This document shows, piece by piece, positions 1 to 64,000 of a stretch of DNA of 64,000 nucleotides. The stretch lies in the NCBI RefSeq assembly GCF_002894645.1, contig NZ_NCQY01000030.1, positions 404,325-468,324 of the forward strand. The letters run 5' to 3'. The translations under genes were made by a program, and so were the position numbers. Numbering within the stretch: position 1 is the stretch's first letter; every line of letters starts with the position of its first letter. The notes below the pieces were generated by a model. That model was not told where the DNA came from. It ran no database searches and saw nothing but the letters and a program-made list of their open reading frames with translations. Source of the stretch: Salinibacter altiplanensis. Lineage in GTDB: Bacteria; Bacteroidota; Rhodothermia; Rhodothermales; Salinibacteraceae.

Positions 1-642
1 CTCGTCGAACTGCACGGCCTCGCAGCCCGCGTCGGCCAGCTCCTGCAGCACCTCGGCGTATACCGGAAGCAGGTCGTCGAGCAGGTCGAGCGCATCGAGG
101 TCCTCCGCCTGGGTCTTGCCGAGCAACAAGAACGACACCGGCCCGATCACGACGGGGCGCGTCTCCACGCCCTGCGCTTTTGCCTCCTCGTATTCGTCAA
201 TCGCCTTGGTCGACGACAGCGAGAAGCTCGTGTCCCGCGAAAACTCAGGGACGATGTAGTGGTAATTCGTGTCGAACCACTTCGTCATCTCCATCGCCTG
301 CACGCCCGACTCTTCGCCCTCCAGGTCCTTCTCCTGCAGGCCGCGCGCCATGGCGAAGTACGTGTCGAGGTCGACCGTGTCGCCGTCCCACGGAAAGCGC
401 TCGGGCACGGCGCCGACCATGGCGCAGGCATCGAGCACCTGGTCGTAGTACGAGAAGTCGTTGGAAGGCACGACGTCGAGCCCCAGCTCCTGCTGCGTGG
501 CCCAGTGCGATTCGCGGAGGGCCCGGGCCGAGTCGCGGAGCTCGTCTTTCGTGAGATCGCCCTTCCAGTACCCTTCTACGGCCCGCTTCAGCTCGCGGTG
601 GGCACCGATCCGGGGAAAGCCAAGGTTGGTTGCCGTCGCCAT
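1..642 (-). CDS. metE: Cobalamin-independent methionine synthase, N-terminal part (cut by window edge)
   Basis: The first 214 codons read MATATNLGFPRIGAHRELK and then continue with the conserved layout of the MetE N-terminal domain: NLGFPRIG near residue 6, a YW pair near residue 26, FSYYDQVLD near residue 70, and a KWFDTNYHYIVPEF block near residue 130 that helps form the folate/homocysteine site. MetE transfers a methyl group from 5-methyltetrahydropteroyl-polyglutamate to homocysteine in the cytosol without B12. The catalytic zinc-binding C-terminal half lies outside the window. The ATG at 642 is chosen because the conserved NLGFPRIG block follows it at once. The gene diverges from the aminotransferase gene that starts at 834. 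Confidence 0.93.
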   Translation of the reverse strand, partial: MATATNLGFPRIGAHRELKRAVEGYWKGDLTKDELRDSARALRESHWATQQELGLDVVPSNDFSYYDQVLDACAMVGAVPERFPWDGDTVDLDTYFAMARGLQEKDLEGEESGVQAMEMTKWFDTNYHYIVPEFSRDTSFSLSSTKAIDEYEEAKAQGVETRPVVIGPVSFLLLGKTQAEDLDALDLLDDLLPVYAEVLQELADAGCEAVQFDE

Positions 643-833
643 GGACGTCGGGGAGGTCGGTTGTTGGGGAGATGAGAGCTACAAGATGTACGGGCGTCCT
701 CACAATTGTTACCACAGTTCTCCTCATTTTCCAGAACCTCCACAATCGGTCCCGAAAGGGCGCTCACGCGAACGGGCGAAGAGAGCGCCCGTACGGAGGA
801 CATGTCATTGCCTTGCTCAGCATTCCTAGGGGT
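643..833. promoter_or_regulatory. Divergent intergenic region between metE and the aminotransferase, with a hairpin
   Basis: This 191-base stretch must hold the promoters for both divergent genes. It contains a perfect 8-base inverted repeat, gggcgctc (758-765) and gagcgccc (783-790), with a 17-base loop. An alternative nested pairing is also possible. I could not match it to a SAM or cobalamin riboswitch consensus. It could be a methionine-responsive operator or leader structure, or simply a GC-rich hairpin. Confidence 0.35.
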
Positions 834-2009
834 ATGGACCTCGACCGCCTCCGCGCCGAGACGCCCGGCACCGACCACGTTCTGCACTTCAACAACGCCG
901 GGGCGGCCCTGCCCCCACAGCCTGTCCTCGACGCACAGGTCACGCACCTGGAACGGGAAGCGACCATCGGGGGGTACGAAACAGCGGCCGAGGCCGAGGG
1001 ACAGCTCCACCGTACGTACGACGCCATCGCCCGGATGCTGGGATGCGGGACCCACGAGGTGGCCCTTGTGGAAAACGCGACCCGCGCCTGGGACATGGCC
1101 TTCTACGGCCTCTCCTTCGGGCCCGGCGACCGCATTCTTACCTCCCCGTCCGCCTACGCGAGCAACCACATCGCCTGCCTCCAGGTGGCCGAGCAAACAG
1201 GCGCCACCGTAGAGGTGCTTCCCCACGACCAGGACGGACAGGTAGACGTGGAGGCGCTCCGGACACGGATGGGCGACGACGTCGCGTTGATCGCACTCAC
1301 GCACGTCCCCACCAACGGTGGACTCGTCAATCCGGCCCGGGCGGTCGGTGCGGTGGCGGACGACGCGGGCGTGCCCTTCCTGCTCGACGCGTGCCAGTCC
1401 GCCGGTCAGATGCCGCTGCCGGTCGACGAGATCGGCTGCACCATGCTCTCGGCCACGGGGCGCAAATACCTGCGGGGGCCGCGGGGCACCGGCTTCCTGT
1501 ACGTGCGGGACGACTGGATCGAGCGCATCGAGCCGCCCCTCTTGGACCTCCACGCCGCCACCTGGACCGCCCCCGACGACTACGAAATTCACGCGGACGC
1601 CCGCCGGTTCGAGACCTGGGAAGGCCACATCGCCGGGCAGGTGGCCCTCGGGGTGGCCGTCGACTACGCCCTCGACCGGGGACTGGAACCCATTTTCGAC
1701 CGCAACCAGCACCTCGCCCAGGCCCTGCGTGCCGGACTCTCCGATGTGCCCGGCGTCACGGTCCACGACCAGGGACGCGTCCGCTGCGGCATCGCTACGT
1801 TCAGCACGCGGCAGACGGACGCCTCGGCACTCCAGGCCGCACTCCGAACACAAGACATCAACACCTCGGTCTCTCCCCCCAGTTCCACCCGGCTCGACGC
1901 CGAGGCACGCGCCCTGCCCGACCTTGTCCGGGCGTCGGTCCACTACTACAATACCGAGGCCGAGATTGACCGCTTCGTGGCGGCCCTCCGTTCGGCTCTG
2001 AACCAATGA
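834..2009 (+). CDS. Class V aminotransferase (PLP-dependent, cysteine desulfurase-like fold)
   Basis: A 391-residue fold-type I PLP enzyme. Visible landmarks are FNNAGAALPP at residue 19, an Asp in LLDACQSAGQ that would pair with the pyridine nitrogen, and SATGRKYLRGPRGTGFLYV, whose Lys is the expected Schiff-base residue. The arrangement resembles the isopenicillin N epimerase/cysteine desulfurase branch. I see no clear cysteine-loop that would make it an IscS or SufS enzyme, so the substrate is unknown. The ATG at 834 follows AGGGG closely and puts the conserved N-terminus in place. The frame is open further upstream, but that translation does not look like protein. It diverges from metE, and sulfur amino acid metabolism is a possible but unproven link. 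Confidence 0.85.
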   Translation: MDLDRLRAETPGTDHVLHFNNAGAALPPQPVLDAQVTHLEREATIGGYETAAEAEGQLHRTYDAIARMLGCGTHEVALVENATRAWDMAFYGLSFGPGDRILTSPSAYASNHIACLQVAEQTGATVEVLPHDQDGQVDVEALRTRMGDDVALIALTHVPTNGGLVNPARAVGAVADDAGVPFLLDACQSAGQMPLPVDEIGCTMLSATGRKYLRGPRGTGFLYVRDDWIERIEPPLLDLHAATWTAPDDYEIHADARRFETWEGHIAGQVALGVAVDYALDRGLEPIFDRNQHLAQALRAGLSDVPGVTVHDQGRVRCGIATFSTRQTDASALQAALRTQDINTSVSPPSSTRLDAEARALPDLVRASVHYYNTEAEIDRFVAALRSALNQ

Positions 2010-2160
2010 TGGAGGCGAGGAACGGCCCCGCGCCGTCCTTGAAGACCCAGCGAGACCGGCCTGCATCCCTGCGACACGAGAATCATTTCGGGGGGTGCTC
2101 GCTACGTAGGCATCGGCCGGTTCCCTCAACAACTTCCGAACATACCCAGCGACACAACCG

Positions 2161-3114
2161 ATGCAGTCCATCTCGTTCGCGAACGGCGACGAAATGCCCA
2201 TGGTTGGCCTCGGCACCTGGAAGTCTCCCCCGGGCGAGGTCTACAAGGCCGTCAAAACGGCCCTGGAGGCCGGCTACCGCCACGTCGACTGCGCCCCCAT
2301 CTACAAAAATGAACACGAGGTGGGGAACGCCCTGCGCGACTCGTTCGACGCGGGGACAGCGAGCCGCGAGGATGTGTGGGTCACCTCGAAGCTGTGGAAC
2401 GACAACCACCACCCGGACAACGTCCGGCCCGCCCTCGAGCAGACGCTCGACGACCTGCAGCTCGACGCGCTCGACCTGTACCTCATCCACTGGCCGGTGG
2501 CCCTAACCCACGGGGTCGATTTTCCCGAGTCCCCCGACGACTTCGTGTCGCCCGAGGAGGTGCCCCTGACCGACACCTGGGCCGCGATGGAGGCCCTTAA
2601 GGAGGACGGCCTCGTTCGCCACATCGGGGTCTCGAACTTCAGCGTGCCAACGCTCCAGCTGATTCTGGACGAGGGCGAGGTCCGACCGGAGATGAATCAG
2701 GTGGAGATGCACCCTTACCTCCCGCAGCCCGACCTGGTCTCGTTCGCGAAGTCACAAAACATCCCCATCACCGCCTACTCCCCACTCGGCTCCGGGGACC
2801 GTCCCGACGCCATGAAGGCCGACGACGAGCCGACGCTCATGGCAAATCCCACGATCAACGAGATCGCGGATGCCCACGGCGTGTCTCCCGCCCATGTGCT
2901 TCTCCAGTGGGGCCTGAACCGGGGCACAGCGGTCATTCCGAAGTCGACGACCCCGGCTCACATCGAGGACAACCTGGCCGCCGCGGACCTCGACCTGTCC
3001 ACGGACGAGCTCCAGACCATCGACACCCTCGACCAGAATTATCGCTATCTCGCGGGGGCCGCCTGGACGATGGAGGGCAGTCCGTACACACAGGCCGACC
3101 TCTGGGGCGAGTAG
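2161..3114 (+). CDS. Aldo/keto reductase
   Basis: A 317-residue TIM-barrel NAD(P)H-dependent oxidoreductase reducing aldehydes or ketones in the cytosol. The full catalytic tetrad is visible: Asp43 and Tyr48 in GYRHVDCAPIYKNE, Lys77 in VTSKLWN, and His110 in YLIHWPV. The family signature GVSNFS is near residue 157, and IPKSTTP, which contacts the 2'-phosphate of NADPH, is near residue 260. Length is normal for the family. It lies about 150 bases after the aminotransferase on the same strand, so cotranscription is possible. The physiological substrate cannot be read from the sequence. Confidence 0.93.
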   Translation: MQSISFANGDEMPMVGLGTWKSPPGEVYKAVKTALEAGYRHVDCAPIYKNEHEVGNALRDSFDAGTASREDVWVTSKLWNDNHHPDNVRPALEQTLDDLQLDALDLYLIHWPVALTHGVDFPESPDDFVSPEEVPLTDTWAAMEALKEDGLVRHIGVSNFSVPTLQLILDEGEVRPEMNQVEMHPYLPQPDLVSFAKSQNIPITAYSPLGSGDRPDAMKADDEPTLMANPTINEIADAHGVSPAHVLLQWGLNRGTAVIPKSTTPAHIEDNLAAADLDLSTDELQTIDTLDQNYRYLAGAAWTMEGSPYTQADLWGE

Positions 3115-3198
3115 CACGCCCCGCTGGTGCAGCAGTAGCGAACGCATGCATCTCGCCTCCCGCCGTCCCCACTGGATCTGTCTTTCGACCGGTCCGAG

Positions 3199-3711
3199 AT
3201 GTCTTCCTCCTCTCTCTTCGACTTCTCGTCCGCTACGCCCGACGATCCGGACGAATGGCGGAGTGTCGACGACCCGGTGATGGGCGGCGTCTCCGAGAGT
3301 ACGTTCGTTGCGGGCGAGGGCCACGCCGTCTTCACCGGCACCGTATCGCTCGATCACGGCGGGGGCTTTGCCTCAGTACGAGCGCCGGACCGCACCTACG
3401 ACCTGAGCGACCATGAGGGTGTCCACCTGCGCCTCCGGGGCGATGACAAGCACTACTGGTTCACGGCGTATACCGAGGCGGCCCGTTCGGTCAGCTACCG
3501 GGCCTCTCTTGCTCCCCCCACGGAGTGGACGACCCGTACGGTGCCCTTCGACACCCTGACCCCGTACCGTCGCGGCACGAAGGTCCCAGACGCCCCCTCG
3601 TTCGCCCCCGCCCAGATCCGGACGATTGGGGTTTTGATCGCCGACGAGCAAGCGGGCCCGTTTCGGCTGGAGGTGGCCTGGATTCGCGCCGGCCTCCGCT
3701 CCACTTCCTAG
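3199..3711 (+). CDS. CIA30-family (complex I intermediate-associated protein 30-like) protein
   Basis: A 170-residue protein with the CIA30/NDUFAF1-like beta-sandwich pattern: an early WRSVDDPVMGGVSES block (the DxVMGG signature of the family), then LRLRGDD and YWFTAY strands, and a terminal run ending FRLEVAWIRA. Mitochondrial CIA30 helps assemble respiratory complex I. Bacterial members are mostly uncharacterised, and carbohydrate-binding-like roles have been suggested from the fold. No signal peptide is visible, so it should be cytosolic. It follows the aldo/keto reductase by 84 bases. Annotation to family is secure; function is not. Confidence 0.85.
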   Translation: MSSSSLFDFSSATPDDPDEWRSVDDPVMGGVSESTFVAGEGHAVFTGTVSLDHGGGFASVRAPDRTYDLSDHEGVHLRLRGDDKHYWFTAYTEAARSVSYRASLAPPTEWTTRTVPFDTLTPYRRGTKVPDAPSFAPAQIRTIGVLIADEQAGPFRLEVAWIRAGLRSTS

Positions 3712-3893
3712 CCCCCACCGTCGGCCCTGTCCCTGCCTCCGTTCGTGCCTGTCAAGAACGGCACGACGGCTTTGCTCAGAGGGACATGCCCTCCTGTCTT
3801 TGCACAAAAAAGATCGGGACCCCGTGTCGATTTTGCCTCGCCCCTCCTAGATTGCTACGCGGTTCGATGGACTGAGGTACAATTTCTTCTCCT

Positions 3894-4553
3894 ATGGAAA
3901 GCGCCCCCGCCAACGCGCACGACGCCCCAAAGCACGTGGCCATTTCTGGCAACATTGGCGCCGGGAAAACGGCCCTTACGGAAGTGCTTGGGGACTACTA
4001 CGGGTGGGAAACGGTCTTTGAACAGGTCGACGACAACCCGTACCTCACCGATTTTTACAACGACATGCGTCGGTGGTCCTTCAACCTGCAGGTCTTCTTC
4101 TTGTCCAAGCGGTTCGAACAGCTGCAGCGGATTGAGGAAAGCGAGACCTCCGTCGTGCAGGACCGCTCCATCTACGAAGACGCGCACATTTTTGCCCGGA
4201 ACCTTTACGAGATGGGCCACATGAGCGCCCGGGACTACGACAACTACACGGACCTGTTCACCATCATGACGTCGTACCTCCAGCCGCCGTCGCTGCTCAT
4301 TTACCTTCGGGCGTCGGTGCCCACCCTCGTGAACCACATTCAGCAGCGGGGACGTGAGTTCGAGTCGACCATCCGCATCGACTACCTGGAGCGCCTACAG
4401 GGGCACTACGAGGAGTGGATCGACCACTACGACCGTGGGCCCAAGCTCATCATCGACGTGGACGAGCTCGACTTCGTGGGAGAAGAAGACGACCGACGGA
4501 TGGTGTTGAATCAAATTGAGAGCCGGCTCTTCGGTCTCTTTCCGGACGAGTGA
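3894..4553 (+). CDS. Deoxynucleoside kinase (dNK family)
   Basis: A 219-residue P-loop kinase that phosphorylates deoxynucleosides for salvage. The Walker A loop GNIGAGKT spans residues 19-26. The family DRS motif is at residues 90-92 within DRSIYEDAHIF, and the base-binding region carries FNLQVFFLSKRF near residue 63. The lid Arg region (RGREFESTIRIDYLERL) is near residue 150. Length and motifs match bacterial deoxyadenosine/deoxyguanosine kinases, but base preference cannot be fixed by eye. It starts a co-directional run with the outer-membrane genes downstream (38-base gap). The upstream 180 bases contain A/T-rich patches that could hold its promoter. Confidence 0.92.
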   Translation: MESAPANAHDAPKHVAISGNIGAGKTALTEVLGDYYGWETVFEQVDDNPYLTDFYNDMRRWSFNLQVFFLSKRFEQLQRIEESETSVVQDRSIYEDAHIFARNLYEMGHMSARDYDNYTDLFTIMTSYLQPPSLLIYLRASVPTLVNHIQQRGREFESTIRIDYLERLQGHYEEWIDHYDRGPKLIIDVDELDFVGEEDDRRMVLNQIESRLFGLFPDE

Positions 4554-4591
4554 CGGCGCCCGGTCGCCCTTACTCCTGACGCGCAGCGGAC

Positions 4592-6697
4592 ATGCCTTCT
4601 GCCCTCCGGTCATTTTTACGCCTGCTGTTCGGCCTTCTCCTCGTCGGGGGCGTAGGGCTGGGAAGCGCGTTGATGGCGGCCCGGTTCGCGCATGCACAGG
4701 CAGACACGACCGCCGCCCCGGACACGCTCCAGCGTCCTTCTGCCGCCGCCCCCGGCCGCTCCTCGTCCGACACGAGCACGGCACGCCAGGAATCGTTTCG
4801 TCCCCTGTCCCCCTCTTCCCCGTACGGCCGAGCCCACTCCGACTCCCTACCCGGTCGACGGCCGCACGTGAGCGTCGAAATGATGCTGGCCGAGCAGCCG
4901 GGTAGCTTCCTCTACGACCTCGGGGAGTACGGGTGGCCCCACGGCTGGAGTCCCCGGGGCCTCGCTCCCCACCGGGTGCATCTCTGGTCAGGAGGCCTCC
5001 CGGTTGACGACCCCCTCACGGGCCGTGCCCGGTTTGAGCTCCTGCCGCCCTCGTTTTTGACCCCGCCGCGCACCGGCCTCGATCCCGGCGGAGGGGCCGT
5101 CGGCGTGCACACGGCGTGGCGGACCTACGCCCCCAAGCGCCCGGTCACCGAGCTGCGGTATCGGTTTGACCGGGACGGGCTTCACGCGATCGAGGTGGGC
5201 CATTCCCAAAAACGCCGCCTCGACCTCTTCGGGCCGCCCGGGGTGCTCCATCTGACCTTCGGGTACGGCGGCCGAAAGGCCGACGGCATCTACAACGGCA
5301 GCGCCCTGCGTACCGAGCGGCGCATCTGGGGCCGCCTTCGGTACTTGATGAACGACTGGGCCTTCGAAGTGTCGGACCGTTCGACGCTCTCCCGCATCGG
5401 GGCACACGGCGGGGCCGTCCAGAGCTCCGGCCCCTCGATCTACGCACTTCCCCTTGCCGCCTCCAATGTCCGCCGGCCGAACGACCGACGCAAAACGGTC
5501 CGCAATGACCTGACGGCCCGCCTGCAAGGGCCCCTCGTGCCGGGGCTGTCCCGCCCGATGGACGTGTCGGCCCGCTGGACCTCCCACACCTTCGACTTCC
5601 GCTCCACAGGGGGCGACGCCGACACGACCTGGACCGTCCCGGTCACCGCGGGGCACATCCGGGCTCGGCAGTCGCTACGGGTCGGCGCTCATCACCTCAC
5701 GGGAAGCATTCGCGGCTCCCTCTGGAGGATCGGGGACACCAACCTGCCGACGCTCGACGGACGCCGGGGCGCCGCCCACGTCCTCCTTCGCGACTCCCTC
5801 CGCCTGGGGCGTTCTGATGTGACGCTCAACGTGGGCGGCCACCTCACGTCTCAGCAACGCTACCCGTCCGTCACAGCCCGCCTCCAGCGCCCAGTCGGGC
5901 CCATACAACTATTTGCCTCGGTGACGGCCACTGGGCAACGGGGCGCGTGGATCGAAGACGACGGATTCGCCTCGCACGTCCAGCCCCTGGCCGGGGAGCG
6001 CGGCGGGGGTGCCGACCGTGTGCTGGAAGGGACGATCGGGGGACGCGCCCAGTTCGGCCCCTTTAGCGTCGAGGGAACGGGGTTTGCCCATCGGATTCAA
6101 AACGCCGTCGACCTATACGCCGTGACGCCGGAGGACGCCGCGGCCACAACGATCACCAATGACGTGGCTGCTCGCCAAACGTCTGCTCCTGTCCAGCGGG
6201 TGGGCGCCACCGCTTCGCTTGGATGGCGCAAGGACGCCCAGCGGGGTCTGTACGCCACCGGCCACGGCACACTTCTACAGACGCTGGACCCCGACGCGTC
6301 GCCCCTCCACGCCCGCCTCGCCAACACCCTGCCAGAGGCATTCGGCCGGGCACGGCTGGGGGCACGGTTCGTGCTGTTCGACGACTTGATGACAGATCTC
6401 TACGTGCAGGGCCGGGGGTGGGGCGCCCTGAACAGCCGATGGTTTCATCCGCCTACGGGGCGCCTCGTGGTGCCCCCTCGCACCTCCTCTCTTCCCAAAA
6501 CCTCGAGGGGCAGCATCGGCCCGAGTGGCACCGTCGACCTTCGGGCCGAGGTCCAATTTCGCAGTGCGACCCTCTTTTTCACGTTTCAAAACGTGCAGGC
6601 CGGCACCCAGCTGCAGCCAGGGACTTTCGTAACGCCCGTTTACCCCCTTCCGCCCCAGCAATTTCGATTCGGCGTCTTCTGGCCCATTTTCAACTGA
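4592..6697 (+). CDS. Outer-membrane beta-barrel protein with TonB-plug-like N-terminal domain
   Basis: A 701-residue secreted protein. Residues 1-37 form a signal peptide (Arg near the start, a Leu/Val/Gly-rich core, cleavage near AHAQA). After a Ser/Pro/Thr-rich linker, residues about 90-150 resemble a receptor plug (LLAEQPGSFLYDLGEYG, then HRVHLWSGGLPVDDP). The rest alternates polar and hydrophobic residues as in transmembrane strands and ends with an aromatic-rich segment (FRFGVFWPIFN). No TonB box is obvious. It is best described as a putative porin or TonB-dependent-receptor relative. Its place just before the YihY, TamA and TamB genes suggests a cell-envelope role. Confidence 0.7.
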   Translation: MPSALRSFLRLLFGLLLVGGVGLGSALMAARFAHAQADTTAAPDTLQRPSAAAPGRSSSDTSTARQESFRPLSPSSPYGRAHSDSLPGRRPHVSVEMMLAEQPGSFLYDLGEYGWPHGWSPRGLAPHRVHLWSGGLPVDDPLTGRARFELLPPSFLTPPRTGLDPGGGAVGVHTAWRTYAPKRPVTELRYRFDRDGLHAIEVGHSQKRRLDLFGPPGVLHLTFGYGGRKADGIYNGSALRTERRIWGRLRYLMNDWAFEVSDRSTLSRIGAHGGAVQSSGPSIYALPLAASNVRRPNDRRKTVRNDLTARLQGPLVPGLSRPMDVSARWTSHTFDFRSTGGDADTTWTVPVTAGHIRARQSLRVGAHHLTGSIRGSLWRIGDTNLPTLDGRRGAAHVLLRDSLRLGRSDVTLNVGGHLTSQQRYPSVTARLQRPVGPIQLFASVTATGQRGAWIEDDGFASHVQPLAGERGGGADRVLEGTIGGRAQFGPFSVEGTGFAHRIQNAVDLYAVTPEDAAATTITNDVAARQTSAPVQRVGATASLGWRKDAQRGLYATGHGTLLQTLDPDASPLHARLANTLPEAFGRARLGARFVLFDDLMTDLYVQGRGWGALNSRWFHPPTGRLVVPPRTSSLPKTSRGSIGPSGTVDLRAEVQFRSATLFFTFQNVQAGTQLQPGTFVTPVYPLPPQQFRFGVFWPIFN

Positions 6698-6811
6698 GTC
6701 CTCGCCCCGAGCACCGCCCAGAACGCGCAGGAGGAATCACGACCGCAAACCGCCAGGTATAATCAGGCCCTTTGGAGTTGCTCCGTATCCCCTGTCTCCT
6801 TTCTCAACCAC

Positions 6812-7876
6812 ATGCCCTCCTGGTTCGACCTTCCGGCGGCTCTGCGAGGGACCTTGTCGTCCGTCTGGACCGGCACAATGTACTACGCCGTCGGGTTGTA
6901 CCTGGAGCTGTCCGAGAAAAACGTCTTTTTGTGGGCCCAAGCCATTGCCTTCAAGGTCCTGGTCACGATCGTCCCCATCGTGATTCTTGCCACCGGCATC
7001 GCCGGACGGGTGCTGCAGGGAAAAGACGCGTTCACGGCCGTGACACGGTTTATTCGGGAGCTCCTCCCGGGCAGCCAGAGTCAGCGGCTCATCGACTTCT
7101 TGACCCAGCTTCAGGACGCCAGCGCAACGATCGTGGGGATTGGGGGCGTAGGTCTGTTTCTGTCGGCCATGTCCCTTTTTATTACCCTGCGAATCGCGGT
7201 CAGCAACGCCTTTGAGCAGGACTGGCACCAGGAGCGATCCCTCCTTCGGGGCTATCTGTTCGATGTCCGGATGGTTGTCCAGGTCGGAATTCTCTTCCTT
7301 TTGAGCGTGGGGCTCTCCGTGTCGCTTCCGTCGTTTGTGAGTGAGGTGATCATCGGGCAGCTGCTGGGCCCCGAGCAGTGGGTGCAGTGGCTGTGGGGAC
7401 GCGCCATCTGGATGACGGGCCTTCTGCTTCCGCTCCTGCTGACGACCGCCATGTTCTTCCAGCTCTACTACCTGGTGCCCCAGCCCTGCCCCCGAAAGCG
7501 CAGTGCCCTCGCGGGCGCCGTCCTCGCCGCAGTGCTTTGGGAATCGGCCAAACAGGCCTTCACGTTCTACGCGACCTACGTCGGCTATGGGACCGGCACC
7601 GAGGCGCTGGGCAGCACGTTTGGCCTCATCGTTGCGTTTGTCTTCTGGGTGTACTTTTCCGGCGTCGTCCTGATGATCGGGGCCGTCGTGGCCTCCCTTC
7701 AGGAGCACCGGCACGTGACCGCCGGGGAGCTGCCGGGGGCAGAGTTGCCGTCTCAGTTGGGCGTGTCGTTTCCGGGCGGAACCGGAGGAGAAGACGCCCA
7801 GGAACCGACGGGGCGATCTGGCCTTTCTGTTCCGCCGGCCCGCCCCTCCCAGTCAGGCCCCCAGTCGTCCTCGTAG
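6812..7876 (+). CDS. YihY/BrkB-family integral membrane protein
   Basis: A 354-residue polytopic inner-membrane protein. The N-terminus has LSEKNVFLWAQAIAFKVL, matching the family's conserved region ahead of the first helix (residues about 30-60), followed by TM segments near 120-150, 155-180, 205-230, 240-260 and 265-285, with LAGAVLAAVLWESAKQAF and the late GLIVAFVFWVYFSGVVLMIG block typical of YihY. The last 60 residues are a soluble Gly/Glu/Pro/Ser-rich tail. The family was once called ribonuclease BN, which is no longer accepted; its biochemical function is uncertain. It lies 40 bases before the Omp85 gene. Confidence 0.88.
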   Translation: MPSWFDLPAALRGTLSSVWTGTMYYAVGLYLELSEKNVFLWAQAIAFKVLVTIVPIVILATGIAGRVLQGKDAFTAVTRFIRELLPGSQSQRLIDFLTQLQDASATIVGIGGVGLFLSAMSLFITLRIAVSNAFEQDWHQERSLLRGYLFDVRMVVQVGILFLLSVGLSVSLPSFVSEVIIGQLLGPEQWVQWLWGRAIWMTGLLLPLLLTTAMFFQLYYLVPQPCPRKRSALAGAVLAAVLWESAKQAFTFYATYVGYGTGTEALGSTFGLIVAFVFWVYFSGVVLMIGAVVASLQEHRHVTAGELPGAELPSQLGVSFPGGTGGEDAQEPTGRSGLSVPPARPSQSGPQSSS

Positions 7877-7916
7877 GCCCCCAGACCGCCGTCCCTCTCC
7901 CAACCGATCGCTTCAT

Positions 7917-10187
7917 TTGACCACGGTGCTGTCTTTTTCTCCGCCTCCTTCAGGCGCCCAAAGGGGACTCGTGCTGTTGCTGCTTGTGCTGTCCGCCACT
8001 CTTGCGACGAGCCCACGCCGTGCTCCCGCCCAGGCCCCGCTCCGCTCCGCCGACGCCAACACGTCGGTCCACGAGATTTCCTTCCGGTTCGTAGACCAGC
8101 AGACGTTCGCCCCCAGCCGACTCCGCGAACAGATCGGAACTACGGGTCCCGGGACACTCACCCGCCTGCGCAACCGGGTCTCGTTTCTTCCAGGCCTGCA
8201 GGCCCGCCGTCTGTCGTTCAATCCAGTGGTCCTTCAGAAGGACGTCGTTCGCCTCCGGCAATTTTATCAGCGAAACGGATTCCCCTCAGCGGAGATCGAC
8301 TATCCGGCCACCCAGCTCGACTCCTCGCGCAACCGGATCCACATCATCTTCACCATCCGCGAGGGACCGTCCGTTCAGATCCACAGCGCCGACTTTGTGG
8401 AGGCCTCGAGCGGGGCCCCGTTCGCGACGACCCTACCGGACGCCCTCCAGGGGGACTGGGCGGCATTCCGGCGCGGCAAGTTGAGCGTTGGCGGGCGATA
8501 CACGGACTTCGAGCGGACCCAGATCAAAGACCGGGTGCAAGCGTGGCTCCGAAACCGTGGGTTCGCCTTCGCCCGGGTTCAATCGTCCGCCTCGGTCGAC
8601 ACAACCCAGTACGCGGCGGATCTGCGCTTCATGGTCGATTCGGGGCCCCGCACCGTCTTCTCCGAGATTCAGGTGGACGGCAACGCGTCGGTCGACCGGT
8701 CTATCATTCTTCGGGAACTGCCCTTCGCCGTAGGCGATCGGTTTTCCGCCGACGCGGTGACGGAGGGACAGCAGAAGCTCTTCGACTTAAACCTCTTCCG
8801 CGTTGCCCTGGCCGACGTGCCGAGCCAGCCTCGTGACAGCACCACCACGGTCCGGTACCGCGTGCGTGAGCGCGACCTGCGTGGCTACTCCGGCGAGGTC
8901 GGGTACGACACGCGCTCGGGGATAACGGTGAACGGCAGCTGGCGCCACCGCAACTTTTACGGAAACGGCCGTGCCTTCCTGGTAAATCTCATTGCAGAGA
9001 CCGGATACCCCAACTTTCTGGCCCAACCGTCGTCACAGGAACTGAGCCGGCGCCTTCGGGCCTCCGTAACCCTGCGCCAGCCATATATCTTGTCGAGGGA
9101 CCTGTCCGGCTCCCTGTCTCCGTTCGTGGAAGAGCGCTTGAACCCTGCCCTCGCGCCGGACCCAACCCGCCCCCTCGATCTCAACGAGCGCAGGTTTGGG
9201 CTCGAATCGACCCTGGTGTACGACTTCATTCCGTACCGGACTGTGTCGTTCCGGCATTCCTTGTCTCGTACCCAGCAGTTTTCGGCGTTGGAGACAGCGG
9301 ATGCGGAGCGTCCGGGCAGACTGACGGTGGAGGACGACCTCTTCAGCAAGAGCATCTTCACGCTCAACGGGACCTTCGGGGCCGCCGACGACTTTTTGAA
9401 CCCAACCGAGGGGTACATTCTCCGCCCCACCGCCAAGGTCGGCGGCCTCTTTCTAAAGTCCGGGGTTGAGTTCGTCCAGTTGAGCGCCGAGGTGAGTGGA
9501 TATCTCCCGGTGTCGTCGTACCTGGAGGTGGCGAGCCGCGTGTTCGTGGGGTCGACCTGGCCGTTCGGCGAAAGCCTTGACAACTTGAGCCGTCCCTCCA
9601 ACCCCTCCGCCACAGACCGACGCGAGAACCTCATTTTTCAGAACCGTTTTTCGGACAACCTCTTCTACGCGGGGGGCGGCAGTGACGTCCGGGGATGGTC
9701 GTCCCGTCTCGCAGGCGGGAAGGTTCTCCGGGAGTCGAGTGTTCTGAGCGACGGCTTCGCGTACCGACCGATTGGGGCCCGGAGCAAGGTGGGGCTGAAC
9801 CTGGAGGCTCGATTTCCCCTTCCCGGCCTCGGATCGAACTGGCGCACAGCCGCCTTCCTGGACGGGGCCTACGTGACCTCGGGCGCCCTCGACCTCACAC
9901 CCCCAGCCACCGCGCCTTCGATCATTTCGGGGCCGGACGGCACCCCGGTCAGCACAGATCCCTCACAGGTCTTGGTGGGCACCGGGGCGGGCCTCCGCTA
10001 CGAGACCTCGTTCGGGTTCCTTCGGGTCGACCTCGCGTACAAACTGACCCCCGACGCGTTGGACCTGCGCGCGGCCGAGGACGTGGGCGCCGCCGTAACG
10101 GCCGACAATCCGTCCCCACTGTCGGACGTAGACACCGGCTCCCTTCAGCGATTCCGCCTCCACTTCGGCATCGGACGGTCGTTCTAA
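7917..10187 (+). CDS. tamA: Omp85-superfamily outer membrane protein, TamA/BamA-like
   Basis: A 756-residue protein with a signal peptide (residues 14-40, cleavage near APAQA), then about three POTRA-like repeats over residues 45-320 (one ends in LRQFYQRNGFPSAEIDY, another has FSEIQVDGNASVDRSIILRE) and a C-terminal 16-strand barrel. The barrel shows the loop-6 motif as DVRGWSS (normally VRGF or VRGY) and a terminal aromatic residue (GIGRSF). It inserts or translocates outer-membrane proteins. The TTG at 7917 is used because the signal peptide needs this start; a GTG lies at 7926. It is immediately followed by a TamB gene, so TamA is more likely than BamA, although the three-POTRA count is by eye. 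Confidence 0.85.
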   Translation: MTTVLSFSPPPSGAQRGLVLLLLVLSATLATSPRRAPAQAPLRSADANTSVHEISFRFVDQQTFAPSRLREQIGTTGPGTLTRLRNRVSFLPGLQARRLSFNPVVLQKDVVRLRQFYQRNGFPSAEIDYPATQLDSSRNRIHIIFTIREGPSVQIHSADFVEASSGAPFATTLPDALQGDWAAFRRGKLSVGGRYTDFERTQIKDRVQAWLRNRGFAFARVQSSASVDTTQYAADLRFMVDSGPRTVFSEIQVDGNASVDRSIILRELPFAVGDRFSADAVTEGQQKLFDLNLFRVALADVPSQPRDSTTTVRYRVRERDLRGYSGEVGYDTRSGITVNGSWRHRNFYGNGRAFLVNLIAETGYPNFLAQPSSQELSRRLRASVTLRQPYILSRDLSGSLSPFVEERLNPALAPDPTRPLDLNERRFGLESTLVYDFIPYRTVSFRHSLSRTQQFSALETADAERPGRLTVEDDLFSKSIFTLNGTFGAADDFLNPTEGYILRPTAKVGGLFLKSGVEFVQLSAEVSGYLPVSSYLEVASRVFVGSTWPFGESLDNLSRPSNPSATDRRENLIFQNRFSDNLFYAGGGSDVRGWSSRLAGGKVLRESSVLSDGFAYRPIGARSKVGLNLEARFPLPGLGSNWRTAAFLDGAYVTSGALDLTPPATAPSIISGPDGTPVSTDPSQVLVGTGAGLRYETSFGFLRVDLAYKLTPDALDLRAAEDVGAAVTADNPSPLSDVDTGSLQRFRLHFGIGRSF

Positions 10188-10241
10188 CCGCAGTCCCGGA
10201 CGCCCTGCCGCCCTCCTTCTCTCGTTGTTTCCACTCTCGTC

Positions 10242-13200
10242 GTGGCTCCCGCCCCCGATTCGCCCAATCCGAACACTGAGCCCCCTGAAGATGCCGCCTC
10301 AGGCTCTCGTGCCCGTCGGTGGGGACGCCGCCTGCTGTGGGGGGTGGGGGGCGTGGTCGGCACGGCTGTGGGCCTCGTGGGGCTCGTGCTGCTGGGCCTG
10401 CAGACGGAGACCGGCGCAACCGCGGCGGCACAGTTCCTTGCGCGCCAGGCCAACCCGCTGCCCCAGACCACCCTCACCGTCGGGCGGGCATCGGGCACCT
10501 GGGTGCAGTCGCTCCGCCTCACGAACGTGTCGCTGACACGCCCGGACTCCGGCGCATCCGGCCCTGCGTCGATGGCGCACATCGACACCCTCGCGGTGCA
10601 GTATCGGCTGGGCGCCCTGCTCCGGGGCCGCCTCCACCTGACGTCGGTCTCGCTCCGCGGCCCCTCGGTGACCCTACGACAAGCCCCCGACTCCACGTGG
10701 GACTGGGCACGCCGCCTGCCCGCCTCGGAGCCCGCTCCCGGGGACACGAGCGCCTCGTTTCCGATCGAGGTGGACCGCTTCCGGCTGACAGATGGGGCCT
10801 TTTCGGCCCAGTTTTACGCGGGAGGACGCGACTCGACGGCCCAGATTCAGGACCTCGCGGTGCAGACCCGGGACCTCCGGTACGGGTCGTCGACGGGCGG
10901 TCGGCTCGACACGCTCGGGCTGCGCGCCCGCCTGCCCGCCGACACGACGGACCTGCGACTGGCGGCGCGAGGGGCGCTGTCGGAGCGACAGGTGACCCTC
11001 GACACCCTCCGGCTCACCTCGCCCCGGAGCGCCGTCCACGGCCACGGATCGGCCCGCCTGCCGATGGCGCCCTCCGACTCACTCGACGACGTGGCCCTTT
11101 CGCTTCGGGCCGCCCCGCTCGTCCTGGGCGACCTCACGGCATTCGCCCCGTTTTTGGAGGTGGACCCGGCGGAGGCCCTGGACCTCCGCGCCCGGCTGAC
11201 CGGCTCGGGGAAGCAGCTCACCCTCGCGACTGACGTCACGGTTCGCAACGGCGGCGGGCGTCTCACGGCCGAGGCTACCGCCACGCCGCGCACCGACGCG
11301 CCCGCCGAGGGGTCCCCGTTGGTGTACCGCATTGACGCTGAGGCACAGCGCCTCACGACGAGCCTAATCGGGGCGCCCGCCCCCACTGAGAACCGGATCA
11401 CGGCCACTCTCACAGGAGCGCTGGAGGGACCGGCGCTCGACTCGCTGAACGGCCGCCTGTCGGCGTCCGTGACCGATACTCGCGTCTACGACGTACAGGC
11501 CACCGACCTGGGCCTGGAATCGACCGTTCGGGACGGGGCTGCCACCCTGGACCTGCACGGATCCGTGAACGACGTCGGGCTTTCGGTAAGCGGGTCGGCC
11601 CGTCCCTTCGACGCGGCCCCGTCGATGGACCTGGAGGGCCAGGTTCGCGCGTTGCCGCTGGCGGCCGTGGCCCCGGACGCCGGGGTGGAGGGGTCCCTCA
11701 CGGCAAGCGCCCAGGTGCAAGGCCGGGCGATGACGACGGACACAGCTACCTACGACGCAACCGTGCGCCTGAAGAACTCGCGCGTCGGTGCCCAGGCGAT
11801 CGAGTCCGGGCGCCTCACGGCCGCACTGCGCCCCTACGAGGTGCGGGCGGACGGAAACGTTCACTTCCCGACCGGTCGTCTCCGGATGGCCGGTCACGCT
11901 GCCCTCGATGGATCGGAGCGGTTCGTTCTGGAAACGGGACGCGTAGAGGACGTCAACCTGGCCGCCCTCGTGGGCGACACGACCGACAGCCGCGTGACGG
12001 CCACCCTGACGGGCGACGGACAGGGGTTCGACCCCGCGACGATGCGGGCGCAGGCCACCCTCGACGTTAAGGATTCGCACTACGGACCGCACCGACTCGA
12101 CTCGCTGACGACCACCACGCGCCTCCGCGGCGGTCGCATGACGGCCGACGCCACTGCCCGCCTCAATGACAGCGACTGGTCGCTCGCGGCCCAGGCCCGT
12201 CCTTTTTTGGCACGCCCGACGGTCGAGCTTACGAAGGGCCGCTTCCAAAGCGTCGACCTCGGCCTGTTCCTGCAGGACTCGACGCAGTCGAGCGCCCTCC
12301 ACGGGACCGTTGAGGGACGGCTACGGGGCACGCGTCCCGATAGCCTGTCTCTGGACGTTGGGCTTACCCTCGATACGTCCCGCGTGAACCAGCAGCCGAT
12401 CACGACGGCGTCCCTGGACGCGTCGTTGCAGAACGGCACCCTCCGCTCGACCCTCGCCCTGGATGCCCCAGAAGGAGCCGCCGAGATTCCCGTGCGGGCC
12501 CGCCCGTTCGACGAGACCCCCTCCTATCAAATTGACGAAGGAGGCTTCGAAAATCTGGACGTGGGCGCCCTCACCGGGCGGTCATCGCTAAACACGGCCC
12601 TCTCGGGCACACTCACCCTGGACGCTGACGGCGCAAAGCTGCCCGCGCTCAGCCTGGAGTCAGAGTTGACGCTCCGCCCCTCTACCATCAACCAGGCGTC
12701 CGTGGACGGCCGTCTCTCGGTGGCGACGAGCCCGAACCGGATCGAAGCGGACGGACAGTTCACCGTGGCCGGCGGCTCCCTTCGGCTCCAGGGCCACCTC
12801 GACAGCCTCGCCCACACTCCTTCCTACGGGCTCCGGACAACCGCCCGGTCGATGGATCTGGGCGCCCTCGCCGGACTCGACTCCACACGCTCTCGGCTCC
12901 ACACGGCACAGTGGAGGGCACACGGACGGGGCGTCCGCTGGGACAGCCTCACCGCGTCGACCCACTTTGTCGCCGATTCCATCCGCGTCGACGATGTGCG
13001 CCTGAACAGTGTGGAGCTGTCGGGCCGCCTCGAGCACGGTCTTTTTCGGGTCGACACCCTCGGCGTGCAGTCCAACGTGGGAGACGGGCACGGACAGGGC
13101 CCCCTCGCCCTGACGCAGGACGCAGGGACATCGAACTTTGACCTACAGGCCAACGTGACCGACATCGCCCCCGTCCGCCGGACAACCGGGCTGTCCTCCC

Positions 13201-15422
13201 TGGCCCTGCGCACAGGTCGCCTCACCGCCCACGTCTACGGCTCTTCATCGGCGCAGCGGTTTGACGGCACCGTGGAGGTAGACGGGCTCATCTACGACGA
13301 CGTGCGCCTCAGCGATGTCACCGCACTGTTCACCGGTCGACGCGGCACGACGCAGCTCCTCGATCAGTTCACAATCACCGGGACCGCCGGGTATCTCTCG
13401 GCCTTCGACTTTACGGCGACCCGAACCCGTATTGAGGCCGACTACGACGGCACCGCCGTCGATCTCTCGACGGACGTGCAGTTGGGCTCCGATCGTCGCG
13501 TGCAGCTTGGGACGAGCCTCCAGCCGGCGGCCGACTCAACGACGATCAGCGTTCACCGCCTCACGGCTCAGCTCGGCCCCGATCGGTGGTCGCTGCGTCG
13601 CCCGACCTCAGTTGCGATTGGAGATGCCTACCGGCTGGATACACTTCTTCTGGAGAGCGACAAACAACGCATCGAGGCACAGGGCGTAGTGGCCCCAAGC
13701 GGGACGCAGGACTTCAACGCCACGCTGGAGCAGGTCCGCCTTCGCGGCATCGCTCCGCTTCTGGGGCTGTCGGGCCTCGATGGGGTGGCCACAGGGCAGC
13801 TCCGCCTGTCCGGCATGGCGTCCGCACCGGTCCTGGACGGCACCCTCGACCTCGACCTCCGATCCGAGGACCGTGCGGTCGGGACCCTTCAGCTGGACGT
13901 GGGCTACGAGGATCTGACCGCGCGCCTCGATGCCCGCTTCACCCACCAGGCCGGCAGTGTATTGACAGTCAACGGCTCGGTCCCCGCTGACCTGCGCCTC
14001 CAGGCCCCCACCCCTGCCTCTCTCGCCGATCGCTCCGTTCGCCTGAAGACCTCGGCCGACCAGTTTCCCCTCGACTGGGTGGACCCCTTCTTCGATTCGG
14101 CCACGATCCGCTCGGTCACCGGCACCCTCACCACCAACGCCAGCATCCGGGGCACCCGCGGCAGCCCCAAGCTCTCGGGGTCGGCTTCGGTCGCGGACGC
14201 AGGCGCCTTCCTCCCACCCATCAATGCGACGTACCAGGACGGCCGGGCCCAGCTTCAACTGGCGGGAAACGAACTGACCCTTGAGAGCGCCCGCCTCCGC
14301 ACCCCCAACGGCGGGTCGGTGCGGGCCGATGGCACCATCTCGCTTCCGCAGCTCACCGTCGGGGAGTACGACCTCACACTGAGCGCGTCCGAGTTTCTCG
14401 CCATCAACACCCCTGCCTACCGGCGGGCCGTACTCGACGGCGACCTGACGCTGCGCGGGACCGTGCGGCGGCCGGTGCTATCGGGCGGCGTGCAGGTTCA
14501 GAGTGCTAACGTCTACTACGCCGAGGCCCTTGCCGAAAGCGGGGCCACCATGGGTGCCGTCGAACTAACCACACAGGACCGGCTGACGCTCGAAGAGCGA
14601 TTCGGGCTGCGCCTCACGTCGGCCGACACCACCACCTTCGACACCTACAAGGCCATGGCGCTAGACCTGACCGTTCAGATTCAGGGCAACACGTGGGTCC
14701 GGTCGAACAGCAATCCGGAGATGAACGTGCAGTTTACCGGCGACTTGGACGTGCAGAAGTCGTCTCTTCAGTCCCCGCAGGTCTTCGGGACCATCGACGT
14801 CGTGGAGAGACGAAGCACGCTACGGCAGTTTGGCCAAGAGTTTCAAATTACAGAGGGGTCGCTCACGTTCAATGGCGACCCGGAGGCGCCATACCTCGAC
14901 CTGACGGCGGTGTACGACCAGAAAGCGCGCGGGAGCCAGAACTCTGAGGTGCGCATTACCCTCTCCCTGTCGGGCCGCCCCGACGACCTGTCTCCTTCCC
15001 TCTCGTCGGAGCCCACGATGAGCACACGCAACATTTTCTCCTACCTCGCCACCGGGCGGCCGGCCGACGCGCTTCTGAGCGGCAGCTCGGAGGGCGGAAA
15101 CCTCGCCACACAGGTCGCTCTCGGCCAGGCCTCCAACTTCGTCGAAGGCCTCGCAGCTAGCGAGCTGGGGCTGGACGTCGTCCGCTTCGACGTTCGCACC
15201 GAGGGGACCTCGTACCTCACGGTGGGCCGCTACCTGACCCCGCACTTCTTCGCATCGATTGAGCAGCCTGTCCTCGCCCCCTCTTCGCAGACGTCCACAC
15301 AGTCGACGGCCCTCATTCCGGACGTCACCCTTGAGTACCAACTCACCAACTACCTTCAGCTCCGCTCCCGGAGCAACCAGCAGTCCTTGCAGTTCAACCT
15401 GCTCTTCGAGTACGCCTACTAG
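10242..15422 (+). CDS. tamB: Translocation and assembly module inner-membrane component TamB
   Basis: A 1726-residue protein with one N-terminal membrane anchor (residues about 28-48, LWGVGGVVGTAVGLVGLVLL) and a very long series of short beta-strand repeats, typical of the groove-forming AsmA/TamB lipid-transfer fold. The C-terminal 450 residues match the TamB domain (formerly DUF490): STLRQFGQEFQITEGSLTF, then VYDQKARGSQNSEV, and a last segment ending in aromatic residues (LLFEYAY). It spans the periplasm and works with TamA in outer-membrane protein insertion and phospholipid transport. A GTG start at 10242, 54 bases after the Omp85 gene, gives the anchor. At 1726 residues it is longer than the E. 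coli protein (about 1260). Confidence 0.92.
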   Translation: MAPAPDSPNPNTEPPEDAASGSRARRWGRRLLWGVGGVVGTAVGLVGLVLLGLQTETGATAAAQFLARQANPLPQTTLTVGRASGTWVQSLRLTNVSLTRPDSGASGPASMAHIDTLAVQYRLGALLRGRLHLTSVSLRGPSVTLRQAPDSTWDWARRLPASEPAPGDTSASFPIEVDRFRLTDGAFSAQFYAGGRDSTAQIQDLAVQTRDLRYGSSTGGRLDTLGLRARLPADTTDLRLAARGALSERQVTLDTLRLTSPRSAVHGHGSARLPMAPSDSLDDVALSLRAAPLVLGDLTAFAPFLEVDPAEALDLRARLTGSGKQLTLATDVTVRNGGGRLTAEATATPRTDAPAEGSPLVYRIDAEAQRLTTSLIGAPAPTENRITATLTGALEGPALDSLNGRLSASVTDTRVYDVQATDLGLESTVRDGAATLDLHGSVNDVGLSVSGSARPFDAAPSMDLEGQVRALPLAAVAPDAGVEGSLTASAQVQGRAMTTDTATYDATVRLKNSRVGAQAIESGRLTAALRPYEVRADGNVHFPTGRLRMAGHAALDGSERFVLETGRVEDVNLAALVGDTTDSRVTATLTGDGQGFDPATMRAQATLDVKDSHYGPHRLDSLTTTTRLRGGRMTADATARLNDSDWSLAAQARPFLARPTVELTKGRFQSVDLGLFLQDSTQSSALHGTVEGRLRGTRPDSLSLDVGLTLDTSRVNQQPITTASLDASLQNGTLRSTLALDAPEGAAEIPVRARPFDETPSYQIDEGGFENLDVGALTGRSSLNTALSGTLTLDADGAKLPALSLESELTLRPSTINQASVDGRLSVATSPNRIEADGQFTVAGGSLRLQGHLDSLAHTPSYGLRTTARSMDLGALAGLDSTRSRLHTAQWRAHGRGVRWDSLTASTHFVADSIRVDDVRLNSVELSGRLEHGLFRVDTLGVQSNVGDGHGQGPLALTQDAGTSNFDLQANVTDIAPVRRTTGLSSLALRTGRLTAHVYGSSSAQRFDGTVEVDGLIYDDVRLSDVTALFTGRRGTTQLLDQFTITGTAGYLSAFDFTATRTRIEADYDGTAVDLSTDVQLGSDRRVQLGTSLQPAADSTTISVHRLTAQLGPDRWSLRRPTSVAIGDAYRLDTLLLESDKQRIEAQGVVAPSGTQDFNATLEQVRLRGIAPLLGLSGLDGVATGQLRLSGMASAPVLDGTLDLDLRSEDRAVGTLQLDVGYEDLTARLDARFTHQAGSVLTVNGSVPADLRLQAPTPASLADRSVRLKTSADQFPLDWVDPFFDSATIRSVTGTLTTNASIRGTRGSPKLSGSASVADAGAFLPPINATYQDGRAQLQLAGNELTLESARLRTPNGGSVRADGTISLPQLTVGEYDLTLSASEFLAINTPAYRRAVLDGDLTLRGTVRRPVLSGGVQVQSANVYYAEALAESGATMGAVELTTQDRLTLEERFGLRLTSADTTTFDTYKAMALDLTVQIQGNTWVRSNSNPEMNVQFTGDLDVQKSSLQSPQVFGTIDVVERRSTLRQFGQEFQITEGSLTFNGDPEAPYLDLTAVYDQKARGSQNSEVRITLSLSGRPDDLSPSLSSEPTMSTRNIFSYLATGRPADALLSGSSEGGNLATQVALGQASNFVEGLAASELGLDVVRFDVRTEGTSYLTVGRYLTPHFFASIEQPVLAPSSQTSTQSTALIPDVTLEYQLTNYLQLRSRSNQQSLQFNLLFEYAY

Positions 15423-15426
15423 CAGC

Positions 15427-15458
15427 TTGGGGGCCTGCTACGCGTTTCGGGGCCCCAA
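15427..15458. terminator. Hairpin between convergent tamB and HAD genes
   Basis: The arms ttgggggcc (15427-15435) and ggccccaa (15451-15458) can pair with one bulged G. The site sits in the 50-base gap between two converging genes, where a bidirectional terminator would be expected. There is no clear T-tract on either strand, so this is a weak call. Confidence 0.35.
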
Positions 15459-15472
15459 AGCATCGGCTGCCG

Positions 15473-16162
15473 TCACGGAAGAAGCACGTCGGCAAGGCGT
15501 TCGAGGTCGGGCACCGCACGAACCGGGTCGGTTTGGGGCGCCGGCGGGTCGAACCGCTCGCCGTAGCGCCGGACCCGCACGCAATCGATGCCGAGCCGCC
15601 CCGCCGGGTTCACGTCGTGGTATACGCTCTGGGCGACGTGGAGGAGCCGGTTGGGCGGCACGCCAAGCCGGGTAAAGGTCGTCTCGAAGGGCGTCAGGGC
15701 CGGCTTGTACGCGCGCACCTGCTCCGCCGTGATGACGTCGTCGAAGTCCACGCCGAGGTGCCGGGCCGTGTCGTGGAAGAGACCGTCGTCCACGTTCGAG
15801 ACGACGGCGAGCCGAAATGCCCCATCCAGCCGCCGAAGTGCCTCGTTCGTGTCTGGGAAACAGGGCCAATTCCGCACCGAACCAACGAAGCGCTCCGCCT
15901 CCACGTTCGTGGGGGTAAACCCGAACCGATCTCCGAACCGCCGGAGGACGCCCCCCAGCACCTCCCGGTACTTGATGTACTCCCCGGCCTCCACGTCCCG
16001 CTCAAACTCCACATAATGCCGAAAGAGGGCCTCGTCGTCGAGCTCAACATCGTGGGCGCGGAGGATGGGCCGGAGCGCCGTGGCGATGCCGTCGGCCCAG
16101 TCAATAAGTGTGCCGTAGCAGTCGAAGGTGAGAACGCTGTAGTCGTCGGGGTTGAGCGGCAT
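15473..16162 (-). CDS. HAD-superfamily hydrolase, haloacid-dehalogenase type
   Basis: A 229-residue HAD phosphatase/dehalogenase-like enzyme. Motif I is FDCYGTLIDW with nucleophile Asp14; note Cys-Tyr where phosphatases usually have Asp-Gly, as in L-2-haloacid dehalogenases. Motif II is VVSNVDDG (Ser/Asn near residue 122), motif III the Lys in RAYKPALTPF, and motif IV VAQSVYHDVNPAGRLG. The ATG at 16162 places motif I at the usual distance; a GTG at 16204 would add 14 residues. The substrate is unknown, since many proteins with this motif I are phosphatases of unclear specificity. A palindrome lies just upstream. Confidence 0.85.
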   Translation of the reverse strand: MPLNPDDYSVLTFDCYGTLIDWADGIATALRPILRAHDVELDDEALFRHYVEFERDVEAGEYIKYREVLGGVLRRFGDRFGFTPTNVEAERFVGSVRNWPCFPDTNEALRRLDGAFRLAVVSNVDDGLFHDTARHLGVDFDDVITAEQVRAYKPALTPFETTFTRLGVPPNRLLHVAQSVYHDVNPAGRLGIDCVRVRRYGERFDPPAPQTDPVRAVPDLERLADVLLP

Positions 16163-16200
16163 GAACCAGAAGCAGAGGGGAAAACGGAAGGCGGACAGGG

Positions 16201-16216
16201 CCACTCATATGAGTGG
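16201..16216. promoter_or_regulatory. Perfect 16-base palindrome upstream of the HAD gene
   Basis: CCACTCATATGAGTGG is its own reverse complement. With one bulged base it extends by three more pairs on each side (16198-16220). It lies 39 bases upstream of the HAD gene start and 168 bases after the MFS gene stop. No T-run follows on either strand, which argues against an intrinsic terminator and for a dimeric-repressor operator or a processing hairpin. Confidence 0.4.
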
Positions 16217-16383
16217 GCCCGGGACAAGATGCAGCGTCGTGCAGGAGGACCGCATCGTGCACTCCTCAACGGCGCCTGGGGAATCGCAGCGGAGTTGGGA
16301 CGCAGTGGGCGACGTGGCAGCGCGGGGAGGGCAGCAGCCGAGCACGCGTCGTCCGGGCCGCAGGGCGCCCACCAGACAGCTTT

Positions 16384-17580
16384 TCAGGACGCCCCCTGTT
16401 GCGCCGTGTCCGTCCGGGTGCGTCGCATCCCATACAGGAGCACCACCAGCATGCCTCCCAGCAGTGCCGCCAGGGCAAGGAAGGCCGCCCCCCACCCGAG
16501 CAGGTCGGCCAGTGCTCCGGTGACGACGCTGCCACTGGCCCCAAGCACCATGTAGGCCGTCCGGACAAGCCCGAAGCCCGCACTGCGCTCCTCCTCCCCC
16601 AGGTGGTCCATAAACTTGGGCAGCAAGGCCGCGCCCCACCCCATCGCCAGCCCGGCGCAAAGGGTTGCCCCCACTGTGATCCACAGTCCCTCTCCCGCAA
16701 CGAGCCCACCGTACCCCACCACCCCAATCCCCACGGCGGCCGTGGCGGCCGGGTACCGTCCCACCCGGTCCGACAGGGTCCCCAGAAGCGGCTGGGTGAG
16801 GCCCTGCACCACGAAGTAAGCCGAGAAGAGCACGCCAGCCAGGGCCTCGCCGTAGCCCTGGTACTCGATTAGGAACGCGGGAAGAAACGAGGCGGTGGCC
16901 TGCCATACGAACGCCCCGACGACAGAGAGCCCGGCCGTGAGCGCGATCGGCGGCCGACTGAGCAGCTCGCGCAATGGCTCCAGGCGCACGCGGCTCCAGG
17001 GCGACTCGTCGGGGCGCACTGCAGCGATCGGACGAACCACTCGCCCAAACAGGAGGGCACTGGGCAGCGCGATGACCGCCCCTAGCGCGACGGCCCAGCG
17101 CCAGCCCAGCCACACCCCAACGCTCCCCGCGGCGAGCGGAACCAGCACCCCCGCCACCGGCGCCCCCGCAGTGTGAAGCCCGATTGCGGAGCCGGTGTTC
17201 GGGATGGTGCGGGTCAGCAGGGACGTGGCGACGCTGAAGTGAAGCCCGGCGACGCCCCCCAGCACGACCGCCCCGACGAGGAAGATGGGATAGCTCGGGG
17301 CCATCGCCACCAGTGCGCTCGCCAGGGCCGTTCCGCCAACCGCCACGAGGATGATGCGCCGCTCCCCGTACCGGTCGGCGAGCAGCCCACTCGGAAACTG
17401 CGAGGCTGCGTACGCCATCCACATGCCCGTCAGGGCCAGCCCAATCGCTCCGTTGGACACTCCGAACGCATCGCTGATGGCCGGGACCACGGGACTAATG
17501 GCCAGCCGTGCGGCCATCGTCGCGAAAAAGGCCAGGGTGCACGCCCCGAGGACGGCCCCCTGGTACGACCACAGTTTCAC
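16384..17580 (-). CDS. Major facilitator superfamily transporter
   Basis: A 398-residue, 12-helix inner-membrane carrier. The N-terminus (VKLWSYQGAVLGACTLAFF) leads into TM1. The loop 2-3 signature is GLLADRYGERRIILVA, a good match to the MFS GxxxDRxGRR pattern, and its counterpart in the second half is LGTLSDRVGRYPAATAAVG. Helices follow at regular spacing to about residue 385. The GTG at 17580 is the likeliest start because the reading frame upstream is Arg/Pro-rich and not protein-like. Sequence style (Ala/Val/Gly-rich helices, short loops) resembles haloarchaeal and Salinibacter MFS carriers. The decarboxylase gene 269 bases upstream on the same strand suggests amine or amino acid transport, but no substrate can be read. 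Confidence 0.88.
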   Translation of the reverse strand: MKLWSYQGAVLGACTLAFFATMAARLAISPVVPAISDAFGVSNGAIGLALTGMWMAYAASQFPSGLLADRYGERRIILVAVGGTALASALVAMAPSYPIFLVGAVVLGGVAGLHFSVATSLLTRTIPNTGSAIGLHTAGAPVAGVLVPLAAGSVGVWLGWRWAVALGAVIALPSALLFGRVVRPIAAVRPDESPWSRVRLEPLRELLSRPPIALTAGLSVVGAFVWQATASFLPAFLIEYQGYGEALAGVLFSAYFVVQGLTQPLLGTLSDRVGRYPAATAAVGIGVVGYGGLVAGEGLWITVGATLCAGLAMGWGAALLPKFMDHLGEEERSAGFGLVRTAYMVLGASGSVVTGALADLLGWGAAFLALAALLGGMLVVLLYGMRRTRTDTAQQGAS

Positions 17581-17849
17581 GGTGGAGGCACGATCGGGGA
17601 GAGAATTGGAACGAATGCTCGACGTGTACGCGACGCCCACCCCTCGGTTGGGAAGCGAGTGTGACGAACACGGTCTTGCTTTCGTCCTTCGCGAAGTGTT
17701 CGCCGGACGGTCTCCCACACTGAGCCCGACTCTCAAGCCCCCGGCAACTCCACTGGCAGTGCAGGCTGAAGCAACACCGCGGCGGTCAACGACGCACTGT
17801 CCCCGGAAACAGAACCAGGAGGAACGCCCGGACAGTCGGGGGCCTGCAT

Positions 17850-19277
17850 CTACGGAGAGACTGGAGAGATGTCGGCTCGCAGGGAATCGAGGCGGGCGAT
17901 GGTTTGCCGGAGGTCGTCGCTCGTCGTTCGCGGATTGATGGGGCAGAGCCGAAGCACAGGCCGGTCGTTGAGCGTCGTCTGCGTCAGGAAGATCCCTCCG
18001 TCCTCGTTCATCGCCGGGACGAGGCGACGCGTGAGGGCGTCGGCCTGGTCGGGCGTCCATCCGTCCGGCGCGTAGCGGAAGGTGATGATGCCCATCTGCG
18101 CCGGGGTGATCACCCTCCACCCGGGCCGGGCCCGAAGAAGCCGCTCGGCCTGCTCGGCCCGGTCGAAGCCACGCTCGACCGCGGTGGCGACGTGCTCACG
18201 GCCGAAGACCTGGAGGGTCATCCACAGCTTGAGCGCCCGGAAGCTGCGCGTAAGTTGAATGCCGGAGGCCGAGAAATTGACCTCATCCTCCGCCCCCACC
18301 GCATCCTCCAGGTACTCCGCCTCCAGTCGGAAGGCGCGGCAGAGGTGCTGCTTGTTTCGCACGAGCACGCCCCCGATCTCGAAGGGCTGGAAGAGCCACT
18401 TGTGCGGATCCATCGTCAGCGAGTCGACCCGCTCGATGCCCTGGAGCCGTTTCTGTCCCCGCTCACAGACGACCGTCGGGGCCCCGTACGCCCCGTCCAC
18501 GTGCAGCCACAGGCCCTCGGCGTCGGCCAGGTCCGCCAGTGCGGGCAGCGGATCAACGGCGCCGGTGTTGGTCGTGCCTGCGTTGGCGATCACGCAGAAG
18601 GGACGACGCCCGGCCGCCCGATCGGCCGCGACGGCGTCCCGCAGCGCCGACGGGTCGAGGCGATGCCGGCCGTCGGAGGGCACCCGGCGGAGCTGGTCGG
18701 GACGAAACCCGAGCAGCCGGAGGGCCCGGTCGACCGACGTGTGCGTCTGGTCGGAGCAGTAGGCGACGGCCCCGGTGACATCGTCGTCCAGTCGGGCATG
18801 ACGGGCCGCGGCCAGGGCCGTTACGTTTGCCATCGAGCCCCCACTCGTGAACAGTCCCCCGCTCGTGTCGGGGAGGCCACAGAGCTCACGCAGCCAGTCG
18901 ATCACTACCAGTTCGATCTGTGCGGCCGCGGCGCCCGAAATCCAGGTTCCCGAGAAGATGTTGAACCCCGACGCCAGCAGGTCGGCCAGCACGCCGATAA
19001 AGTTGTTCGGGCCCGGCACGAAGCCGAAAAACCGCGGATGGTCCACCCGCATCGTGTTCGGCAGCACCTCGTCCTCCACCCGATCGAGGACATCTTCCGG
19101 AGGCGTTCCCTTCTCCGGCAGGACCTCCCGAAAGTGATCCTCAAGCTTCTCCCGCGACGGAGCGTTTCCCAGCGGCTCGTCCGTGCCCTCCGCAAAGTGA
19201 TCGACCAGGAGGTCCACCACCCGGTAGCCCAGCGTCCGCATTTCATCGGGAGAGAGGTCGAGGCGGTCACGGTCCAT
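17850..19277 (-). CDS. Group II PLP-dependent decarboxylase (aromatic-L-amino-acid decarboxylase type)
   Basis: A 475-residue PLP enzyme that removes the alpha-carboxyl group of an amino acid. Landmarks: HPRFFGFVPGPNNF at residue 80 (substrate pocket), TSGGSMANVTAL near 144 (phosphate binding), His179 in SDQTHTSVDRAL stacking on PLP, Asp261 and Ala263 in HVDGAYGA, and Lys293 in TMDPHKWLFQPFE as the Schiff-base residue. This pattern fits the AADC/tyrosine decarboxylase branch better than glutamate decarboxylase. The ATG at 19277 gives the standard MDRDRLDLSPDEMRTLGYRV start; longer in-frame starts add an Arg-rich stretch. It may be co-transcribed with the MFS gene. Confidence 0.92.
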   Translation of the reverse strand: MDRDRLDLSPDEMRTLGYRVVDLLVDHFAEGTDEPLGNAPSREKLEDHFREVLPEKGTPPEDVLDRVEDEVLPNTMRVDHPRFFGFVPGPNNFIGVLADLLASGFNIFSGTWISGAAAAQIELVVIDWLRELCGLPDTSGGLFTSGGSMANVTALAAARHARLDDDVTGAVAYCSDQTHTSVDRALRLLGFRPDQLRRVPSDGRHRLDPSALRDAVAADRAAGRRPFCVIANAGTTNTGAVDPLPALADLADAEGLWLHVDGAYGAPTVVCERGQKRLQGIERVDSLTMDPHKWLFQPFEIGGVLVRNKQHLCRAFRLEAEYLEDAVGAEDEVNFSASGIQLTRSFRALKLWMTLQVFGREHVATAVERGFDRAEQAERLLRARPGWRVITPAQMGIITFRYAPDGWTPDQADALTRRLVPAMNEDGGIFLTQTTLNDRPVLRLCPINPRTTSDDLRQTIARLDSLRADISPVSP

Positions 19278-19454
19278 GGACACGGTGCTTGCGAGTGTGT
19301 AAAGGAAAGCGGTTTGGAAACGAAGTCCCAGGGCACGAGTTGCGCGGGGACCGGAGGACGTCGGGGCCTCTCCTGCCCCCCCACAACGACGGGTTGCTTC
19401 GTCGATTTGTACATGCACCCGCCCTTCCACAAGCGCTTCCGATCAGCAGGTCTC

Positions 19455-19733
19455 ATGGTCACCCTCTACCGCCGTCCCGACGACACACAGGCCGACGAGA
19501 TCGAAGAGGCCCTCAACGACATGGCCATCGCCCATGAAGTCGAACGGGTCGGAGAGGAGGCCCCCCTTCCGGAAGACCTCTCTCCCCTTCCGGCCCTCCG
19601 AGAGGACAGCGAGGTCGTCACCGGAGCCTCGGCCCTTCGCACACGCCTCCAAGCTCTACGCGACCTGATGGCGGACTGGCACCGATTTCAGTCCGATGCC
19701 TGTTACGTCGAGGAGGACGGATCGATCTGCTAG
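19455..19733 (+). CDS. Small acidic conserved protein of unknown function (glutaredoxin-like N-terminus)
   Basis: A 92-residue acidic protein beginning MVTLYRRPDDTQADEIEEAL, which has the beta-alpha pattern of a thioredoxin/glutaredoxin fold but no CxxC. Its only cysteines are near the C-terminus (DACYVEEDGSIC). The ATG at 19455 has AGCAGG seven bases upstream, one of few recognisable Shine-Dalgarno sequences here; an ATG at 19410 in the same frame is possible. It diverges from the decarboxylase and precedes gcvP by 148 bases. I do not recognise a named family. Confidence 0.6.
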   Translation: MVTLYRRPDDTQADEIEEALNDMAIAHEVERVGEEAPLPEDLSPLPALREDSEVVTGASALRTRLQALRDLMADWHRFQSDACYVEEDGSIC

Positions 19734-19881
19734 CCTTCCCGGGATGTCCCCACGGCCGGGCCGGTCTGTTGCAGGCTTTTCAGCAATTGCGGACAACACC
19801 GCGTGCCCGTGGGACATATACCTGATTGTCTCGGCATTCTCACGCCCTGGACTCTCTTCTCACCCAACCCTCTGTCTTCAG

Positions 19882-22794
19882 ATGGCCATCGATCTCTCGT
19901 CCGCCAACACGTTCGACGAGCGTCACCTCGGCCCCACGGCCACCGACGTGGATGCCATGCTCGACGCCCTCGGGGCCGAGTCGCTCGACGCCCTCGTCGA
20001 CGCGGCCATTCCGGACTCGATCCGCACCGACAAGCCGCTCGACCTGCCACCCGCCCTTACCGAACAGCAGGTGCTCGGCGCGGCCCAGGACGCCGGCAAG
20101 AAGAACGACACGTGGCGCTCGTTCATCGGGATGGGGTACCGCAATACCCACACCCCCCCCGTGATCCAGCGCAACATTCTGGAGAATCCGGCCTGGTACA
20201 CGCAGTACACCCCCTACCAGGCCGAGATCGCACAGGGACGCCTGGAGGCACTCCTCAACTTCCAGAACCTGACGATCGACCTGACGGGCATGGAAATCGC
20301 GAACGCGTCGCTGCTCGACGAGGCAACCGCCGCCGCGGAGGCGATGATGATGCTGAACCGGGTCGACCGCCGCAGCGACGCGTCTACGTTCTACGTGTCC
20401 GAGGACTGCCACCCGCAGACCATCGAGGTGGTACAGGGCCGCGCCGAGCCAATTGGGATCGATGTGATCGTAGAGGCTCCCGAGAACTTCGTCTTTGGCG
20501 AGGACACGTTCGGCTGCCTCTTGCAATATCCCACGACCGACGGCGCGGTGCACGACTATGGGGACGTGGCCGACCGGGCCCACGAGGCGGACGCCTACGT
20601 GGCCGTGGCCGCCGACCTGCTGAGCCTCACGCTGCTGGAGGCGCCGGGCGAGTGGGGGGCCGACGCGGTCGTCGGCTCCACACAGCGCTTTGGGGTCCCG
20701 ATGGGCTACGGCGGGCCGCACGCCGCCTACTTCGCGACGCGCGAGCGATCCCAGCGCCAGGTGCCCGGCCGCATGATCGGGGTCACCAAAGATGCCGACG
20801 GCGAGATGGCGCTTCGCATGGCGCTCCAGACCCGCGAGCAGCACATTCGCCGGGGCCGCGCAACCTCCAATATTTGTACCTCCCAGGTGCTGCTGGCCGT
20901 GATGGCCTCGATGTATGCCGTGTACCACGGTCCCGAAGGGCTCCACGGAATTGCCACGCGGGTGCACGATCTCACGAAGACCCTGGCCGAGGGGCTGGAG
21001 CGGACGGGCCACACGGTCCGCCACGACGCGTTTTTCGACACCCTGCGCGTGGACCTGACCGACACGACCCAGGCCCAGGTCCGCGAGCAGGCCGAGGCCC
21101 ACGAGATCAACCTCCGCTACTACGACGACGGGTCAGTGGGCATCGCACTCGACCAGACCGTCGACGCCGAGGACCTCGACGCCCTCTTTACCGTCTTCGG
21201 TGCCACCAACGGCCAGAAGCTGTACGCCGACGACCTGGCCGCCACCCTCGACAGTGGCTACGACGGCCCGATGCCACGACAGACCACGTACCTCCAGCAT
21301 CCGGTCTTCAACTCGTACCACTCCGAGGGCGAGCTGACGCGCTACATGAAGTCGCTGGCCGACAAGGACCTGTCGCTCGTCCACAGCATGATCCCGCTGG
21401 GGTCGTGCACGATGAAGCTGAACCCGACCGCCGCCCTCCAGCCGATCTCAAACCCGCAGTTTGCGGGCCTACACCCCTTCGCCCCCCAGGAGCAGGCGGA
21501 AGGCTACGAGCAGGTAATCGACGAGCTCAGCGGCTCCCTCACGGAAATCACGGGCTTCGACGACATCTCCTTCCAGCCGAATTCCGGGGCCTCCGGCGAG
21601 TACACCGGCCTTCTGATCATTCAGGCCTACCACGAGGCACAGGGCGAGGGACAGCGGGACGTCTGCCTCGTCCCCGAGTCCGCCCACGGCACCAACCCCG
21701 CCAGTGCCAACATGGCCGGGATGGAGGTCATCACCATCGACTGCGACGAGAACGGGGACGTGGACCTGGAGGACCTCCGCGAGCAGGCCGAGGCAAACAG
21801 CGACCGCCTGGCCGCCGCGATGATCACGTACCCGTCCACACACGGCGTCTTCGAGGCGCACGTCCAGGAGATCTGCGACGTCATCCATGAGCACGGCGGG
21901 CAGGTGTACCTCGACGGCGCCAACGTCAACGCGCAGGTGGGCCTCTGCCGCCCCCGCGAGTACGGGATCGACGTGTGCCACCTCAACCTGCACAAGACGT
22001 TTAGCATTCCGCACGGCGGCGGCGGACCCGGGGTAGGACCGGTCTGCACGGCCGAGCACCTGAGCCCCTTCCTCCCCGGCCACCCGGTGGTCGAGACGGG
22101 GGGCGACCAGAGCATCCCCGCCATCGCCGCGGCGCCGCACGGCAGCGCCCTCATCCTGCTCATCTCGTGGGCGTACATCAAGCTGCTGGGCCCGGAGGGC
22201 CTCACCCAGGCCTCGAAGACGGCCCTCCTCAACGCCAACTACCTGGCCGACCAGCTGTCAGACCACTACGACATTGTGTTCCGCGGGCCGAACGACCGGG
22301 TGGCCCACGAATTTATTCTCGACCTCCGTCCGTTCCGTCGCGAGCTCGACATCAACGAGCAGGACGTGGCAAAGCGGCTCATGGACTACGGCTTCCACGC
22401 CCCCACGATGAGCTGGCCGGTGGTGGGCACCCTCATGGTGGAGCCCACGGAGAGCGAATCGAAGGCGGAGCTCGACCGCCTGGTCGACGCGTTCGCCGCC
22501 ATCCGCAGCGAGGTTGAGGCCGTGGAGTCCGGCGCGCTGGGAGCGGAGGAAAGCACCCTCAAGCAAGCCCCCCACACCGCCGAGATGGTGACGGCCGACG
22601 CGTGGGACCATTCGTACAGCCGCGAGACTGCGGCCTATCCGGTGGAGGCGGTGCGCGAGCGCAAGTTCTGGCCGACGGTGCGCCGCGTAAATGACGCCTA
22701 CGGCGACCGGAACCTCTACTGTACCTGTCCGCCGACCGACGCGTATGAGGCGGAGGAAGAGGAGGAACTGCAATCGGCCTTGAAGACCGCGTAG
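19882..22794 (+). CDS. gcvP: Glycine dehydrogenase (decarboxylating), P-protein of the glycine cleavage system
   Basis: A 970-residue single-chain P-protein, the full length of the fused (homodimeric) form rather than the split gcvPA/gcvPB form. It decarboxylates glycine and passes the aminomethyl group to the lipoyl arm of GcvH. The N-terminus has ERHLGPTATDVDAML. The PLP-binding lysine is Lys705 in NLHKTFSIPHGGGGPG, and MIPLGSCTMKLNPTAAL (near 505) and ESAHGTNPASA (near 600) are typical. The ATG at 19882 gives the conserved start; the frame upstream is open but not protein-like. gcvT and gcvH are not in the window. The 148-base leader has a long imperfect inverted repeat (19744-19755 with 19806-19817). 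Confidence 0.97.
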   Translation: MAIDLSSANTFDERHLGPTATDVDAMLDALGAESLDALVDAAIPDSIRTDKPLDLPPALTEQQVLGAAQDAGKKNDTWRSFIGMGYRNTHTPPVIQRNILENPAWYTQYTPYQAEIAQGRLEALLNFQNLTIDLTGMEIANASLLDEATAAAEAMMMLNRVDRRSDASTFYVSEDCHPQTIEVVQGRAEPIGIDVIVEAPENFVFGEDTFGCLLQYPTTDGAVHDYGDVADRAHEADAYVAVAADLLSLTLLEAPGEWGADAVVGSTQRFGVPMGYGGPHAAYFATRERSQRQVPGRMIGVTKDADGEMALRMALQTREQHIRRGRATSNICTSQVLLAVMASMYAVYHGPEGLHGIATRVHDLTKTLAEGLERTGHTVRHDAFFDTLRVDLTDTTQAQVREQAEAHEINLRYYDDGSVGIALDQTVDAEDLDALFTVFGATNGQKLYADDLAATLDSGYDGPMPRQTTYLQHPVFNSYHSEGELTRYMKSLADKDLSLVHSMIPLGSCTMKLNPTAALQPISNPQFAGLHPFAPQEQAEGYEQVIDELSGSLTEITGFDDISFQPNSGASGEYTGLLIIQAYHEAQGEGQRDVCLVPESAHGTNPASANMAGMEVITIDCDENGDVDLEDLREQAEANSDRLAAAMITYPSTHGVFEAHVQEICDVIHEHGGQVYLDGANVNAQVGLCRPREYGIDVCHLNLHKTFSIPHGGGGPGVGPVCTAEHLSPFLPGHPVVETGGDQSIPAIAAAPHGSALILLISWAYIKLLGPEGLTQASKTALLNANYLADQLSDHYDIVFRGPNDRVAHEFILDLRPFRRELDINEQDVAKRLMDYGFHAPTMSWPVVGTLMVEPTESESKAELDRLVDAFAAIRSEVEAVESGALGAEESTLKQAPHTAEMVTADAWDHSYSRETAAYPVEAVRERKFWPTVRRVNDAYGDRNLYCTCPPTDAYEAEEEEELQSALKTA

Positions 22795-22930
22795 CCGTCT
22801 TCCCTGGTGGCTCTACGCCGGGCGCTTCGCGCTCGCTCGTGCAGACCGTCCGTTCGAACTTCTTGAATGGAGGGAAAGGGCCACGAGACACGCCTCGGGG
22901 CGCTTTCTCTTTGGTCGCTGTGCTCAGCCC

Positions 22931-23998
22931 ATGGTCGAGATTGTACGCGGCGATCTGTTCGATGCGGACGTGGCGGCGCTCGTAAACCCAGTCCACTGCG
23001 CGGGCCTCATGAAGCGCGGGCTGTGTCGCCAGTTCAAGACCCGGTTCCCCGATAATTTCGAGCAGTACAAAGCCGCCTGCAACGACGGGGGCCTGGCGCC
23101 GGGCGACGTGCTCGTCCACGACCGCGGGGGGCTTTTCGGGGACGATCAGCACCCCCGCTACGTCCTGAACGTGGCCACCAAGGACCACTGGCGCGACGCC
23201 TCGTCTCCCACACACATCGAGTCGGGTATGGCGGCCCTCATCGACGAGGCCGTTGCCCACGACATCCCCTCACTCGCCGTCCCCGCACTGGGCTGCGGCG
23301 GGGGTGGGCTCGACTGGCCCACGGTGCGCCCGCTGCTCACCGCCCCACTCCAGTCGCTCAATGGCGTCCGCGCCCGCCTCTACGCCCCCCGGTCGGCGGA
23401 CGCCCAAGAGGATTCTGGGGCGGACGAGCGTCCCGCGATGACACGGGGGCGGGCGCTTCTCCTCGCTGTCTTCGACGCCTACGCCGGGCCGGGCGACACC
23501 GTCAGTCCGCACGCGGCTCACAATCTCGCCTTCCTACTGCAGGGCCTGGGCGAAGCGCTGCGCCTCACGTTCGAACCGGGCCCCCGCGGCCTTCGCGCCA
23601 CGGGCCTCACGGCGGTACTGCGCCGAATCAACGGTCACTTTGTCGCGGGCCACGTTCCGTCGCACCAGGAGTCCCCCTTTCGCCTGCGCCAGGCAGCGAT
23701 CGAGTCGGCCGGTGACGTGCTCTCGGGCCTCTCCGACGCCACCGAACGTCTCGGCCGGGCGCGGGAGCTCATTGAGGGCTACGATGCGCCCGATGCGCTC
23801 GAGCTGCTCGCCACCGTGGGCTGGATCATGCGGCACGACGCCCAGGCTCGGCGCCGCCCCGAAGCGGTGGTACGGGCCGTACAGGACTGGAGCCGCCGCA
23901 AGGCAGAGCGCTTCGCATCGGAGCAAATTACGGCGGCCTGGCAGCGGCTCCGCCGACACGAGTGGATCAGTCCAGGACAGCCGGCGGACTCCGAGTGA
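22931..23998 (+). CDS. darG: DarG-like DNA ADP-ribosyl glycohydrolase antitoxin (macrodomain), without an adjacent DarT
   Basis: A 355-residue two-domain protein. Residues 1-153 are a macrodomain: GDLFDADVAALVNPVHCAG, then GLCRQFKTRFPDNFEQYKAAC, a Lys84 in VATKDHWRDA at the place of the catalytic Lys of DarG, IESGMAAL, and the phosphate loop PALGCGGGGLDW. Residues about 170-346 match the DarG C-terminal domain (TRGRALLLAVFDAY, AHNLAFLLQGLGEALRL, INGHFVAGH), which binds and neutralises DarT. DarG removes ADP-ribose from thymidine in DNA. Normally darT lies just upstream and overlaps, but here gcvP is upstream and a convergent K+ channel gene downstream. The usual GxMGKG loop reads AGLMKRGL. 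Confidence 0.85.
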   Translation: MVEIVRGDLFDADVAALVNPVHCAGLMKRGLCRQFKTRFPDNFEQYKAACNDGGLAPGDVLVHDRGGLFGDDQHPRYVLNVATKDHWRDASSPTHIESGMAALIDEAVAHDIPSLAVPALGCGGGGLDWPTVRPLLTAPLQSLNGVRARLYAPRSADAQEDSGADERPAMTRGRALLLAVFDAYAGPGDTVSPHAAHNLAFLLQGLGEALRLTFEPGPRGLRATGLTAVLRRINGHFVAGHVPSHQESPFRLRQAAIESAGDVLSGLSDATERLGRARELIEGYDAPDALELLATVGWIMRHDAQARRRPEAVVRAVQDWSRRKAERFASEQITAAWQRLRRHEWISPGQPADSE

Positions 23999-24027
23999 CC
24001 GCAGTGGTGCGTGGACCCGGACCTCCG

Positions 24028-25680
24028 TCACTGCGATGATTTTTCAGGCTCAAATCGAGCTCGAAATTGCTGGATGCCGTCCTCGGTTCCGGCGACGAGC
24101 ACCTCGTCGTCCGCCTCGAAGGCAAAGAGGGCGTCGTCGGGATCGGTGAGAAAATCGCCCTCCCGATACACGGCAAGCACTGTGTAGTTGGTCTGTGCGT
24201 CCGGATCGACCTCCCCCAACGTTTTTCCGGCCCATGGGGAGGCGGGGAGGCGGACCACGTTGATGTGTCGATCACGGGACCGGTAGCCCTCATCCTCGAA
24301 TATCGTGGCGGCCAGCATCCGCCCACAGACCGTCGGCAGGGCCTGCACAAAGTCCGCGCCGGCCCGGTAGAGGTTCTGGACGGCCATTTCGTCGTGGGTC
24401 CGCACCAGAATCTGCACCTCCGGGTTCAGGTCGCGCGCGATGAGCGTCGCAAACGTGGCGACGCTGTCATCGTCCACGGCGATGATGAGGGCCGACGCGT
24501 CTTCGATTCCGCAGGTCCGAAGCGCATCAGGGTCGCGAACGTCCCCCGCCACGTCCACCTCCTTTCCGTCTTTGAGGTCGAGCACCGTCACCTCGGCGTG
24601 TGCCGCCCGGAGAGATTCCCGCGCGGCCTCCCCCGAGTCGCCGTGCCCAGCGAGAATGATGGACTGTGGCGTGAAGGCGCGCACGTAGGGGGCCATCTCG
24701 TCCCGGAGAGCGTCCAGTTGATCGGGCGTGCCGGCAAGAAACAGGCGCGTTCCCGCTTCCAAGGGCGTATCGGCGTCCACCGACGTCTCGAAGGTACCCT
24801 CGAACCATGCCCCGACCACGCGCACCCCGAACCGTTCCGTGAGCCGGAGGTCGTGGAGCGAATGGTCGTGGGACGGGCCGTGCCGGGTCACGATAAGCTC
24901 CGCAAAGTCGATCTCGGCGCCAATCGTGGCCTGCTCCTCCACGTTGGCCGCGGCCGCCACAGGTACCTTCGCAGCGAGGCTTCGTCCGAGCAGCTGCCGG
25001 GGCGACAGCGCCACGTCCGCTCCCGCTGCCCGGTGGTATCGGGTTGCCGAGGCGTCCTCGGCGAGCGTAATAATACGGCGTTCTGGACTCGCCTCACGGG
25101 CCGCGAGCACGATGCTGGCGTTTTCGTCGTCGGCCACGTCGGCCACCAGGGCCTTCGCTGCACCCACGGATGCACGCTCCAGGACAGCGGTTGACGTTGG
25201 GTCCCCCTCCATGACCTCGTACTCCTGCTCGTAGAGGGACGCAGCCCGATCCGCATCGGGCTCGATCAGCACGTAGTCCTGGCCTCGCGCACTCATTTCT
25301 CCAATGAAGACCTCGACCCGGGGTGTGTAGCCGCACACGATCACGTGACCGGACCGGCTCGAGAGCGTCGTCGGGGCCGTGGGGCGAAGCGCCTCTCGGA
25401 GCCAGGGTACGACGAACACGTCCACGGCACTCAGGATGAACCCAATGCCCGCCAGCTGGATGACAATCACGAGCACGTTCATCTGGGGACTGCTCCACGG
25501 CGCATCCTCGCCGTATCCGGTCGTCGTGAACGTCTGCACCACCACCTCCAGGGCCTGGTACCACGGCCGCGGCCGCCCCTCCCAGAGGCTCATGCCCAGG
25601 CTGTATGCCGCCGTCAGCCCCAGCGTGGCGGCCACGAGCACGAGAAGGTAGTACACGGTGCGGCGGGTCAAGAACGTCAT
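24028..25680 (-). CDS. Two-TM potassium channel with two RCK (TrkA) domains
   Basis: A 550-residue inner-membrane channel. TM1 is about residues 9-30, the pore helix 40-51, the selectivity filter TTTGYGED at 52-59 and TM2 about 66-92. A first RCK/TrkA-N domain begins at HVIVCGYTPRVEVF (near 111), followed by a TrkA-C-like segment (about 235-320). A second RCK domain begins at SIILAGHGDSGEAA (near 341) with its own TrkA-C end (about 465-540). Both N domains have Rossmann-type glycine patterns, the first GYTPR and the second GHGDSG. Such tandem-RCK channels are gated by nucleotides or ions. K+ flux suits a salt-in halophile, and the architecture is common in haloarchaea. It converges with darG, 29 bases apart. 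Confidence 0.92.
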   Translation of the reverse strand: MTFLTRRTVYYLLVLVAATLGLTAAYSLGMSLWEGRPRPWYQALEVVVQTFTTTGYGEDAPWSSPQMNVLVIVIQLAGIGFILSAVDVFVVPWLREALRPTAPTTLSSRSGHVIVCGYTPRVEVFIGEMSARGQDYVLIEPDADRAASLYEQEYEVMEGDPTSTAVLERASVGAAKALVADVADDENASIVLAAREASPERRIITLAEDASATRYHRAAGADVALSPRQLLGRSLAAKVPVAAAANVEEQATIGAEIDFAELIVTRHGPSHDHSLHDLRLTERFGVRVVGAWFEGTFETSVDADTPLEAGTRLFLAGTPDQLDALRDEMAPYVRAFTPQSIILAGHGDSGEAARESLRAAHAEVTVLDLKDGKEVDVAGDVRDPDALRTCGIEDASALIIAVDDDSVATFATLIARDLNPEVQILVRTHDEMAVQNLYRAGADFVQALPTVCGRMLAATIFEDEGYRSRDRHINVVRLPASPWAGKTLGEVDPDAQTNYTVLAVYREGDFLTDPDDALFAFEADDEVLVAGTEDGIQQFRARFEPEKSSQ

Positions 25681-25918
25681 CGCGCCGAAGGGTCGTTGGG
25701 AGGAAGAAGGTGGATGCTGGAGGGATCGACCAAACGGGAACAGGGCCTGTGGAGATTGGAAAGCCGATCGGCCTTAACCTATGCCTCGACGCCCCGAGGG
25801 ACAACGTCTTCGTGCACCGTCCATCCGCCCCTGTTGCCTTCCAAGTCGGACGGAACGACGCACCGGGCGCACAAATGCAATCGGAGCGGTTCCTTTCGCA
25901 TCATCTCTTCTTTGGTCG

Positions 25919-26770
25919 ATGTCCGACACCCCGGAGGCCCACCCCGAAGAGCCCTCGTCGGACCGAGGAGCCTCCTGTCAGAATTGCGGCGCGCCCCTCG
26001 TGGGCGAGTACTGTTACCAATGTGGGCAGCGGCACGTCCCTACGCTCCGGGTGCCCTACCTGATGCGTCGCTTTTTCGAGTCGGCCCTAGACCTGGAGGA
26101 TCTGGAACGAGGCGTCGGGCAGACGCTCCGTCGCGCCGCGCGCAATCCGGGCCGCGTGGCCCGCCGGTACGTGGATGGGGAACGGAGAGAGTTCGTCAAT
26201 CCCCTCGGCTACTTCCTGCTGACCGCCACGGCCACATTTCTCGTCTTCTCGGTTTTTCAGGAGGTGTGGGTGCAGAGCCAGGCCGAAGCGTACAAGGTGA
26301 TGTGGCAGTCGCTGGGCGCGAGTTCTGACGAGATCTTCCGATCCGGATCCCCGCTCCGGTCGCTCGGCTGGTCTTCTGCTCAAGACCTTGCAGCGGGCAT
26401 CTTCCAGTTCTTCCAACAAGTACAAACCTACGTCGGGCTCTTTACCTGTGTCGCTGCGGGCCTGCTTCTTCGGTGGGCATTTCCGAAACGGACCGTCGCC
26501 GAGACCCTCGTGTTTGAACTCTACGTTACGGCCCAGGCCACCCTGTTCCTCGGAATGCTCGGCCCACTGCTCTTCTGGGGAGCCCCCACCTTCATCGGTG
26601 TCCTGCCTATTTTTTTGCAGGTTGGTCTCCACGCCCACGGTGCCGGGGCGTTCTTCGGAACGCACTGGCGGGCTCGCCTCCTGCCCCCCTGTGCCTATTT
26701 GGCCAGTGTGATCCTATTCATTATTGGCTCCGGTCTTGTCACTGCCGGCGTTGTGACCTACCTGGCCTGA
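25919..26770 (+). CDS. DUF3667-type membrane protein with N-terminal zinc ribbon
   Basis: A 283-residue protein. Residues about 20-40 form a zinc ribbon with CQNCGAP and CYQCGQRH (two CxxC pairs). A short helical part with YVDGERREFVNPLGYFLLT (the signature region of DUF3667) follows, then about four membrane helices between residues 100 and 280. This family is abundant in Bacteroidota and has no established function. The ATG at 25919 gives MSDTPEAHPEE directly ahead of the ribbon. It diverges from the K+ channel gene with a 238-base gap that must hold both promoters. Confidence 0.85.
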   Translation: MSDTPEAHPEEPSSDRGASCQNCGAPLVGEYCYQCGQRHVPTLRVPYLMRRFFESALDLEDLERGVGQTLRRAARNPGRVARRYVDGERREFVNPLGYFLLTATATFLVFSVFQEVWVQSQAEAYKVMWQSLGASSDEIFRSGSPLRSLGWSSAQDLAAGIFQFFQQVQTYVGLFTCVAAGLLLRWAFPKRTVAETLVFELYVTAQATLFLGMLGPLLFWGAPTFIGVLPIFLQVGLHAHGAGAFFGTHWRARLLPPCAYLASVILFIIGSGLVTAGVVTYLA

Positions 26771-27527
26771 GCAATCAGATCCCCATCCCCCCCCTCGCCG
26801 CGGACATGGACTATTTCTCTACCGGATGCTAGGTCTCCCCCTCCCCCACAAACTGTTCGGTGGTGAGCGACGTGGCGCCCCCCCAGCCGGACAAACGCTC
26901 GCGCTACGGCCTCGACTCGACCGGAACCACAGTCACGATGCGCGGAGACGGGGACCAGGCACTCGGAAGCTCATTGTGAGACGCACTCGCATCCGGCGCT
27001 CTCAGTCCGGTAGCGAGGGCCCGTCTCGGACCATGAAGGACTGGCGCGACCAACAAATTTGGAGCTTCGCCCGCTCGGACATCCAGCCGATCGACTTCCG
27101 CTGCCTCGCTGACAGCTCCTTTACGGTGCAGCGGGTGGCCATAACCGATGCGGCAGCAGCCTCGGACGCATGGGGGCCGGCGGGCGACACGCTGTTCCAA
27201 GACGCGGTCTCGTCGGTGCTGCGTGTTCTCTCATCGCCTCAAGTCGACGGCTTTGCGGCGCCCATCGCTTCCGACACCCAGCAGCAATACCGCGCCGTAG
27301 CCGACGACCTCCCGTACGTCGTTCAGTTTCAAGGACGCACGTGGGACCGGTCGCTCCTTCGGGGCCGCTCGGCCCTCTCGTGGAGTCCAGTTGAGAAGGC
27401 CCCGTTTGGTCGTGTATTTGAAGCGCACCCATTCGGCCGGCTAATTTTCTCGGGCCGACGGTGCAACTCCACGCGGGGCTCCCTGTTTTCCCACGGCGTG
27501 TTGCTTGTCATTTCTCGCTGCGCCCCC
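26771..27527 (+). other. 757-base stretch without a recognised gene; open and in frame with the downstream phosphoesterase
   Basis: From the ATG at 27033 to the phosphoesterase start the frame stays open, begins MKDWRDQQIWSFARSDIQ and has G/C-rich third codon positions for about 130 codons, so it reads like protein (for instance DDLPYVVQFQGRTWDRSLL). I cannot assign a family. It runs in frame into the phosphoesterase with no stop, so it is either an N-terminal extension, a decayed gene or chance. The part before 27033 is Arg/Pro-rich in translation and shows nothing. Confidence 0.35.
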
Positions 27528-28364
27528 ATGGCCGCCTCCACGCAGTACCGAGCGATCTGGGTTTCCGATGTCCACCTGGGGACCCCACAGGCCAAGGCTG
27601 CCTATCTGCTTGACTTTCTGCGCACCCACAAGGCCGACCGGTACTACCTCCTCGGCGACATCATCGACGGGTGGGCACTGAAGCGGTCCTGGTACTGGCC
27701 CTCATCGCACAACGACCTGATCCGGGGCCTGCTCCAAAAGGCCGAGGGCACCAACGTCACCTACATCCCCGGCAACCACGACGAGGTGGCGCGCGATTTC
27801 CCCAGCCTCCAGCTCGGCGGCATTACCATTCAGCGCAAGACCCAGCACACCACGGCGGACGGGCGTCGCTTTCTGGTGGTGCACGGCGACGAGTTTGAAG
27901 GGGTCGTCCGCCACGCCGAGTGGATCGAGCTTCTGGGGAGCTGGGCGTACACCGGCGTCCTCGCGGCCGACCGTTGGTACAACCGTCTGCGGCGCCTTCT
28001 GGACCTGCCCTACTGGTCTCTCGCCAATTACATAAAGGAGACCCGTCACATCCGACAAGTCATCGCGGAGTTCGAGGAGACCGCCGCACGTGAGGCGGAC
28101 GCTGAGGGCTTCGACGGGGTCATTTGCGGCCACATTCACCGCCCCCGAATGCGGGCCATCGGCGACACGCAGTACGTCAATACCGGCGACTGGATCGAGA
28201 GCTGTACGGCGCTGATGGAGCACCGGGACGGACGACTCGAGCTCCGCCGGTGGATTCCGGACGGGGACGGCCCCCGGTGCGCGATCGCGAGGGAAGCGTC
28301 TCCAGAGCGGAACGGCACGCCCCCGTTGGTCTCGTCCCCCGGCGGGGCCCCTCAGGAGGAATAG
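27528..28364 (+). CDS. LpxH-like metallophosphoesterase (UDP-2,3-diacylglucosamine diphosphatase family)
   Basis: A 278-residue calcineurin-type phosphoesterase with all metal-binding motifs in order: SDVHLG (near residue 14), LLGDIIDGW (near 41), PGNHDE (near 76), VVHGDEFEG (near 113) and CGHIHRPRM (near 201). The spacing resembles the LpxH-related Bacteroidota proteins that cleave UDP-2,3-diacylglucosamine in lipid A synthesis, but related enzymes act on other diphosphates. The ATG at 27528 gives MAASTQYRAIWVSDVHLG, a normal start. The final 30 residues are a disordered Pro/Ser/Gly tail. Confidence 0.85.
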   Translation: MAASTQYRAIWVSDVHLGTPQAKAAYLLDFLRTHKADRYYLLGDIIDGWALKRSWYWPSSHNDLIRGLLQKAEGTNVTYIPGNHDEVARDFPSLQLGGITIQRKTQHTTADGRRFLVVHGDEFEGVVRHAEWIELLGSWAYTGVLAADRWYNRLRRLLDLPYWSLANYIKETRHIRQVIAEFEETAAREADAEGFDGVICGHIHRPRMRAIGDTQYVNTGDWIESCTALMEHRDGRLELRRWIPDGDGPRCAIAREASPERNGTPPLVSSPGGAPQEE

Positions 28365-28403
28365 CTGTGCTCGGAGACCGGGCGTCTGCCGGGGTCCTCT
28401 TGT

Positions 28404-29333
28404 TTATTCGGCAGAGATTTCGGCCTCGGATCCCTCCGCTCGCTGCAAAAGCCGATGCAGCTTCCCCGGGAACTCTTTGCCCAGAACCGACTCGACACGA
28501 GCCGACGCTCGTCCCACCACGTCCCGGTCGACATCCGTCTCAATCCCGAGTCCGTCGAGCAGGTACACGGTGTCTTCCGTGGCAATGTTGCCGGTGGCCC
28601 CGTCGATGAACGGACAGCCCCCCATGCCCGCCAGGGACGTGTCGAACCGTCGCACGCCGCACTGCAGCGCCGCGTAGACGTTGGCGAGGCCCAGCCCACG
28701 GGTGTCATGGAGGTGGAGGACGAGGGGCGTATCACCGATGGCGTCCTGCACGGCCCGAACGCGGTCTTTGATCATTCGGGGATGCGCGAGGCCCGTGGAG
28801 TCGGCAAGCGACAGCGACTCGACGCCCAGGTCGGCGAAGTGGCGGCTCATGTCGACAACCTGGCCGAGCGGCGTGTCGCCCGGCGCCCGGTACCCAAACA
28901 CCGTCTGGAAGCCCATCTGTACGTCCAGCTCATGCTCGTGGGCGTACCGCACCATGTCCTCCGCCTGCGCGACGGCCTCGCCGACCCTCCGGTTTGCGTT
29001 GTCGCGGCTGTGCTGGTCGTGCGTCGCGATCGAGAGATCCACCTGCGACAGCCCGGCTTCTCGGGCGCGCTCTAGCCCCCGCTGGTTCAGCGCGAGGCCG
29101 GCGTACGTAACATCGTCCCGCTCGGGCAGTCGCTCGCACACCGCTTCCGCGTCCTTCATCTGAGGGACCCACTTCGGGTGGACGAACGAGGTCACCTGAA
29201 TGCGCGGCAGGCCCGCGTCGGCCAGCGCCGCAATGGTGTCGACCTTGCGGTCGGTCGGAATAAACTGGTCCTCGAATTGAAAGCCATCGCGGGGGCCGAC
29301 GTCGCAGAGCTCGACGGACTGAGGGAGGGACAT
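28404..29333 (-). CDS. Hydroxymethylglutaryl-CoA lyase
   Basis: A 309-residue HMGL-like TIM-barrel protein that splits HMG-CoA into acetyl-CoA and acetoacetate, the last step of leucine breakdown. The N-terminus has LCDVGPRDGFQFE (metal-binding Asp and catalytic Arg). VLHLHDTRGLGLANVYAAL supplies metal-binding His residues, and the family's cysteine loop appears as GMGGCPFIDGATGN. The ATG at 29333 is the first before the conserved block. The carboxyltransferase subunit at 57653-59335 belongs to the same pathway. An isopropylmalate or homocitrate synthase is less likely because of the cysteine loop. Confidence 0.88.
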   Translation of the reverse strand: MSLPQSVELCDVGPRDGFQFEDQFIPTDRKVDTIAALADAGLPRIQVTSFVHPKWVPQMKDAEAVCERLPERDDVTYAGLALNQRGLERAREAGLSQVDLSIATHDQHSRDNANRRVGEAVAQAEDMVRYAHEHELDVQMGFQTVFGYRAPGDTPLGQVVDMSRHFADLGVESLSLADSTGLAHPRMIKDRVRAVQDAIGDTPLVLHLHDTRGLGLANVYAALQCGVRRFDTSLAGMGGCPFIDGATGNIATEDTVYLLDGLGIETDVDRDVVGRASARVESVLGKEFPGKLHRLLQRAEGSEAEISAE

Positions 29334-29448
29334 GGGGGCGATAAAACGCTGTGCACGAGAACGAGCGGTACTCCAATGCCCCAGCGCGCCCGAACGTTCG
29401 GCAGACGGACTCTCCTCCCCCCACGAATCGAACACGGAAGGACGAAAC

Positions 29449-29478
29449 GCCCGAGGCTCCATGGACAGAGCCCCGGGC
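29449..29478 (-). terminator. Intrinsic terminator after the M16 gene pair
   Basis: The arms gcccgaggctc (29449-29459) and gagccccgggc (29468-29478) pair over 11 positions with one mismatch and an 8-base loop. Read on the minus strand the hairpin is followed by GTTTCGTCC. It stands 33 bases after the stop of the M16 gene and before the HMG-CoA lyase gene, so the lyase should have its own promoter. Confidence 0.6.
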
Positions 29479-29510
29479 GCTTGTGGTGTCTCGTTGTTTC
29501 TTCTGAAAAG

Positions 29511-31721
29511 CTACTGCGATGCGCCACCGCTCGCCGAAGAGTCAAGGGTGAAGAGCCCCTCCTTCAGGTCCGTGTTGATGTCAAGGCTCTGAATGTTCGC
29601 CGTGACGGTATTCTCGCCGTCCCCGGTCGACTGGATCGTCTCGGTGGTGAACGGCAGCCGGACGCCGCTGACCTCTCGGAAGTCGGTGAACGTCTGCGTG
29701 ACGCTCACCTGCTGGCCCGTCTGCGGATTGGTCTGTTCGAGGGTCAGGCGCTCCGGCCGCATCGTCTCGGCGTGGAGGTAGAGCGTGTATTCGGACCCGG
29801 CGGGCGGCTGCACATCGGCGACCCGGTAGCGCGTCCCGTCCACGGTCGTCTCTCCTTCGGCCGCAACTGTCAGGCCCTCGTGGTCCAGGCTGGCCATCAG
29901 GTAGGGGAGACTGCGCCAGAGCTGCCCCATAATCTGACCGCGGGCCGACGGCGGGGCGGTGCGCGTGCCCTGCGGGGTCTTCATTTTCATCGTCTCGCCG
30001 TCGTTAACCACAGTGATGTTCCCCATGGCGGTGCTGACCTCCGTCCGCAGTTGATTCGGGAGCCGGACCACGAGCGTGCTCTCAGTTCCCTGCTGCTCGG
30101 TGACGACCCGCATGTTCTGAATCTGGTCAAAGGCCGATCCGCCGAGGGCCTCTTTGGCGTTTGCCATCAGCTGTTGCCCTGCCATCGCGGCCTCCTCCTC
30201 GGCCGCCGTCATGTCGGCCTGTTCTTCACTCGGGGACTCGCGCGGGATTGAGATGTCGAGGGTATCGACCGTCCCGTCTTGGCTGAGCGTCGACAGGTCC
30301 TTGCTGAACTGGTCGCCGTTTCCGACGATCAGGATGTGCGACTCGTCCGGGTGGAGGTACGTCTGCGCCGCCGACAGCACATCGTCCGGCGTCACTTCCT
30401 CGATGGCGGCCCGCGTCCGCTGCAGGAAGTCGGCGGGATAGTCGTAATACTCGTAGGTCGCACGGCGCCCCAGGATTTCCCGCTCCGAGTCAAAGTTAAA
30501 GACGAAGGAGTTCAGGTAGCTGTCCTTGGCAAGGCCGAGCTCCTCCTGAGTGGGCGGCTCGTCCCGCATCCGCTTCACCTCCGTCATGACCGCGTTCGTG
30601 GCCTCTACGGTGCTGGCGCTCTGGGAGGCGACACTCGCGTAGAAGCGTCCCGGTCGATTGTAGCCCGCCGTGTACACGCCCCCGACGGAGTACGCCAGGC
30701 CTTTTTCCCGACGCACCTGCTGAAACAAGCGACCGGAAAAGCCGCCACTGAGGACCTCGTTCATCATCTGGACCGACGCGTAGTCGTCGCTCTGGCGGGT
30801 CAGCTCCCCCGGGTGTCCCATGCGAATGTTGCTCTGGTTGACGTCGCTCTTCTGCACGAAGTTAACCGAATGGGCCCGCTCAGCATCCGGTTCGGGGGGC
30901 GTCGGCGGCTCAAAGTCGGTCGGGGCTTCCCAGTCCCCAAACTGTCTGCGGAGTTTCTGCTCCATCTGGTCGGCGTCGAAGTCCCCCCACACACTCAGGA
31001 TGACATTGTTCGGGTGCACGTACTGGTCGTGGAAGTCGACCAGGTCTTGCCGCTCGATCCGGTCTACGGTGTAGAGCTCCGGGGTGCGGGCGTACGGACT
31101 GTCGTCTCCGTACAGGACCTTGTCAAACTCACGCCCCACGATGGAACTGGCGTTGTCGTTCCGGCGCGTGATTCCCGACTGGACCTGGCTCTTGGCCTGC
31201 TGCACGCGATCCTCTGCGAAGGCGGGCCGGCGGAGCACCTCGGCAAACACAGGGAGGACCGTGTCGACGTGGTCGGCAAGCGTCGACATGTAGGCCGAGC
31301 CGGAGGTCTCCCCGATGTTCGTCTCGACGGTGGCCGCGATGTTTTCGAGAACCGTGTTCAGGCTGTCCGGCGCCATCGATTCGGTGCCGCCGGTGCGCAT
31401 GACGGTCCCGGTGATGGAGGCCAGGCCCCGCTTCTCGGCGGGCTCGTAGACGGAGCCCACCCCGATCTGGGCCGAGGCATTCACCTGGGGCAGCTCCGGG
31501 TCCTCCAACAAAAAGACGGTCATGCCATTGTCGAGCTCGATGCGCTCCGGCTCCGGCACTTCGAAGTCGCGGAGATCCGGGTACGTGAGCTCCGTCACGT
31601 CGTAGTCGGCCGTCTGGATGTCCGTCTCCTGGGCCGATGCCGACGGCACAACACCCAGCCCCAAGAGGGCAAGGCCCAGGGCCGCGACGGACAGGATACG
31701 AGAAAGGAAAAGTCGATCCAT
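29511..31721 (-). CDS. M16-family protein lacking the zinc motif, with C-terminal LolA-like domain
   Basis: A 736-residue secreted protein: signal peptide residues 1-30 (cleavage near SASAQ), then two M16 half-domains (about 45-255 and 265-475). Where active peptidases have HxxEH, this one reads KRGLASITGTVMRTG, so no zinc site is visible. The second half has the substrate-binding Arg/Tyr pair region (GLAYSVGGVY). After an Ala/Glu-rich linker (near 500-520), about 200 residues (LGGSAFDQIQNMRVVTEQ, MRPERLTLEQ, GVRLPFTTE) resemble LolA-like outer-membrane-lipoprotein-sorting folds. It probably pairs with the active M16 peptidase encoded 60 bases upstream, as alpha with beta subunits in mitochondrial processing peptidase. 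Confidence 0.88.
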   Translation of the reverse strand: MDRLFLSRILSVAALGLALLGLGVVPSASAQETDIQTADYDVTELTYPDLRDFEVPEPERIELDNGMTVFLLEDPELPQVNASAQIGVGSVYEPAEKRGLASITGTVMRTGGTESMAPDSLNTVLENIAATVETNIGETSGSAYMSTLADHVDTVLPVFAEVLRRPAFAEDRVQQAKSQVQSGITRRNDNASSIVGREFDKVLYGDDSPYARTPELYTVDRIERQDLVDFHDQYVHPNNVILSVWGDFDADQMEQKLRRQFGDWEAPTDFEPPTPPEPDAERAHSVNFVQKSDVNQSNIRMGHPGELTRQSDDYASVQMMNEVLSGGFSGRLFQQVRREKGLAYSVGGVYTAGYNRPGRFYASVASQSASTVEATNAVMTEVKRMRDEPPTQEELGLAKDSYLNSFVFNFDSEREILGRRATYEYYDYPADFLQRTRAAIEEVTPDDVLSAAQTYLHPDESHILIVGNGDQFSKDLSTLSQDGTVDTLDISIPRESPSEEQADMTAAEEEAAMAGQQLMANAKEALGGSAFDQIQNMRVVTEQQGTESTLVVRLPNQLRTEVSTAMGNITVVNDGETMKMKTPQGTRTAPPSARGQIMGQLWRSLPYLMASLDHEGLTVAAEGETTVDGTRYRVADVQPPAGSEYTLYLHAETMRPERLTLEQTNPQTGQQVSVTQTFTDFREVSGVRLPFTTETIQSTGDGENTVTANIQSLDINTDLKEGLFTLDSSASGGASQ

Positions 31722-31781
31722 CGTACGAGGAGATTCTGGTCAGCGAGATGTACCGAGAGGGTGTGGGAGCAGCGAGTCGGG

Positions 31782-33338
31782 TTAGTTCGCGGCGGCCGTG
31801 GGCTGCTGCTCATCGTCGGTCGTCTTGATCATCGCAACGGTGCGGTTGCTCTGCTTGAATGTGTTCTGGGCCACGCGCTGCACATCGTCCGCCGTAATGG
31901 ATTCGATGGCGTCCAGCCGCCGGAAAACCGAGCGCCAATCGCCCGTCAACTCCTCCATCTGTGCAAACTGCAGGGCAAGCCCCTGATTGGAGTCGAGCTG
32001 TCCGATGAGGTTGGACCGGGCTCGCGTCTTCGCGCGCTCCAGCTCTTCTTGCGTGATGCCGTTCTCCTTGAGGGCCTCTAGCTCATCGTAGATCATGTGC
32101 TCCACACTGTCCGGCGAAACGCCCCGGTTGGGAACCCCAAAGATGCCGAACATGGTGTCGTACTTGCTGCCCGGGAAGGCTGGCAGGGCCTGCACCTGGA
32201 GGGCCTTCTCTTGCGTCACCAGGCTCTCGTAGAGCCGACTCGTGCGGCCGCCCGTCAGCACGTCCCCCAGCACGTCATACACGGGCGCATCCTCGCTCTG
32301 CATGCTGCCTCGGTGGAACCCCATCATCACGAACGGCTGCGTCTGTTCGCGGATGACGACGCGGCGCTCACTGATCTGCTCCGGCTCTTCGGTCCGGACC
32401 GGGAGCGGCTCGTCCCCCCCGGACAGATCCCCAAAGTACTCCTCGGCGAGGGACCGCATCTGCTCCGGGTCGACGTCCCCCGCGATGCCGATGGTTAGGT
32501 TGCGGGGACTGTAGTGCTTTTCAAAAAACTGCTTCGCATCGGTCCGCGACAGGTTTTCAAGGTCCGACATGTGCCCGATGGTCGGGTTGCCGTAGGGATG
32601 TGCCTTGAACGCGGTGGTCAAAAACTCTTCGACCAGGCGGCCTGTGGGGCTCGACTCCGTGCGCTGCCGACGCTCCTCCATTACCACGTCGCGCTCCGTG
32701 TAGAACTCGCGGAGCACCGGGTTTGCAAACCGGTCGGATTCGAGGGCAAAGAAGAGCTCGGCCTTGTTGGCCGGCAGGCTGTAGAAGTACCGGGTCGCGT
32801 CGGCCGAGGTGCTGGCATTGAGGCCGCTCACGCCATTCCGCTCAAGGACATTTTCGAATTCTCCCTTCTCGATGTACGACTCGGCCTCGTTCGAGGCCTG
32901 CTGAAACTGATCTTCCAGCTCCGCAATGCGGGACGAGTCGGCCTGCGGCCCCTTCGCTCGCTCTCGTCGAAGCTGCAGGTAGACCTCCTCCTGGCGCTCC
33001 AGGGCCTGCATTTCTTTCTCGATGTCCTTGGTGCTGATCGTCGTCGTGCCCTTGAACGCCATGTGTTCGAACATGTGGGCGATGCCGGTCTTGCCCTGCG
33101 GCTCATCGACCGACCCCACGTCGGCGTACGTCGCAAACGAGGCCACCGGCGCGTCGTGGCGCTCGACCACCACGAAGTCCAGTCCGTTGTCGAGCGTGAA
33201 GGTGGTTACCTTGTCCTCGAATTTCTGTAGCAAGTCTTGTCCCTGCGTGGGCAGTGCCGTCCCCGCCAGCAAGACAAGCAGTGCCGTGAGCGTGAGGCCA
33301 ATCCGCGACCAGCGCTCGCGAAGCAAAGTCCAATCCAT
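31782..33338 (-). CDS. M16-family zinc metallopeptidase (active subunit)
   Basis: A 518-residue secreted peptidase. The signal peptide covers residues about 1-32 (LTLTALLVLLAGTALPTQG). The inverted zinc motif is HMFEH with His88, Glu91 and His92 in GIAHMFEHMAFKG, and the third ligand is likely in the FYTERDVVMEERR region. An insertion near residues 105-165 is Glu/Gln/Arg-rich and probably coiled-coil. The substrate-binding RY-type region appears as SRLYESLVTQEKAL. It should act in the periplasm on unfolded peptides. The downstream inactive homologue is probably its partner, in the same operon. An A/T-rich region upstream (33339-33545) separates it from the DUF493 gene and likely carries its promoter. 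Confidence 0.93.
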   Translation of the reverse strand: MDWTLLRERWSRIGLTLTALLVLLAGTALPTQGQDLLQKFEDKVTTFTLDNGLDFVVVERHDAPVASFATYADVGSVDEPQGKTGIAHMFEHMAFKGTTTISTKDIEKEMQALERQEEVYLQLRRERAKGPQADSSRIAELEDQFQQASNEAESYIEKGEFENVLERNGVSGLNASTSADATRYFYSLPANKAELFFALESDRFANPVLREFYTERDVVMEERRQRTESSPTGRLVEEFLTTAFKAHPYGNPTIGHMSDLENLSRTDAKQFFEKHYSPRNLTIGIAGDVDPEQMRSLAEEYFGDLSGGDEPLPVRTEEPEQISERRVVIREQTQPFVMMGFHRGSMQSEDAPVYDVLGDVLTGGRTSRLYESLVTQEKALQVQALPAFPGSKYDTMFGIFGVPNRGVSPDSVEHMIYDELEALKENGITQEELERAKTRARSNLIGQLDSNQGLALQFAQMEELTGDWRSVFRRLDAIESITADDVQRVAQNTFKQSNRTVAMIKTTDDEQQPTAAAN

Positions 33339-33545
33339 GAGACACGGAGGCTTTTTGAAGTGGGAATGACGTTTGGCACATTTAATAACGACCCTGCTCC
33401 GCTAATTTGATACAGCCTCGCCCCCACCCACACCCTCCTTTATTGATAATTTCACACTCTCCCTACACCCCACGTCGTAGAACGTACCGATACCGCCACG
33501 CGTAGGTAGATGCGCCAAGGGCTTTTGAACCAATGTCTTCTTTTG
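33339..33545. promoter_or_regulatory. A/T-rich divergent promoter region of the M16 operon and DUF493 gene
   Basis: This 207-base gap is clearly richer in A/T than its surroundings (for example acatttaataacg and tttattgataatttcac). Elements loosely like the Bacteroidota TAnnTTTG box occur on both strands, but I cannot fix a transcription start. Confidence 0.35.
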
Positions 33546-33839
33546 ATGCAGTTTATCAATCAGCCGGACGCCGAAAACGACGAGGCCTGGTGGGACCGCT
33601 TTGAAGAATTGCTCGACGACCAGAACGACTGGCCGACACAATATACCTTCAAATTTATCGCCCCGGCGGCCCGACTGGACGACCTGAAGGCCGTGTTCGA
33701 TGATCACCCGGTCCGGGTTCGGGAGTCCAGCAAAGGAAACTACAAGAGCGTAACGGCCCACCTCCGCATGTCGTCAAGCGAAGAGGTCGTCGAGATCTAC
33801 GAACGGGCCTCCGGCATCGAGGACGTCATCGCGCTCTAG
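33546..33839 (+). CDS. DUF493 (YbeD-like) family protein
   Basis: A 97-residue acidic protein with the ferredoxin-like pattern of DUF493: WPTQYTFKFIAPAARLDDLKAV, then VRVRESSKGNYKSVTAHLRM and EEVVEIYERASGIEDVIAL at the C-terminus, all at the expected spacing. Escherichia coli YbeD is small, cytosolic and of unclear function, with a regulatory ACT-like fold. The ATG at 33546 is chosen; an in-frame ATG at 33510 would add 12 hydrophobic residues. The run FEELLDDQNDWPTQ at the N-terminus is unusually acidic, as expected in a halophile. Confidence 0.85.
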   Translation: MQFINQPDAENDEAWWDRFEELLDDQNDWPTQYTFKFIAPAARLDDLKAVFDDHPVRVRESSKGNYKSVTAHLRMSSSEEVVEIYERASGIEDVIAL

Positions 33840-33877
33840 TCCCCCCACTCGCCCTCGCCCATCTGTCCCTCGTATTG

Positions 33878-34411
33878 ATGCATAGGCTCCTTGCGTCTCT
33901 TCTGTGTTTGGTGGTCCTTCAGACCGGCTGTTCGGAGGAACTGACGTGGCGGGCCGTGGACCACCTAATCGCGAGCGACTACCCGGACACGCCCTCCCTC
34001 TCGACCGACTCACTCGCCGCGCGGCTGGCGGCCCGCTCCTCCTCGCGGCCCGTTCTGCTCGATGCCCGTTCGCCCGAGGAGTACGCGGTAAGCCACCTGC
34101 CCGGAGCGCGGCGTGTGGATCCGTCGGCGGACGCCTATCCCGCCCTGGACACCCTTGCGTTGGACGCGACAATCGTGGTGTACTGCTCGGTCGGCTACCG
34201 GTCGGCGGGCGTGGTACAGGCACTGCAGACGCAGGGCTTTTCCCGAGTCTACAACCTACAAGGCTCCATCTTCCGCTGGGCAAACGAGGGGCGGCCGGTT
34301 GTCCGGGACGGCGAACAGGTTTTCGCGGTGCACCCCTACGACGCGACCTGGGGGCAGTTGCTCACAGACTCCTTGCATGTGGACCAGGCCCCTGAGAACG
34401 GCACACTGTGA
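33878..34411 (+). CDS. Rhodanese-domain lipoprotein
   Basis: A 177-residue protein with a short signal peptide and a cysteine at about residue 18 (VVLQTGCSEE), a slightly atypical lipobox with Gln at -3. The rhodanese domain covers about residues 45-150: LLDARSPEEYAVSHLPGARR, then the active-site loop VYCSVGYRSAG (Cys at the catalytic place) and GFSRVYNLQGSIFRWANEG. It probably moves sulfane sulfur or acts as a redox sensor at the periplasmic face. The ATG at 33878 is preferred to a TTG three bases earlier. It is co-directional with the DUF493 gene (38-base gap). Confidence 0.85.
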   Translation: MHRLLASLLCLVVLQTGCSEELTWRAVDHLIASDYPDTPSLSTDSLAARLAARSSSRPVLLDARSPEEYAVSHLPGARRVDPSADAYPALDTLALDATIVVYCSVGYRSAGVVQALQTQGFSRVYNLQGSIFRWANEGRPVVRDGEQVFAVHPYDATWGQLLTDSLHVDQAPENGTL

Positions 34412-35042
34412 GCGCGTTGATTCCCTCGTTCCGCCAAGGACGACCTGAAAGGAACGAGTATTTCAGCGGTGCAAAATTGCAATACCAGAAGCAGACGCGA
34501 CAGAGAGTAAGGGGTTTGTTCCGGCGCATTTGTTCGATGGACGCGGGCACGCCAGCAGCGCAATGTGGATGCCTCCACGTGGCCTCTTCACGGTCGGAAT
34601 CCGAAGAAAGAGGCATGGGAACGACCATCCAACTCCCCCGGTCGCCGTGGTCGCGTGGAAGCTGCGTCTCAAGAGCAAGGGCTCCGGCAAGAAGGCCACC
34701 AAGTTCAGGATCGGGCCCCTCAACAACTGCCGCTGACGGAGCGCCCACCATGCGGCAGAGGAGACCGCGAGCACGAAGCCGACGGCCGGAAGGGACTCGC
34801 CCCGAAGGACGGCGGCACTGGTGCTGGGGAGGACGGCACCATGGCCGTGGCCGGCCACATCCTCGCCGTCAGCGAGAGAACGGGCCGGGCGCACGCGGCA
34901 CGGAATTGAGGTGGTGAGCCTGGGGACCGTGCCGGAGTAAACCGGCCCCTTTTCGAATCTGACCCTGACAGTATGCCCGACAGGGAGACTTTGGGCGGCC
35001 CGAGTCGGTTCACAGAATCCGCCCCGCTATCCCACAAACATA
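34412..35042. other. 631-base region with no confident gene
   Basis: No frame here gives a convincing protein. The minus strand at about 34600-34850 translates to an Ala/Leu-rich stretch (SLPAVGFVLAVSSAAWWAL) that might be a remnant of a membrane protein but has no start, partner helices or family match. An 8-base inverted repeat, ctcgttcc (34425-34432) and ggaacgag (34451-34458), lies just after the rhodanese stop and may be a weak terminator. Confidence 0.4.
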
Positions 35043-35079
35043 GAAAATCCCGCTCCGGCGGAGACGCCAAAGCGGGATT
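35043..35079 (-). terminator. Rho-independent terminator of the tRNA-Arg gene
   Basis: The arms aatcccgct (35046-35054) and agcgggatt (35071-35079) pair perfectly over 9 bases. On the minus strand the stem ends in GGGATTTT followed by CT, giving a short T-tract. It starts 7 bases after the 3' end of the tRNA. Confidence 0.75.
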
Positions 35080-35085
35080 GAACTG

Positions 35086-35159
35086 CCTGCCCGGGAGGAT
35101 TCGAACCCCCGGCCTCAGCCACCGCAAGGCTGCGCTCTGTCCAACTGAGCTACGGGCAG
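35086..35159 (-). tRNA. tRNA-Arg, anticodon GCG
   Basis: A 74-nucleotide cloverleaf. The acceptor stem CTGCCCG/CGGGCAG is 7 perfect pairs. The D-arm GCTC-AGTTGGACA-GAGC carries A20, an arginine identity element. The anticodon arm CAGCC-TTGCGGT-GGCTG has U33 followed by GCG, which decodes CGC and CGU. The variable loop is AGGCC, and the T-arm GGGGG-TTCGAAT-CCTCC has one G-U pair. The discriminator is G73, and CCA is not encoded. Bacteria usually read these codons with an ACG anticodon (inosine at 34), so GCG is unusual. Confidence 0.93.
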
Positions 35160-35275
35160 GTGTTTTGCTCGCGCCACCGTTTCTGCGCAAGACACCATCT
35201 CACACGCTCTACGAAACGCAAAAGATCCCCTCGTCGACGTTCTTACGAAGTGTTCACGCTGTTGGGGCCCAGCCG

Positions 35276-36118
35276 CTACGTCGACGCGGCGGCCACGTCG
35301 GCTTCTGTAAGAGCTGCCTCGGGATCGAGGTGGAAAAAGTGATTCGTGGGTCCCCGTCCATCTCCGAGCGGCAGAGCGTGGCGGATGGCCCCGGTTACGT
35401 ACCGCTTCGCCCGGTCAATGGCCGCACCCAGGTCGTGCCCCCTCGCCAGGTGGGCGGCGATGGCGGAGGCGTAGGTGCAGCCGGTGCCGTGGGTGTGCTC
35501 CGTATCGATCCGCGGGGCCTGGAAGCGCCGTGTCGTGTCGCCGTCCACGAACACGTCCACTGCGTCGTCGGTCCCGGACAGGTGTCCCCCTTTGATGAGG
35601 ACGGCGTCCGGGCCGTGCTCAAGCAGCACCTCTCCGGCCGCCCGCAGGTCCTCGGGCGTGTCGATTTCGATATCGGTGAGGTGCTCGGCCTCGTGGACGT
35701 TCGGCGTGACGAGGGTCGCCAGGGGCAGCAGGTCGTTGACCAGCGTGTCGATGGCCTCGTCCTGCAGGAGCTTGAAGCCGGTTTTCGAAATCATGACCGG
35801 GTCGACGACGAACGGGCGCAGGTCATGGGCCGCCACCCGGTCGGCCACCGTCTCAATGATTTCGGGGGCCGAAAGCATCCCGGTCTTCGCCGCCCGGACA
35901 TCCATGTCGGTGGCGACGGCATCGATCTGAGCGGCCACGAGCGACGGCGGCAGGTTGTGTGCCTGCGCAACTTCTTCGGTGTTCTGCGCCGTGACGGCTG
36001 CGAGCGCCGACGCGCCGAAGACGCCGTTGGCCTCCATGGCCTTGAGGTCGGCCTGGATGCCAGCACCACCTCCGGAGTCGCTTCCCGCAATGGTGAGGGC
36101 GACGGGTTTCGTGGGCAT
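35276..36118 (-). CDS. thiD: Hydroxymethylpyrimidine/phosphomethylpyrimidine kinase
   Basis: A 280-residue ribokinase-fold enzyme that phosphorylates hydroxymethylpyrimidine twice for thiamine synthesis. The N-terminus [20 protein letters not shown] is diagnostic, [12 protein letters not shown] is near residue 76 and [11 protein letters not shown] near 105. The C-terminal anion hole with the catalytic base is [19 protein letters not shown] (the Cys covers the base in the ThiD family). It is the last gene of the thiamine operon, 45 bases after thiE. The 116-base gap to the tRNA gene shows no strong terminator. Confidence 0.95.
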
Positions 36119-36163
36119 GAGCAGGACTGGTGTTGGTGAGTGCGATGCGGCGAAGGGACGGCT

Positions 36164-36805
36164 CTACGCGTGCTCGGCGAGTGCGCGCAGGTAGGCGCGG
36201 GCCGCGGCACGGGGCGTGTCCACGTCCATGATCCCCGAGAGCACGGCCACCCCACGAGCGCCTGCCCCCCGACACACCGAGACCCGTTCGGGAGTAATGC
36301 CGCCGAGGGCAAGCACGGGCACCGGCGACGCAACGCGACAGAAGGCGCGAAGCGTCCCCACGCCCGCCGGAGGCTGATCGGGTTTGCTCGTGGTTGGAAA
36401 GACCGGACTGAAGAAGTAATAATCAACCCCCTGCGTCCGGTCCCCTTTCGCCTCCGCATGCTCGTGGGCGGAGTAGCCGAGGAGGGCCTTCGCCCCTAGC
36501 CTCTCGCGGGCCTCCCTCCCCGACGGCCCCCGCCGTCCAACGTGTGCCCCGAGCCCAAGCGCCTCGGCAACGTCTACGCGGCTGTTGACCGTGACTGTGA
36601 CGTCCGCGGCCGCGGAACGGAGCCGCGGGGCGAGCACGCGCGCCGCCGTCGCAAACGCTTTCGGCTTCGCCTCGTGGTCTCGAAGGTGCACCCAGCGCAC
36701 CCCGGCCTGAACTGCCTTCACTGCCCGATCGGCCCGGGCGTCGCTCGTGAAGCCGTCCGCAATAAGTGCCAGGGGCGGGCGCGGCAGGGATGCCATGGGA
36801 GACAT
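36164..36805 (-). CDS. thiE: Thiamine phosphate synthase (ThiE/TenI family)
   Basis: A 213-residue TIM-barrel enzyme joining the thiazole and pyrimidine halves. Visible are [16 protein letters not shown] (strand 2, where ThiE usually has QLR-type residues), [34 protein letters not shown] and the C-terminal phosphate-binding [10 protein letters not shown] and [12 protein letters not shown]. The loop after HVG reads [10 protein letters not shown] instead of the common GQxDxP, so a TenI-type member is possible, but its place between thiG and thiD argues for ThiE. The ATG at 36805 and a second one at 36796 are both reasonable. Confidence 0.88.
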
Positions 36806-36908
36806 CGAGGGAGTTGGGAGCAGTGCGGGCAGTACGGTTCAAGGCCCGAGCACCGGGCCGCCCGGGCGGACGCGCCACTCGCCCCAGCGTGGGCAGCGCC
36901 TTCTCCCA

Positions 36909-37730
36909 TCATGTCCCGATCCGTCCCTCCATCGAAGAAGACGCCTCCGCGTACAGGCGCTGTGGAATGCGACCGGCCCGATGGGCCGTTCGTCCCGCCT
37001 CAACCGCCTTGCGCATCGCGCGGCCCATATCAACCGGGTGCTGGGCCTGCGCGATCGCCGTGTTGAGCAGGATGCCATCGTACCCCAACTCCATCGCCGT
37101 CACCGCGTCGCTGGCGGTGCCAATGCCCGCGTCGACGATCAGGGGCGTGTCCTCGATCATCTCACGGATAATGCGCAGGTTGTACGGGTTGACGATGCCC
37201 ATGCCGCTTCCGATGGGCGACCCGAGGGGCATGACGGCCGCGCACCCAAGGTCGGCCAGCTTGCGGCACGTGATGGGGTCGTCGTTGGCGTAAGCGAAGA
37301 CCGTAAAGCCATCGTCGACGAGCGTCTGGGCGGCATCGAGCAGCTGCTCCACGTCTGGCATGAGCGTCTCATCGTCCCCGATCACCTCCAGCTTGACGAG
37401 GTCGGTGCCGAGGGCCTCTCGGGCAAGGCGGGCCGTCAGGACCGCTTCGCGGGCCGTGTAGCAGCCCGCCGTGTTCGGCAGCACCTCGTACCCCCCCTTG
37501 CGGATGAGATCAAGGTGGCTCTCCGGCGCCGGCTTCTCAATGTTGACCCGACGGATGGCGACCGTGACCAGCTCGGTCCCCGTCGCCTTCAGGGCATCAA
37601 GCATGACCTGCGGGTTCGGATAGCGGCTCGTCCCGACAATGATACGGGACGAGAAGGAATGGTCGCCGATCACGAAAGCGTCGTCCGTCTCCTTCGCGAC
37701 CGTTCCGTTGGTGTGTGCAGCGTCATTCAT
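36909..37730 (-). CDS. thiG: Thiazole synthase
   Basis: A 273-residue TIM-barrel enzyme that makes the thiazole phosphate from dehydroglycine, deoxyxylulose phosphate and ThiS thiocarboxylate. Diagnostic blocks: [28 protein letters not shown] (the Arg pair follows the usual AxRR), [15 protein letters not shown] containing the Lys expected to form the imine, and [18 protein letters not shown]. It ends with an Arg-rich tail of usual length. The ATG at 37730 is preferred to a TTG at 37745. It follows thiS by 48 bases and has 103 bases before thiE. Confidence 0.96.
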
Positions 37731-37778
37731 AATCAGAATGCTCAACGCAAAAGGCCTCGGTCCCCCCGATCCCCGTTC

Positions 37779-38021
37779 TTACCCGCCCGGCTGCGCCTGA
37801 ATGATCTCCACCGAGTCCCCTTCGGCCAGCCGCACGTCCTCCCAGTCCTGGCGACGGACCACACTGTCATTGAGGGCCACGGCCACCCCGGCCGTCTCGT
37901 CCTCGTTCTCAGGGTCGATTTCCAGGTCTCGGAGCAGCTCGGTCAACGGGTAGTCCTCAGGCACGGTGCGCCGGTCTCCGTTGACCGTGACAGGAATGGA
38001 CAGGTCGGTCGACGAACTCAT
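37779..38021 (-). CDS. thiS: Sulfur carrier protein ThiS
   Basis: An 80-residue beta-grasp protein ending in the Gly-Gly needed for adenylation and thiocarboxylate formation (VEIIQAQPGG). It has PVTVNGDRRTVPEDYPLTEL at the start and the conserved VAVALNDSVVRRQDW block. The N-terminal seven residues and the acidic stretch PENEDETAG make it longer than the usual 66 residues. Its ATG overlaps the thiO stop by four bases (ATGA), so the two are probably translationally coupled. Confidence 0.94.
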   Translation of the reverse strand: MSSSTDLSIPVTVNGDRRTVPEDYPLTELLRDLEIDPENEDETAGVAVALNDSVVRRQDWEDVRLAEGDSVEIIQAQPGG

Positions 38022-39157
38022 GCGGACGCGGTCGTGGATTGAGTGTTGGAAAACCGACAGGGAGAAAACGGTCGGAGCCAGTCCGAGGTTTCTCCGGTGC
38101 GGATCAGCCGCGCCATTTCCTCGGCCGTGATGGGAGTCAGCAGGATGCCGTGGCGGTAGTGGCCGGTCGCCATGAGGACCCCGGGGGCGGCCGACGGTCC
38201 CAGGAGGGGCGCGTGGTCGCGGCTCGCCGGCCGCAGTCCGGCCCACGTCTCGTCGACCGGCAGGTCGCGGATCCCCGGCACCACCTCCCAGCCGCCTTCC
38301 AGGAGGTCGTAAAGCCCCCCTGCCGTCACCGTGGTGTCAAACCCCATCTCTTCGCTCGTGGCCCCCATCACGATGCGTCCGTCGCTCTTCGGGGCGAGGT
38401 ACGCCTCGGGCCCCCGGATTACGTGCTGTAGGTCGAAGGGGCGCTTGCTCTGCAGCTGCAGCGATTGTCCCTTCACCGGGCGCACCGGGGGCGTGGCATT
38501 GGGGGTGAGGCCATCCAGCTCGCGGGACCAGACCCCCGCCGCCACCACGACACGGTCGCCTTCAATGCACGCCCCGTCGGCCGTCCGGACTGCCGGGGCG
38601 TCCCCGTCCGGCACCACCGCCTCGACGGGCGTTTCTTCGTGCAGCGTGCCCCCCTCCGCCCCGAACGCCGTCTTCAGCGCCGCCACGAGGCGACGGTTGT
38701 CAACCTGATGGTCCGAGGGGGCGTACACGGCGGCGGCCAGGCCCGGGGCCACGAACGGCTCCACGCCCCGCGCCTCCTCCCCGGTGAGCCACTCCACGTC
38801 GAGGCCCTGGTCTCGCTGAAACTCGTAGAGCCGTTCCAGGGCCTCGGCGGCATCGCGGTCGTCGGCCACAATGAGGGTCCCTTCGTCGCGGTAGTCCACC
38901 GACTGTCCCGAGGCCGCTTCCACCCGCTCGGCAAAGTCCGGCCAGCGCCGCAGGCTCTCTCGGTTGAAGTCGTAGAGCTCTCGCTCCTCAAATTCAATCT
39001 CGGCGTCGGGGGCCAACATGCCCGCCGCCTGGTACGACGTGCCGCGCCCGGCCGCTTCCTTCTCAAAAATTGTCACGGGGGTGCCACGGCGGACAAGCTC
39101 AAAGCCGATGCTCAGCCCAATCGTCCCCCCTCCAACGATGAGAACATCCCGATCCAT
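38018..39157 (-). CDS. thiO: Glycine oxidase ThiO
   Basis: A 379-residue FAD-dependent DAO-family enzyme that oxidises glycine to the imine used by ThiG, in place of the radical-SAM enzyme ThiH. The N-terminal dinucleotide-binding loop is VLIVGGGTIGLSIGFELVRR. Other landmarks are YQAAGMLAPDAE near residue 45, KGQSLQL near 220 and ETWAGLRPASRDHAPLLG near 305, with GHYRHGILLTPITA near the C-terminus. It is first in the thiamine operon. The 180-base upstream region does not contain a TPP riboswitch that I can recognise. A homologous oxidoreductase is encoded divergently. Confidence 0.93.
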   Translation of the reverse strand: MDRDVLIVGGGTIGLSIGFELVRRGTPVTIFEKEAAGRGTSYQAAGMLAPDAEIEFEERELYDFNRESLRRWPDFAERVEAASGQSVDYRDEGTLIVADDRDAAEALERLYEFQRDQGLDVEWLTGEEARGVEPFVAPGLAAAVYAPSDHQVDNRRLVAALKTAFGAEGGTLHEETPVEAVVPDGDAPAVRTADGACIEGDRVVVAAGVWSRELDGLTPNATPPVRPVKGQSLQLQSKRPFDLQHVIRGPEAYLAPKSDGRIVMGATSEEMGFDTTVTAGGLYDLLEGGWEVVPGIRDLPVDETWAGLRPASRDHAPLLGPSAAPGVLMATGHYRHGILLTPITAEEMARLIRTGETSDWLRPFSPCRFSNTQSTTASA

Positions 39158-39337
39158 ACCAACACTCACGATTCGTGTCACAGGCTGCGCGGCGCTTTCG
39201 GTTGCCCTTTCGTGGGAAAACGCCCAACCACTTGATGCTGCGGTCTCAAACAGATCATTTTCCAAAAGTGTCCCGAACGCCAGCGCGCAGGGCGCGTGTG
39301 GAAAGGGTACGTTGCATTTGCCCTTGTTGTCTTTCGT

Positions 39338-40423
39338 ATGCGTTACGACGCCGACGTGATTGTCGTGGGGGCTGGGCTGGCCGGGGCCTGCGCGGCCTTC
39401 ACCCTGAGCCGGAACCACAAGGTCCACGTGCTGGAGTCCGACGAGCCCGCGTCCGGGGCGTCCGGGGCCGCCGCGGGCCTCGTGAATCCATTCATGGGGC
39501 GCCGCGCCCGCCCCACCTGGCGCCTGCGCGAGGCCTTGGCCGCCGTGCCAACGCTTCTGGAACGGGCCGGCGCCGCCGAGCTGTTTCCCGACACCGGCGT
39601 CCTCCGCCCCGCCGTGGAGCCCGATCAGGTGGCCCCCTTCCAGGAAACCGCCGAGAACCATCCGGAGCTTGCGACTTGGCTGCCGCCGGCGGCCGTGCAG
39701 GCTCGGTACCCCACGGTGCGCCCCGACCGCGGCGCGCTGTTCATCCCTCGAGGCGGGGCCGTCAACGTGAAGGCGATGGTGCGGGCGCTCCTGGACGCTG
39801 CGGCGGCCCGAGGGGCCACAATCGAAACCCGGGCGCCCGTGCTCTACTGGCGCGAGACGCCCACCGCCGCGGTGGTGGAGGTGGATCGGGGCGACGACAC
39901 GGACGAGCTCCGGGCCGACCGCGTGCTCCTTACCCTCGGGCAGGGCTTCCCGCCCTTTCCCGAACTGCGACGACTGGGGCTCGACGGGGTGAAGGGCCAG
40001 ACCGTCCGGGTCCGCCGTCCCGCGGGATGTCCCAAGAACCTTCCGCCACTGTCGGGCCGCGGCTACGTGGTGCCGGATGGCAAAACCTTGGTTCTCGGCA
40101 GCAACTACGAGAACGACTACGACGACCTCACGCCGGACCCGGCCGCCACAGAATACATCCAGGAAAAGGCAAGCCGCATGATTAAAGGCCTCGACCAGGC
40201 CGAGGTGCTCGACGAGATGGCAGGCGTTCGCGTGAAGCACGCGGAGACGAACCTGCCGCTGCTCGGCCCCCTTCCCCGCCGCGATCGAATCTGGACCTTC
40301 ACCGCCCTCGGCTCCAAAGGCCTCCTCACCGCCCCCCTTCTTGCCCTCGATCTCCCCACCTATCTCGCCGACCCGGCTCAAATCCCGGAGGCGGTTCGCA
40401 TTTCGGGGACCGAGCCTTCCTGA
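39338..40423 (+). CDS. FAD-dependent DAO-family oxidoreductase
   Basis: A 361-residue protein with an N-terminal FAD loop (ADVIVVGAGLAGACAAF) and acidic strand end (VHVLESDEPASGASG). Further landmarks are AAAGLVNPFMGRRARPTW, the FIPRGGAVN region near residue 135, KGQTVRVR near 225 and a C-terminal block LPLLGPLPRRDRIWTFTALGSKGLLTAPLLA. The layout is that of glycine/D-amino acid oxidase relatives such as ThiO and MnmC C-domains. The ATG at 39338 sits right before the FAD loop. It diverges from thiO with a 180-base shared region. The substrate is unknown; a duplicated amine oxidase is plausible. Confidence 0.85.
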   Translation: MRYDADVIVVGAGLAGACAAFTLSRNHKVHVLESDEPASGASGAAAGLVNPFMGRRARPTWRLREALAAVPTLLERAGAAELFPDTGVLRPAVEPDQVAPFQETAENHPELATWLPPAAVQARYPTVRPDRGALFIPRGGAVNVKAMVRALLDAAAARGATIETRAPVLYWRETPTAAVVEVDRGDDTDELRADRVLLTLGQGFPPFPELRRLGLDGVKGQTVRVRRPAGCPKNLPPLSGRGYVVPDGKTLVLGSNYENDYDDLTPDPAATEYIQEKASRMIKGLDQAEVLDEMAGVRVKHAETNLPLLGPLPRRDRIWTFTALGSKGLLTAPLLALDLPTYLADPAQIPEAVRISGTEPS

Positions 40424-40488
40424 TTCCCCCTTGGAATCCCTCCGCTTGGGCCGTCCGCTACTGATAGACATCCGTGGAGGGCGCCCTT

Positions 40489-42504
40489 CTATCGCACCAC
40501 CACGATCCGGCGCGTCGTCGTCACGTCCCCGACCGTCACGCGGGCAAAGTACACCCCGCTCGGCAGCCCCTCAACCCCAATCGCCATCGCGTGCCGACCG
40601 GCCGGGCGCGTCGCGGCGTGCCGCCGTACTTGCTGGCCGACGGTGTTGTAAAGGGCCACCTCAACGCTTGCCCGCTCCGGAAGCGCCACCGACAGCCGGG
40701 CCTGCGAGCGGACCGGGTTGGGGGCCACCGTGCCGACCTCAACGGTATCCGGAAGTGCCTCGGCCCCGAGGGCCGACGTCTTGCTCTCGGAGGAGAGGCA
40801 AATCTGATTCCCAGTGACAGCATTGCAGCCGCCCCCACCGCCGTCGTCGTTCGGGTAGATGGTTACTGAACGTTCAGCCACACCGGTTGCGTTGGTTACT
40901 TCATCAAAGGCAACGACGCGAATGCCTCCATTGTCGGTCGTCTCGTCGTCTGTATCCCGAAACGAGGTCGTGCAGGTGAGGCTGGTCCCGCAGGTTCCCA
41001 GCCACGAGTCGCCGCTTTTGCGCTGTTTCTTCCAGCTGATCGCGTAGGAGCCGGAGCCCCCAGAAACGGAGGCCTCCCACGTGGCCGTTTCGCCTTCTTT
41101 TACTTTGATCGGACCACTGATGATCTGCGCATTCGGGGGTGGGAGGGCGTCTTCGACTGACTGTCGCGCATTGAGGCGGCCTGCGCCATCCCAATTCGTA
41201 TTTCCGTAGTCGTCCGCATTGGTCTCGATATCACTCCGAACGTCCGACTCAGTGAGAGACGAGTTCGCCGAGAGCATCAGCGCCGCTGTCCCCGACGCCT
41301 GTGGCGCCGCTGCCGACGTGCCGCCGAAGCAGCCGTAGTAGTTTTCTGGCTCGTCAGCGTCATCAGTCTCATCACAGGCGGTCGCGTCAGGCTCGTACCC
41401 ACTGCCTCCCACGCGATCCGAGGTGCGCACGTCTCCATTTCCTCCTACGTCGCCGCTGGGAGCAACGATGGCCACCTCGTCATCGCGCGGGCTGTAGTAC
41501 CATACATTGTCATCCTTGTCAACAGCGCCCACCACCAGCAGGCCCGGTATTGTCGCGGGAAAGGTGACATCGTTTCCAGTGTTGCCAGCAGACTTGACAA
41601 CCACACTGCCTTTCCCGTTGCGTCCATCTTGGCGGGCGCGAGTGAGGGCGGCCTCAACTTCATCGTTCGGTGGACCGCCCCAACTGTTGCTCAAGACATC
41701 AGCGCCGTTTTGCCACGCGTAATCGATGGCATTTGAAGTTGGTTCGCCGTAGGGACCATCGAAGATATTGATCGGCATGATCTTGACGTTTGGGGCCACG
41801 CCGCGCACACCTTTTGTATTGTGATTAGCTGCGATGATCCCCGCGACAGCTTGGCCGTGCTGGCTTGCAGAACTGGGTGAGCCGTCACCGCCTCCTGCCG
41901 TGCGACCGTTGATGACCTGTCCACTGCGAAAGTCCTCGTGTTGCTCCACGCCGTCGTCCACTACGGCGACGGTGATAGAGGAACTTCCTTTCGAGAGTGC
42001 CCATGCTTCCGGCGCGTCGATGTCCACGTCGGCGGTGCCAAGGTTACTGCTAGTGTTGTTCAGATAGTATTGCTTGGGATATAGCGGGTCGTTGGCGCTG
42101 GAACGGGGCTGAATCCTGCCCTCCCTCTGGAGATTGACGTGAAAAGTGGGCACCGACCAGACGGTTAGCTCGCTCTCGTAGTAGCGATTCGCCGCTTCGA
42201 GGGCGTTCAGGGCCGACGCTTCGGTCACGCGCAACGGGTACTCGTTGTACTCACGCGCCTGCCGCCGGTCAATTTCGTTGTCCAAAGGGGCGACTTCGAC
42301 GCCGTACTTCTCGTTGAGCGAGTCGATCTCGGCCCGGGAGACGTCTGGCTTGAATTTGACACTGAACTCGTCGGTCATGACAAAGTGCGTCGTGTCGCTG
42401 TTTTGCGTGCGGAAGAACGCCGGTATGGTGCGTCGAACAGGCACCTGCTGGGTAAGCTGGTTGATGATGGTCAGGCTGAGTGCCTGCCGGTCTTCCGCTT
42501 CCAA
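40489..42504 (-). CDS. S8 (subtilisin) serine peptidase with type IX secretion C-terminal domain; 5' part cut off by an in-frame TGA
   Basis: This frame encodes a pro-region, then a peptidase domain with the full catalytic set: Asp in VAVVDDGVEQHEDF, His in SQHGQAVAGIIAAN, oxyanion Asn in VVKSAGNTGND and Ser in FGGTSAAAPQASG. A beta-sandwich (PKD-like) domain is followed by a type IX sorting domain: VAPNPVRSQARLSVALP, VALYNTVGQQV, LPSGVYFARV and a basic final strand. It has no signal peptide of its own and begins at a TTG; the first ATG is at 42378. The missing start is in the same frame just upstream (42517-42735), separated by one TGA. GC is lower than in neighbours. Confidence 0.85.
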   Translation of the reverse strand: MEAEDRQALSLTIINQLTQQVPVRRTIPAFFRTQNSDTTHFVMTDEFSVKFKPDVSRAEIDSLNEKYGVEVAPLDNEIDRRQAREYNEYPLRVTEASALNALEAANRYYESELTVWSVPTFHVNLQREGRIQPRSSANDPLYPKQYYLNNTSSNLGTADVDIDAPEAWALSKGSSSITVAVVDDGVEQHEDFRSGQVINGRTAGGGDGSPSSASQHGQAVAGIIAANHNTKGVRGVAPNVKIMPINIFDGPYGEPTSNAIDYAWQNGADVLSNSWGGPPNDEVEAALTRARQDGRNGKGSVVVKSAGNTGNDVTFPATIPGLLVVGAVDKDDNVWYYSPRDDEVAIVAPSGDVGGNGDVRTSDRVGGSGYEPDATACDETDDADEPENYYGCFGGTSAAAPQASGTAALMLSANSSLTESDVRSDIETNADDYGNTNWDGAGRLNARQSVEDALPPPNAQIISGPIKVKEGETATWEASVSGGSGSYAISWKKQRKSGDSWLGTCGTSLTCTTSFRDTDDETTDNGGIRVVAFDEVTNATGVAERSVTIYPNDDGGGGGCNAVTGNQICLSSESKTSALGAEALPDTVEVGTVAPNPVRSQARLSVALPERASVEVALYNTVGQQVRRHAATRPAGRHAMAIGVEGLPSGVYFARVTVGDVTTTRRIVVVR

Positions 42505-42516
42505 CCAGTAGAATCC

Positions 42517-42735
42517 TCAGTCGGCGTTCAAGACTTTGCGCAGCCGGACGTCAGGCCGACGAGACAATGCGCTGGTGAGCGCCGCTTGGGCGGTTTCGGG
42601 GATCTGGATGACCTTCCACTTCTCGGCCTGCTCGATGGGTATCTGGCGCTCGTCCGAGTAGTAGTGGTGGCCCTGCCCAAAGGCAGTTGGGGCCAGCAGG
42701 AATAGTACGGTAAGGAGCGTAGCAAACTGTTTCAT
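42517..42735 (-). pseudogene. Signal peptide and N-terminal 72 codons of the S8 peptidase, separated by in-frame TGA
   Basis: Codons 1-20 form a clear signal peptide (MKQFATLLTVLFLLAPTAFG). The rest (RQIPIEQAEKWKVIQIPE, ending RKVLNAD) looks like the start of a propeptide. After the TGA at 42517-42519 the same frame continues GFYWLEAEDRQALS into the peptidase. Nothing else is secretable here, so the two pieces are most simply one 748-codon gene with a nonsense codon. As it stands the upstream piece alone would be a useless secreted peptide. Confidence 0.75.
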
Positions 42736-42809
42736 GACGTTAACCCGCTGTAAGTTTGTTCGTGAGAAAGCGACTGTGAAGCTCGAAGGCAGCGCTTCGA
42801 GTCTGGAGT

Positions 42810-44021
42810 CTACGGATCGGGAACGGTTGCAGTACCGAGATGCAAAATGTAGCTCTTTACGTACCCCTCCTTATCGCGCTCCGGAGTGTAGGTGGCGAGC
42901 ACCTCCGCCGTCTCTGTATCCACTTTGATCAGCGCCGGCCTCGCTTGCCCATCGTCGTCAAGTCTGATTCGGGCCGGTCTCGGGTTTCTAATTACGAATG
43001 CCCCCCCATTGGGGAGCATCGTGATCTTGTCGGCGATCAGCGCTTCGTAGCCCAGCTCAAGGGCTTCTCCCCCATCGATGAATACAGTCAGTTCGCGCCG
43101 CTGTGTATCGAAGCGGAGCACCTGATTGGTCGGAACATGTTCGAGCATTCCGCCCGCCGGGCAGTCGATGAAGACGTAGCGCCCGTTCGGCGTGACGGCC
43201 AGCTCCGCGTAGCTTCCTACCTGACTCGTAAAGAGCACTTCGCCGCTTTGCACGTCCATCATGTAGAAGCGACCCGGCGGGCCCAGCGACGACCACGTCG
43301 TCGCAAACAGGTAGCGCTTGTCCGGGGAAAGGGTCAGATCGGAAAGACCTAACTTATCGGGCAGGGAAATCGTGCGTGTAACCTTTGCCTCGTTCGGGTC
43401 GTAGACGCGGATCTGAGGCCCGCTCTCGGTGCTCACGCCGAAGTAGATCTCTCCGCGTTCGGGATCCACCGCCGCTCCCTCCAGAGGACCGACGGATAGT
43501 TCATGCTCTAACTCCAGCGTCGCGGCGTCAAAGAACTGTGCGCTGCCGTCAAGATCAAAGACGACTAAATGATCGTTTACCGGTTCGTAGAGCAACGGGG
43601 CACGTCCCTTGAACGAGCCGGCCACTGAGGCACGCTTCATGATGCGTCCGCTGGTAGGATTAAAGGCCGCCAGCACTTTGCGTGCGCTCCCTTCAAACCT
43701 ATTTCCGGTGCCCCAAGCGGTGTACCAGCGCTCACGATCCAGGGAAGAGGCCACCCCGATGGGCGTGCGATCCGGCACCTCAGTAATCGGCGCAGGTTCG
43801 AGCGTCTCGGGGTCGAAGCGCCAGAGGCCATCCGCGTCGCCACCTACCGAGGCGACCACAGCGGGTCCCGCCGGTAGCGGCTGGCCCGTGTCGCCATCAG
43901 AACCAAAGAGGTCGCACCCGGCCAAGAGACTCAACCCAAAAAAGCACACAATGCCATAGACTCCCCCCCGCAACAAGAGCCGTCTCCAGAAGCGAAAGGA
44001 TTCGGGTTGACGAGCACTCAT
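42810..44021 (-). CDS. Beta-propeller (YVTN-like) lipoprotein
   Basis: A 403-residue protein with a twin-Arg-rich start, a hydrophobic core and a good lipobox (LSLLAGCDLF, Cys near residue 36). The mature part is built from repeated blades such as DGLWRFDPETLEPAPI, RVYDPNEAKVTRTISLP, DLTLSPDKRYLFATTW and ELAVTPNGRYVFIDCP, about seven in number, the pattern of YVTN/quinohemoprotein-type propellers. It is likely anchored to the outer membrane with a binding or scaffold role. No catalytic residues are recognised. The ATG at 44021 is chosen over one seven codons earlier. It lies next to the split protease in a lower-GC patch. Confidence 0.82.
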   Translation of the reverse strand: MSARQPESFRFWRRLLLRGGVYGIVCFFGLSLLAGCDLFGSDGDTGQPLPAGPAVVASVGGDADGLWRFDPETLEPAPITEVPDRTPIGVASSLDRERWYTAWGTGNRFEGSARKVLAAFNPTSGRIMKRASVAGSFKGRAPLLYEPVNDHLVVFDLDGSAQFFDAATLELEHELSVGPLEGAAVDPERGEIYFGVSTESGPQIRVYDPNEAKVTRTISLPDKLGLSDLTLSPDKRYLFATTWSSLGPPGRFYMMDVQSGEVLFTSQVGSYAELAVTPNGRYVFIDCPAGGMLEHVPTNQVLRFDTQRRELTVFIDGGEALELGYEALIADKITMLPNGGAFVIRNPRPARIRLDDDGQARPALIKVDTETAEVLATYTPERDKEGYVKSYILHLGTATVPDP

Positions 44022-44291
44022 CGGGCAATGCGTCTTACGCAATAGGAAAAGACGACCGGGAGCGACGCACTCAGAAGCCGATCCGACCGGCTCGGAGCAC
44101 TTGGCGTCAGCAACGTGTAGTATTTATGTAAGGTACACAATTATAATAACAGAGGGGGGGTAGGGATGTCAAGCCACGATCAATCGCCTCTGCGAGGCCG
44201 CCCCGATTCCCTCCCTTTTGCCACTGCATCTTCGGCGGTCGAGTCCTACGTTGTATCGTCCGCGGTTCTCCTCACAGTTGCCTGTCCCCCC
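44022..44291. promoter_or_regulatory. Divergent region with an A/T-rich block (44118-44152)
   Basis: The block tagtatttatgtaagg and acaattataataacagagg is the most A/T-rich stretch nearby. It should carry promoters for the propeller lipoprotein (minus) and the decarboxylase (plus). On the minus strand TATAATTGTG loosely resembles the Bacteroidota TAnnTTTG box. The plus strand has a G-run just before an ATG at 44166 whose translation is not protein-like. Confidence 0.35.
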
Positions 44292-45671
44292 ATGCCCGAT
44301 GCCCTCCTCCACCGCGCCCTCCAGCACGTTGAGGACTGGGAGCAATCCTGGGGCGACTTCGAGCGCCATCCCTCGCTCGGCGTCAGCCCGGATCGCCTCG
44401 ACAGTGTCTTCGACGAGTACCTGGAGCGGCTGGAGGGCAACTACCCGTTCCACCACCCGCGCTACGCCGGGCAGATGCTGAAGCCGCCCCACCCCGTCGC
44501 CTGTGCGGCGTACGCGGCGGCCCAGCGCATCAACCCCAACAACCACGCGCTCGACGGCGGCCCGCCCACCAGCCAGATGGAGACGGAGGTCGTGGCCGAC
44601 CTGGCCGCCATGCTCGGCCTCCCCGACACCGCCCTCGGCCACCTCACCGGCGGGGGCACGGTGGCTAACCTGGAGGCGCTCTGGGTGGCCCGCGAGCTGC
44701 GTCCGGATCAGGCGGTCGCGGTGGCCGAGAATGCCCATTACACCCACGGCCGCATGAGCGACGTGCTCGACACAGAGGTGGTCCCCGTCTCGGCCGATGC
44801 GCGGGGGCGGATGGACCTGGACAGTCTCGAACGAGCCCTGGAGCAGAATGGCATCGGAACGGTCGTGCTCACCGCCGGAACCACGGGCCTCGGGGTCGTG
44901 GATCCGATCGACGAAGCAATCCCACTCTGCGAGGCGCACGGCACCCGCGTTCACGTCGACGCCGCGTACGGGGGCTTTTTTCGGCTCTTGACGGAGGACG
45001 CGGCGCCCGAGATTGAGGGCTTTCCAGCCGAGCGATTCCGCGCGATTGAAGACGCCGACTCGGTGGCCATCGACCCGCACAAGCATGGCCTCCAGCCCTA
45101 CGGCTGCGGGTGCATCCTCTTCCGCGACCCGGCGGTCGGGCGCTTCTACCAGCACGACTCGCCGTATACCTACTTCACGTCCGACGACCTACACCTGGGC
45201 GAAATCAGTCTGGAGTGCTCGCGACCCGGGGCGGCGGCCGGGGCCCTCTGGTGCACATTGAAGGCCCTCCCCCTGGCTCCGGACGACGGCCTCGGCCCTA
45301 TCCTAACGGCATGCGTGCAGGCGGCCCGGACCTGGACCGAGGCGGTGGAGGCCACCGACGCCCTCCGCGTCGTAGCGCCCCCAGAGACCGACATCGTCTC
45401 GTATGTGCCGGCCACGACAGAATCGTCCCTCTCCGCCGTCCACGAGGCCAGCCAGGCTCTCTTCGACACGGCCATGAACGACCCGGACGATTCCATCTTT
45501 ACCAGCGTCTACCAGCTCTCCGCCGACGCGCTGACGTCCCTCCACCCGTCCCTCACGGCCGATCGGGACGAGGCCGCCGTCCTGCGCAGCGTGCTCATGA
45601 AGCCGGGGCACGAGACGTACGCAGAATCCCTGGTGGAGCGGCTGTCGACCCTTGCCATGGAATCCGTCTAG
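44292..45671 (+). CDS. Group II PLP-dependent decarboxylase
   Basis: A 459-residue PLP enzyme related to, but not a close copy of, the one at 17850-19277. It shows HPRYAGQMLKPPHPVACAAY near residue 55, LTGGGTVANLEALW (phosphate loop) near 118, HVDAAYGGFF (Asp and Ala contacting PLP) and Lys264 in AIDPHKHGLQPYGCGCILF. It has no AADC-type FGFVPGP motif, so it is nearer to the glutamate/tyrosine decarboxylase branch found in archaea and halophiles. The ATG at 44292 is chosen because the 42 codons upstream are not protein-like. The substrate is not assigned. Confidence 0.87.
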   Translation: MPDALLHRALQHVEDWEQSWGDFERHPSLGVSPDRLDSVFDEYLERLEGNYPFHHPRYAGQMLKPPHPVACAAYAAAQRINPNNHALDGGPPTSQMETEVVADLAAMLGLPDTALGHLTGGGTVANLEALWVARELRPDQAVAVAENAHYTHGRMSDVLDTEVVPVSADARGRMDLDSLERALEQNGIGTVVLTAGTTGLGVVDPIDEAIPLCEAHGTRVHVDAAYGGFFRLLTEDAAPEIEGFPAERFRAIEDADSVAIDPHKHGLQPYGCGCILFRDPAVGRFYQHDSPYTYFTSDDLHLGEISLECSRPGAAAGALWCTLKALPLAPDDGLGPILTACVQAARTWTEAVEATDALRVVAPPETDIVSYVPATTESSLSAVHEASQALFDTAMNDPDDSIFTSVYQLSADALTSLHPSLTADRDEAAVLRSVLMKPGHETYAESLVERLSTLAMESV

Positions 45672-45735
45672 CTAATTTGCCTCCGAACGGGTGAGGGAAT
45701 TTCGTGTCGCGTGTTTCGTAGCTGCCTCTGCCCCT

Positions 45736-46278
45736 CTATTTCACGACCGTGACTGTGCCGCGTGAGATGAAAGCGTTCGGGTACTCCTTCTGCACGAGTG
45801 CAAGCGCGTCTTCGGCGGCGTCCCGCTCGGCAAAGGCCCCCACCCGCACCCGATAGTAGGGCTGCGAGTACTGAACCACGATGGGCGGATCACTTCCCAG
45901 CACGGAGGCCGAGTCCTGGCCCTTCTGGTTCTCCCACCACTGCCGCACCTGCTCCCGGAAGTCTTGCGCCGCCTGCTTGTCCCGCGCCGAAAACACCTGC
46001 ACTCGAAAGCCCTCAACGGTCTGCTGCACGCCCTCGTCCGCCCGCCCCTGCAACAGCCGATCAGGCACCTGATGAGTCACCTCCACGGTGCGCTTCGGGG
46101 GGCGCGCGTCGTAGGCCGACGGATCGAACGTCTCGTACTCGGCCACTGGGGCTGCCTCCTCTGCGGAGCCCGGCCCAGGCTCCGCGGGGCCGCCCTGGCC
46201 AGAGGTCTGCGACGTGCCGGTGCAGGCACACAGTGCGACCGCCAGCGCGGCGATTGAAAGAGGCGAATGGACACGCAT
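45736..46278 (-). CDS. SPOR-domain lipoprotein
   Basis: A 180-residue protein. Residues 1-19 are a lipoprotein signal with Cys in VALCACTG. A Gly/Pro/Glu-rich linker follows. The C-terminal 80 residues form a SPOR fold: EGFRVQVFSARDKQAAQDF, then YYRVRVGAFAERDAAEDAL and EYPNAFISRGTVTVV, the pattern that binds denuded peptidoglycan glycan strands at division sites. It lies convergent with the decarboxylase and upstream of the aldehyde dehydrogenase genes on the same strand. A structural envelope role is the natural reading. Confidence 0.88.
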   Translation of the reverse strand: MRVHSPLSIAALAVALCACTGTSQTSGQGGPAEPGPGSAEEAAPVAEYETFDPSAYDARPPKRTVEVTHQVPDRLLQGRADEGVQQTVEGFRVQVFSARDKQAAQDFREQVRQWWENQKGQDSASVLGSDPPIVVQYSQPYYRVRVGAFAERDAAEDALALVQKEYPNAFISRGTVTVVK

Positions 46279-46326
46279 GGAAGGGGGAGAATTGGCAAAA
46301 GAATGTCTGTCAGGGCGTCGGGTCCC

Positions 46327-47217
46327 CTAGCGACCGACCGGGTGCCACGTGGTCTTGACCTCCACGAACGGCACGATCCAGTAGGGCGACTGACTCTCAT
46401 CGGCCCGCCACTCAGTGGGCGACCGATCCGACCGAAACTCCATCCGCGTGACGCTCTCCGCGCCCTCCCGCTCCAGAATGGTCCGCTCTTCGGTCGACGC
46501 CCCCACGCTCAGGATTGCGTCCACGTCGCGGTGCCCGCCCACATGTCCCCGAAGCTCTTCCCGGGAGCCCGTAAGGATGTTGACGACGCCGCCGGGAAGG
46601 TCGCTCGTGTCGAGCACTTCCGCGAGGTCGAGGGCCAGCGTCGGGGCGTCGTTCTCCACGAGGAGGATGACCGTGTTGCCGGGCACAATGATCGGGGCCA
46701 TGCAGGAGACGAGCCCGAGGAGCGGCGCACTCTGGGGGCAAAAGGCAGCGACGACGCCCGACGGCTCCGGGACCGAGAAGTCGAAGTGCGAGCTCGCCAC
46801 CGGATTGATGCTCCCGAACACCTGCGCGAATTTGTCGGTCCAGCCCGCGTAGTAGACGAGCCGATCGATCGCTGCGTCCACCTCCGCCACGGCCGCCCCG
46901 GAATCGTAGCCGGCCGTCTCGACCAGGGTGTCGACGAACGCCTGCCGGCGAGATTCCAGCATCTCGCCCATACGGTACAGGATCTGCCCCCGGTTGAAGG
47001 CACTCCGCCCCGCCCAGCCATCGTGGGCGTCGCGGGCCGCCACTACTGCATTCCGAAAGTCTTTGCGCGACGCGCGACAGATGTTGGCCACGAATTCGTC
47101 TTGATGGTCGGTGGCGGTTATGTATCGTCCGCTTTCGGTTCGGGGGAAGCCCCCGCCGATGTAGAGCTTGCGGGTTTTGTAGACGGGGAGCCGTTCGTGG
47201 GCGTCTGTGGCTGCCAT
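46327..47217 (-). CDS. Truncated aldehyde dehydrogenase-like protein without catalytic cysteine (ALDH16 C-domain-like)
   Basis: A 296-residue protein with the N-terminal, NAD-binding half of an ALDH fold: KLYIGGGFPRTESGRY, AHDGWAGRSAFNRGQILYRM, LVYYAGWTDKFAQVFGS (a strong ALDH motif), PGNTVILLVE and DLPGGVVNILTG. It stops after the ELGGK-equivalent place and ends with its own short tail, so the catalytic Cys domain is absent. The tail SPYWIVPFVEVKTTWHPVG differs from any ALDH C-terminus. Its ATG lies 100 bases inside the preceding dehydrogenase gene, in a different frame. Together the two resemble the two-domain ALDH16 family in split form. Confidence 0.82.
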   Translation of the reverse strand: MAATDAHERLPVYKTRKLYIGGGFPRTESGRYITATDHQDEFVANICRASRKDFRNAVVAARDAHDGWAGRSAFNRGQILYRMGEMLESRRQAFVDTLVETAGYDSGAAVAEVDAAIDRLVYYAGWTDKFAQVFGSINPVASSHFDFSVPEPSGVVAAFCPQSAPLLGLVSCMAPIIVPGNTVILLVENDAPTLALDLAEVLDTSDLPGGVVNILTGSREELRGHVGGHRDVDAILSVGASTEERTILEREGAESVTRMEFRSDRSPTEWRADESQSPYWIVPFVEVKTTWHPVGR

Positions 47218-48707
47218 GACTGCGATGGAAGTTCAAGGTACGGAAGAAGACCGTGGACGCCCCCCTCGCGGCCGAAGCCGCTTTCCTTGTAGCCGCCGAA
47301 GGGGCTGGCGGGATCGAACTTGTTGTAGGTGTTGCCCCAGACCACGCCGCTTTTCAGCGCCTGTGAGATGGAGAAGAGTTTCGAGCCCTTGTCGCTCCAA
47401 ATGCCGGAGGCAAGGCCGTACTCGGTGTTGTTGGCCCGCTCAACCGCCTCTTCGGGGGTACGGAACGTGCTGACCGACAGGACGGGGCCAAAAATCTCCT
47501 CCTGCGCAATCCGGTGCGACTGGGTCACGTTGGTGAAGAACGTAGGCGGAAACCAAAAGCCATTCTCCGGCAGGTCGCACTCGGGCTGAAACTTGTCTGC
47601 TCCCTCCTGCTCGCCGATGTCTACAAGGCGCCGGATCTTCTCCAGCTGCTGTTGCGAGTTGATGGCCCCGATGTCCGTGTTCTTGTCCAACGGATGGCCC
47701 ACCCGGAGCGTCGCGATGCGATCGCGTAGCTTTTGGGTCACCTCCTCGGCGACGCTCTCCTGTACCAGCAGCCGCGACCCGGCGCAGCACACGTGCCCCT
47801 GGTTGAAGTAGATGCCATCGACGATGCCCTCGACGGCCTGATCGATCGGCGCGTCCTCGAAGACGATGTTCGCCCCCTTCCCGCCCAGCTCCAGCGTGAG
47901 GCGCTTCTGCGAGCCGGCCAGCTGCTTCTGGATGTGCTTGCCGACCTCGGTGGAGCCGGTAAACGCGATCTTGTCGACCTCAGGGTGCTCAACGAGGGCG
48001 GAGCCCACCCCGCCGGCGCCCTGCACGATGTTGACCACGCCGGGCGGGAGGCCCGCCTCTTGGATGACCTCCGCGAGCTTGAGGGCCGTGAGGGGGGTGG
48101 TCTCGGCGGGCTTCAGCACGACCGTGTTGCCGGTGGCAAGGGCCGGGGCCAGCTTCCACGCCGCCATCAGGAGCGGGAAGTTCCAGGGGATGATCTGGCC
48201 ACAGACGCCCAGCGAGCGGGGTCGACCTGGGCCCGGAAGGGCGTATTCCAGCTTGTCGGCCCACCCGGCGTAGTGGAAGAAGTGGGCCGCCACGAGCGGG
48301 ATGTCCATGTCGCGCGACTCACGGATCGGCTTGCCCCCGTCCATCGACTCCAGCACCGCAAACTCACGCGACTTCTCTTTGATCATTCGCCCGATGCGGT
48401 AGAGGTACTTCGCCCGCTCTTTGCCGGGCAGGTCGCGCCAGTGCGACTCGTAGGCGGTGCGGGCCGCCAACACCGCGTCGTCGACGGTCTGCTCATCGGC
48501 AAGGCCGACCTCGGCAATCGTCTCCTCCGTGGCCGGATTGATCGACGGAAAATACTCGTCTGTGTCCCGGAACGCCCCGTCGACGAACGCACCGTAGCGG
48601 TCCTCCAGGCGCACGTGGTCGGCGGACTGCGGCGCGGGGGCGTACTCCCACTCGTCACCGAAGAGCAGCTCGCGGGCGGTGTCGGGGGCAGCCTCTAGTT
48701 CACTCAT
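47118..48707 (-). CDS. Aldehyde dehydrogenase (active, ALDH superfamily)
   Basis: A 529-residue NAD(P)+-dependent enzyme. It has the FVDGAF start of the family, PWNFPLLMAAWKLAPALATG for cofactor binding, GSTEVGK (Rossmann loop), LELGGKGANIVF with the general-base Glu, and the nucleophile in FNQGHVCCAGSRL (Cys307 or Cys308). It ends GGYKESGFGREGG and then has a 35-residue Pro/Ser/Thr/Ala tail that overlaps the next gene. It lies 160 bases downstream of deoC on the same strand, so oxidation of acetaldehyde from deoxyribose phosphate cleavage is a good guess. The ATG at 48707 is preferred to one three codons earlier. Confidence 0.93.
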   Translation of the reverse strand: MSELEAAPDTARELLFGDEWEYAPAPQSADHVRLEDRYGAFVDGAFRDTDEYFPSINPATEETIAEVGLADEQTVDDAVLAARTAYESHWRDLPGKERAKYLYRIGRMIKEKSREFAVLESMDGGKPIRESRDMDIPLVAAHFFHYAGWADKLEYALPGPGRPRSLGVCGQIIPWNFPLLMAAWKLAPALATGNTVVLKPAETTPLTALKLAEVIQEAGLPPGVVNIVQGAGGVGSALVEHPEVDKIAFTGSTEVGKHIQKQLAGSQKRLTLELGGKGANIVFEDAPIDQAVEGIVDGIYFNQGHVCCAGSRLLVQESVAEEVTQKLRDRIATLRVGHPLDKNTDIGAINSQQQLEKIRRLVDIGEQEGADKFQPECDLPENGFWFPPTFFTNVTQSHRIAQEEIFGPVLSVSTFRTPEEAVERANNTEYGLASGIWSDKGSKLFSISQALKSGVVWGNTYNKFDPASPFGGYKESGFGREGGVHGLLPYLELPSQSWQPQTPTNGSPSTKPASSTSAGASPEPKADDT

Positions 48708-48867
48708 ACGCTTCAAGCGAATGATGCAGAATCAGTTACGTCAAACGTGCTCAGCAAAGGCAGCGCGAAGTATTTCGTGCTGCGTACGTCGTGTTGTTCG
48801 TCCACCTGCGCAATGCGCAACACAAAACGACATTCAGAGCACCGGGCTCAGGCGTTCTTCGGAAAGA

Positions 48868-49779
48868 TCAGCCCAGGGAAAGATATCGTTTCGAATAGTA
48901 CCGCCCATACTGTTCCTTCTCCAGTTGCAGAAGCAGATCGTTGAGCAGGGACGACGCCCCAATGCGAAACCGCTCGGGGGTCAGCCATGCGTCGCCGAGC
49001 ACCTCTTTGACCATGACGAGGTACCGGAGGGCCGGCTTCGCCTTCCGGATGCCCCCCGCCGGCTTCATGCCGACCTCGCGGCCCGTCTCCCGGTAGTAGT
49101 CGCGGATGGCCTCCAGCATCACGAGCGTCACCGGCATGGTGGCCGCGGGCTTGACCTTGCCGGTGGAGGTCTTAATGAAGTCGGCCCCGGCGTCCATCGC
49201 GATGCGACTCGCAAGGCGGACCGCGTCGTAGGTTTCCAGCTCGCCGGTCTCCAGAATCACCTTCAGGTGCTTCTCCCCCGACGCCTCCACCAGCGCACTG
49301 ATCTCGCGGTGGACCCGCGCGTACTCACCGGACAGAAAGGCGTTGCGGCTGAGCACCACGTCGATCTCATCGGCCCCGGCGTCCCGGACCCGCTCCACCT
49401 CGTCCACCCGCTCGTCGAGTGCGGCCTGTCCGCTCGGAAAGTAGCTGGCCACCGAGGCAACCCGAATGTCCGTGCCTTCCACATGCTCGCGGGCCACCGG
49501 CACCATCGGCGGGTACACACAGACCGCCCCGACGGAGGGGTGGTCCTGACTGCTGCCAGGATCGGGCGTGCGGGCCTTCTGGCAAAGCGATTTCACCTTG
49601 CCCGGCGTATCGGCCCCCTCTAGCGTCGTCAGGTCCAGCATCGCGATGAGCCGCGTCAGCCCCTCCACCTTGGCCTCCTTCTTGATGCTGCGGCTGGCGA
49701 GGCGGGCAGCACGCTCTTGAGCGGCCACCTCGTCGACGGTGGGCACCTGTGGGGGGCGATACGCAGCAGGCCGTGGCAT
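48868..49779 (-). CDS. deoC: Deoxyribose-phosphate aldolase
   Basis: A 303-residue class I aldolase that cleaves 2-deoxyribose 5-phosphate into glyceraldehyde 3-phosphate and acetaldehyde. The Schiff-base lysine is in GADFIKTSTGKVKPAAT, the second conserved lysine in VGMKPAGGIRK, and the family's LDLTTLEGADTPGKVKSLCQKA, VCVYPPMV and DEIDVVLSRNAFLSG blocks are in place. It is about 50 residues longer than many DeoC proteins owing to an N-terminal extension (MPRPAAYRPPQVPTVDEV). It is the first gene of a three-gene cluster with the aldehyde dehydrogenases, which points to use of deoxynucleosides or extracellular DNA. Confidence 0.95.
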   Translation of the reverse strand: MPRPAAYRPPQVPTVDEVAAQERAARLASRSIKKEAKVEGLTRLIAMLDLTTLEGADTPGKVKSLCQKARTPDPGSSQDHPSVGAVCVYPPMVPVAREHVEGTDIRVASVASYFPSGQAALDERVDEVERVRDAGADEIDVVLSRNAFLSGEYARVHREISALVEASGEKHLKVILETGELETYDAVRLASRIAMDAGADFIKTSTGKVKPAATMPVTLVMLEAIRDYYRETGREVGMKPAGGIRKAKPALRYLVMVKEVLGDAWLTPERFRIGASSLLNDLLLQLEKEQYGRYYSKRYLSLG

Positions 49780-49882
49780 AGGGGAGGCAGAATTGTGCCA
49801 AAGGGGTGTTCGAGAGGATGCTCCGGTCAGATCTCAAAACGGGTTGGACCCCGGACCGATCCCCACGCAGTTTGAGAGGCCG

Positions 49883-51277
49883 CTACCGGTCCACGACCTC
49901 GTCGAGGTTATAGCGCTTGCGCTTGTCCCAAAGCGTCTTCTTGGAGATGCCGAGATCGTCCGCAATGTCGGCGTAGCTGTCGTCCAACCGGGTTTCGAGG
50001 GTGCGACGGATGTAGGCCCTCTCTACGTCCTTGAGGGTCTGGCCGAGAGCAAACTGAAACCCGTTGTTGCCCACGGGCTGTTCCCGGTCGTCGAGGCGAC
50101 TGGGCGGGGCGAGGGTCAGGTCCTCCGCCTCGATCCGGTCGCCATCCACAAAAATCATGGCCCGCTCAATGACGTTCCGGAGCTCGCGGACGTTGCCGGG
50201 CCAGGTGTGATTCAGCAGCTTTTCCCGTGCCGGATTTGCAACGCCGTTCACGTCGCGCCCGAACTCTCGGTTAAATTCGGAGATGATGTGCTTGCCGATC
50301 AGCAGTACGTCGTCCCCCATCGAGCGCAGCTGTGGCATCTTGACGTTTACGACGTTGATGCGGAAGAACAAGTCTTTCCGGAATTTGTCCTCCTGGACGC
50401 TCTTTTCAAGGTCGGAGTTGGTGGCGCAGAGGATCCGCACGTCGGCGCTTTTGTCCTCCACCCCCCCAAGGCGCCGGAACTCGCGGCTTTCCAGGAACGA
50501 GAGCAGCTTCGCCTGCAGGGCGAGGCTCATCGAGTCAATTTCGTCGAGGAACAGGGTGCCCCCGTCGGCCACCTCAATCAGGCCCTCCTTCGAGTCGCGC
50601 GCGTCGGTGAAGGCCCCCTCCTCGTAGCCAAACAGTTCGGCCTCGAGCAGATTATCGGGGAGGGAGGCGCAGTCGATGTCCGTAAACGCCGCCTCGGCCC
50701 GCGGGGAGTTGTAGTGGAGGGTCTTGGCCGCCAGGTTCTTTCCGGTGCCCGTCTCACCGGTAAAAAGCACCGTCGTGTTTGACGCATTGCGGAGCGTTTC
50801 GAGAGTCTCCCGCACCTCCATGATCGGCTCGCTCTCGCCCAGTATGCCCTCGATGGGATACTGCTTCTGCTTCTCGGTTTTGATCTGCTTGAGCTCCTGC
50901 TGCGCCCCGTACAGCTCAATGGCCTTCTCCAGCAGGGCCCGCATCTCTTCCAAGTTGACGGGCTTCTCGAGGTAGTGAAACGCCCCCTGCCGCATGGCCT
51001 CTACGGCCGTCTGCACCGACGAGTGGGCCGTCATGATGATGATGGGCACGTCGAGCTCCCGCTCGCCCAGGTTTTCCATCAGCTCCACCCCGTCCATCTC
51101 GGGCATGATCATGTCCGTCACGACCACGTCGGGCTCCTCACTGCCCTCGTCGAGGGCCTCCAGAAGCGAGTTCGGATTCACGAAGGCATCGACGTCGTAG
51201 CCATCTCGCTCCAGTACGTTGCTGAACAAGTTGCCAATTTTCGGCTCGTCGTCGACAACGAAAATCCGCTTGCTCAT
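49883..51277 (-). CDS. Sigma-54-dependent response regulator (NtrC family)
   Basis: A 464-residue regulator. The receiver domain (1-120) has the acidic pocket at 9-11 (VDDE), phosphorylated Asp55 in VVVTDMIMPEMDG, a Thr in IIMTAHSS and Lys in YLEKPVNLEEM. The AAA+ domain (about 150-380) has Walker A GETGTGKNLA, Walker B GGTLFLDEID, and an L1 loop reading GAFTDA where the classic motif is GAFTGA. A FIS-type helix-turn-helix ends the protein (DSYADIADDLGISKKTLWDKRKR). It activates sigma-54 promoters after phosphorylation. No histidine kinase lies next to it. The ATG at 51277 gives the normal MSKRIFVVDDEPK start. Confidence 0.94.
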   Translation of the reverse strand: MSKRIFVVDDEPKIGNLFSNVLERDGYDVDAFVNPNSLLEALDEGSEEPDVVVTDMIMPEMDGVELMENLGERELDVPIIIMTAHSSVQTAVEAMRQGAFHYLEKPVNLEEMRALLEKAIELYGAQQELKQIKTEKQKQYPIEGILGESEPIMEVRETLETLRNASNTTVLFTGETGTGKNLAAKTLHYNSPRAEAAFTDIDCASLPDNLLEAELFGYEEGAFTDARDSKEGLIEVADGGTLFLDEIDSMSLALQAKLLSFLESREFRRLGGVEDKSADVRILCATNSDLEKSVQEDKFRKDLFFRINVVNVKMPQLRSMGDDVLLIGKHIISEFNREFGRDVNGVANPAREKLLNHTWPGNVRELRNVIERAMIFVDGDRIEAEDLTLAPPSRLDDREQPVGNNGFQFALGQTLKDVERAYIRRTLETRLDDSYADIADDLGISKKTLWDKRKRYNLDEVVDR

Positions 51278-51535
51278 AAAAATCCTGGGGGCTCTGCACC
51301 AATGATGGACCGGGCCGGGCGTGCCGTTTTCACCCGCGACGGCTGACTTTGCTTTGAAGAAGAGATAACTAATGTAAAGAGTGTCCTCCTCCCTGTCCAG
51401 CGCACCGGGAGATTCTTTGATTTTGCGTCGACTGCCCCGTCGGTGCGGGGCGCCGTGGCCCATCCTCCGCCAACACCTTCCCCACCCCGCAGTACAAGCG
51501 AGGCCGGAATCAACTTTTCCACTTTGCTTCCCTCC

Positions 51536-52516
51536 ATGACCCATCGCTCCATTGGGCTTTTGCTTCTGGTCGTCGTGCTGACGGGCGGGTGCGGAGACGC
51601 CGCTCCCGATGAGGCCTCTCGGACCGTCGTCGACGACCTCGATCGGACTGTTGCCCTCGCCCCATCCGTCCGACGGACAGTCTCCCTCGCGCCCAACCTT
51701 ACCGAGATCGCCTACGCCGCCGGCGCCGGAGACCGGCTGGTAGCCATCACGTCGTCGGGCAATTATCCGCCGCCGGTCGACACCCTTCCCCACGTGAGCG
51801 CCCTGCCCATTGACTTCGAGGCCGTGGCGGCACAGGAGCCGGACCTCGTGCTGGCCACCGATCAGATCAACGCGCCCGGCGACACGGACACGTTCGAAGC
51901 CCTCGACGTGCCGATCTACTTCTTCTCCTTCGGGTCGGTGAACGACATCCTGTCCGGCATCGAGACCATGGGGCAGCTCTTGGGGACCGAGGCCGCCGCC
52001 GCGGACAGTGCCGAAGCGCTGCGATCCTCCCTCGATGCCCTTCGTGCCCGTACTGACTCGATTCCGGACGCGAAGCGGCCCCGCGTGCTCGTGCTGGTCG
52101 GAGACGATACGCTCTACAGCTTCGGTCGCGGAAGCTACGTGCATACACTGGTAGAGGCGGCCGGCGGGACAAGCATTACCGCCGACATCGAGAATCAGGC
52201 CCCGACGCTCAGTGACGAGTACGTTCTTCAGGAGAAACCGGACGTGATTCTTGGGCTGTGGGGCCCCGACTACGACCCGAATCGTCTGCTCGACCTCCAT
52301 CCGACGTGGGACGTGGTGCCGGCCCTCCAGAACGACCGTGTCTTCAGCGTCCCTACGTCGCTCATCGCCCGTCCTGGCCCGCGCGTCCTGCGAGGCACCC
52401 GCCTGCTGGCCCGATCCCTGCACCCCGACCGCTTTTCGGGCACGCCGGACTCTATTGGGCACGCGCCCTCTTCTTCCGCCCCTTCTCCTTCGACGTCGCC
52501 CTCCACGGCTCCATGA
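51536..52516 (+). CDS. Periplasmic-binding lipoprotein of a B12/iron-type ABC transporter (BtuF-like)
   Basis: A 326-residue class III binding protein. The signal peptide ends in a lipobox (VVLTGGCGD, Cys near residue 18). Two lobes follow: VRRTVSLAPNLTEIAYAAGAGD, then ALPIDFEAVAAQEPDLVLA in the first lobe and LVEAAGGTSITADIENQAPTLSDEYVL and KPDVILGLWGPDYDP in the second, the layout of BtuF/FhuD proteins for cobalamin, haem or siderophores. Its stop overlaps the permease ATG by four bases (ATGA). The C-terminus is a Ser/Pro-rich tail. The ligand is not certain. No cobalamin riboswitch is recognised in the 258 bases upstream. Confidence 0.85.
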   Translation: MTHRSIGLLLLVVVLTGGCGDAAPDEASRTVVDDLDRTVALAPSVRRTVSLAPNLTEIAYAAGAGDRLVAITSSGNYPPPVDTLPHVSALPIDFEAVAAQEPDLVLATDQINAPGDTDTFEALDVPIYFFSFGSVNDILSGIETMGQLLGTEAAAADSAEALRSSLDALRARTDSIPDAKRPRVLVLVGDDTLYSFGRGSYVHTLVEAAGGTSITADIENQAPTLSDEYVLQEKPDVILGLWGPDYDPNRLLDLHPTWDVVPALQNDRVFSVPTSLIARPGPRVLRGTRLLARSLHPDRFSGTPDSIGHAPSSSAPSPSTSPSTAP

Positions 52517-53538
52517 AGCGCCCCTGGCTCGTCGGTGCGGGACTGACGTCGGTCCTGGTCCTCACGATCGGGGCGGCCGTGGCGGTGGGCAGCACGGCCA
52601 CGGCCTGGGCCGACGTGTACCAGGTTCTTGCCCATCGGCTCTTCGGGCTCGGCCCTGCGCCGGACCCCATCGTCGATCGCATTGTGTGGCGTCTGCGCCT
52701 CCCGCGGGCCGTCCTGGCCTGCGTCATGGGCGGCGGGCTCTCCATCATCGGCGTGGCAATGCAGACCCTCGTCCGCAACCCGCTCGCGGAGCCTTACATC
52801 CTGGGCATCTCCAGCGGGGCCTCGGCCGGGGCGTCGCTCTTCTACCTCGGCTTCTTGCCGCCCCTGCTCAGCAAAACCTTGACCATGCCCCTCGCGGCCT
52901 TTGCGGGGGGACTGGCCTCCATCACGATCGTCTACCTCGTGGCCCGCGACGGGGTCCGCGTGTCGGTGGCCCGGCTGTTGCTGGCCGGGGTCGCGATGTC
53001 CGCCCTCATGGCCTCGATCACCTCGTTCGTCACCTTTTCTTCCCCGGAGCCCGACAAGCTGCGAGCGGTCCTCTTTTGGCTGCTCGGCTCGCTGAGTGGG
53101 GCGCGGTGGGGACTGCTTCCCATCCCGGCCGTCACAACCGCCCTTGGCCTCGGGGCCATGCTGGTTCTCGCCCGCCCCCTCGATGCCCTGCTCGTGGGAG
53201 AAGAGCCCGCTCAGGGCCTCGGAATGCCGGTCGAGACCCTCAAGCGCGGGCTCATCGTATTGGCGACGCTGGTCACGGGGACGCTCGTGGCCGTCTCCGG
53301 CGCCATTGGGTTCGTCGGGCTCATCGTGCCGCACGCAGTGCGCCTGCTCGTGGGGGTGCCCCACCGGCGCCTCGTGCCGCTTAGCTTCGTGGGGGGAGCC
53401 ATCTTCCTCTGCTGGGCCGACCTCGCCGCCCGCACCGCCCTCCCGGGTCAGGAGCTGCCCGTGGGCATCCTCACCGCCCTCTGCGGCGTGCCCTTCTTTC
53501 TGGCCTTGCTCCGCCAACGCGCCTACCAGTTTGGGTGA
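52513..53538 (+). CDS. FecCD-family ABC transporter permease (BtuC-like)
   Basis: A 341-residue inner-membrane permease with about ten helices. It has RIVWRLRLPRAVLACVMGG near residue 57, the highly conserved MQTLVRNPLAEPYILGISSG at 83-102 and the cytoplasmic coupling motif GAIGFVGLIVPHAVRLLVG near 265-285 that contacts the ATPase. It is translationally coupled to the binding-protein gene. The family usually has an ATP-binding subunit gene next, but here a polyprenyl synthase gene follows, so the ATPase is encoded elsewhere. Confidence 0.92.
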   Translation: MKRPWLVGAGLTSVLVLTIGAAVAVGSTATAWADVYQVLAHRLFGLGPAPDPIVDRIVWRLRLPRAVLACVMGGGLSIIGVAMQTLVRNPLAEPYILGISSGASAGASLFYLGFLPPLLSKTLTMPLAAFAGGLASITIVYLVARDGVRVSVARLLLAGVAMSALMASITSFVTFSSPEPDKLRAVLFWLLGSLSGARWGLLPIPAVTTALGLGAMLVLARPLDALLVGEEPAQGLGMPVETLKRGLIVLATLVTGTLVAVSGAIGFVGLIVPHAVRLLVGVPHRRLVPLSFVGGAIFLCWADLAARTALPGQELPVGILTALCGVPFFLALLRQRAYQFG

Positions 53539-53642
53539 CCGAGGCACGGAGGGACCACGGAAGAGAGTGGGCCTTCTTCCCCTCTCACGCTCGCCGTCGC
53601 CTCCGGCAAACCTTTCCCCGGGCCGAGACGTATCGGGAGTAG

Positions 53643-54731
53643 ATGTTTCAATCCAAACTGAAACCCCAAATGCCCGACGCCTCCTCCGCCGCCACGAACG
53701 GGCGCGCCGACGCCCCCCCCACCGACGGAGAACCACCGCCCCTGGACCGGCCCGTCCCCACCACCCTCGACGACATCCGCGTGCCGGTGGAAGACGACCT
53801 CGACGCCTTCCGCTCCTACTTTCGGGAGGCAATGCGCTCGGACCACATGCTGCTGGACAAGGTCACGCAGTACGTCCTGTGGCAGAAGGGGAAGCGCATT
53901 CGGCCGATCCTGGTGCTGCTGTCCGCTCAGGCGTGCGGGGGCGCCGCAACGGACCAGACCCACCGGGCCGCCGCCCTCGTCGAACTTCTGCACACCGCCA
54001 CCCTCGTGCACGACGACGTGGTGGACGACGCAGAGGAGCGACGCGGGGTGTTTTCGATCAACGCCCTCTGGAAAAACAAAATCGCGGTCCTGCTCGGCGA
54101 CTTTCTGCTGAGCCGGGGGCTGCTTCTCTCCCTGGACCACGATGACTACTCGGTGCTCCACACCCTCTCCGACGCCGTGCGGCGAATGAGCGAGGGGGAG
54201 CTGCTCCAGATCGAGAAGTCCCGCCTGCTCGACATCGACGAGGAGACGTACTTCCGCATCATCTCGGACAAGACCGCCTCCCTCATCTCCGCCTGCACCA
54301 AGAGCGGGGCCGTCAGCGTGACCGACGACGAATCGCTGATCGAGCGCATGGACCAGTTTGGCGAAACCCTGGGGCTCGCCTTCCAGATCCGGGACGACCT
54401 CTTCGACTTCAGCGTGGAGGACGCCGGAAAGCCCATCGGCATCGACCTGCAGGAGAAGAAGATGACGCTGCCGCTGATCGTGTCGCTGCGCGAGGCGGGC
54501 AAACGCGAGCAGAAGCGCATCCTCGACATCGTCGACCAGGACGAGAAGGACCGCGACGACCTCCGTACCATTGCGGACTTTGTGGATGACTACGGGGGGA
54601 TCGAGCATGCGCGCCGCAAAATGGAGTCGCTGGCGGCGGATGCCCGCTCGCTACTGAGCGCCCTCCCCCCATCCGAGGCCCGTGCCTCCCTCGCCGGACT
54701 CACGGAATTTGCCATCCAGCGCTCACGCTGA
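53643..54731 (+). CDS. Polyprenyl (trans-isoprenyl) diphosphate synthase
   Basis: A 362-residue enzyme that extends allylic diphosphates with IPP. Both aspartate-rich motifs are present: HDDVVDDAEERRG (first, DDxxD) and FQIRDDLFDF (second). KGKRIRPILVLL near residue 85 and GDFLLSRGLLL near 150 are typical. The position -5 region before the first motif reads LLHTATLV, with small residues that would allow a long chain, consistent with a quinone side chain (menaquinone, C35-C40) rather than FPP, but exact length is not readable. An N-terminal Pro/Asp-rich extension of about 45 residues is unusual. Confidence 0.93.
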   Translation: MFQSKLKPQMPDASSAATNGRADAPPTDGEPPPLDRPVPTTLDDIRVPVEDDLDAFRSYFREAMRSDHMLLDKVTQYVLWQKGKRIRPILVLLSAQACGGAATDQTHRAAALVELLHTATLVHDDVVDDAEERRGVFSINALWKNKIAVLLGDFLLSRGLLLSLDHDDYSVLHTLSDAVRRMSEGELLQIEKSRLLDIDEETYFRIISDKTASLISACTKSGAVSVTDDESLIERMDQFGETLGLAFQIRDDLFDFSVEDAGKPIGIDLQEKKMTLPLIVSLREAGKREQKRILDIVDQDEKDRDDLRTIADFVDDYGGIEHARRKMESLAADARSLLSALPPSEARASLAGLTEFAIQRSR

Positions 54732-54823
54732 GGCCGCGACGGAGTTCGGCATTCGGAGGATGAGTTTCGGTTGACGCCCTCGGCTCCTCGCACATCGCCG
54801 TTCACAATCCGAAACGACCCGCC

Positions 54824-55588
54824 ATGCCCGCCCTTCATCTCCTCGGCACCGGCGCCGCCCTTAGCGACCCGCACCGCACCACCACCATGCTCGCGGTGAC
54901 GGACGACGCCTCGCCCCCCAATACGCTCGTCGTGGACTGCGGCGGGAACGTGCTCCAGCGCCTGCAGGCCTGCGGCCGGTCCATTGACGACGTCGACGGC
55001 CTCCTGGTGACCCACGCCCACATGGACCACACGAGCGGCTTTCCGCTCTTCATGGAAAAGATCTGGCTCGACGGACGCGACCGGCCGATTCCCGTCTGTG
55101 GAATCGAGCCCGCCCTGGCCCAGGCCCGGCGCGTCTGGGACGCCTTCGCGCCGGTGCACGAGGGCTGGGACGGCATTCCCCCCATCGACTGGCGCGAGGT
55201 GCCCCACGAGCGGGGGACCCGCATCTGGACCCAGGCCCCGTGGACCGTCACTGCAGCCCCAGTGAATCACGGCGATACGGCGAACGTGGGGCTCCGCATC
55301 GAGCACGCCGACGGCGACGGGGGGCTGGCGTACTCCTGCGACACGGCTCCCGCCTCCAGCGTCGTGGACTTGGCGCAGGGCGCCGACGTGCTGGTCCACG
55401 AGGCCAATGGCGTCGGGGGCGGGCACTCGACGGCCGCGGGCGCGGCGAAGGTGGCCGCCGAGGCCGACGTGGATTACTTGCTCCTCGTGCATCTTCCGCC
55501 GGGCGACAAGCGGGACCGCCTGCGCGAGGCCCGCCAGGTCTTTCCCCACACGGACCTCGGCGAGGAACTCGGGACGTACGCGTGGTAG
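54824..55588 (+). CDS. Metallo-beta-lactamase-fold hydrolase (RNase Z-like)
   Basis: A 254-residue MBL-fold protein. The metal-binding motif is THAHMDHTSG (His64, His66, Asp68, His69). Later ligands are in APVNHGDTANV and YSCDTAPASS (Asp), then DVLVHEANG and LLLVHLPPGD (His). The N-terminus LHLLGTGAALSDPHRTTT is that of the RNase Z/arylsulfatase-like branch. It could be a tRNA 3'-endonuclease relative or a general phosphodiesterase; the exosite arm of RNase Z is not obvious. It runs convergent with the HlyIII gene with only seven bases between. Confidence 0.87.
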   Translation: MPALHLLGTGAALSDPHRTTTMLAVTDDASPPNTLVVDCGGNVLQRLQACGRSIDDVDGLLVTHAHMDHTSGFPLFMEKIWLDGRDRPIPVCGIEPALAQARRVWDAFAPVHEGWDGIPPIDWREVPHERGTRIWTQAPWTVTAAPVNHGDTANVGLRIEHADGDGGLAYSCDTAPASSVVDLAQGADVLVHEANGVGGGHSTAAGAAKVAAEADVDYLLLVHLPPGDKRDRLREARQVFPHTDLGEELGTYAW

Positions 55589-55595
55589 CGCGGGG

Positions 55596-56297
55596 CTACA
55601 GGACGTACAGCACCACCGCGGCGTAGTGACAGGCGCTCCCCACCAGCACGAAGACGTGCCAGATGGCGTGGCTGTACCGCAGGGAGTGCCAGCCGTAGAA
55701 GAGGACGCCGACCGTGTAGGCCAGCCCGCCCGCCGCGATTAAGAGCAGCCCCCCCAGCGGCAGCGCGGCGCTCATGGGGTTCGCGAAGAGCACCCCGAGC
55801 CACCCCATGAGCAAGTACAGTGTGGTCGCCGCCGGGTGGAAGCGGTGCGTCGAAAACAGCTTGAACAGCAGCCCCGCGAGGGCGAGCCCCCACACGAGCG
55901 CGAGCACGGTCCAGCCCCAGTCCTCCCGCATGAGCACCCCCACGAACGGCGTGTAGGTGCCCGCGATGAGGAGGAAGATGGCGACGTGGTCGAGGATGCG
56001 CAGGATCCGCTTCAACCGCGCGGTGCCGACGCTGTGGTAGAGGGTCGAAGTGGCGTAGAGGAAGACGAGCGTCCCCCCGAAGACCGCCGAGGCCGCCAGG
56101 TCCCACCCCCCGCCCGCGACCCCCGACAGGACGATCAGTCCAATCCAGCCGATCACGCTCAGCACGAGGCCAATCCCATGCGTGATGGCGTTCGCGAGTT
56201 CTTCCTCGTAGGACTGCCGCTTGTGCGGCGCCATGGTCGGGTCCTGGGCGGGCTCGGAGGCCTCGCCCTCAAAGTTCCAGGGAAGCATGGCGGGCAT
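55596..56297 (-). CDS. Hemolysin III/PAQR-family membrane protein
   Basis: A 233-residue seven-helix membrane protein. PAQR motif A is in SYEEELANAITHGIGLVLS, FLYATSTLYHSV carries the His-containing second motif, RILDHVAIFLLIAGTYTPF the third, and the last helix has SHAIWHVFVLVGSACHYAAV, whose His residues complete the zinc site. Bacterial members are called hemolysin III, but the activity is probably lipid-related (ceramidase-like) or unknown. The predicted helices match in number and spacing. An in-frame ATG three codons in is also possible as start. Confidence 0.9.
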   Translation of the reverse strand: MPAMLPWNFEGEASEPAQDPTMAPHKRQSYEEELANAITHGIGLVLSVIGWIGLIVLSGVAGGGWDLAASAVFGGTLVFLYATSTLYHSVGTARLKRILRILDHVAIFLLIAGTYTPFVGVLMREDWGWTVLALVWGLALAGLLFKLFSTHRFHPAATTLYLLMGWLGVLFANPMSAALPLGGLLLIAAGGLAYTVGVLFYGWHSLRYSHAIWHVFVLVGSACHYAAVVLYVL

Positions 56298-56385
56298 TGC
56301 CTACCGGCGACCAGTCAAAAGGAAATAAGAGCATCCCATGTATGGGTCTCCACGTGTAAGGTACGACGCGCCACGGAGCCTACTG

Positions 56386-56949
56386 TTACGAGGAAATTAG
56401 GTCCGGACCGGGCGCGCCCCGATCGGTGGTTTCTTCCTGTCTTCGGTTGGCGCGTCGCCATATTCGGTAGTCCCGCAAATCTTGCTCCACCAGGGAGAGA
56501 CAGGCCGACACGACGGCGGCATCGTCAAGGAGCCCCACCAAAGGCAGAGCATCCGGAACGAGGTCGAACGGGTTGAGGACATAGAGGAGCGCGAAGCCCA
56601 CCGCACTGAGCGTCCAGACCGGGAGGCCACGGTACCGCCCCGCCCGGACATCCCGGATCAGATCCAGAAGCAGCCGGCCGTCGTCCAGCAGCCGCCGGAT
56701 CCCGCCGTCCTTCCGAAAACGCGCCTCAATCGCCTCGGCGCGGTCGACCACCGTGTCGAGGTCCGCCTCCGTGATTCGCCGAGCCTTCTCCCGCACGTAC
56801 TCGGCATCGATGCGGTCCAGCCGATCGGCGAGGCGCGTGTCCCGGACGCTCCGGATTCGCTTCCGAAGTCGGGCAAAGACGGACGCGGAGGAGGAGTCAT
56901 CCGACGAACCCTGTGAGATGGGGGAAGGATCGGTCTGACCGTCGGCCAT
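56386..56949 (-). CDS. DUF1232 (YkvA-like) membrane-associated protein
   Basis: A 187-residue protein. The N-terminal half is charged and helical (FARLRKRIRSVRD, EYVREKARRITEADLDTVVD). The DUF1232 signature LLYVLNPFDLVPDALPLVGLLDDAAVV lies near residues 125-152 and forms a hydrophobic hairpin, with LIRDVRAGRYRGLP ahead of it. The family is widespread with no known biochemical role. The ATG at 56949 is chosen because the upstream frame is not protein-like. Confidence 0.88.
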   Translation of the reverse strand: MADGQTDPSPISQGSSDDSSSASVFARLRKRIRSVRDTRLADRLDRIDAEYVREKARRITEADLDTVVDRAEAIEARFRKDGGIRRLLDDGRLLLDLIRDVRAGRYRGLPVWTLSAVGFALLYVLNPFDLVPDALPLVGLLDDAAVVSACLSLVEQDLRDYRIWRRANRRQEETTDRGAPGPDLISS

Positions 56950-57151
56950 GTCAGGCGGAGCGATGTGGGAAACACAGGGATACACGAGATGCGGGGACGA
57001 ATGCTCCCGCCCCTGGCGTTTTAGATCCCCACTTGCCCAACATCCCAAAATTCATTTTGCAATAACGGCAGCGTACGCCCACTGACTCTTTGCCTTCAGT
57101 TTTCTATACTGAGACCCGAGGTTCTTTTCACCTATCCCCCTTTTCGTGCGT

Positions 57152-57571
57152 ATGCACCTGAGCATAGACCAGATCAACGATGCCGTCCAGTTTCGGGGCA
57201 CAAACGGCGATCACGACGTGACGATTGCCTCCACGAACGACCAGGAGGGGCTGAGTCCGATGGAGATGGCCGCGCTGAGCGTCATCGGCTGCAGCAGCAT
57301 CGACCTCCTGACAATCTTGGAGAAGCAGAAGCAGGACATTGAAGACTTCAGTGCCGACATTGACGGGGAGCGCGCCGATGATCCCCCGCGCGTCTTCACC
57401 GACCTGCACCTACACTACGAGTTCAGCGGCGGCGTGGACCCGGACAAGGTCCGCCGGGCCATTACCCTGAGCCTCGACAAGTACTGCTCGGTGTCAAACA
57501 TGGTCGACCAGACCGCTACCATTACGTTCACCTTCACCGTCAACGGCGAGCGGTACGAGCAGGAGGAATAG
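57152..57571 (+). CDS. OsmC-family protein (peroxide/organic hydroperoxide reductase-like)
   Basis: A 139-residue protein of the OsmC/Ohr fold. It has GLSPMEMAALSVIGCSSIDLLTIL, the helix carrying the first redox Cys, and SLDKYCSVSNMVDQTATI, the second Cys near the C-terminus, spaced as in the family. Between them lie the VFTDLHLHYEFSGGVDPDKV strands. A two-cysteine peroxidase activity toward organic hydroperoxides is expected. The start may be the ATG at 57152 or the GTG two codons earlier. It is followed by a 14-base tandem duplication and faces the mccB gene. Confidence 0.88.
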   Translation: MHLSIDQINDAVQFRGTNGDHDVTIASTNDQEGLSPMEMAALSVIGCSSIDLLTILEKQKQDIEDFSADIDGERADDPPRVFTDLHLHYEFSGGVDPDKVRRAITLSLDKYCSVSNMVDQTATITFTFTVNGERYEQEE

Positions 57572-57599
57572 TCACTCCTCAAACATCACTCCTCAAACA
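57572..57599. repeat. Perfect tandem duplication of a 14-base unit
   Basis: tcactcctcaaaca occurs twice in a row directly after the OsmC stop codon, in the gap before the convergent carboxyltransferase gene. It looks like a recent slippage duplication. Confidence 0.9.
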
Positions 57600-57652
57600 A
57601 CAGTTGCCCCTCGGCACCGGACACGGGCCGAAGCCCCTCGCCCTCCGCCGGC

Positions 57653-59335
57653 CTATGTCTGGATCACACCGGGATTGAACCGCTCCAGGGTGGGATTGTG
57701 GTCTACCATGTCGAGGCCACGGGCGAGCCAGTCACGCGTGTCATGCGGATCGATAAGGGCATCTACCCAAAGGCGGGCCGCCGCGTAGTAGGGCGTCGTC
57801 TGCTCCGCGTAGCGATCCTGGATTTTGGACAGCAGCTCCTGCTCATCCTCCTCCGACAGCTCCTTCCCCTGCTTCTCCAGCTGGCGCACTTTGATTTGCT
57901 TCAGCACCTTGGAGGCCTGCGTTCCCCCCATCACGGCAATCTTGGCCGAGGGCCAGGCCAGCACGAGGCGGGGGTCGTAGGCCCGCCCGCACATCGCGTA
58001 GTTGCCGGCCCCGTACGAATTGCCCACCACGACGGTCAGCTTGGGCACGGTCGAATTGGACACGGCGTTCACCATCTTCGCTCCATCCTTGATGATGCCT
58101 CCCTGCTCGGCCCGCTTCCCGACCATGAAGCCCGTCACGTCCTGGAAAAAGACGATCGGAATCTCCTTCTGATTGCAGTTCATGATGAAGCGGGCCGCCT
58201 TGTCGGCGGCGTCGGCGTAGATGACACCCCCGACCTGAATTTCGCCCTTCGAGTCGAGGTCCGTCCGGTTGCGCACCACGGCCCGCTGGTTCGCCACGAC
58301 CCCCACATTCCACCCGTCGATGCGGGCGTAGCCGGTGAGAAGAGTGCGTCCGTAGCCCTCCTTGTACTCGGTCCAAGACTCCGCGTCGACAATCCGGGCC
58401 AAAATCTCGCGCATGTCGTACTGCGCATTCCCTTCCGCCGGAAAGAGACCATACAGCTCGTCCGCCGGGTAGGCGGGCTGGACCGGCTCCTTTCGGGCGT
58501 ATCCGAAGCGCTCCGTCGGGCCGGAGTGGTCGACGAGCGATCGGATCTTGTCGAGCGCCGCCTCGTCGTCCTCCACCTTGTGGTCAACCACGCCGGAAAT
58601 TTCGGAATGGGCCGTGGCGCCCCCCAGTTCTTCCGCTTCCACATCCTCCCCGATGGCCGCCTTCACGAGGTACGGCCCCGCCAAAAACACGGAGCCGGTG
58701 TCCTCCACGATGATGGCCTCGTCGCTCATGATGGGCAGGTAGGCCCCGCCGGCCACACAGCTTCCCATGATGGCCGCGATCTGCGGGATGCCCTTGCTCG
58801 ACAGCTTCGCGTTGTTGCGGAAGATGCGGCCGAAGTCGTCCTCGTCGGGAAAAATCTCGTCCTGCATCGGCAGGTACACGCCCGCCGAGTCGACGAGGTA
58901 GAGGATGGGCACGTGGTTCTCCAGCGCAATTCGCTGCGCGCGAAGGTTTTTCTTGGCCGTAATCGGAAACCAAGCCCCTGCCTTCACGGTGGCGTCGTTC
59001 GCCACGATCATACACTCCCGACCGCTCACGGGCCCCAGTCCCATGACGGTCCCTCCTGCCGGGCAGCCCCCCTCGTCCTCATACATCTCGTACCCGGCAA
59101 AGAGCCCCAGCTCCCCAAATGCCGCCGGGTCGTCGACCAGGTACTCGATTCGTTCCCGGGCCGTGAGCTTGCCCCGCTCGTGCTCTCGCTCCCTCTTTTC
59201 CGCCCCGCCTCCTGCCCGGACCTGCGCGGCCCGCTCCTGCATCGTCTCGACGAGGGCCTCGTACTGGGCCGCCTGATCCTGAAACGAAGCGCTTTCAACT
59301 GGGGATTCGGTGCCTATCGTGTCGGAGTCGGACAT
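57653..59335 (-). CDS. mccB: Acyl-CoA carboxylase carboxyltransferase subunit, methylcrotonyl-CoA type
   Basis: A 560-residue carboxyltransferase that moves CO2 from carboxybiotin to an acyl-CoA. Visible signatures: GKLTARERIEYLVDDP near residue 55, VKAGAWFPITAKKNLRAQRI, MGSCVAGGAYLPIMSDEAI and VDHKVEDDEAAL in the N-half, and FFQDVTGFMVGKRAEQGGII plus VVGNSYGAGNYAMCGRAYDP in the C-half, which define the methylcrotonyl-CoA carboxylase/geranyl-CoA group over propionyl-CoA carboxylase. The biotin-carrying alpha subunit is not in the window. With HMG-CoA lyase at 28404-29333 it fits leucine degradation. Confidence 0.9.
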   Translation of the reverse strand: MSDSDTIGTESPVESASFQDQAAQYEALVETMQERAAQVRAGGGAEKREREHERGKLTARERIEYLVDDPAAFGELGLFAGYEMYEDEGGCPAGGTVMGLGPVSGRECMIVANDATVKAGAWFPITAKKNLRAQRIALENHVPILYLVDSAGVYLPMQDEIFPDEDDFGRIFRNNAKLSSKGIPQIAAIMGSCVAGGAYLPIMSDEAIIVEDTGSVFLAGPYLVKAAIGEDVEAEELGGATAHSEISGVVDHKVEDDEAALDKIRSLVDHSGPTERFGYARKEPVQPAYPADELYGLFPAEGNAQYDMREILARIVDAESWTEYKEGYGRTLLTGYARIDGWNVGVVANQRAVVRNRTDLDSKGEIQVGGVIYADAADKAARFIMNCNQKEIPIVFFQDVTGFMVGKRAEQGGIIKDGAKMVNAVSNSTVPKLTVVVGNSYGAGNYAMCGRAYDPRLVLAWPSAKIAVMGGTQASKVLKQIKVRQLEKQGKELSEEDEQELLSKIQDRYAEQTTPYYAAARLWVDALIDPHDTRDWLARGLDMVDHNPTLERFNPGVIQT

Positions 59336-59931
59336 GCAGAGATGAGCGTTGGGGAAGACAATTACGAAGCCACTTCTGTCCCTAAACTAATCGATGCGGG
59401 CCCCAATCCAAAATGCTCTGCCACTCCCCTACTCGGTACAGGGAGGCACAGAGAGACACGAGAGGCGCGGGGAGATACGACAAGACAACAAGGGCCTTTC
59501 TCCTCTTCTGCCTGGAGCCTCACCTTTCCACCAGCGGTCTCGACCGGAGGCCCCCGACCCGAAGCACACGACGCGCGAAGCATCCCCGCAGGGGCAGGGC
59601 CTTTCACCGGGCAAAACACAGCCGAGAATGACTCGCCTTTTTGCGTCTCTCAGGGACGACGCTCGGCTGATGGCTGGGCTCCTCAAACACCGTTTGTGGG
59701 ATGGATGAGTCGCCGTGACAAAGGGAGCAGGGCAACGTTGCAAATAGCACTCATGTGATCCCTCGTGTCGGCGCTACCAGGGACGTGCAAAGGCCATCCT
59801 GCGCGCGATTCCCAAGGTCGCAGCGCTGGAAGCGAAGTGGCCGAGTGCTTTCAGGGTGCGATCGGGTACTGGCCGAGGGAGCCACAGAACGTCCACCAAA
59901 CAGATTCTCATTCTCTCAAACGCAAGGCGAA
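59336..59931. other. 596-base region without a recognised gene
   Basis: Translations in all frames are Arg/Ser/Pro-rich with no family match. I see no RNA gene, repeat array or remnant of a mobile element. The stretch 59336-59410 is the leader of the carboxyltransferase gene. Confidence 0.5.
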
Positions 59932-59971
59932 CACAAAAAGCCCGCCCTCACGCCGAGGGCAGGCCTTTGTG
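59932..59971 (-). terminator. Intrinsic terminator of the CsbD-like gene
   Basis: cacaaaaagcccgccctc pairs with gagggcaggcctttgtg around an acgcc loop, with one mismatch and one bulge, an unusually long stem. Read on the minus strand it ends GGGCTTTTTGTG, a good T-tract. It lies 76 bases after the CsbD-like stop. Confidence 0.8.
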
Positions 59972-60046
59972 AACAGTACGCAGCGGGTTTGCTGGATGAG
60001 AATGCCCGCTCGTCCGAGGCGTCACTCAACACCAGCACCGAACAGT

Positions 60047-60241
60047 CTACAGGATGGCGCTCATTTTGCGACGGATTTCGTCGACGGGCTCTTCGGTTTT
60101 GTCGTGGATCAGCCCCACGATCTTTGTGAAGTTGCCCCGGGCTCGCTTCATTTGCTTGTTGTCAAAGTCCGTTTCGTCCCAGATGTCTTTGATTTGGTCG
60201 CGGATCCGACGCCAGTCTTCATTCATTTTTTCCGTCGCCAT
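60047..60241 (-). CDS. CsbD-like small stress protein
   Basis: A 64-residue charged helical protein. It reads MATEKMNEDWRRIRDQIK at the start, then DETDFDNKQMKRARGNF and KIVGLIHDKTEEPVDEI, which follows the CsbD pattern of a Trp-Ile-Lys start, a DxD-like turn and a GK/KI-VGLI segment. CsbD proteins rise under general stress and have no known activity. A start at the second ATG (60226) is possible. A terminator follows downstream. Family membership is by eye and moderately sure. Confidence 0.7.
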   Translation of the reverse strand: MATEKMNEDWRRIRDQIKDIWDETDFDNKQMKRARGNFTKIVGLIHDKTEEPVDEIRRKMSAIL

Positions 60242-60411
60242 AAGCCAGTCTCGTAGGGATTTTGAGTAAGGATGCGATGTGGTAAGTGGATGATACTGTG
60301 TTTTTAGCGCCGGAGTTTCCTCAGTTCACGCCAGACAGACGCGCGGGTCTGCCCTCATCACTGGAACGACATGTCGCGGGCCGCTCTCGTCGAACTGTCT
60401 CATTGCGTTGG

Positions 60412-60874
60412 TCAACGGAGGGGGACGCCGTCGCCCCTGGAAGACTGCTGGGCCGTTGCGGGCACTCGTTCCTCCGTGTCGCCCCCCGAGCGTCCTGTCG
60501 TCGCTAACCGGAACTGATGAACGAGCTGGCGCGCATCGTCGCTCGCGTCTCGCAGTTTCGAAATGGCCTGCGTGATGTCCCGGGTCGCCTCGTCGGCCTG
60601 GCCCGCCAGTTCACGAATCTCTTCGGCCACCACGGCAAACCCTTGTCCCGTTGTCCCCGACTGGCCGCGTTCAGCGCAAGGAGGTTGGTCTGATGGTCCC
60701 GTCGGGCTTAAATTCAATGACCGCTTGGGACCGATGAACGGCCTCAACCAGGGCGGACGTGCCCATGTCTGCCTCTTGAGGGGATGTCTCATCGACGTCG
60801 TTTTGAGGGGAGGAATCGGAGTCGAAAAGCGAACCCAGCACGAAGCAGAGAGCTGTAATACCAAATGCCGACGG
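60412..60874 (-). pseudogene. Decayed methyl-accepting chemotaxis protein
   Basis: Reading on the minus strand, three pieces of one chemoreceptor appear in order in three different frames. Up to about 60700 one frame gives a hydrophobic segment (FGITALCFVLGSLF) then ALVEAVHRSQAVIEFKPDG, the start of a PAS domain. At 60692-60663 a second frame gives QTNLLALNAA, the signalling tip. From 60648 a third frame gives GQGFAVVAEEIRELAGQADE and on to QLVHQFRL, the far side of the hairpin. The middle of the PAS domain and most of the IEAARAGE-type bend are deleted. There is no intact start. Confidence 0.8.
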
Positions 60875-61151
60875 TCATTGTGCACATTCGTGTGGATGAT
60901 ACGGGAAGAGAACGTCGCGAGGCGCGCCTCGCGACGGGCCTTCCGAGACGTCCCAGAGCCATCCGGTGCATGGTGATCCCTCGCAACTGGTATAATGCAA
61001 CGATTGTCGCGAGGGTCGTCCGTAGGGATCGACTGCTCCCACCGAGGCTTAACCTCACTCACGAATCAGTGGCGTCCCCCTCCCCGAACGGCAAGAAACG
61101 TTCTTCGTACAAACCCTCTCGGTTGTTTTCGAAGTAGCAGTAGTATTCTCA

Positions 61152-62537
61152 ATGCCCGACATTGGAATTATCGGGGCCGGAATCAGCGGCCTGGCGGCCG
61201 CATACCGCCTGCAACAACAGGGCCTCTCGGTTCAAGTACTTGAGGCCTCCGGGCAGACGGGCGGCGTGATTCAGTCGGAGTCGGCGGAGGGTTTCCTGAT
61301 CGAACACGGCCCGAACTCGATCCGGGCCGGCGATGCCGCCCTGGAGACATTGATCGACGCCCTCGACCTCCACGAGGATCGCGTCTGGGCCAACGACGTG
61401 GCCGACACCCGATACGTGGTGCGCAACGATCAGCCCACCCCCTTGCCTCGGTCGGTTGGCGCCTTCCTCACGACCGACTTGTTCTCCACCCGCGCGAAGT
61501 TGCGGCTCTTGGCGGAGCCGTTCATCGGCCGCGCCGCAGTCGAGGAGGAAAGCGTGGCCCGGTTCACGGAGCGGCGCCTGGGCCCGGAGGTCCTCAAGTA
61601 TGCCGTGGCCCCGTTCGTGGGGGGCGTGTTCGCGGGCACGCCCGACACCCTCTCCGTCCGGCATGCCTTCGAACGCTTAGCGGCGCTCGAAGACGAGTAC
61701 GGGTCCCTCCTCCTCGGTGCAATTCGGCGGGCCCTCACGAGCAACGATGAGGAGACGCCCGACACCCCCTCGGGGCTCTTCTCCTTCCGTGGCGGCCTCC
61801 AAGCCTTTCCCAACGCGCTGGCCGATGCGCTTGGGGACTGCATCGCCTTGAATGCCCCCGTCCATGCCCTCGCCCACGACGGGACTGCGTGGCGGGTGAC
61901 CGTTGCCCCCACCGACGCCGCCACGCACACCCGCTCCTTCGACGCCCTCGTTTGCACCGTTCCGCTTCATCGGCTCTCCGACATGAGGCTGGAGACCTCC
62001 GTGGACCTCTCTCCTCTCGGGGACGTCACGTACCCCCCCCTAAGCGTGCTGGCCCTCGGCTACGAGCGGGACGCAATCGACCATCCGCTCGATGGGTTTG
62101 GGATGCTCGTGCCCCCTGTGGAGGACTCGTTCGACGTCCTCGGGTCCATCTTTTCTTCGACGCTCTTTCCCGGCCGCGCCCCGGAGGGACACGTGCTCCT
62201 CACGACCTTCGTCGGTGGGGCGCGGGCCCCGCAGCACGCCACGTCCGATGCAGCGTCCCTTCAGGGCCTGGTCGCGCGCGACCTGGATTCTTTGCTCGGC
62301 GTGGACGCGTCCCCTGTCTTCCGGCGTCTCGTGCACTGGCCCCACGCCATTCCACAGTACGAGATCGGGTACGGGGCGGTGAAGAACACGCTTAACGCCC
62401 TGGAAGCAACACATCCCCGGCTTGCCTTCGCCGGCAACTACCGGGCGGGCGTGTCGGTGGGCGATGCCCTCGCCTCCGGCCTGCAGGCGGCCGACCGCCT
62501 GCTCGGGGCGAACGAGCAGGCCGGACAGCCTCACTGA
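61152..62537 (+). CDS. hemY: Protoporphyrinogen/coproporphyrinogen oxidase (HemY/HemG-type flavoprotein)
   Basis: A 461-residue FAD enzyme oxidising protoporphyrinogen IX (or coproporphyrinogen III) in haem synthesis. The FAD loop is IGIIGAGISGLAAAYRLQQQ at residues 4-23, followed by GGVIQSESAEGFLIEHGPNS. KYAVAPFVGGVFAGTPDTLSV near 155 is diagnostic for the family. The C-terminus has YEIGYGAVKNTLNAL and LAFAGNYRAGVSVGDALASG, the FAD-closing motif. It is full length. Its stop runs seven bases into the convergent gene. The A/T-rich 89 bases upstream (61063-61151) contain no other gene. Confidence 0.93.
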   Translation: MPDIGIIGAGISGLAAAYRLQQQGLSVQVLEASGQTGGVIQSESAEGFLIEHGPNSIRAGDAALETLIDALDLHEDRVWANDVADTRYVVRNDQPTPLPRSVGAFLTTDLFSTRAKLRLLAEPFIGRAAVEEESVARFTERRLGPEVLKYAVAPFVGGVFAGTPDTLSVRHAFERLAALEDEYGSLLLGAIRRALTSNDEETPDTPSGLFSFRGGLQAFPNALADALGDCIALNAPVHALAHDGTAWRVTVAPTDAATHTRSFDALVCTVPLHRLSDMRLETSVDLSPLGDVTYPPLSVLALGYERDAIDHPLDGFGMLVPPVEDSFDVLGSIFSSTLFPGRAPEGHVLLTTFVGGARAPQHATSDAASLQGLVARDLDSLLGVDASPVFRRLVHWPHAIPQYEIGYGAVKNTLNALEATHPRLAFAGNYRAGVSVGDALASGLQAADRLLGANEQAGQPH

Positions 62538-63274
62538 CGCCGCGCGTCGGCTCCTCCTGTCTCGGCGGCCAACTGGCGCACCAGCCGCCGCTTCACAACC
62601 GGCAAAAGCGTCTCCTGGTACGGAACGGTACGGGCAATCTTGGAAAAGTACGTGGCGGGATTGGGCAGGTCGCGGCGCTCTTCGATGAGCTGGAGCTTGA
62701 TCGTCGACGGGTTCGCGTCGACGTCCACTTCCGGAACGGTTTTGCAGTGGACCGTCTTCAGAGCGCGGTGGGTCTCTCCGTCGCCCTCGATGAGCGACAG
62801 CGTGTAGCGGAGGACATTCAGCTCTTCGTCGTCCCGGTGCGGCACCATGAGATACCCCTCTTGTACGTAGGACGGCACGATGCCCACCGTTTCGAGCTCC
62901 AGGCTGTCTTCGACCTGCTCGTAGACGGTCTGTCCCTCTTCGATAACGTCCCGGATGTGGGGCAACGCCCACCGGATCAGGTCCTCCACCTCAGCCATCT
63001 CACAACCGTCGAGGTCCGGCCACTCGTAGGTCAGGGCCTTCTCCTCCCAATCCACGCCCGCGATGCGGCCGGTGTCCGGCGTGCGGAAGTTTTCCGTCCG
63101 GTCCAGGATCGTCGTGAGTGCACCGTACAGCTTCACGAGTCGGCCGAGGTGGGGATAGACGCGCTGCTCCCCGAACGCGGACTGGGCCTTCTGCAGGCCC
63201 GCGAGCACTTGGTACTGCGTCCGCTCGACATCCTCGACGGCACGGGTAAACAGGTTGAGGCTGAGAGGATCCAT
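62531..63274 (-). CDS. Conserved-looking protein of unknown function
   Basis: A 247-residue acidic, soluble protein with no signal peptide. It starts MDPLSLNLFTRAVEDVERTQ, is helical for about 100 residues (VEDLIRWALPHIRDVIEEG), then has a strand-rich segment (YLMVPHRDDEELNVLRYTLSL, VHCKTVPEVDVDANPSTIKL) and ends with a basic tail (VVKRRLVRQLAAETGG). I do not recognise a family. Codon use and acidity look native, so it is a real gene. The ATG at 63274 is chosen; a longer in-frame start adds 21 residues without helix pattern. Confidence 0.75.
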   Translation of the reverse strand: MDPLSLNLFTRAVEDVERTQYQVLAGLQKAQSAFGEQRVYPHLGRLVKLYGALTTILDRTENFRTPDTGRIAGVDWEEKALTYEWPDLDGCEMAEVEDLIRWALPHIRDVIEEGQTVYEQVEDSLELETVGIVPSYVQEGYLMVPHRDDEELNVLRYTLSLIEGDGETHRALKTVHCKTVPEVDVDANPSTIKLQLIEERRDLPNPATYFSKIARTVPYQETLLPVVKRRLVRQLAAETGGADARRQ

Positions 63275-63420
63275 GGGACTGGGGCTGGACGCCTGAATGT
63301 GAAGCGAAAGACAACGTTGTGCGTAGAATTCATGCACGTAGTCGTCAGTCGCCCAAGAATCATTCCGGGTCAGCTCCGTCGTCGTTCGCGCCGGACGCAG
63401 CCGAGTCCCTGCGTTCCCCC

Positions 63421-64000
63421 TTACTCGGGGCGCATTTGTTCCATCAGGGCGTTTACCTGGCGGCGGGGCATACGGGTAAAGGCATTGAACTGCCCGCCCG
63501 CGGCCAAGGCCTCTCCGCCGTCGAACGTGACGACCTCCCCGTTCATGAAGGCGGACAGGTCGCTGAGCAAGAAACTGGCCAGGGTGGCCAGCTCGTCGGG
63601 CTCCCCGAAGCGACGCACCGGGATGCGCTCCCGCATTTTTTGCTCCAGGTCATCGTCGGGCACAAGCCGGTCCCACGCGCCGTCGGTCGGAAAGGGACCG
63701 GGAGCGACGGCGTTGAGGCGGACTCCCGCCCTCCCCCACTCCGCGGCCAGCGAGCGCGTCATGGCGACGATCCCGGCCTTCGACATGGCACTGGGCACGA
63801 CGTACGCACTGCCCGTCTCCGCGTACGTGGTGGCAATGGAGAGCACGACGCCCTCCGTGTCCCGCTCCAGCCACCGCCGCCCGCAGGCCTGCGTGCAGTA
63901 GAACGACCCGTACAGGTTCGTCTTCACGATGGCGTCGAATCCATTCGGGGAAATCTTTTCCGTCGGCGCCAGGAAGTTGGCCGCAGCGTTGTTGACGAGC
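63421..64000 (-). CDS. SDR-family 2,4-dienoyl-CoA reductase-like protein (C-terminal part, cut by window edge)
   Basis: The visible 193 residues begin LVNNAAANFLAPTEKI (the SDR NNAA motif) and continue with KTNLYGSFYCTQA, SIATTYAETGSAYVVPSAMSKAGIVAM and NAVAPGPFPTDGAW, ending with the C-terminal GGEALAAGG. The usual YxxxK is replaced by a Ser-Ala-Met-Ser-Lys arrangement with the Lys retained, as in dienoyl-CoA reductases of the DECR2 kind. It would reduce unsaturated fatty acyl-CoAs with NADPH. The Rossmann glycine loop lies beyond the right edge. Confidence 0.88.
   Translation of the reverse strand, partial: LVNNAAANFLAPTEKISPNGFDAIVKTNLYGSFYCTQACGRRWLERDTEGVVLSIATTYAETGSAYVVPSAMSKAGIVAMTRSLAAEWGRAGVRLNAVAPGPFPTDGAWDRLVPDDDLEQKMRERIPVRRFGEPDELATLASFLLSDLSAFMNGEVVTFDGGEALAAGGQFNAFTRMPRRQVNALMEQMRPE

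Follow-up and report, generated by a model that had tools for sequence, protein, structure and literature searches.

A DarG-derived protein of Salinibacter without a detectable DarT partner and with fixed changes in its pocket and C-terminal domain

Salinibacter altiplanensis encodes a full-length two-domain DarG for which no DarT is detectable, either in the 64,000-nucleotide stretch of DNA analysed here (the window) or in the whole genome. The gene, referred to below as the orphan, stands at a conserved locus, and its product carries replacements at positions that are invariant or nearly so in the other DarGs of the phylum. The explanation we favour, as somewhat the more probable one, is that a DarG lineage parted from DarT long ago and was retained to work on its own as a resident ADP-ribosyl hydrolase, with an altered pocket and C-terminal domain. 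The features on which the analysis rests are listed in Table 1.

Table 1. Position of the orphan gene, its protein features and its neighbours within the window
Feature	Position	Strand	Basis or remark
Orphan DarG-derived protein, 355 aa	22931..23998	+	ATG start; family profiles and model superpositions
Macrodomain, residues 1-155	22931..23395	+	Pfam Macro 2.8e-15; 5m3e Z 27.0
Altered ADP-ribose/base loop, residues 20-32, PVHCAGLMKRGLC	22988..23026	+	Alignment; canonical TVN..GxMG[KR]GIA
Residues 81-84, VATK	23171..23182	+	F81V, P82A; T83 and catalytic Lys84 kept
ADP-ribose-binding loop GCGGG, residues 121-125	23291..23305	+	Glycines kept
C-terminal domain, residues 168-343, DarT-binding-domain fold	23432..23959	+	7yk3_B Z 20.4; profile match 4e-36
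Residues 198-202, NLAFL, replacing canonical K-L-x-Y-F	23522..23536	+	Alignment
Residues 220-222, GLR, replacing GP[YF] of all 34 other DarGs	23588..23596	+	Alignment
gcvP, conserved upstream neighbour	19696..22794	+	136 bases before the orphan ORF
K+-channel/TrkA-type gene, conserved convergent neighbour	24028..25680	-	29 bases between; named by sequence appearance

A two-domain DarG without a DarT

The protein was matched by the NCBIfam DarG family NF048014 at 1.5e-84 (284 bits, above the cut-off of 250), by the PADLOC DarG profile at 1.1e-88 and by Pfam Macro at 2.8e-15. Its C-terminal domain matched a profile of 34 other DarG C-domains (4e-36) and, in a phmmer search, the C-domain of Mycobacterium tuberculosis DarG, 7yk3_B (1.5e-6). 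An AlphaFold2 model built from 22 related sequences had a mean pLDDT of 89.6 and a pTM of 0.58, which we ascribe to uncertainty about how the two domains are placed. The model macrodomain superposed on Thermus aquaticus DarG (5m3e) with a Z of 27.0 (1.0 Å over 150 residues), and the model C-domain on 7yk3_B, from the complex with DarT, with a Z of 20.4 (2.2 Å over 172 residues; VIA-align). A preliminary description, made from the sequence alone, had placed here an open reading frame with Lys84 in VATKDHW, the loop AGLMKRGL, a macrodomain and a DarT-binding C-domain, and had proposed structure prediction against Thermus DarG and a profile search of the C-domain as checks. The frame and both domains are indeed present, and both checks returned DarG. 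What holds for the C-domain is its fold; continued binding of DarT is doubtful, with K198, P221 and Y222 replaced in every orthologue.

The spacing of the neighbouring genes, said to leave no room for darT, is borne out by the coordinates, and the orphan is the only gene between gcvP and the channel gene in each of the six genomes that carry it. No convincing conserved promoter was found in an alignment of the gcvP-darG intergenic region. The window had also been described as free of DarT-like frames, and tblastn with 11 DarTs found no match in its 64 kb at E 0.1. The genome-wide search that had been suggested gave the same result. In the S. altiplanensis assembly (30 contigs, 3.59 Mb, 99.75% complete), neither Pfam PF14487 nor a profile built on ten DarTs of related genomes produced a hit at E≤10, and the second profile was equally without hits, at the same threshold, in the five congeners that carry the orphan. 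Its positive control was G009, a congener whose DarT it detected at 7e-64, this DarT being itself one of the ten rows. A toxin missed in an assembly gap is unlikely, because the five further genomes also gave no DarT and two of them are nearly closed (2-3 contigs).

Replaced residues in the pocket and the C-terminal domain

The orthologues were compared with 34 further DarGs from the phylum; DarT is present in the genomes of 29 of them and was not detected in those of the other five. Six macrodomain residues that are invariant in all 34 are replaced in all six orthologues (T20P, N22H, G28K, A32C, F81V and P82A), so that the pocket signature T-V-N, G-x-M-G-[KR]-G, found in 34/34, reads P-V-H, G-L-M-K-R-G. 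Lys84, T83, W87, G25, M27, G30 and the glycines at 121, 123 and 125 are unchanged in all six. In the C-domain, K198N and P221L affect residues invariant in the 34, and Y201F and Y222R residues kept in 33 of them. Thus, the departure of the loop from GxMGKG, correctly seen in the preliminary description, is part of a wider one that extends to T20P, N22H, A32C, F81V, P82A and the C-domain motif. The five compared DarGs from genomes without detected DarT retain both the canonical pocket and the canonical C-domain motif.

In T. aquaticus DarG, ADP-ribose is contacted by N8, L9, T20, N22, V31, Q34, T79, G117, G119, N120 and G121; K80A is inactive, N22A, K29E and G119E are markedly impaired (N22A the most of these), and N22 has been suggested to hold the ADP-ribosylated thymidine in position (PMC5179494). 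Lys80 of that protein corresponds to Lys84 of the orphan, and N120 to G124. Read against these contact and mutation data, the orphan retains the nucleophile and the glycine loop, and the side proposed to position the base is altered. The earlier idea of a different substrate, drawn from the altered loop, has gained weight, as the change is fixed in six orthologues and reaches the ADP-ribose-contacting T20 and N22. Taken alone, N22H need not alter the substrate, since human TARG1, which cleaves thymidine-ADP-ribose (PMC8501950), has Ser at the N22 position in our alignment; its Gly28 is kept.

The DarT-binding domain of canonical DarGs resembles a distant SocA/Panacea antitoxin domain. When 34 canonical DarG C-domains were compared with 13 Panacea proteins, the score was 48.6, and 150 column shuffles reached at most 17.5; canonical subsets of six rows scored 31-55, and one close clade 27. 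The matched stretch contains the K-L-x-Y-F and GP motifs, which are common to both. We found no statement of this likeness in the literature searched. The orphan C-domain scored 13.9, within its own shuffles (at most 17.6), and the Panacea signature reaches it only via its homology to canonical DarG, not directly. In Panacea, the GPV motif is important for neutralisation, which the double change G62A V64S abolishes (PMC8832971), and the C-domain of EPEC DarG suffices to bind and neutralise DarT (PMC7003065). On these grounds, the fact that the orphan C-domain no longer shows the signature is consistent with loss of toxin binding. A switch of this domain from an acidic DNA mimic to a basic DNA binder was considered and rejected, as the net charges (-3 to +3 in the orphans, -18 to +2 in nine others) overlap without clear separation. 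S. altiplanensis also encodes a SocA/Panacea protein (PF13274, 9.9e-14; L041:1492-2103, minus strand; contig C29, about 628,927-629,538), whose C-terminal part is matched by the DarG profile.

Distribution, selection and relatives

The orphan occurs in six of 13 genomes of the genus (G000, G003, G004, G005, G006 and G010); the copies in the five carriers among the 12 congeners are 66-81% identical to it. The order gcvP - darG - channel gene is the same in all six. In G001 and G012 other genes occupy the slot; in the remaining congeners, some of them incomplete assemblies, no member of the orphan's family was matched except in G009. A gcvP tree groups the six carriers with G001 and G012 (81% bootstrap), and one gain and one loss would therefore suffice to explain the distribution; the inner branches of this tree are weak. 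No close copies were found on plasmids, phages or viral contigs, and recent horizontal spread was rejected. The best matches outside the genus reach about 40% identity on plasmids and 39% on phages and viral contigs, and one Paenibacillus contig carries a macrodomain 42% identical to that of the orphan. The macrodomain matches from Streptomyces phages (H29-H33, H36 and H38) are annotated as 'ADP-ribosyltransferase', which is probably the opposite of their activity.

Pairwise Nei-Gojobori estimates for all 15 pairs of the six orthologues gave a dN/dS of 0.09-0.20 for the macrodomain, 0.22-0.46 for the C-domain and 0.18-0.33 for the whole gene, with dS of up to about 0.9. Both domains are under purifying selection: ratios well under 1 in each, at this level of dS, argue strongly against neutral decay.

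A phylogeny of partnerless DarGs had also been suggested as a check. The macrodomain tree unites the six orthologues on one branch (support 100/99), whose stem measures 1.3 changes per site against tips of 0.03-0.2. This branch joins the single-domain macrodomains of two genomes from the same taxonomic family, G018 (99/95) and G021 (96/95). Long branches meet at these joins according to a treekit warning, so their exact order needs caution, and the long stem may in part be a long-branch effect. A VLVHDRGGLF stretch and the NVAT.DHW frame, common to the orphans and the G018 protein, fit the grouping. In the C-domain tree the orthologues again form one branch (100/100), whose position within the tree was not resolved. 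Like the orphan, the two relatives come from genomes (86-87% complete) in which DarT was not detected; unlike it, they lack a C-domain and lie at other loci. The G018 protein (L058:3823-4356, minus strand), a single-domain DarG-type macrodomain, shares H22 and A82 with the orphans but has isoleucine in place of the catalytic lysine (K84I; VATIDHW), whereas the G021 protein keeps N22, G28 and P82.

Across 394 genomes of the phylum, 36 passed the DarG cut-off; DarT was found in 27 of these and not in the other nine. Three of the nine carry the orphan described here, and the rest are G058, G268, G287, G308, G321 and G386. In G386, 32 residues matching the end of DarT are encoded next to darG; the darG of G268 is apparently near a contig end, and the match in G321 is partial and contains a stop. 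No DarT remnant was found in the DNA examined around darG in G058, G287 and G308. The comparison of canonical motifs took in five of these six DarGs, with G321 left out. DarGs without DarT are thus not rare, and long-separated, remodelled ones were seen only in the present lineage. The canonical full-length darG of G058 (L062:3838-5534, in a single-contig genome) lies directly behind higBA-like genes. The congener G009, which is without the orphan gene, has a canonical darTG pair; its DarG is 30-34% identical to the orphan and keeps the canonical residues. A methylase-like gene (1400 aa) adjoins this pair (L056:4434-6174) on one side and a helicase-like gene lies two places off on the other, surroundings that are probably a defence island.

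Proposed function and alternatives

With the DarGs of macrodomain-type DarTG systems (Thermus, M. tuberculosis, EPEC) the orphan shares both domains and their order, the catalytic lysine (Lys80/84), the loop glycines and the C-domain fold. It differs from them in having neither an adjacent nor a distant DarT and in the replacement of T20, N22, G28, P82, K198, P221 and Y222. Human TARG1 is likewise a stand-alone DarG relative with a catalytic Lys84 (PMC8501950), and the orphan model superposed on it with a Z of 19.9, but it is only about 21% identical, lacks a C-domain and has kept the loop glycine at position 28. SCO6735 of Streptomyces coelicolor resembles the orphan in being a DarG/TARG1-like macrodomain without a paired DarT. 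It is a hydrolase that reverses thymidine-ADP-ribose and protects its host from introduced DarT; it belongs to another macrodomain subgroup and has Gln85 in place of the catalytic lysine that the orphan keeps (PMC9411070). The model superposed on its structure, 5e3b, with a Z of 16.7 only. SCO6735 has, to our knowledge, no DarG C-domain, which the orphan keeps. No paper covering both Salinibacter and the macrodomain was found in the literature searched.

In the stand-alone hydrolase that we favour, the macrodomain would bind ADP-ribose, held by the glycine loop, and Lys84 would act as has been proposed for its equivalents in DarG and TARG1, cleaving ADP-ribose from an adduct that is most likely on nucleic acid. 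The reshaped base side (T20P, N22H, G28K, P82A) would shift the accepted base or linkage, so that the enzyme, probably of altered specificity, may select an adduct other than, or beyond, the thymidine in DarT's motif. The C-domain, whose fold is kept under selection, most likely no longer sequesters DarT, because the motif of DarT-paired DarGs has been lost, and it may have another partner or position the substrate. A more specific proposal, offered tentatively, is that an antitoxin that outlived its DarT has become a housekeeping enzyme which reverses ADP-ribosylation, by a writer not yet assigned, of nucleic acid or another target, with a specificity set by N22H and G28K and a new partner for its C-domain.

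The main rival is an antidote against DarT from outside, analogous to the role of SCO6735 in S. coelicolor (PMC9411070): the orphan would still reverse thymidine ADP-ribosylation and guard the cell against the DarTs of plasmids, phage-defence islands or competitors. We regard this as possible but rather unlikely. Lys84 and the glycines of the ADP-ribose loop are kept, DarTs were found on plasmids, a canonical darTG exists in the congener G009 near N6-methylase-like and helicase-like genes, the T. aquaticus macrodomain alone suffices as an antitoxin (PMC5179494), and SCO6735 does shield S. coelicolor from introduced DarT (PMC9411070). However, the replacements affect residues in contact with ADP-ribose or without variation in DarT-paired DarGs, as well as the C-domain motif, and G009 has DarTG without the orphan, although a single genome shows nothing.

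Hydrolysis could just as well have been lost through the base-side changes, leaving a protein that only binds ADP-ribose. A reader of this kind, binding ADP-ribose free or on a target while the C-domain relays a signal, would fit T20P, N22H and G28K in the pocket and the loss of the catalytic lysine in the sister protein of G018, but the invariance of Lys84 in 6/6 orthologues makes it improbable. Very unlikely is a partner encoded elsewhere in the genome, DarT-like or another ADP-ribosyltransferase, that is too diverged for the profiles used. Remote families do escape profiles, and the altered C-domain might be suited to an equally altered toxin; against this stand the two negative DarT profiles, the lack of a further gene between gcvP and the channel gene, and the absence of KptA/Tpt1, which we rejected as a conserved writer, from five of the six orphan genomes (it was found in one). 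KptA/Tpt1-type RNA 2'-phosphotransferases occur in two of the eight genomes of the genus searched (L158 in G009, L159 in G005). Finally, a decaying, functionless relic of a lost darTG pair, as the preliminary description had contemplated, is hardly credible: the missing partner and the foreign genes in the slot of G001 and G012 would agree with it, but the reading frame is intact in six genomes at the dS and dN/dS given above, and the pocket is near-invariant among the six orthologues.

The orphan prompts a question about the writer: what would attach the ADP-ribose for a stand-alone hydrolase to remove? It is also a warning for annotation, as the name 'antitoxin DarG' is assigned automatically once the NCBIfam cut-off is passed, though no toxin exists. 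The changed positions do not vary in toxin-bearing relatives, so the residues for base specificity and for holding DarT become testable. If our explanation is true, the orphan would be an example from nature of an antitoxin retained and remodelled after the loss of its toxin, in the enzyme pocket and the toxin-binding domain alike.

Follow-up and report, generated by a model that had tools for sequence, protein, structure and literature searches.

Subtilases of the S8 family that are exported by the type IX secretion system (T9SS) with a type A sorting domain (PF00082 together with PF18962 or TIGR04183) are among the closest described counterparts of the gene analysed here, which has the same parts in the same order: a signal peptide (assigned by eye), a propeptide, the S8 domain and a C-terminal sorting domain. 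It differs from them in that it is broken by a stop codon within the propeptide, and the signal peptide is not continuous with the mature protein. The gene lies in a window of 64,000 nucleotides (the whole stretch of DNA that was analysed) from Salinibacter altiplanensis, taken from a draft assembly of 30 contigs.

Two kinds of interrupted gene provide a further comparison. The gene resembles a bacterial pseudogene formed by a single nonsense mutation in having an intact homologue elsewhere, one in-frame stop and an otherwise open frame, and in being absent from most relatives. It also resembles the read-through genes of Belinky et al. 2021 (PMC7918605), which have one in-frame stop with coding sequence on either side. 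That paper describes TGA as leaky in E. coli and reports that in-frame stops under continued selection are widespread in prokaryotes; the argument made there is from stops at the same position in orthologues and a dN/dS below 1 downstream, whereas here the sole close homologue has a sense codon.

Structure of the protease gene

The features of the gene are as follows.

42517–42735, minus strand: 5′ part of the subtilase gene, comprising the ATG, the apparent Sec signal peptide (about codons 1–21, assigned by eye), the start of the propeptide and the TGA
42517–42519, minus strand: in-frame TGA, codon 73; an arginine codon stands at the aligned position of the homologue on contig C4 of genome G017
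42502–42518, minus strand: possible restart signal (from the sequence only), with GAGGA at 42518–42514 overlapping the TGA, then TTG at 42504–42502
40489–42516, minus strand: 3′ part of the subtilase gene, comprising the remaining propeptide, the S8 domain, an Ig-like stretch, the sorting domain and the final stop
41188–41982, minus strand: Peptidase_S8 domain, residues 252–516 (PF00082, 148.3 bits, cut-off 21.8)
40498–40722, minus strand: type IX sorting domain, residues 672–746 (PF18962, 35 bits, cut-off 27; TIGR04183, 36.8 bits, cut-off 23)

On translation, the minus strand from 42735 to 40489 is one frame of 748 codons before the final stop, in which the TGA at 42519–42517 is the sole internal stop. 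The frame is thus made up of 72 codons from the ATG, the TGA, 675 further codons and the final stop. The preliminary description of this DNA had placed the signal peptide and first 72 codons in the same frame as the rest of the peptidase, with only the TGA between them; the translation bears this out, and its coordinates are correct. The sorting domain, which had been described as intact after the TGA, is indeed recognised over cut-off both by the Pfam profile (PF18962) and by the NCBIfam profile (TIGR04183). What we take to be the D, H and S motifs of an S8 protease are visible in the translation. The gene region is single-copy in the genome, with one match.

The reading frame that begins at the TTG at 42504 encodes 671 amino acids. 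The earlier remark that the downstream part has no start better than this TTG is right for the vicinity of the stop, but not further down, where a GTG (codon 98, 42444) and an ATG (codon 120, 42378) occur. Both of these fall within the propeptide, and neither restores an export signal.

Homologues of the protease

The N-terminal 239 residues are matched at E 1e-8 or better in four of the 114 genomes of the order, with the genome itself counted. Among these 114 genomes the sole close homologue outside the genome itself is in G017, which belongs to another genus of the same family (63% over residues 6–239). On contig C4 of G017 it is a single uninterrupted ORF of 837 amino acids, with the same domains in the same order. 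The alignment starts at residue 1, spans the TGA and reaches residue 592, with 55% identity (338 of 611 columns), and the sorting domain aligns again. Given that the parts before and after the TGA both align to this single ORF, they are one protein, from one ancestral gene, and more than a chance juxtaposition. The preliminary description had named, as the case that would overturn its account, a relative carrying the two parts as separate genes; this was looked for and not found, and since the homologue is one gene, two separate genes can be ruled out. Because the homologue is uninterrupted and has an arginine codon at the position of the TGA, the stop probably arose on this lineage.

Weaker matches were found in G025 (30%) and G013 (29%), with no stop in the matched stretch, the G013 match starting past the position of the TGA. 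A distant homologue from Flammeovirga gives an alignment that spans the TGA site without a stop. No match to the N-terminal part better than E 0.05 was found in the 12 other genomes of the genus, and the viral contigs searched gave no match to the protease. The genome contigs searched gave one distant subtilase from Armatimonadetes, and in a search of 222 plasmid records every best place was below 60% identity. It is worth adding that three sister matches to the protease have one stop within the matched stretch (G009:C94:1073–1417, G010:C85:17468–17740 and G002:C1:120967–121323).

Synonymous sites are nearly saturated between the subtilase and its homologue (pS 0.65–0.78), and dN/dS is therefore unusable for this pair, including as a test of readthrough downstream of the stop.

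The insert and the lipoprotein gene

The surroundings of the protease gene are arranged as follows.

39296–40423, plus strand: left flanking gene, FAD-dependent oxidoreductase
40424–44291 (approximate), between the two flanking genes: species-specific insert, from comparison with sister genomes
42810–44021, minus strand: upstream lipoprotein gene of the pair (ORF; lipobox by eye; no Pfam match)
44292–45671, plus strand: right flanking gene, PLP-dependent decarboxylase

The oxidoreductase is found in all 13 genomes of the genus, this one included, and the decarboxylase in 12 of the 13. The two genes are side by side in 11 sister genomes, where their matches are 52–122 bp apart as against 3,871 bp here, and the DNA of both window flanks matches adjacently in every one of these 11. 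Homology to the sisters stops near 40389 on the left and restarts near 44281–44301 on the right. The protease gene, together with the upstream lipoprotein gene, therefore makes up an insert of about 3.9 kb that is absent from all 11 sisters with the flanks side by side; G007, which has no decarboxylase match, was left out of this count. Of the 12 sisters, only G006 and G012 match the lipoprotein, in both cases weakly and locally (E about 2e-4). Since the flanks adjoin without the pair in the sisters, and the lipoprotein is only weakly matched there, the pair is, judging from the genome comparison, an insert that, among the genomes of the genus sampled, only this species has; its loss from every sister would be a less simple alternative. 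The GC content of the insert (0.60–0.61, compared with a window mean of 0.655) fits acquisition, weakly, and a repeat search of 40350–44350 found no clear repeat at the insert edges. One sister match to the FAD oxidoreductase (G005:C1:1549629–1550750) has one stop within the matched stretch.

A homologue of the lipoprotein also precedes the subtilase on contig C4 of G017. G017 has a second copy of the lipoprotein gene (contig C2, L066:8918–10300), 76% identical to that of the window over 366 residues and with a dN/dS of 0.19. It is followed by a near-identical spacer and subtilase start, in which the frame ends at 12 codons, with the rest gone. In this second copy the lipoprotein is kept and the protease has been lost by deletion; in the window gene, the protease would have been lost through the stop. 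Neither the lipoprotein nor the protease was found in G018, a genus-mate of G017 whose genome is 86% complete. The two lipoproteins of G017 (L066:8918 and L034:5567) have 88% nucleotide identity over their first 41 codons, yet the proteins are overall only about 50% identical, and this uneven similarity suggests recombination.

Decoding of the TGA codon

There are 46 matches to tRNAs in the genome, of which ARAGORN resolved 45, none of them with the TCA anticodon that would read TGA; no suppressor tRNA reading TGA was therefore found among the 45. The remaining tRNA-like match (L149, at G000:C29:633029–633095, outside the window) scores 42.3 bits and is not called by ARAGORN; its anticodon arm is shortened and, judged by eye, contains no TCA anticodon. 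The tRNA-Trp has an anticodon stem of the full five pairs, and the possibility, raised by PMC13092985, of a UGA-reading tRNA-Trp with a four-pair stem is thereby ruled out.

A search of the genome for tRNA-Sec (RF01852) gave nothing over the cut-off, the best match (43.4 bits against 47) falling on the gene for a tRNA-Ser with a TGA anticodon; each of the 14 control genomes likewise has matches that fall short of the cut-off. Together with the arginine in the homologue, this excludes a selenoprotein. Stop codon use in 31 intact genes of the window is TAG 16, TGA 10 and TAA 5, and RF2 scores 458.6 bits (cut-off 370) with an open frame. Given that TGA ends ten of these 31 genes, that no tRNA reading TGA is among the 45 resolved and that RF2 is over its cut-off, a reassigned code was also rejected. 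Folding of the RNA at and beyond the stop is only slightly better than that of shuffled sequences (z −1.16, with 25 of 200 shuffles as good), and a recoding structure after the stop is not indicated.

Integrity of the neighbouring genes

Comparison with the syntenic region of the sister genome G004 matched 43 non-overlapping ORFs of at least 100 amino acids in the window. All 31 of the genes that align well (at least 85% of their length at more than 70% identity, 13,800 codons in all) are without a stop or break. The other 12 ORFs were set aside after their coordinates were inspected: one runs off the window end, and the rest are terminus differences, upstream extensions, overlapping frames and weak partial matches. 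No other interrupted gene was recognised in the window by this comparison. An apparent second broken gene at about 15.6–17.6 kb proved to be a shadow ORF; the MFS transporter and HAD hydrolase there are uninterrupted.

The type IX translocon gene sprA

Outside the window, the type IX translocon gene sprA appears split in this genome (G000:C15:85500–94500, L133). Near C15:92,684–92,692 it has a run of nine G, one base short of the aligned stretch in each of three sisters used for comparison, which throws roughly the final 250 codons, at the 3′ end, out of frame. All 11 of the sister genomes with sprA show it as one uninterrupted match; G007 is without it. The frameshift could be a homopolymer error of the assembly, a fresh mutation or slippage. 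The data do not support a general decay of type IX cargo: there are 19 other protease matches in the genome, and none of the nine listed has a stop.

One of these nine matches, on the same contig as sprA (C15:249113–249232, also outside the window), encodes 40 residues that are 75% identical to the end of the sorting domain of the protease, within an open frame of only 56 codons. This is perhaps the relic of a close paralogue.

Origin of the stop codon

The TGA is in our view, with a probability of roughly 80%, the result of a recent nonsense mutation that struck an acquired, dispensable gene encoding an S8 protease of the secreted or surface kind. Translation would end after 72 codons, inside the propeptide, so that no exported protease would be made, and the rest of the frame would still be open because there has been too little time for further damage. 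Of the explanations offered in the preliminary description, a fresh nonsense mutation is the one that the results favour: the close homologue has no break, the frame shows no other lesion and the gene lies in a species-specific insert. About 3% of random substitutions in the gene would create a stop, and as no second stop is present in 748 codons, neutral decay is bounded at about 99 substitutions, or about 4.4% of the gene. The second copy of the pair in G017, also without its protease and with the lipoprotein kept, lends further support. Against this, there is one close homologue only, at 55% identity, so that the codon of the immediate ancestor is not seen, and the perfectly open downstream frame would also follow from readthrough or a base error. 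We infer that ribosomes do not read through the stop, that the base is correct and that the gene is inactive. It looks like an ordinary gene at the first stage of decay, with no new mechanism.

Readthrough of the UGA at a low level would give some full-length exported protease, and the gene would then work at a reduced level. The fully open frame beyond the TGA is what this would produce, and the reported leakiness of TGA and the spread of selected in-frame stops (Belinky et al., 2021) speak for it in general terms. However, the one close homologue compared does not share the stop, and the genome shows no dedicated machinery: a tRNA with a TCA anticodon, a tRNA-Sec over its cut-off, a shortened tRNA-Trp anticodon stem and a marked RNA structure are all missing from the searches described above. 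Spontaneous readthrough, though compatible with the sequence, is consequently unlikely. A base error in the assembly, with the gene intact, is slightly less probable again. The draft state of the assembly allows for it, as does the fact that the second apparent lesion of the genome, in sprA, falls at a G run, where errors are typical; but the TGA differs by a substitution and is not in a long homopolymer, and the 31 uninterrupted window genes disfavour the sequencing error that had been put forward, though a single substitution error keeps a low probability.

The remaining explanations carry much less weight. Ribosomes might terminate at the TGA and begin again at the TTG at 42504, to make a cytoplasmic protein of 671 amino acids with a role of its own, and the GAGGA that overlaps the TGA, nine bases before the TTG, would suit such a restart. 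The product would, however, have neither the signal peptide nor the opening third of the propeptide, although it would retain a sorting domain for which the periplasm is needed, and no relative was found to carry such a gene, all of which makes the proposal very improbable. A reversible phase-variable switch at the stop, the last of the earlier suggestions, finds no footing at all and can be given almost no credence: the lesion is a substitution, there is no tandem repeat in 40300–44400, and the repeats of at least 14 bases in 40350–44350, which are 76–88% alike, do not cover the stop.

The preferred reading, a recent nonsense mutation, does not rest on the sprA finding. A wider and doubtful scenario would join the two: this lineage would be shutting down type IX secretion, perhaps in a reversible way through slippage at the nine-G run of sprA, with the subtilase stop as an early casualty, while the lipoprotein and protease would form a mobile unit in which the lipoprotein has its own function and the protease is lost repeatedly.

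The stop in the protease gene shows an acquired, secreted protease at a point shortly after its inactivation. Alone it has little significance, except as a warning that an annotation starting at the TTG would report a functional gene in error. If the sprA frameshift is real, it would matter more: it would disable or toggle export of the type IX cargo of the strain, and would make the loss of any single cargo less costly.
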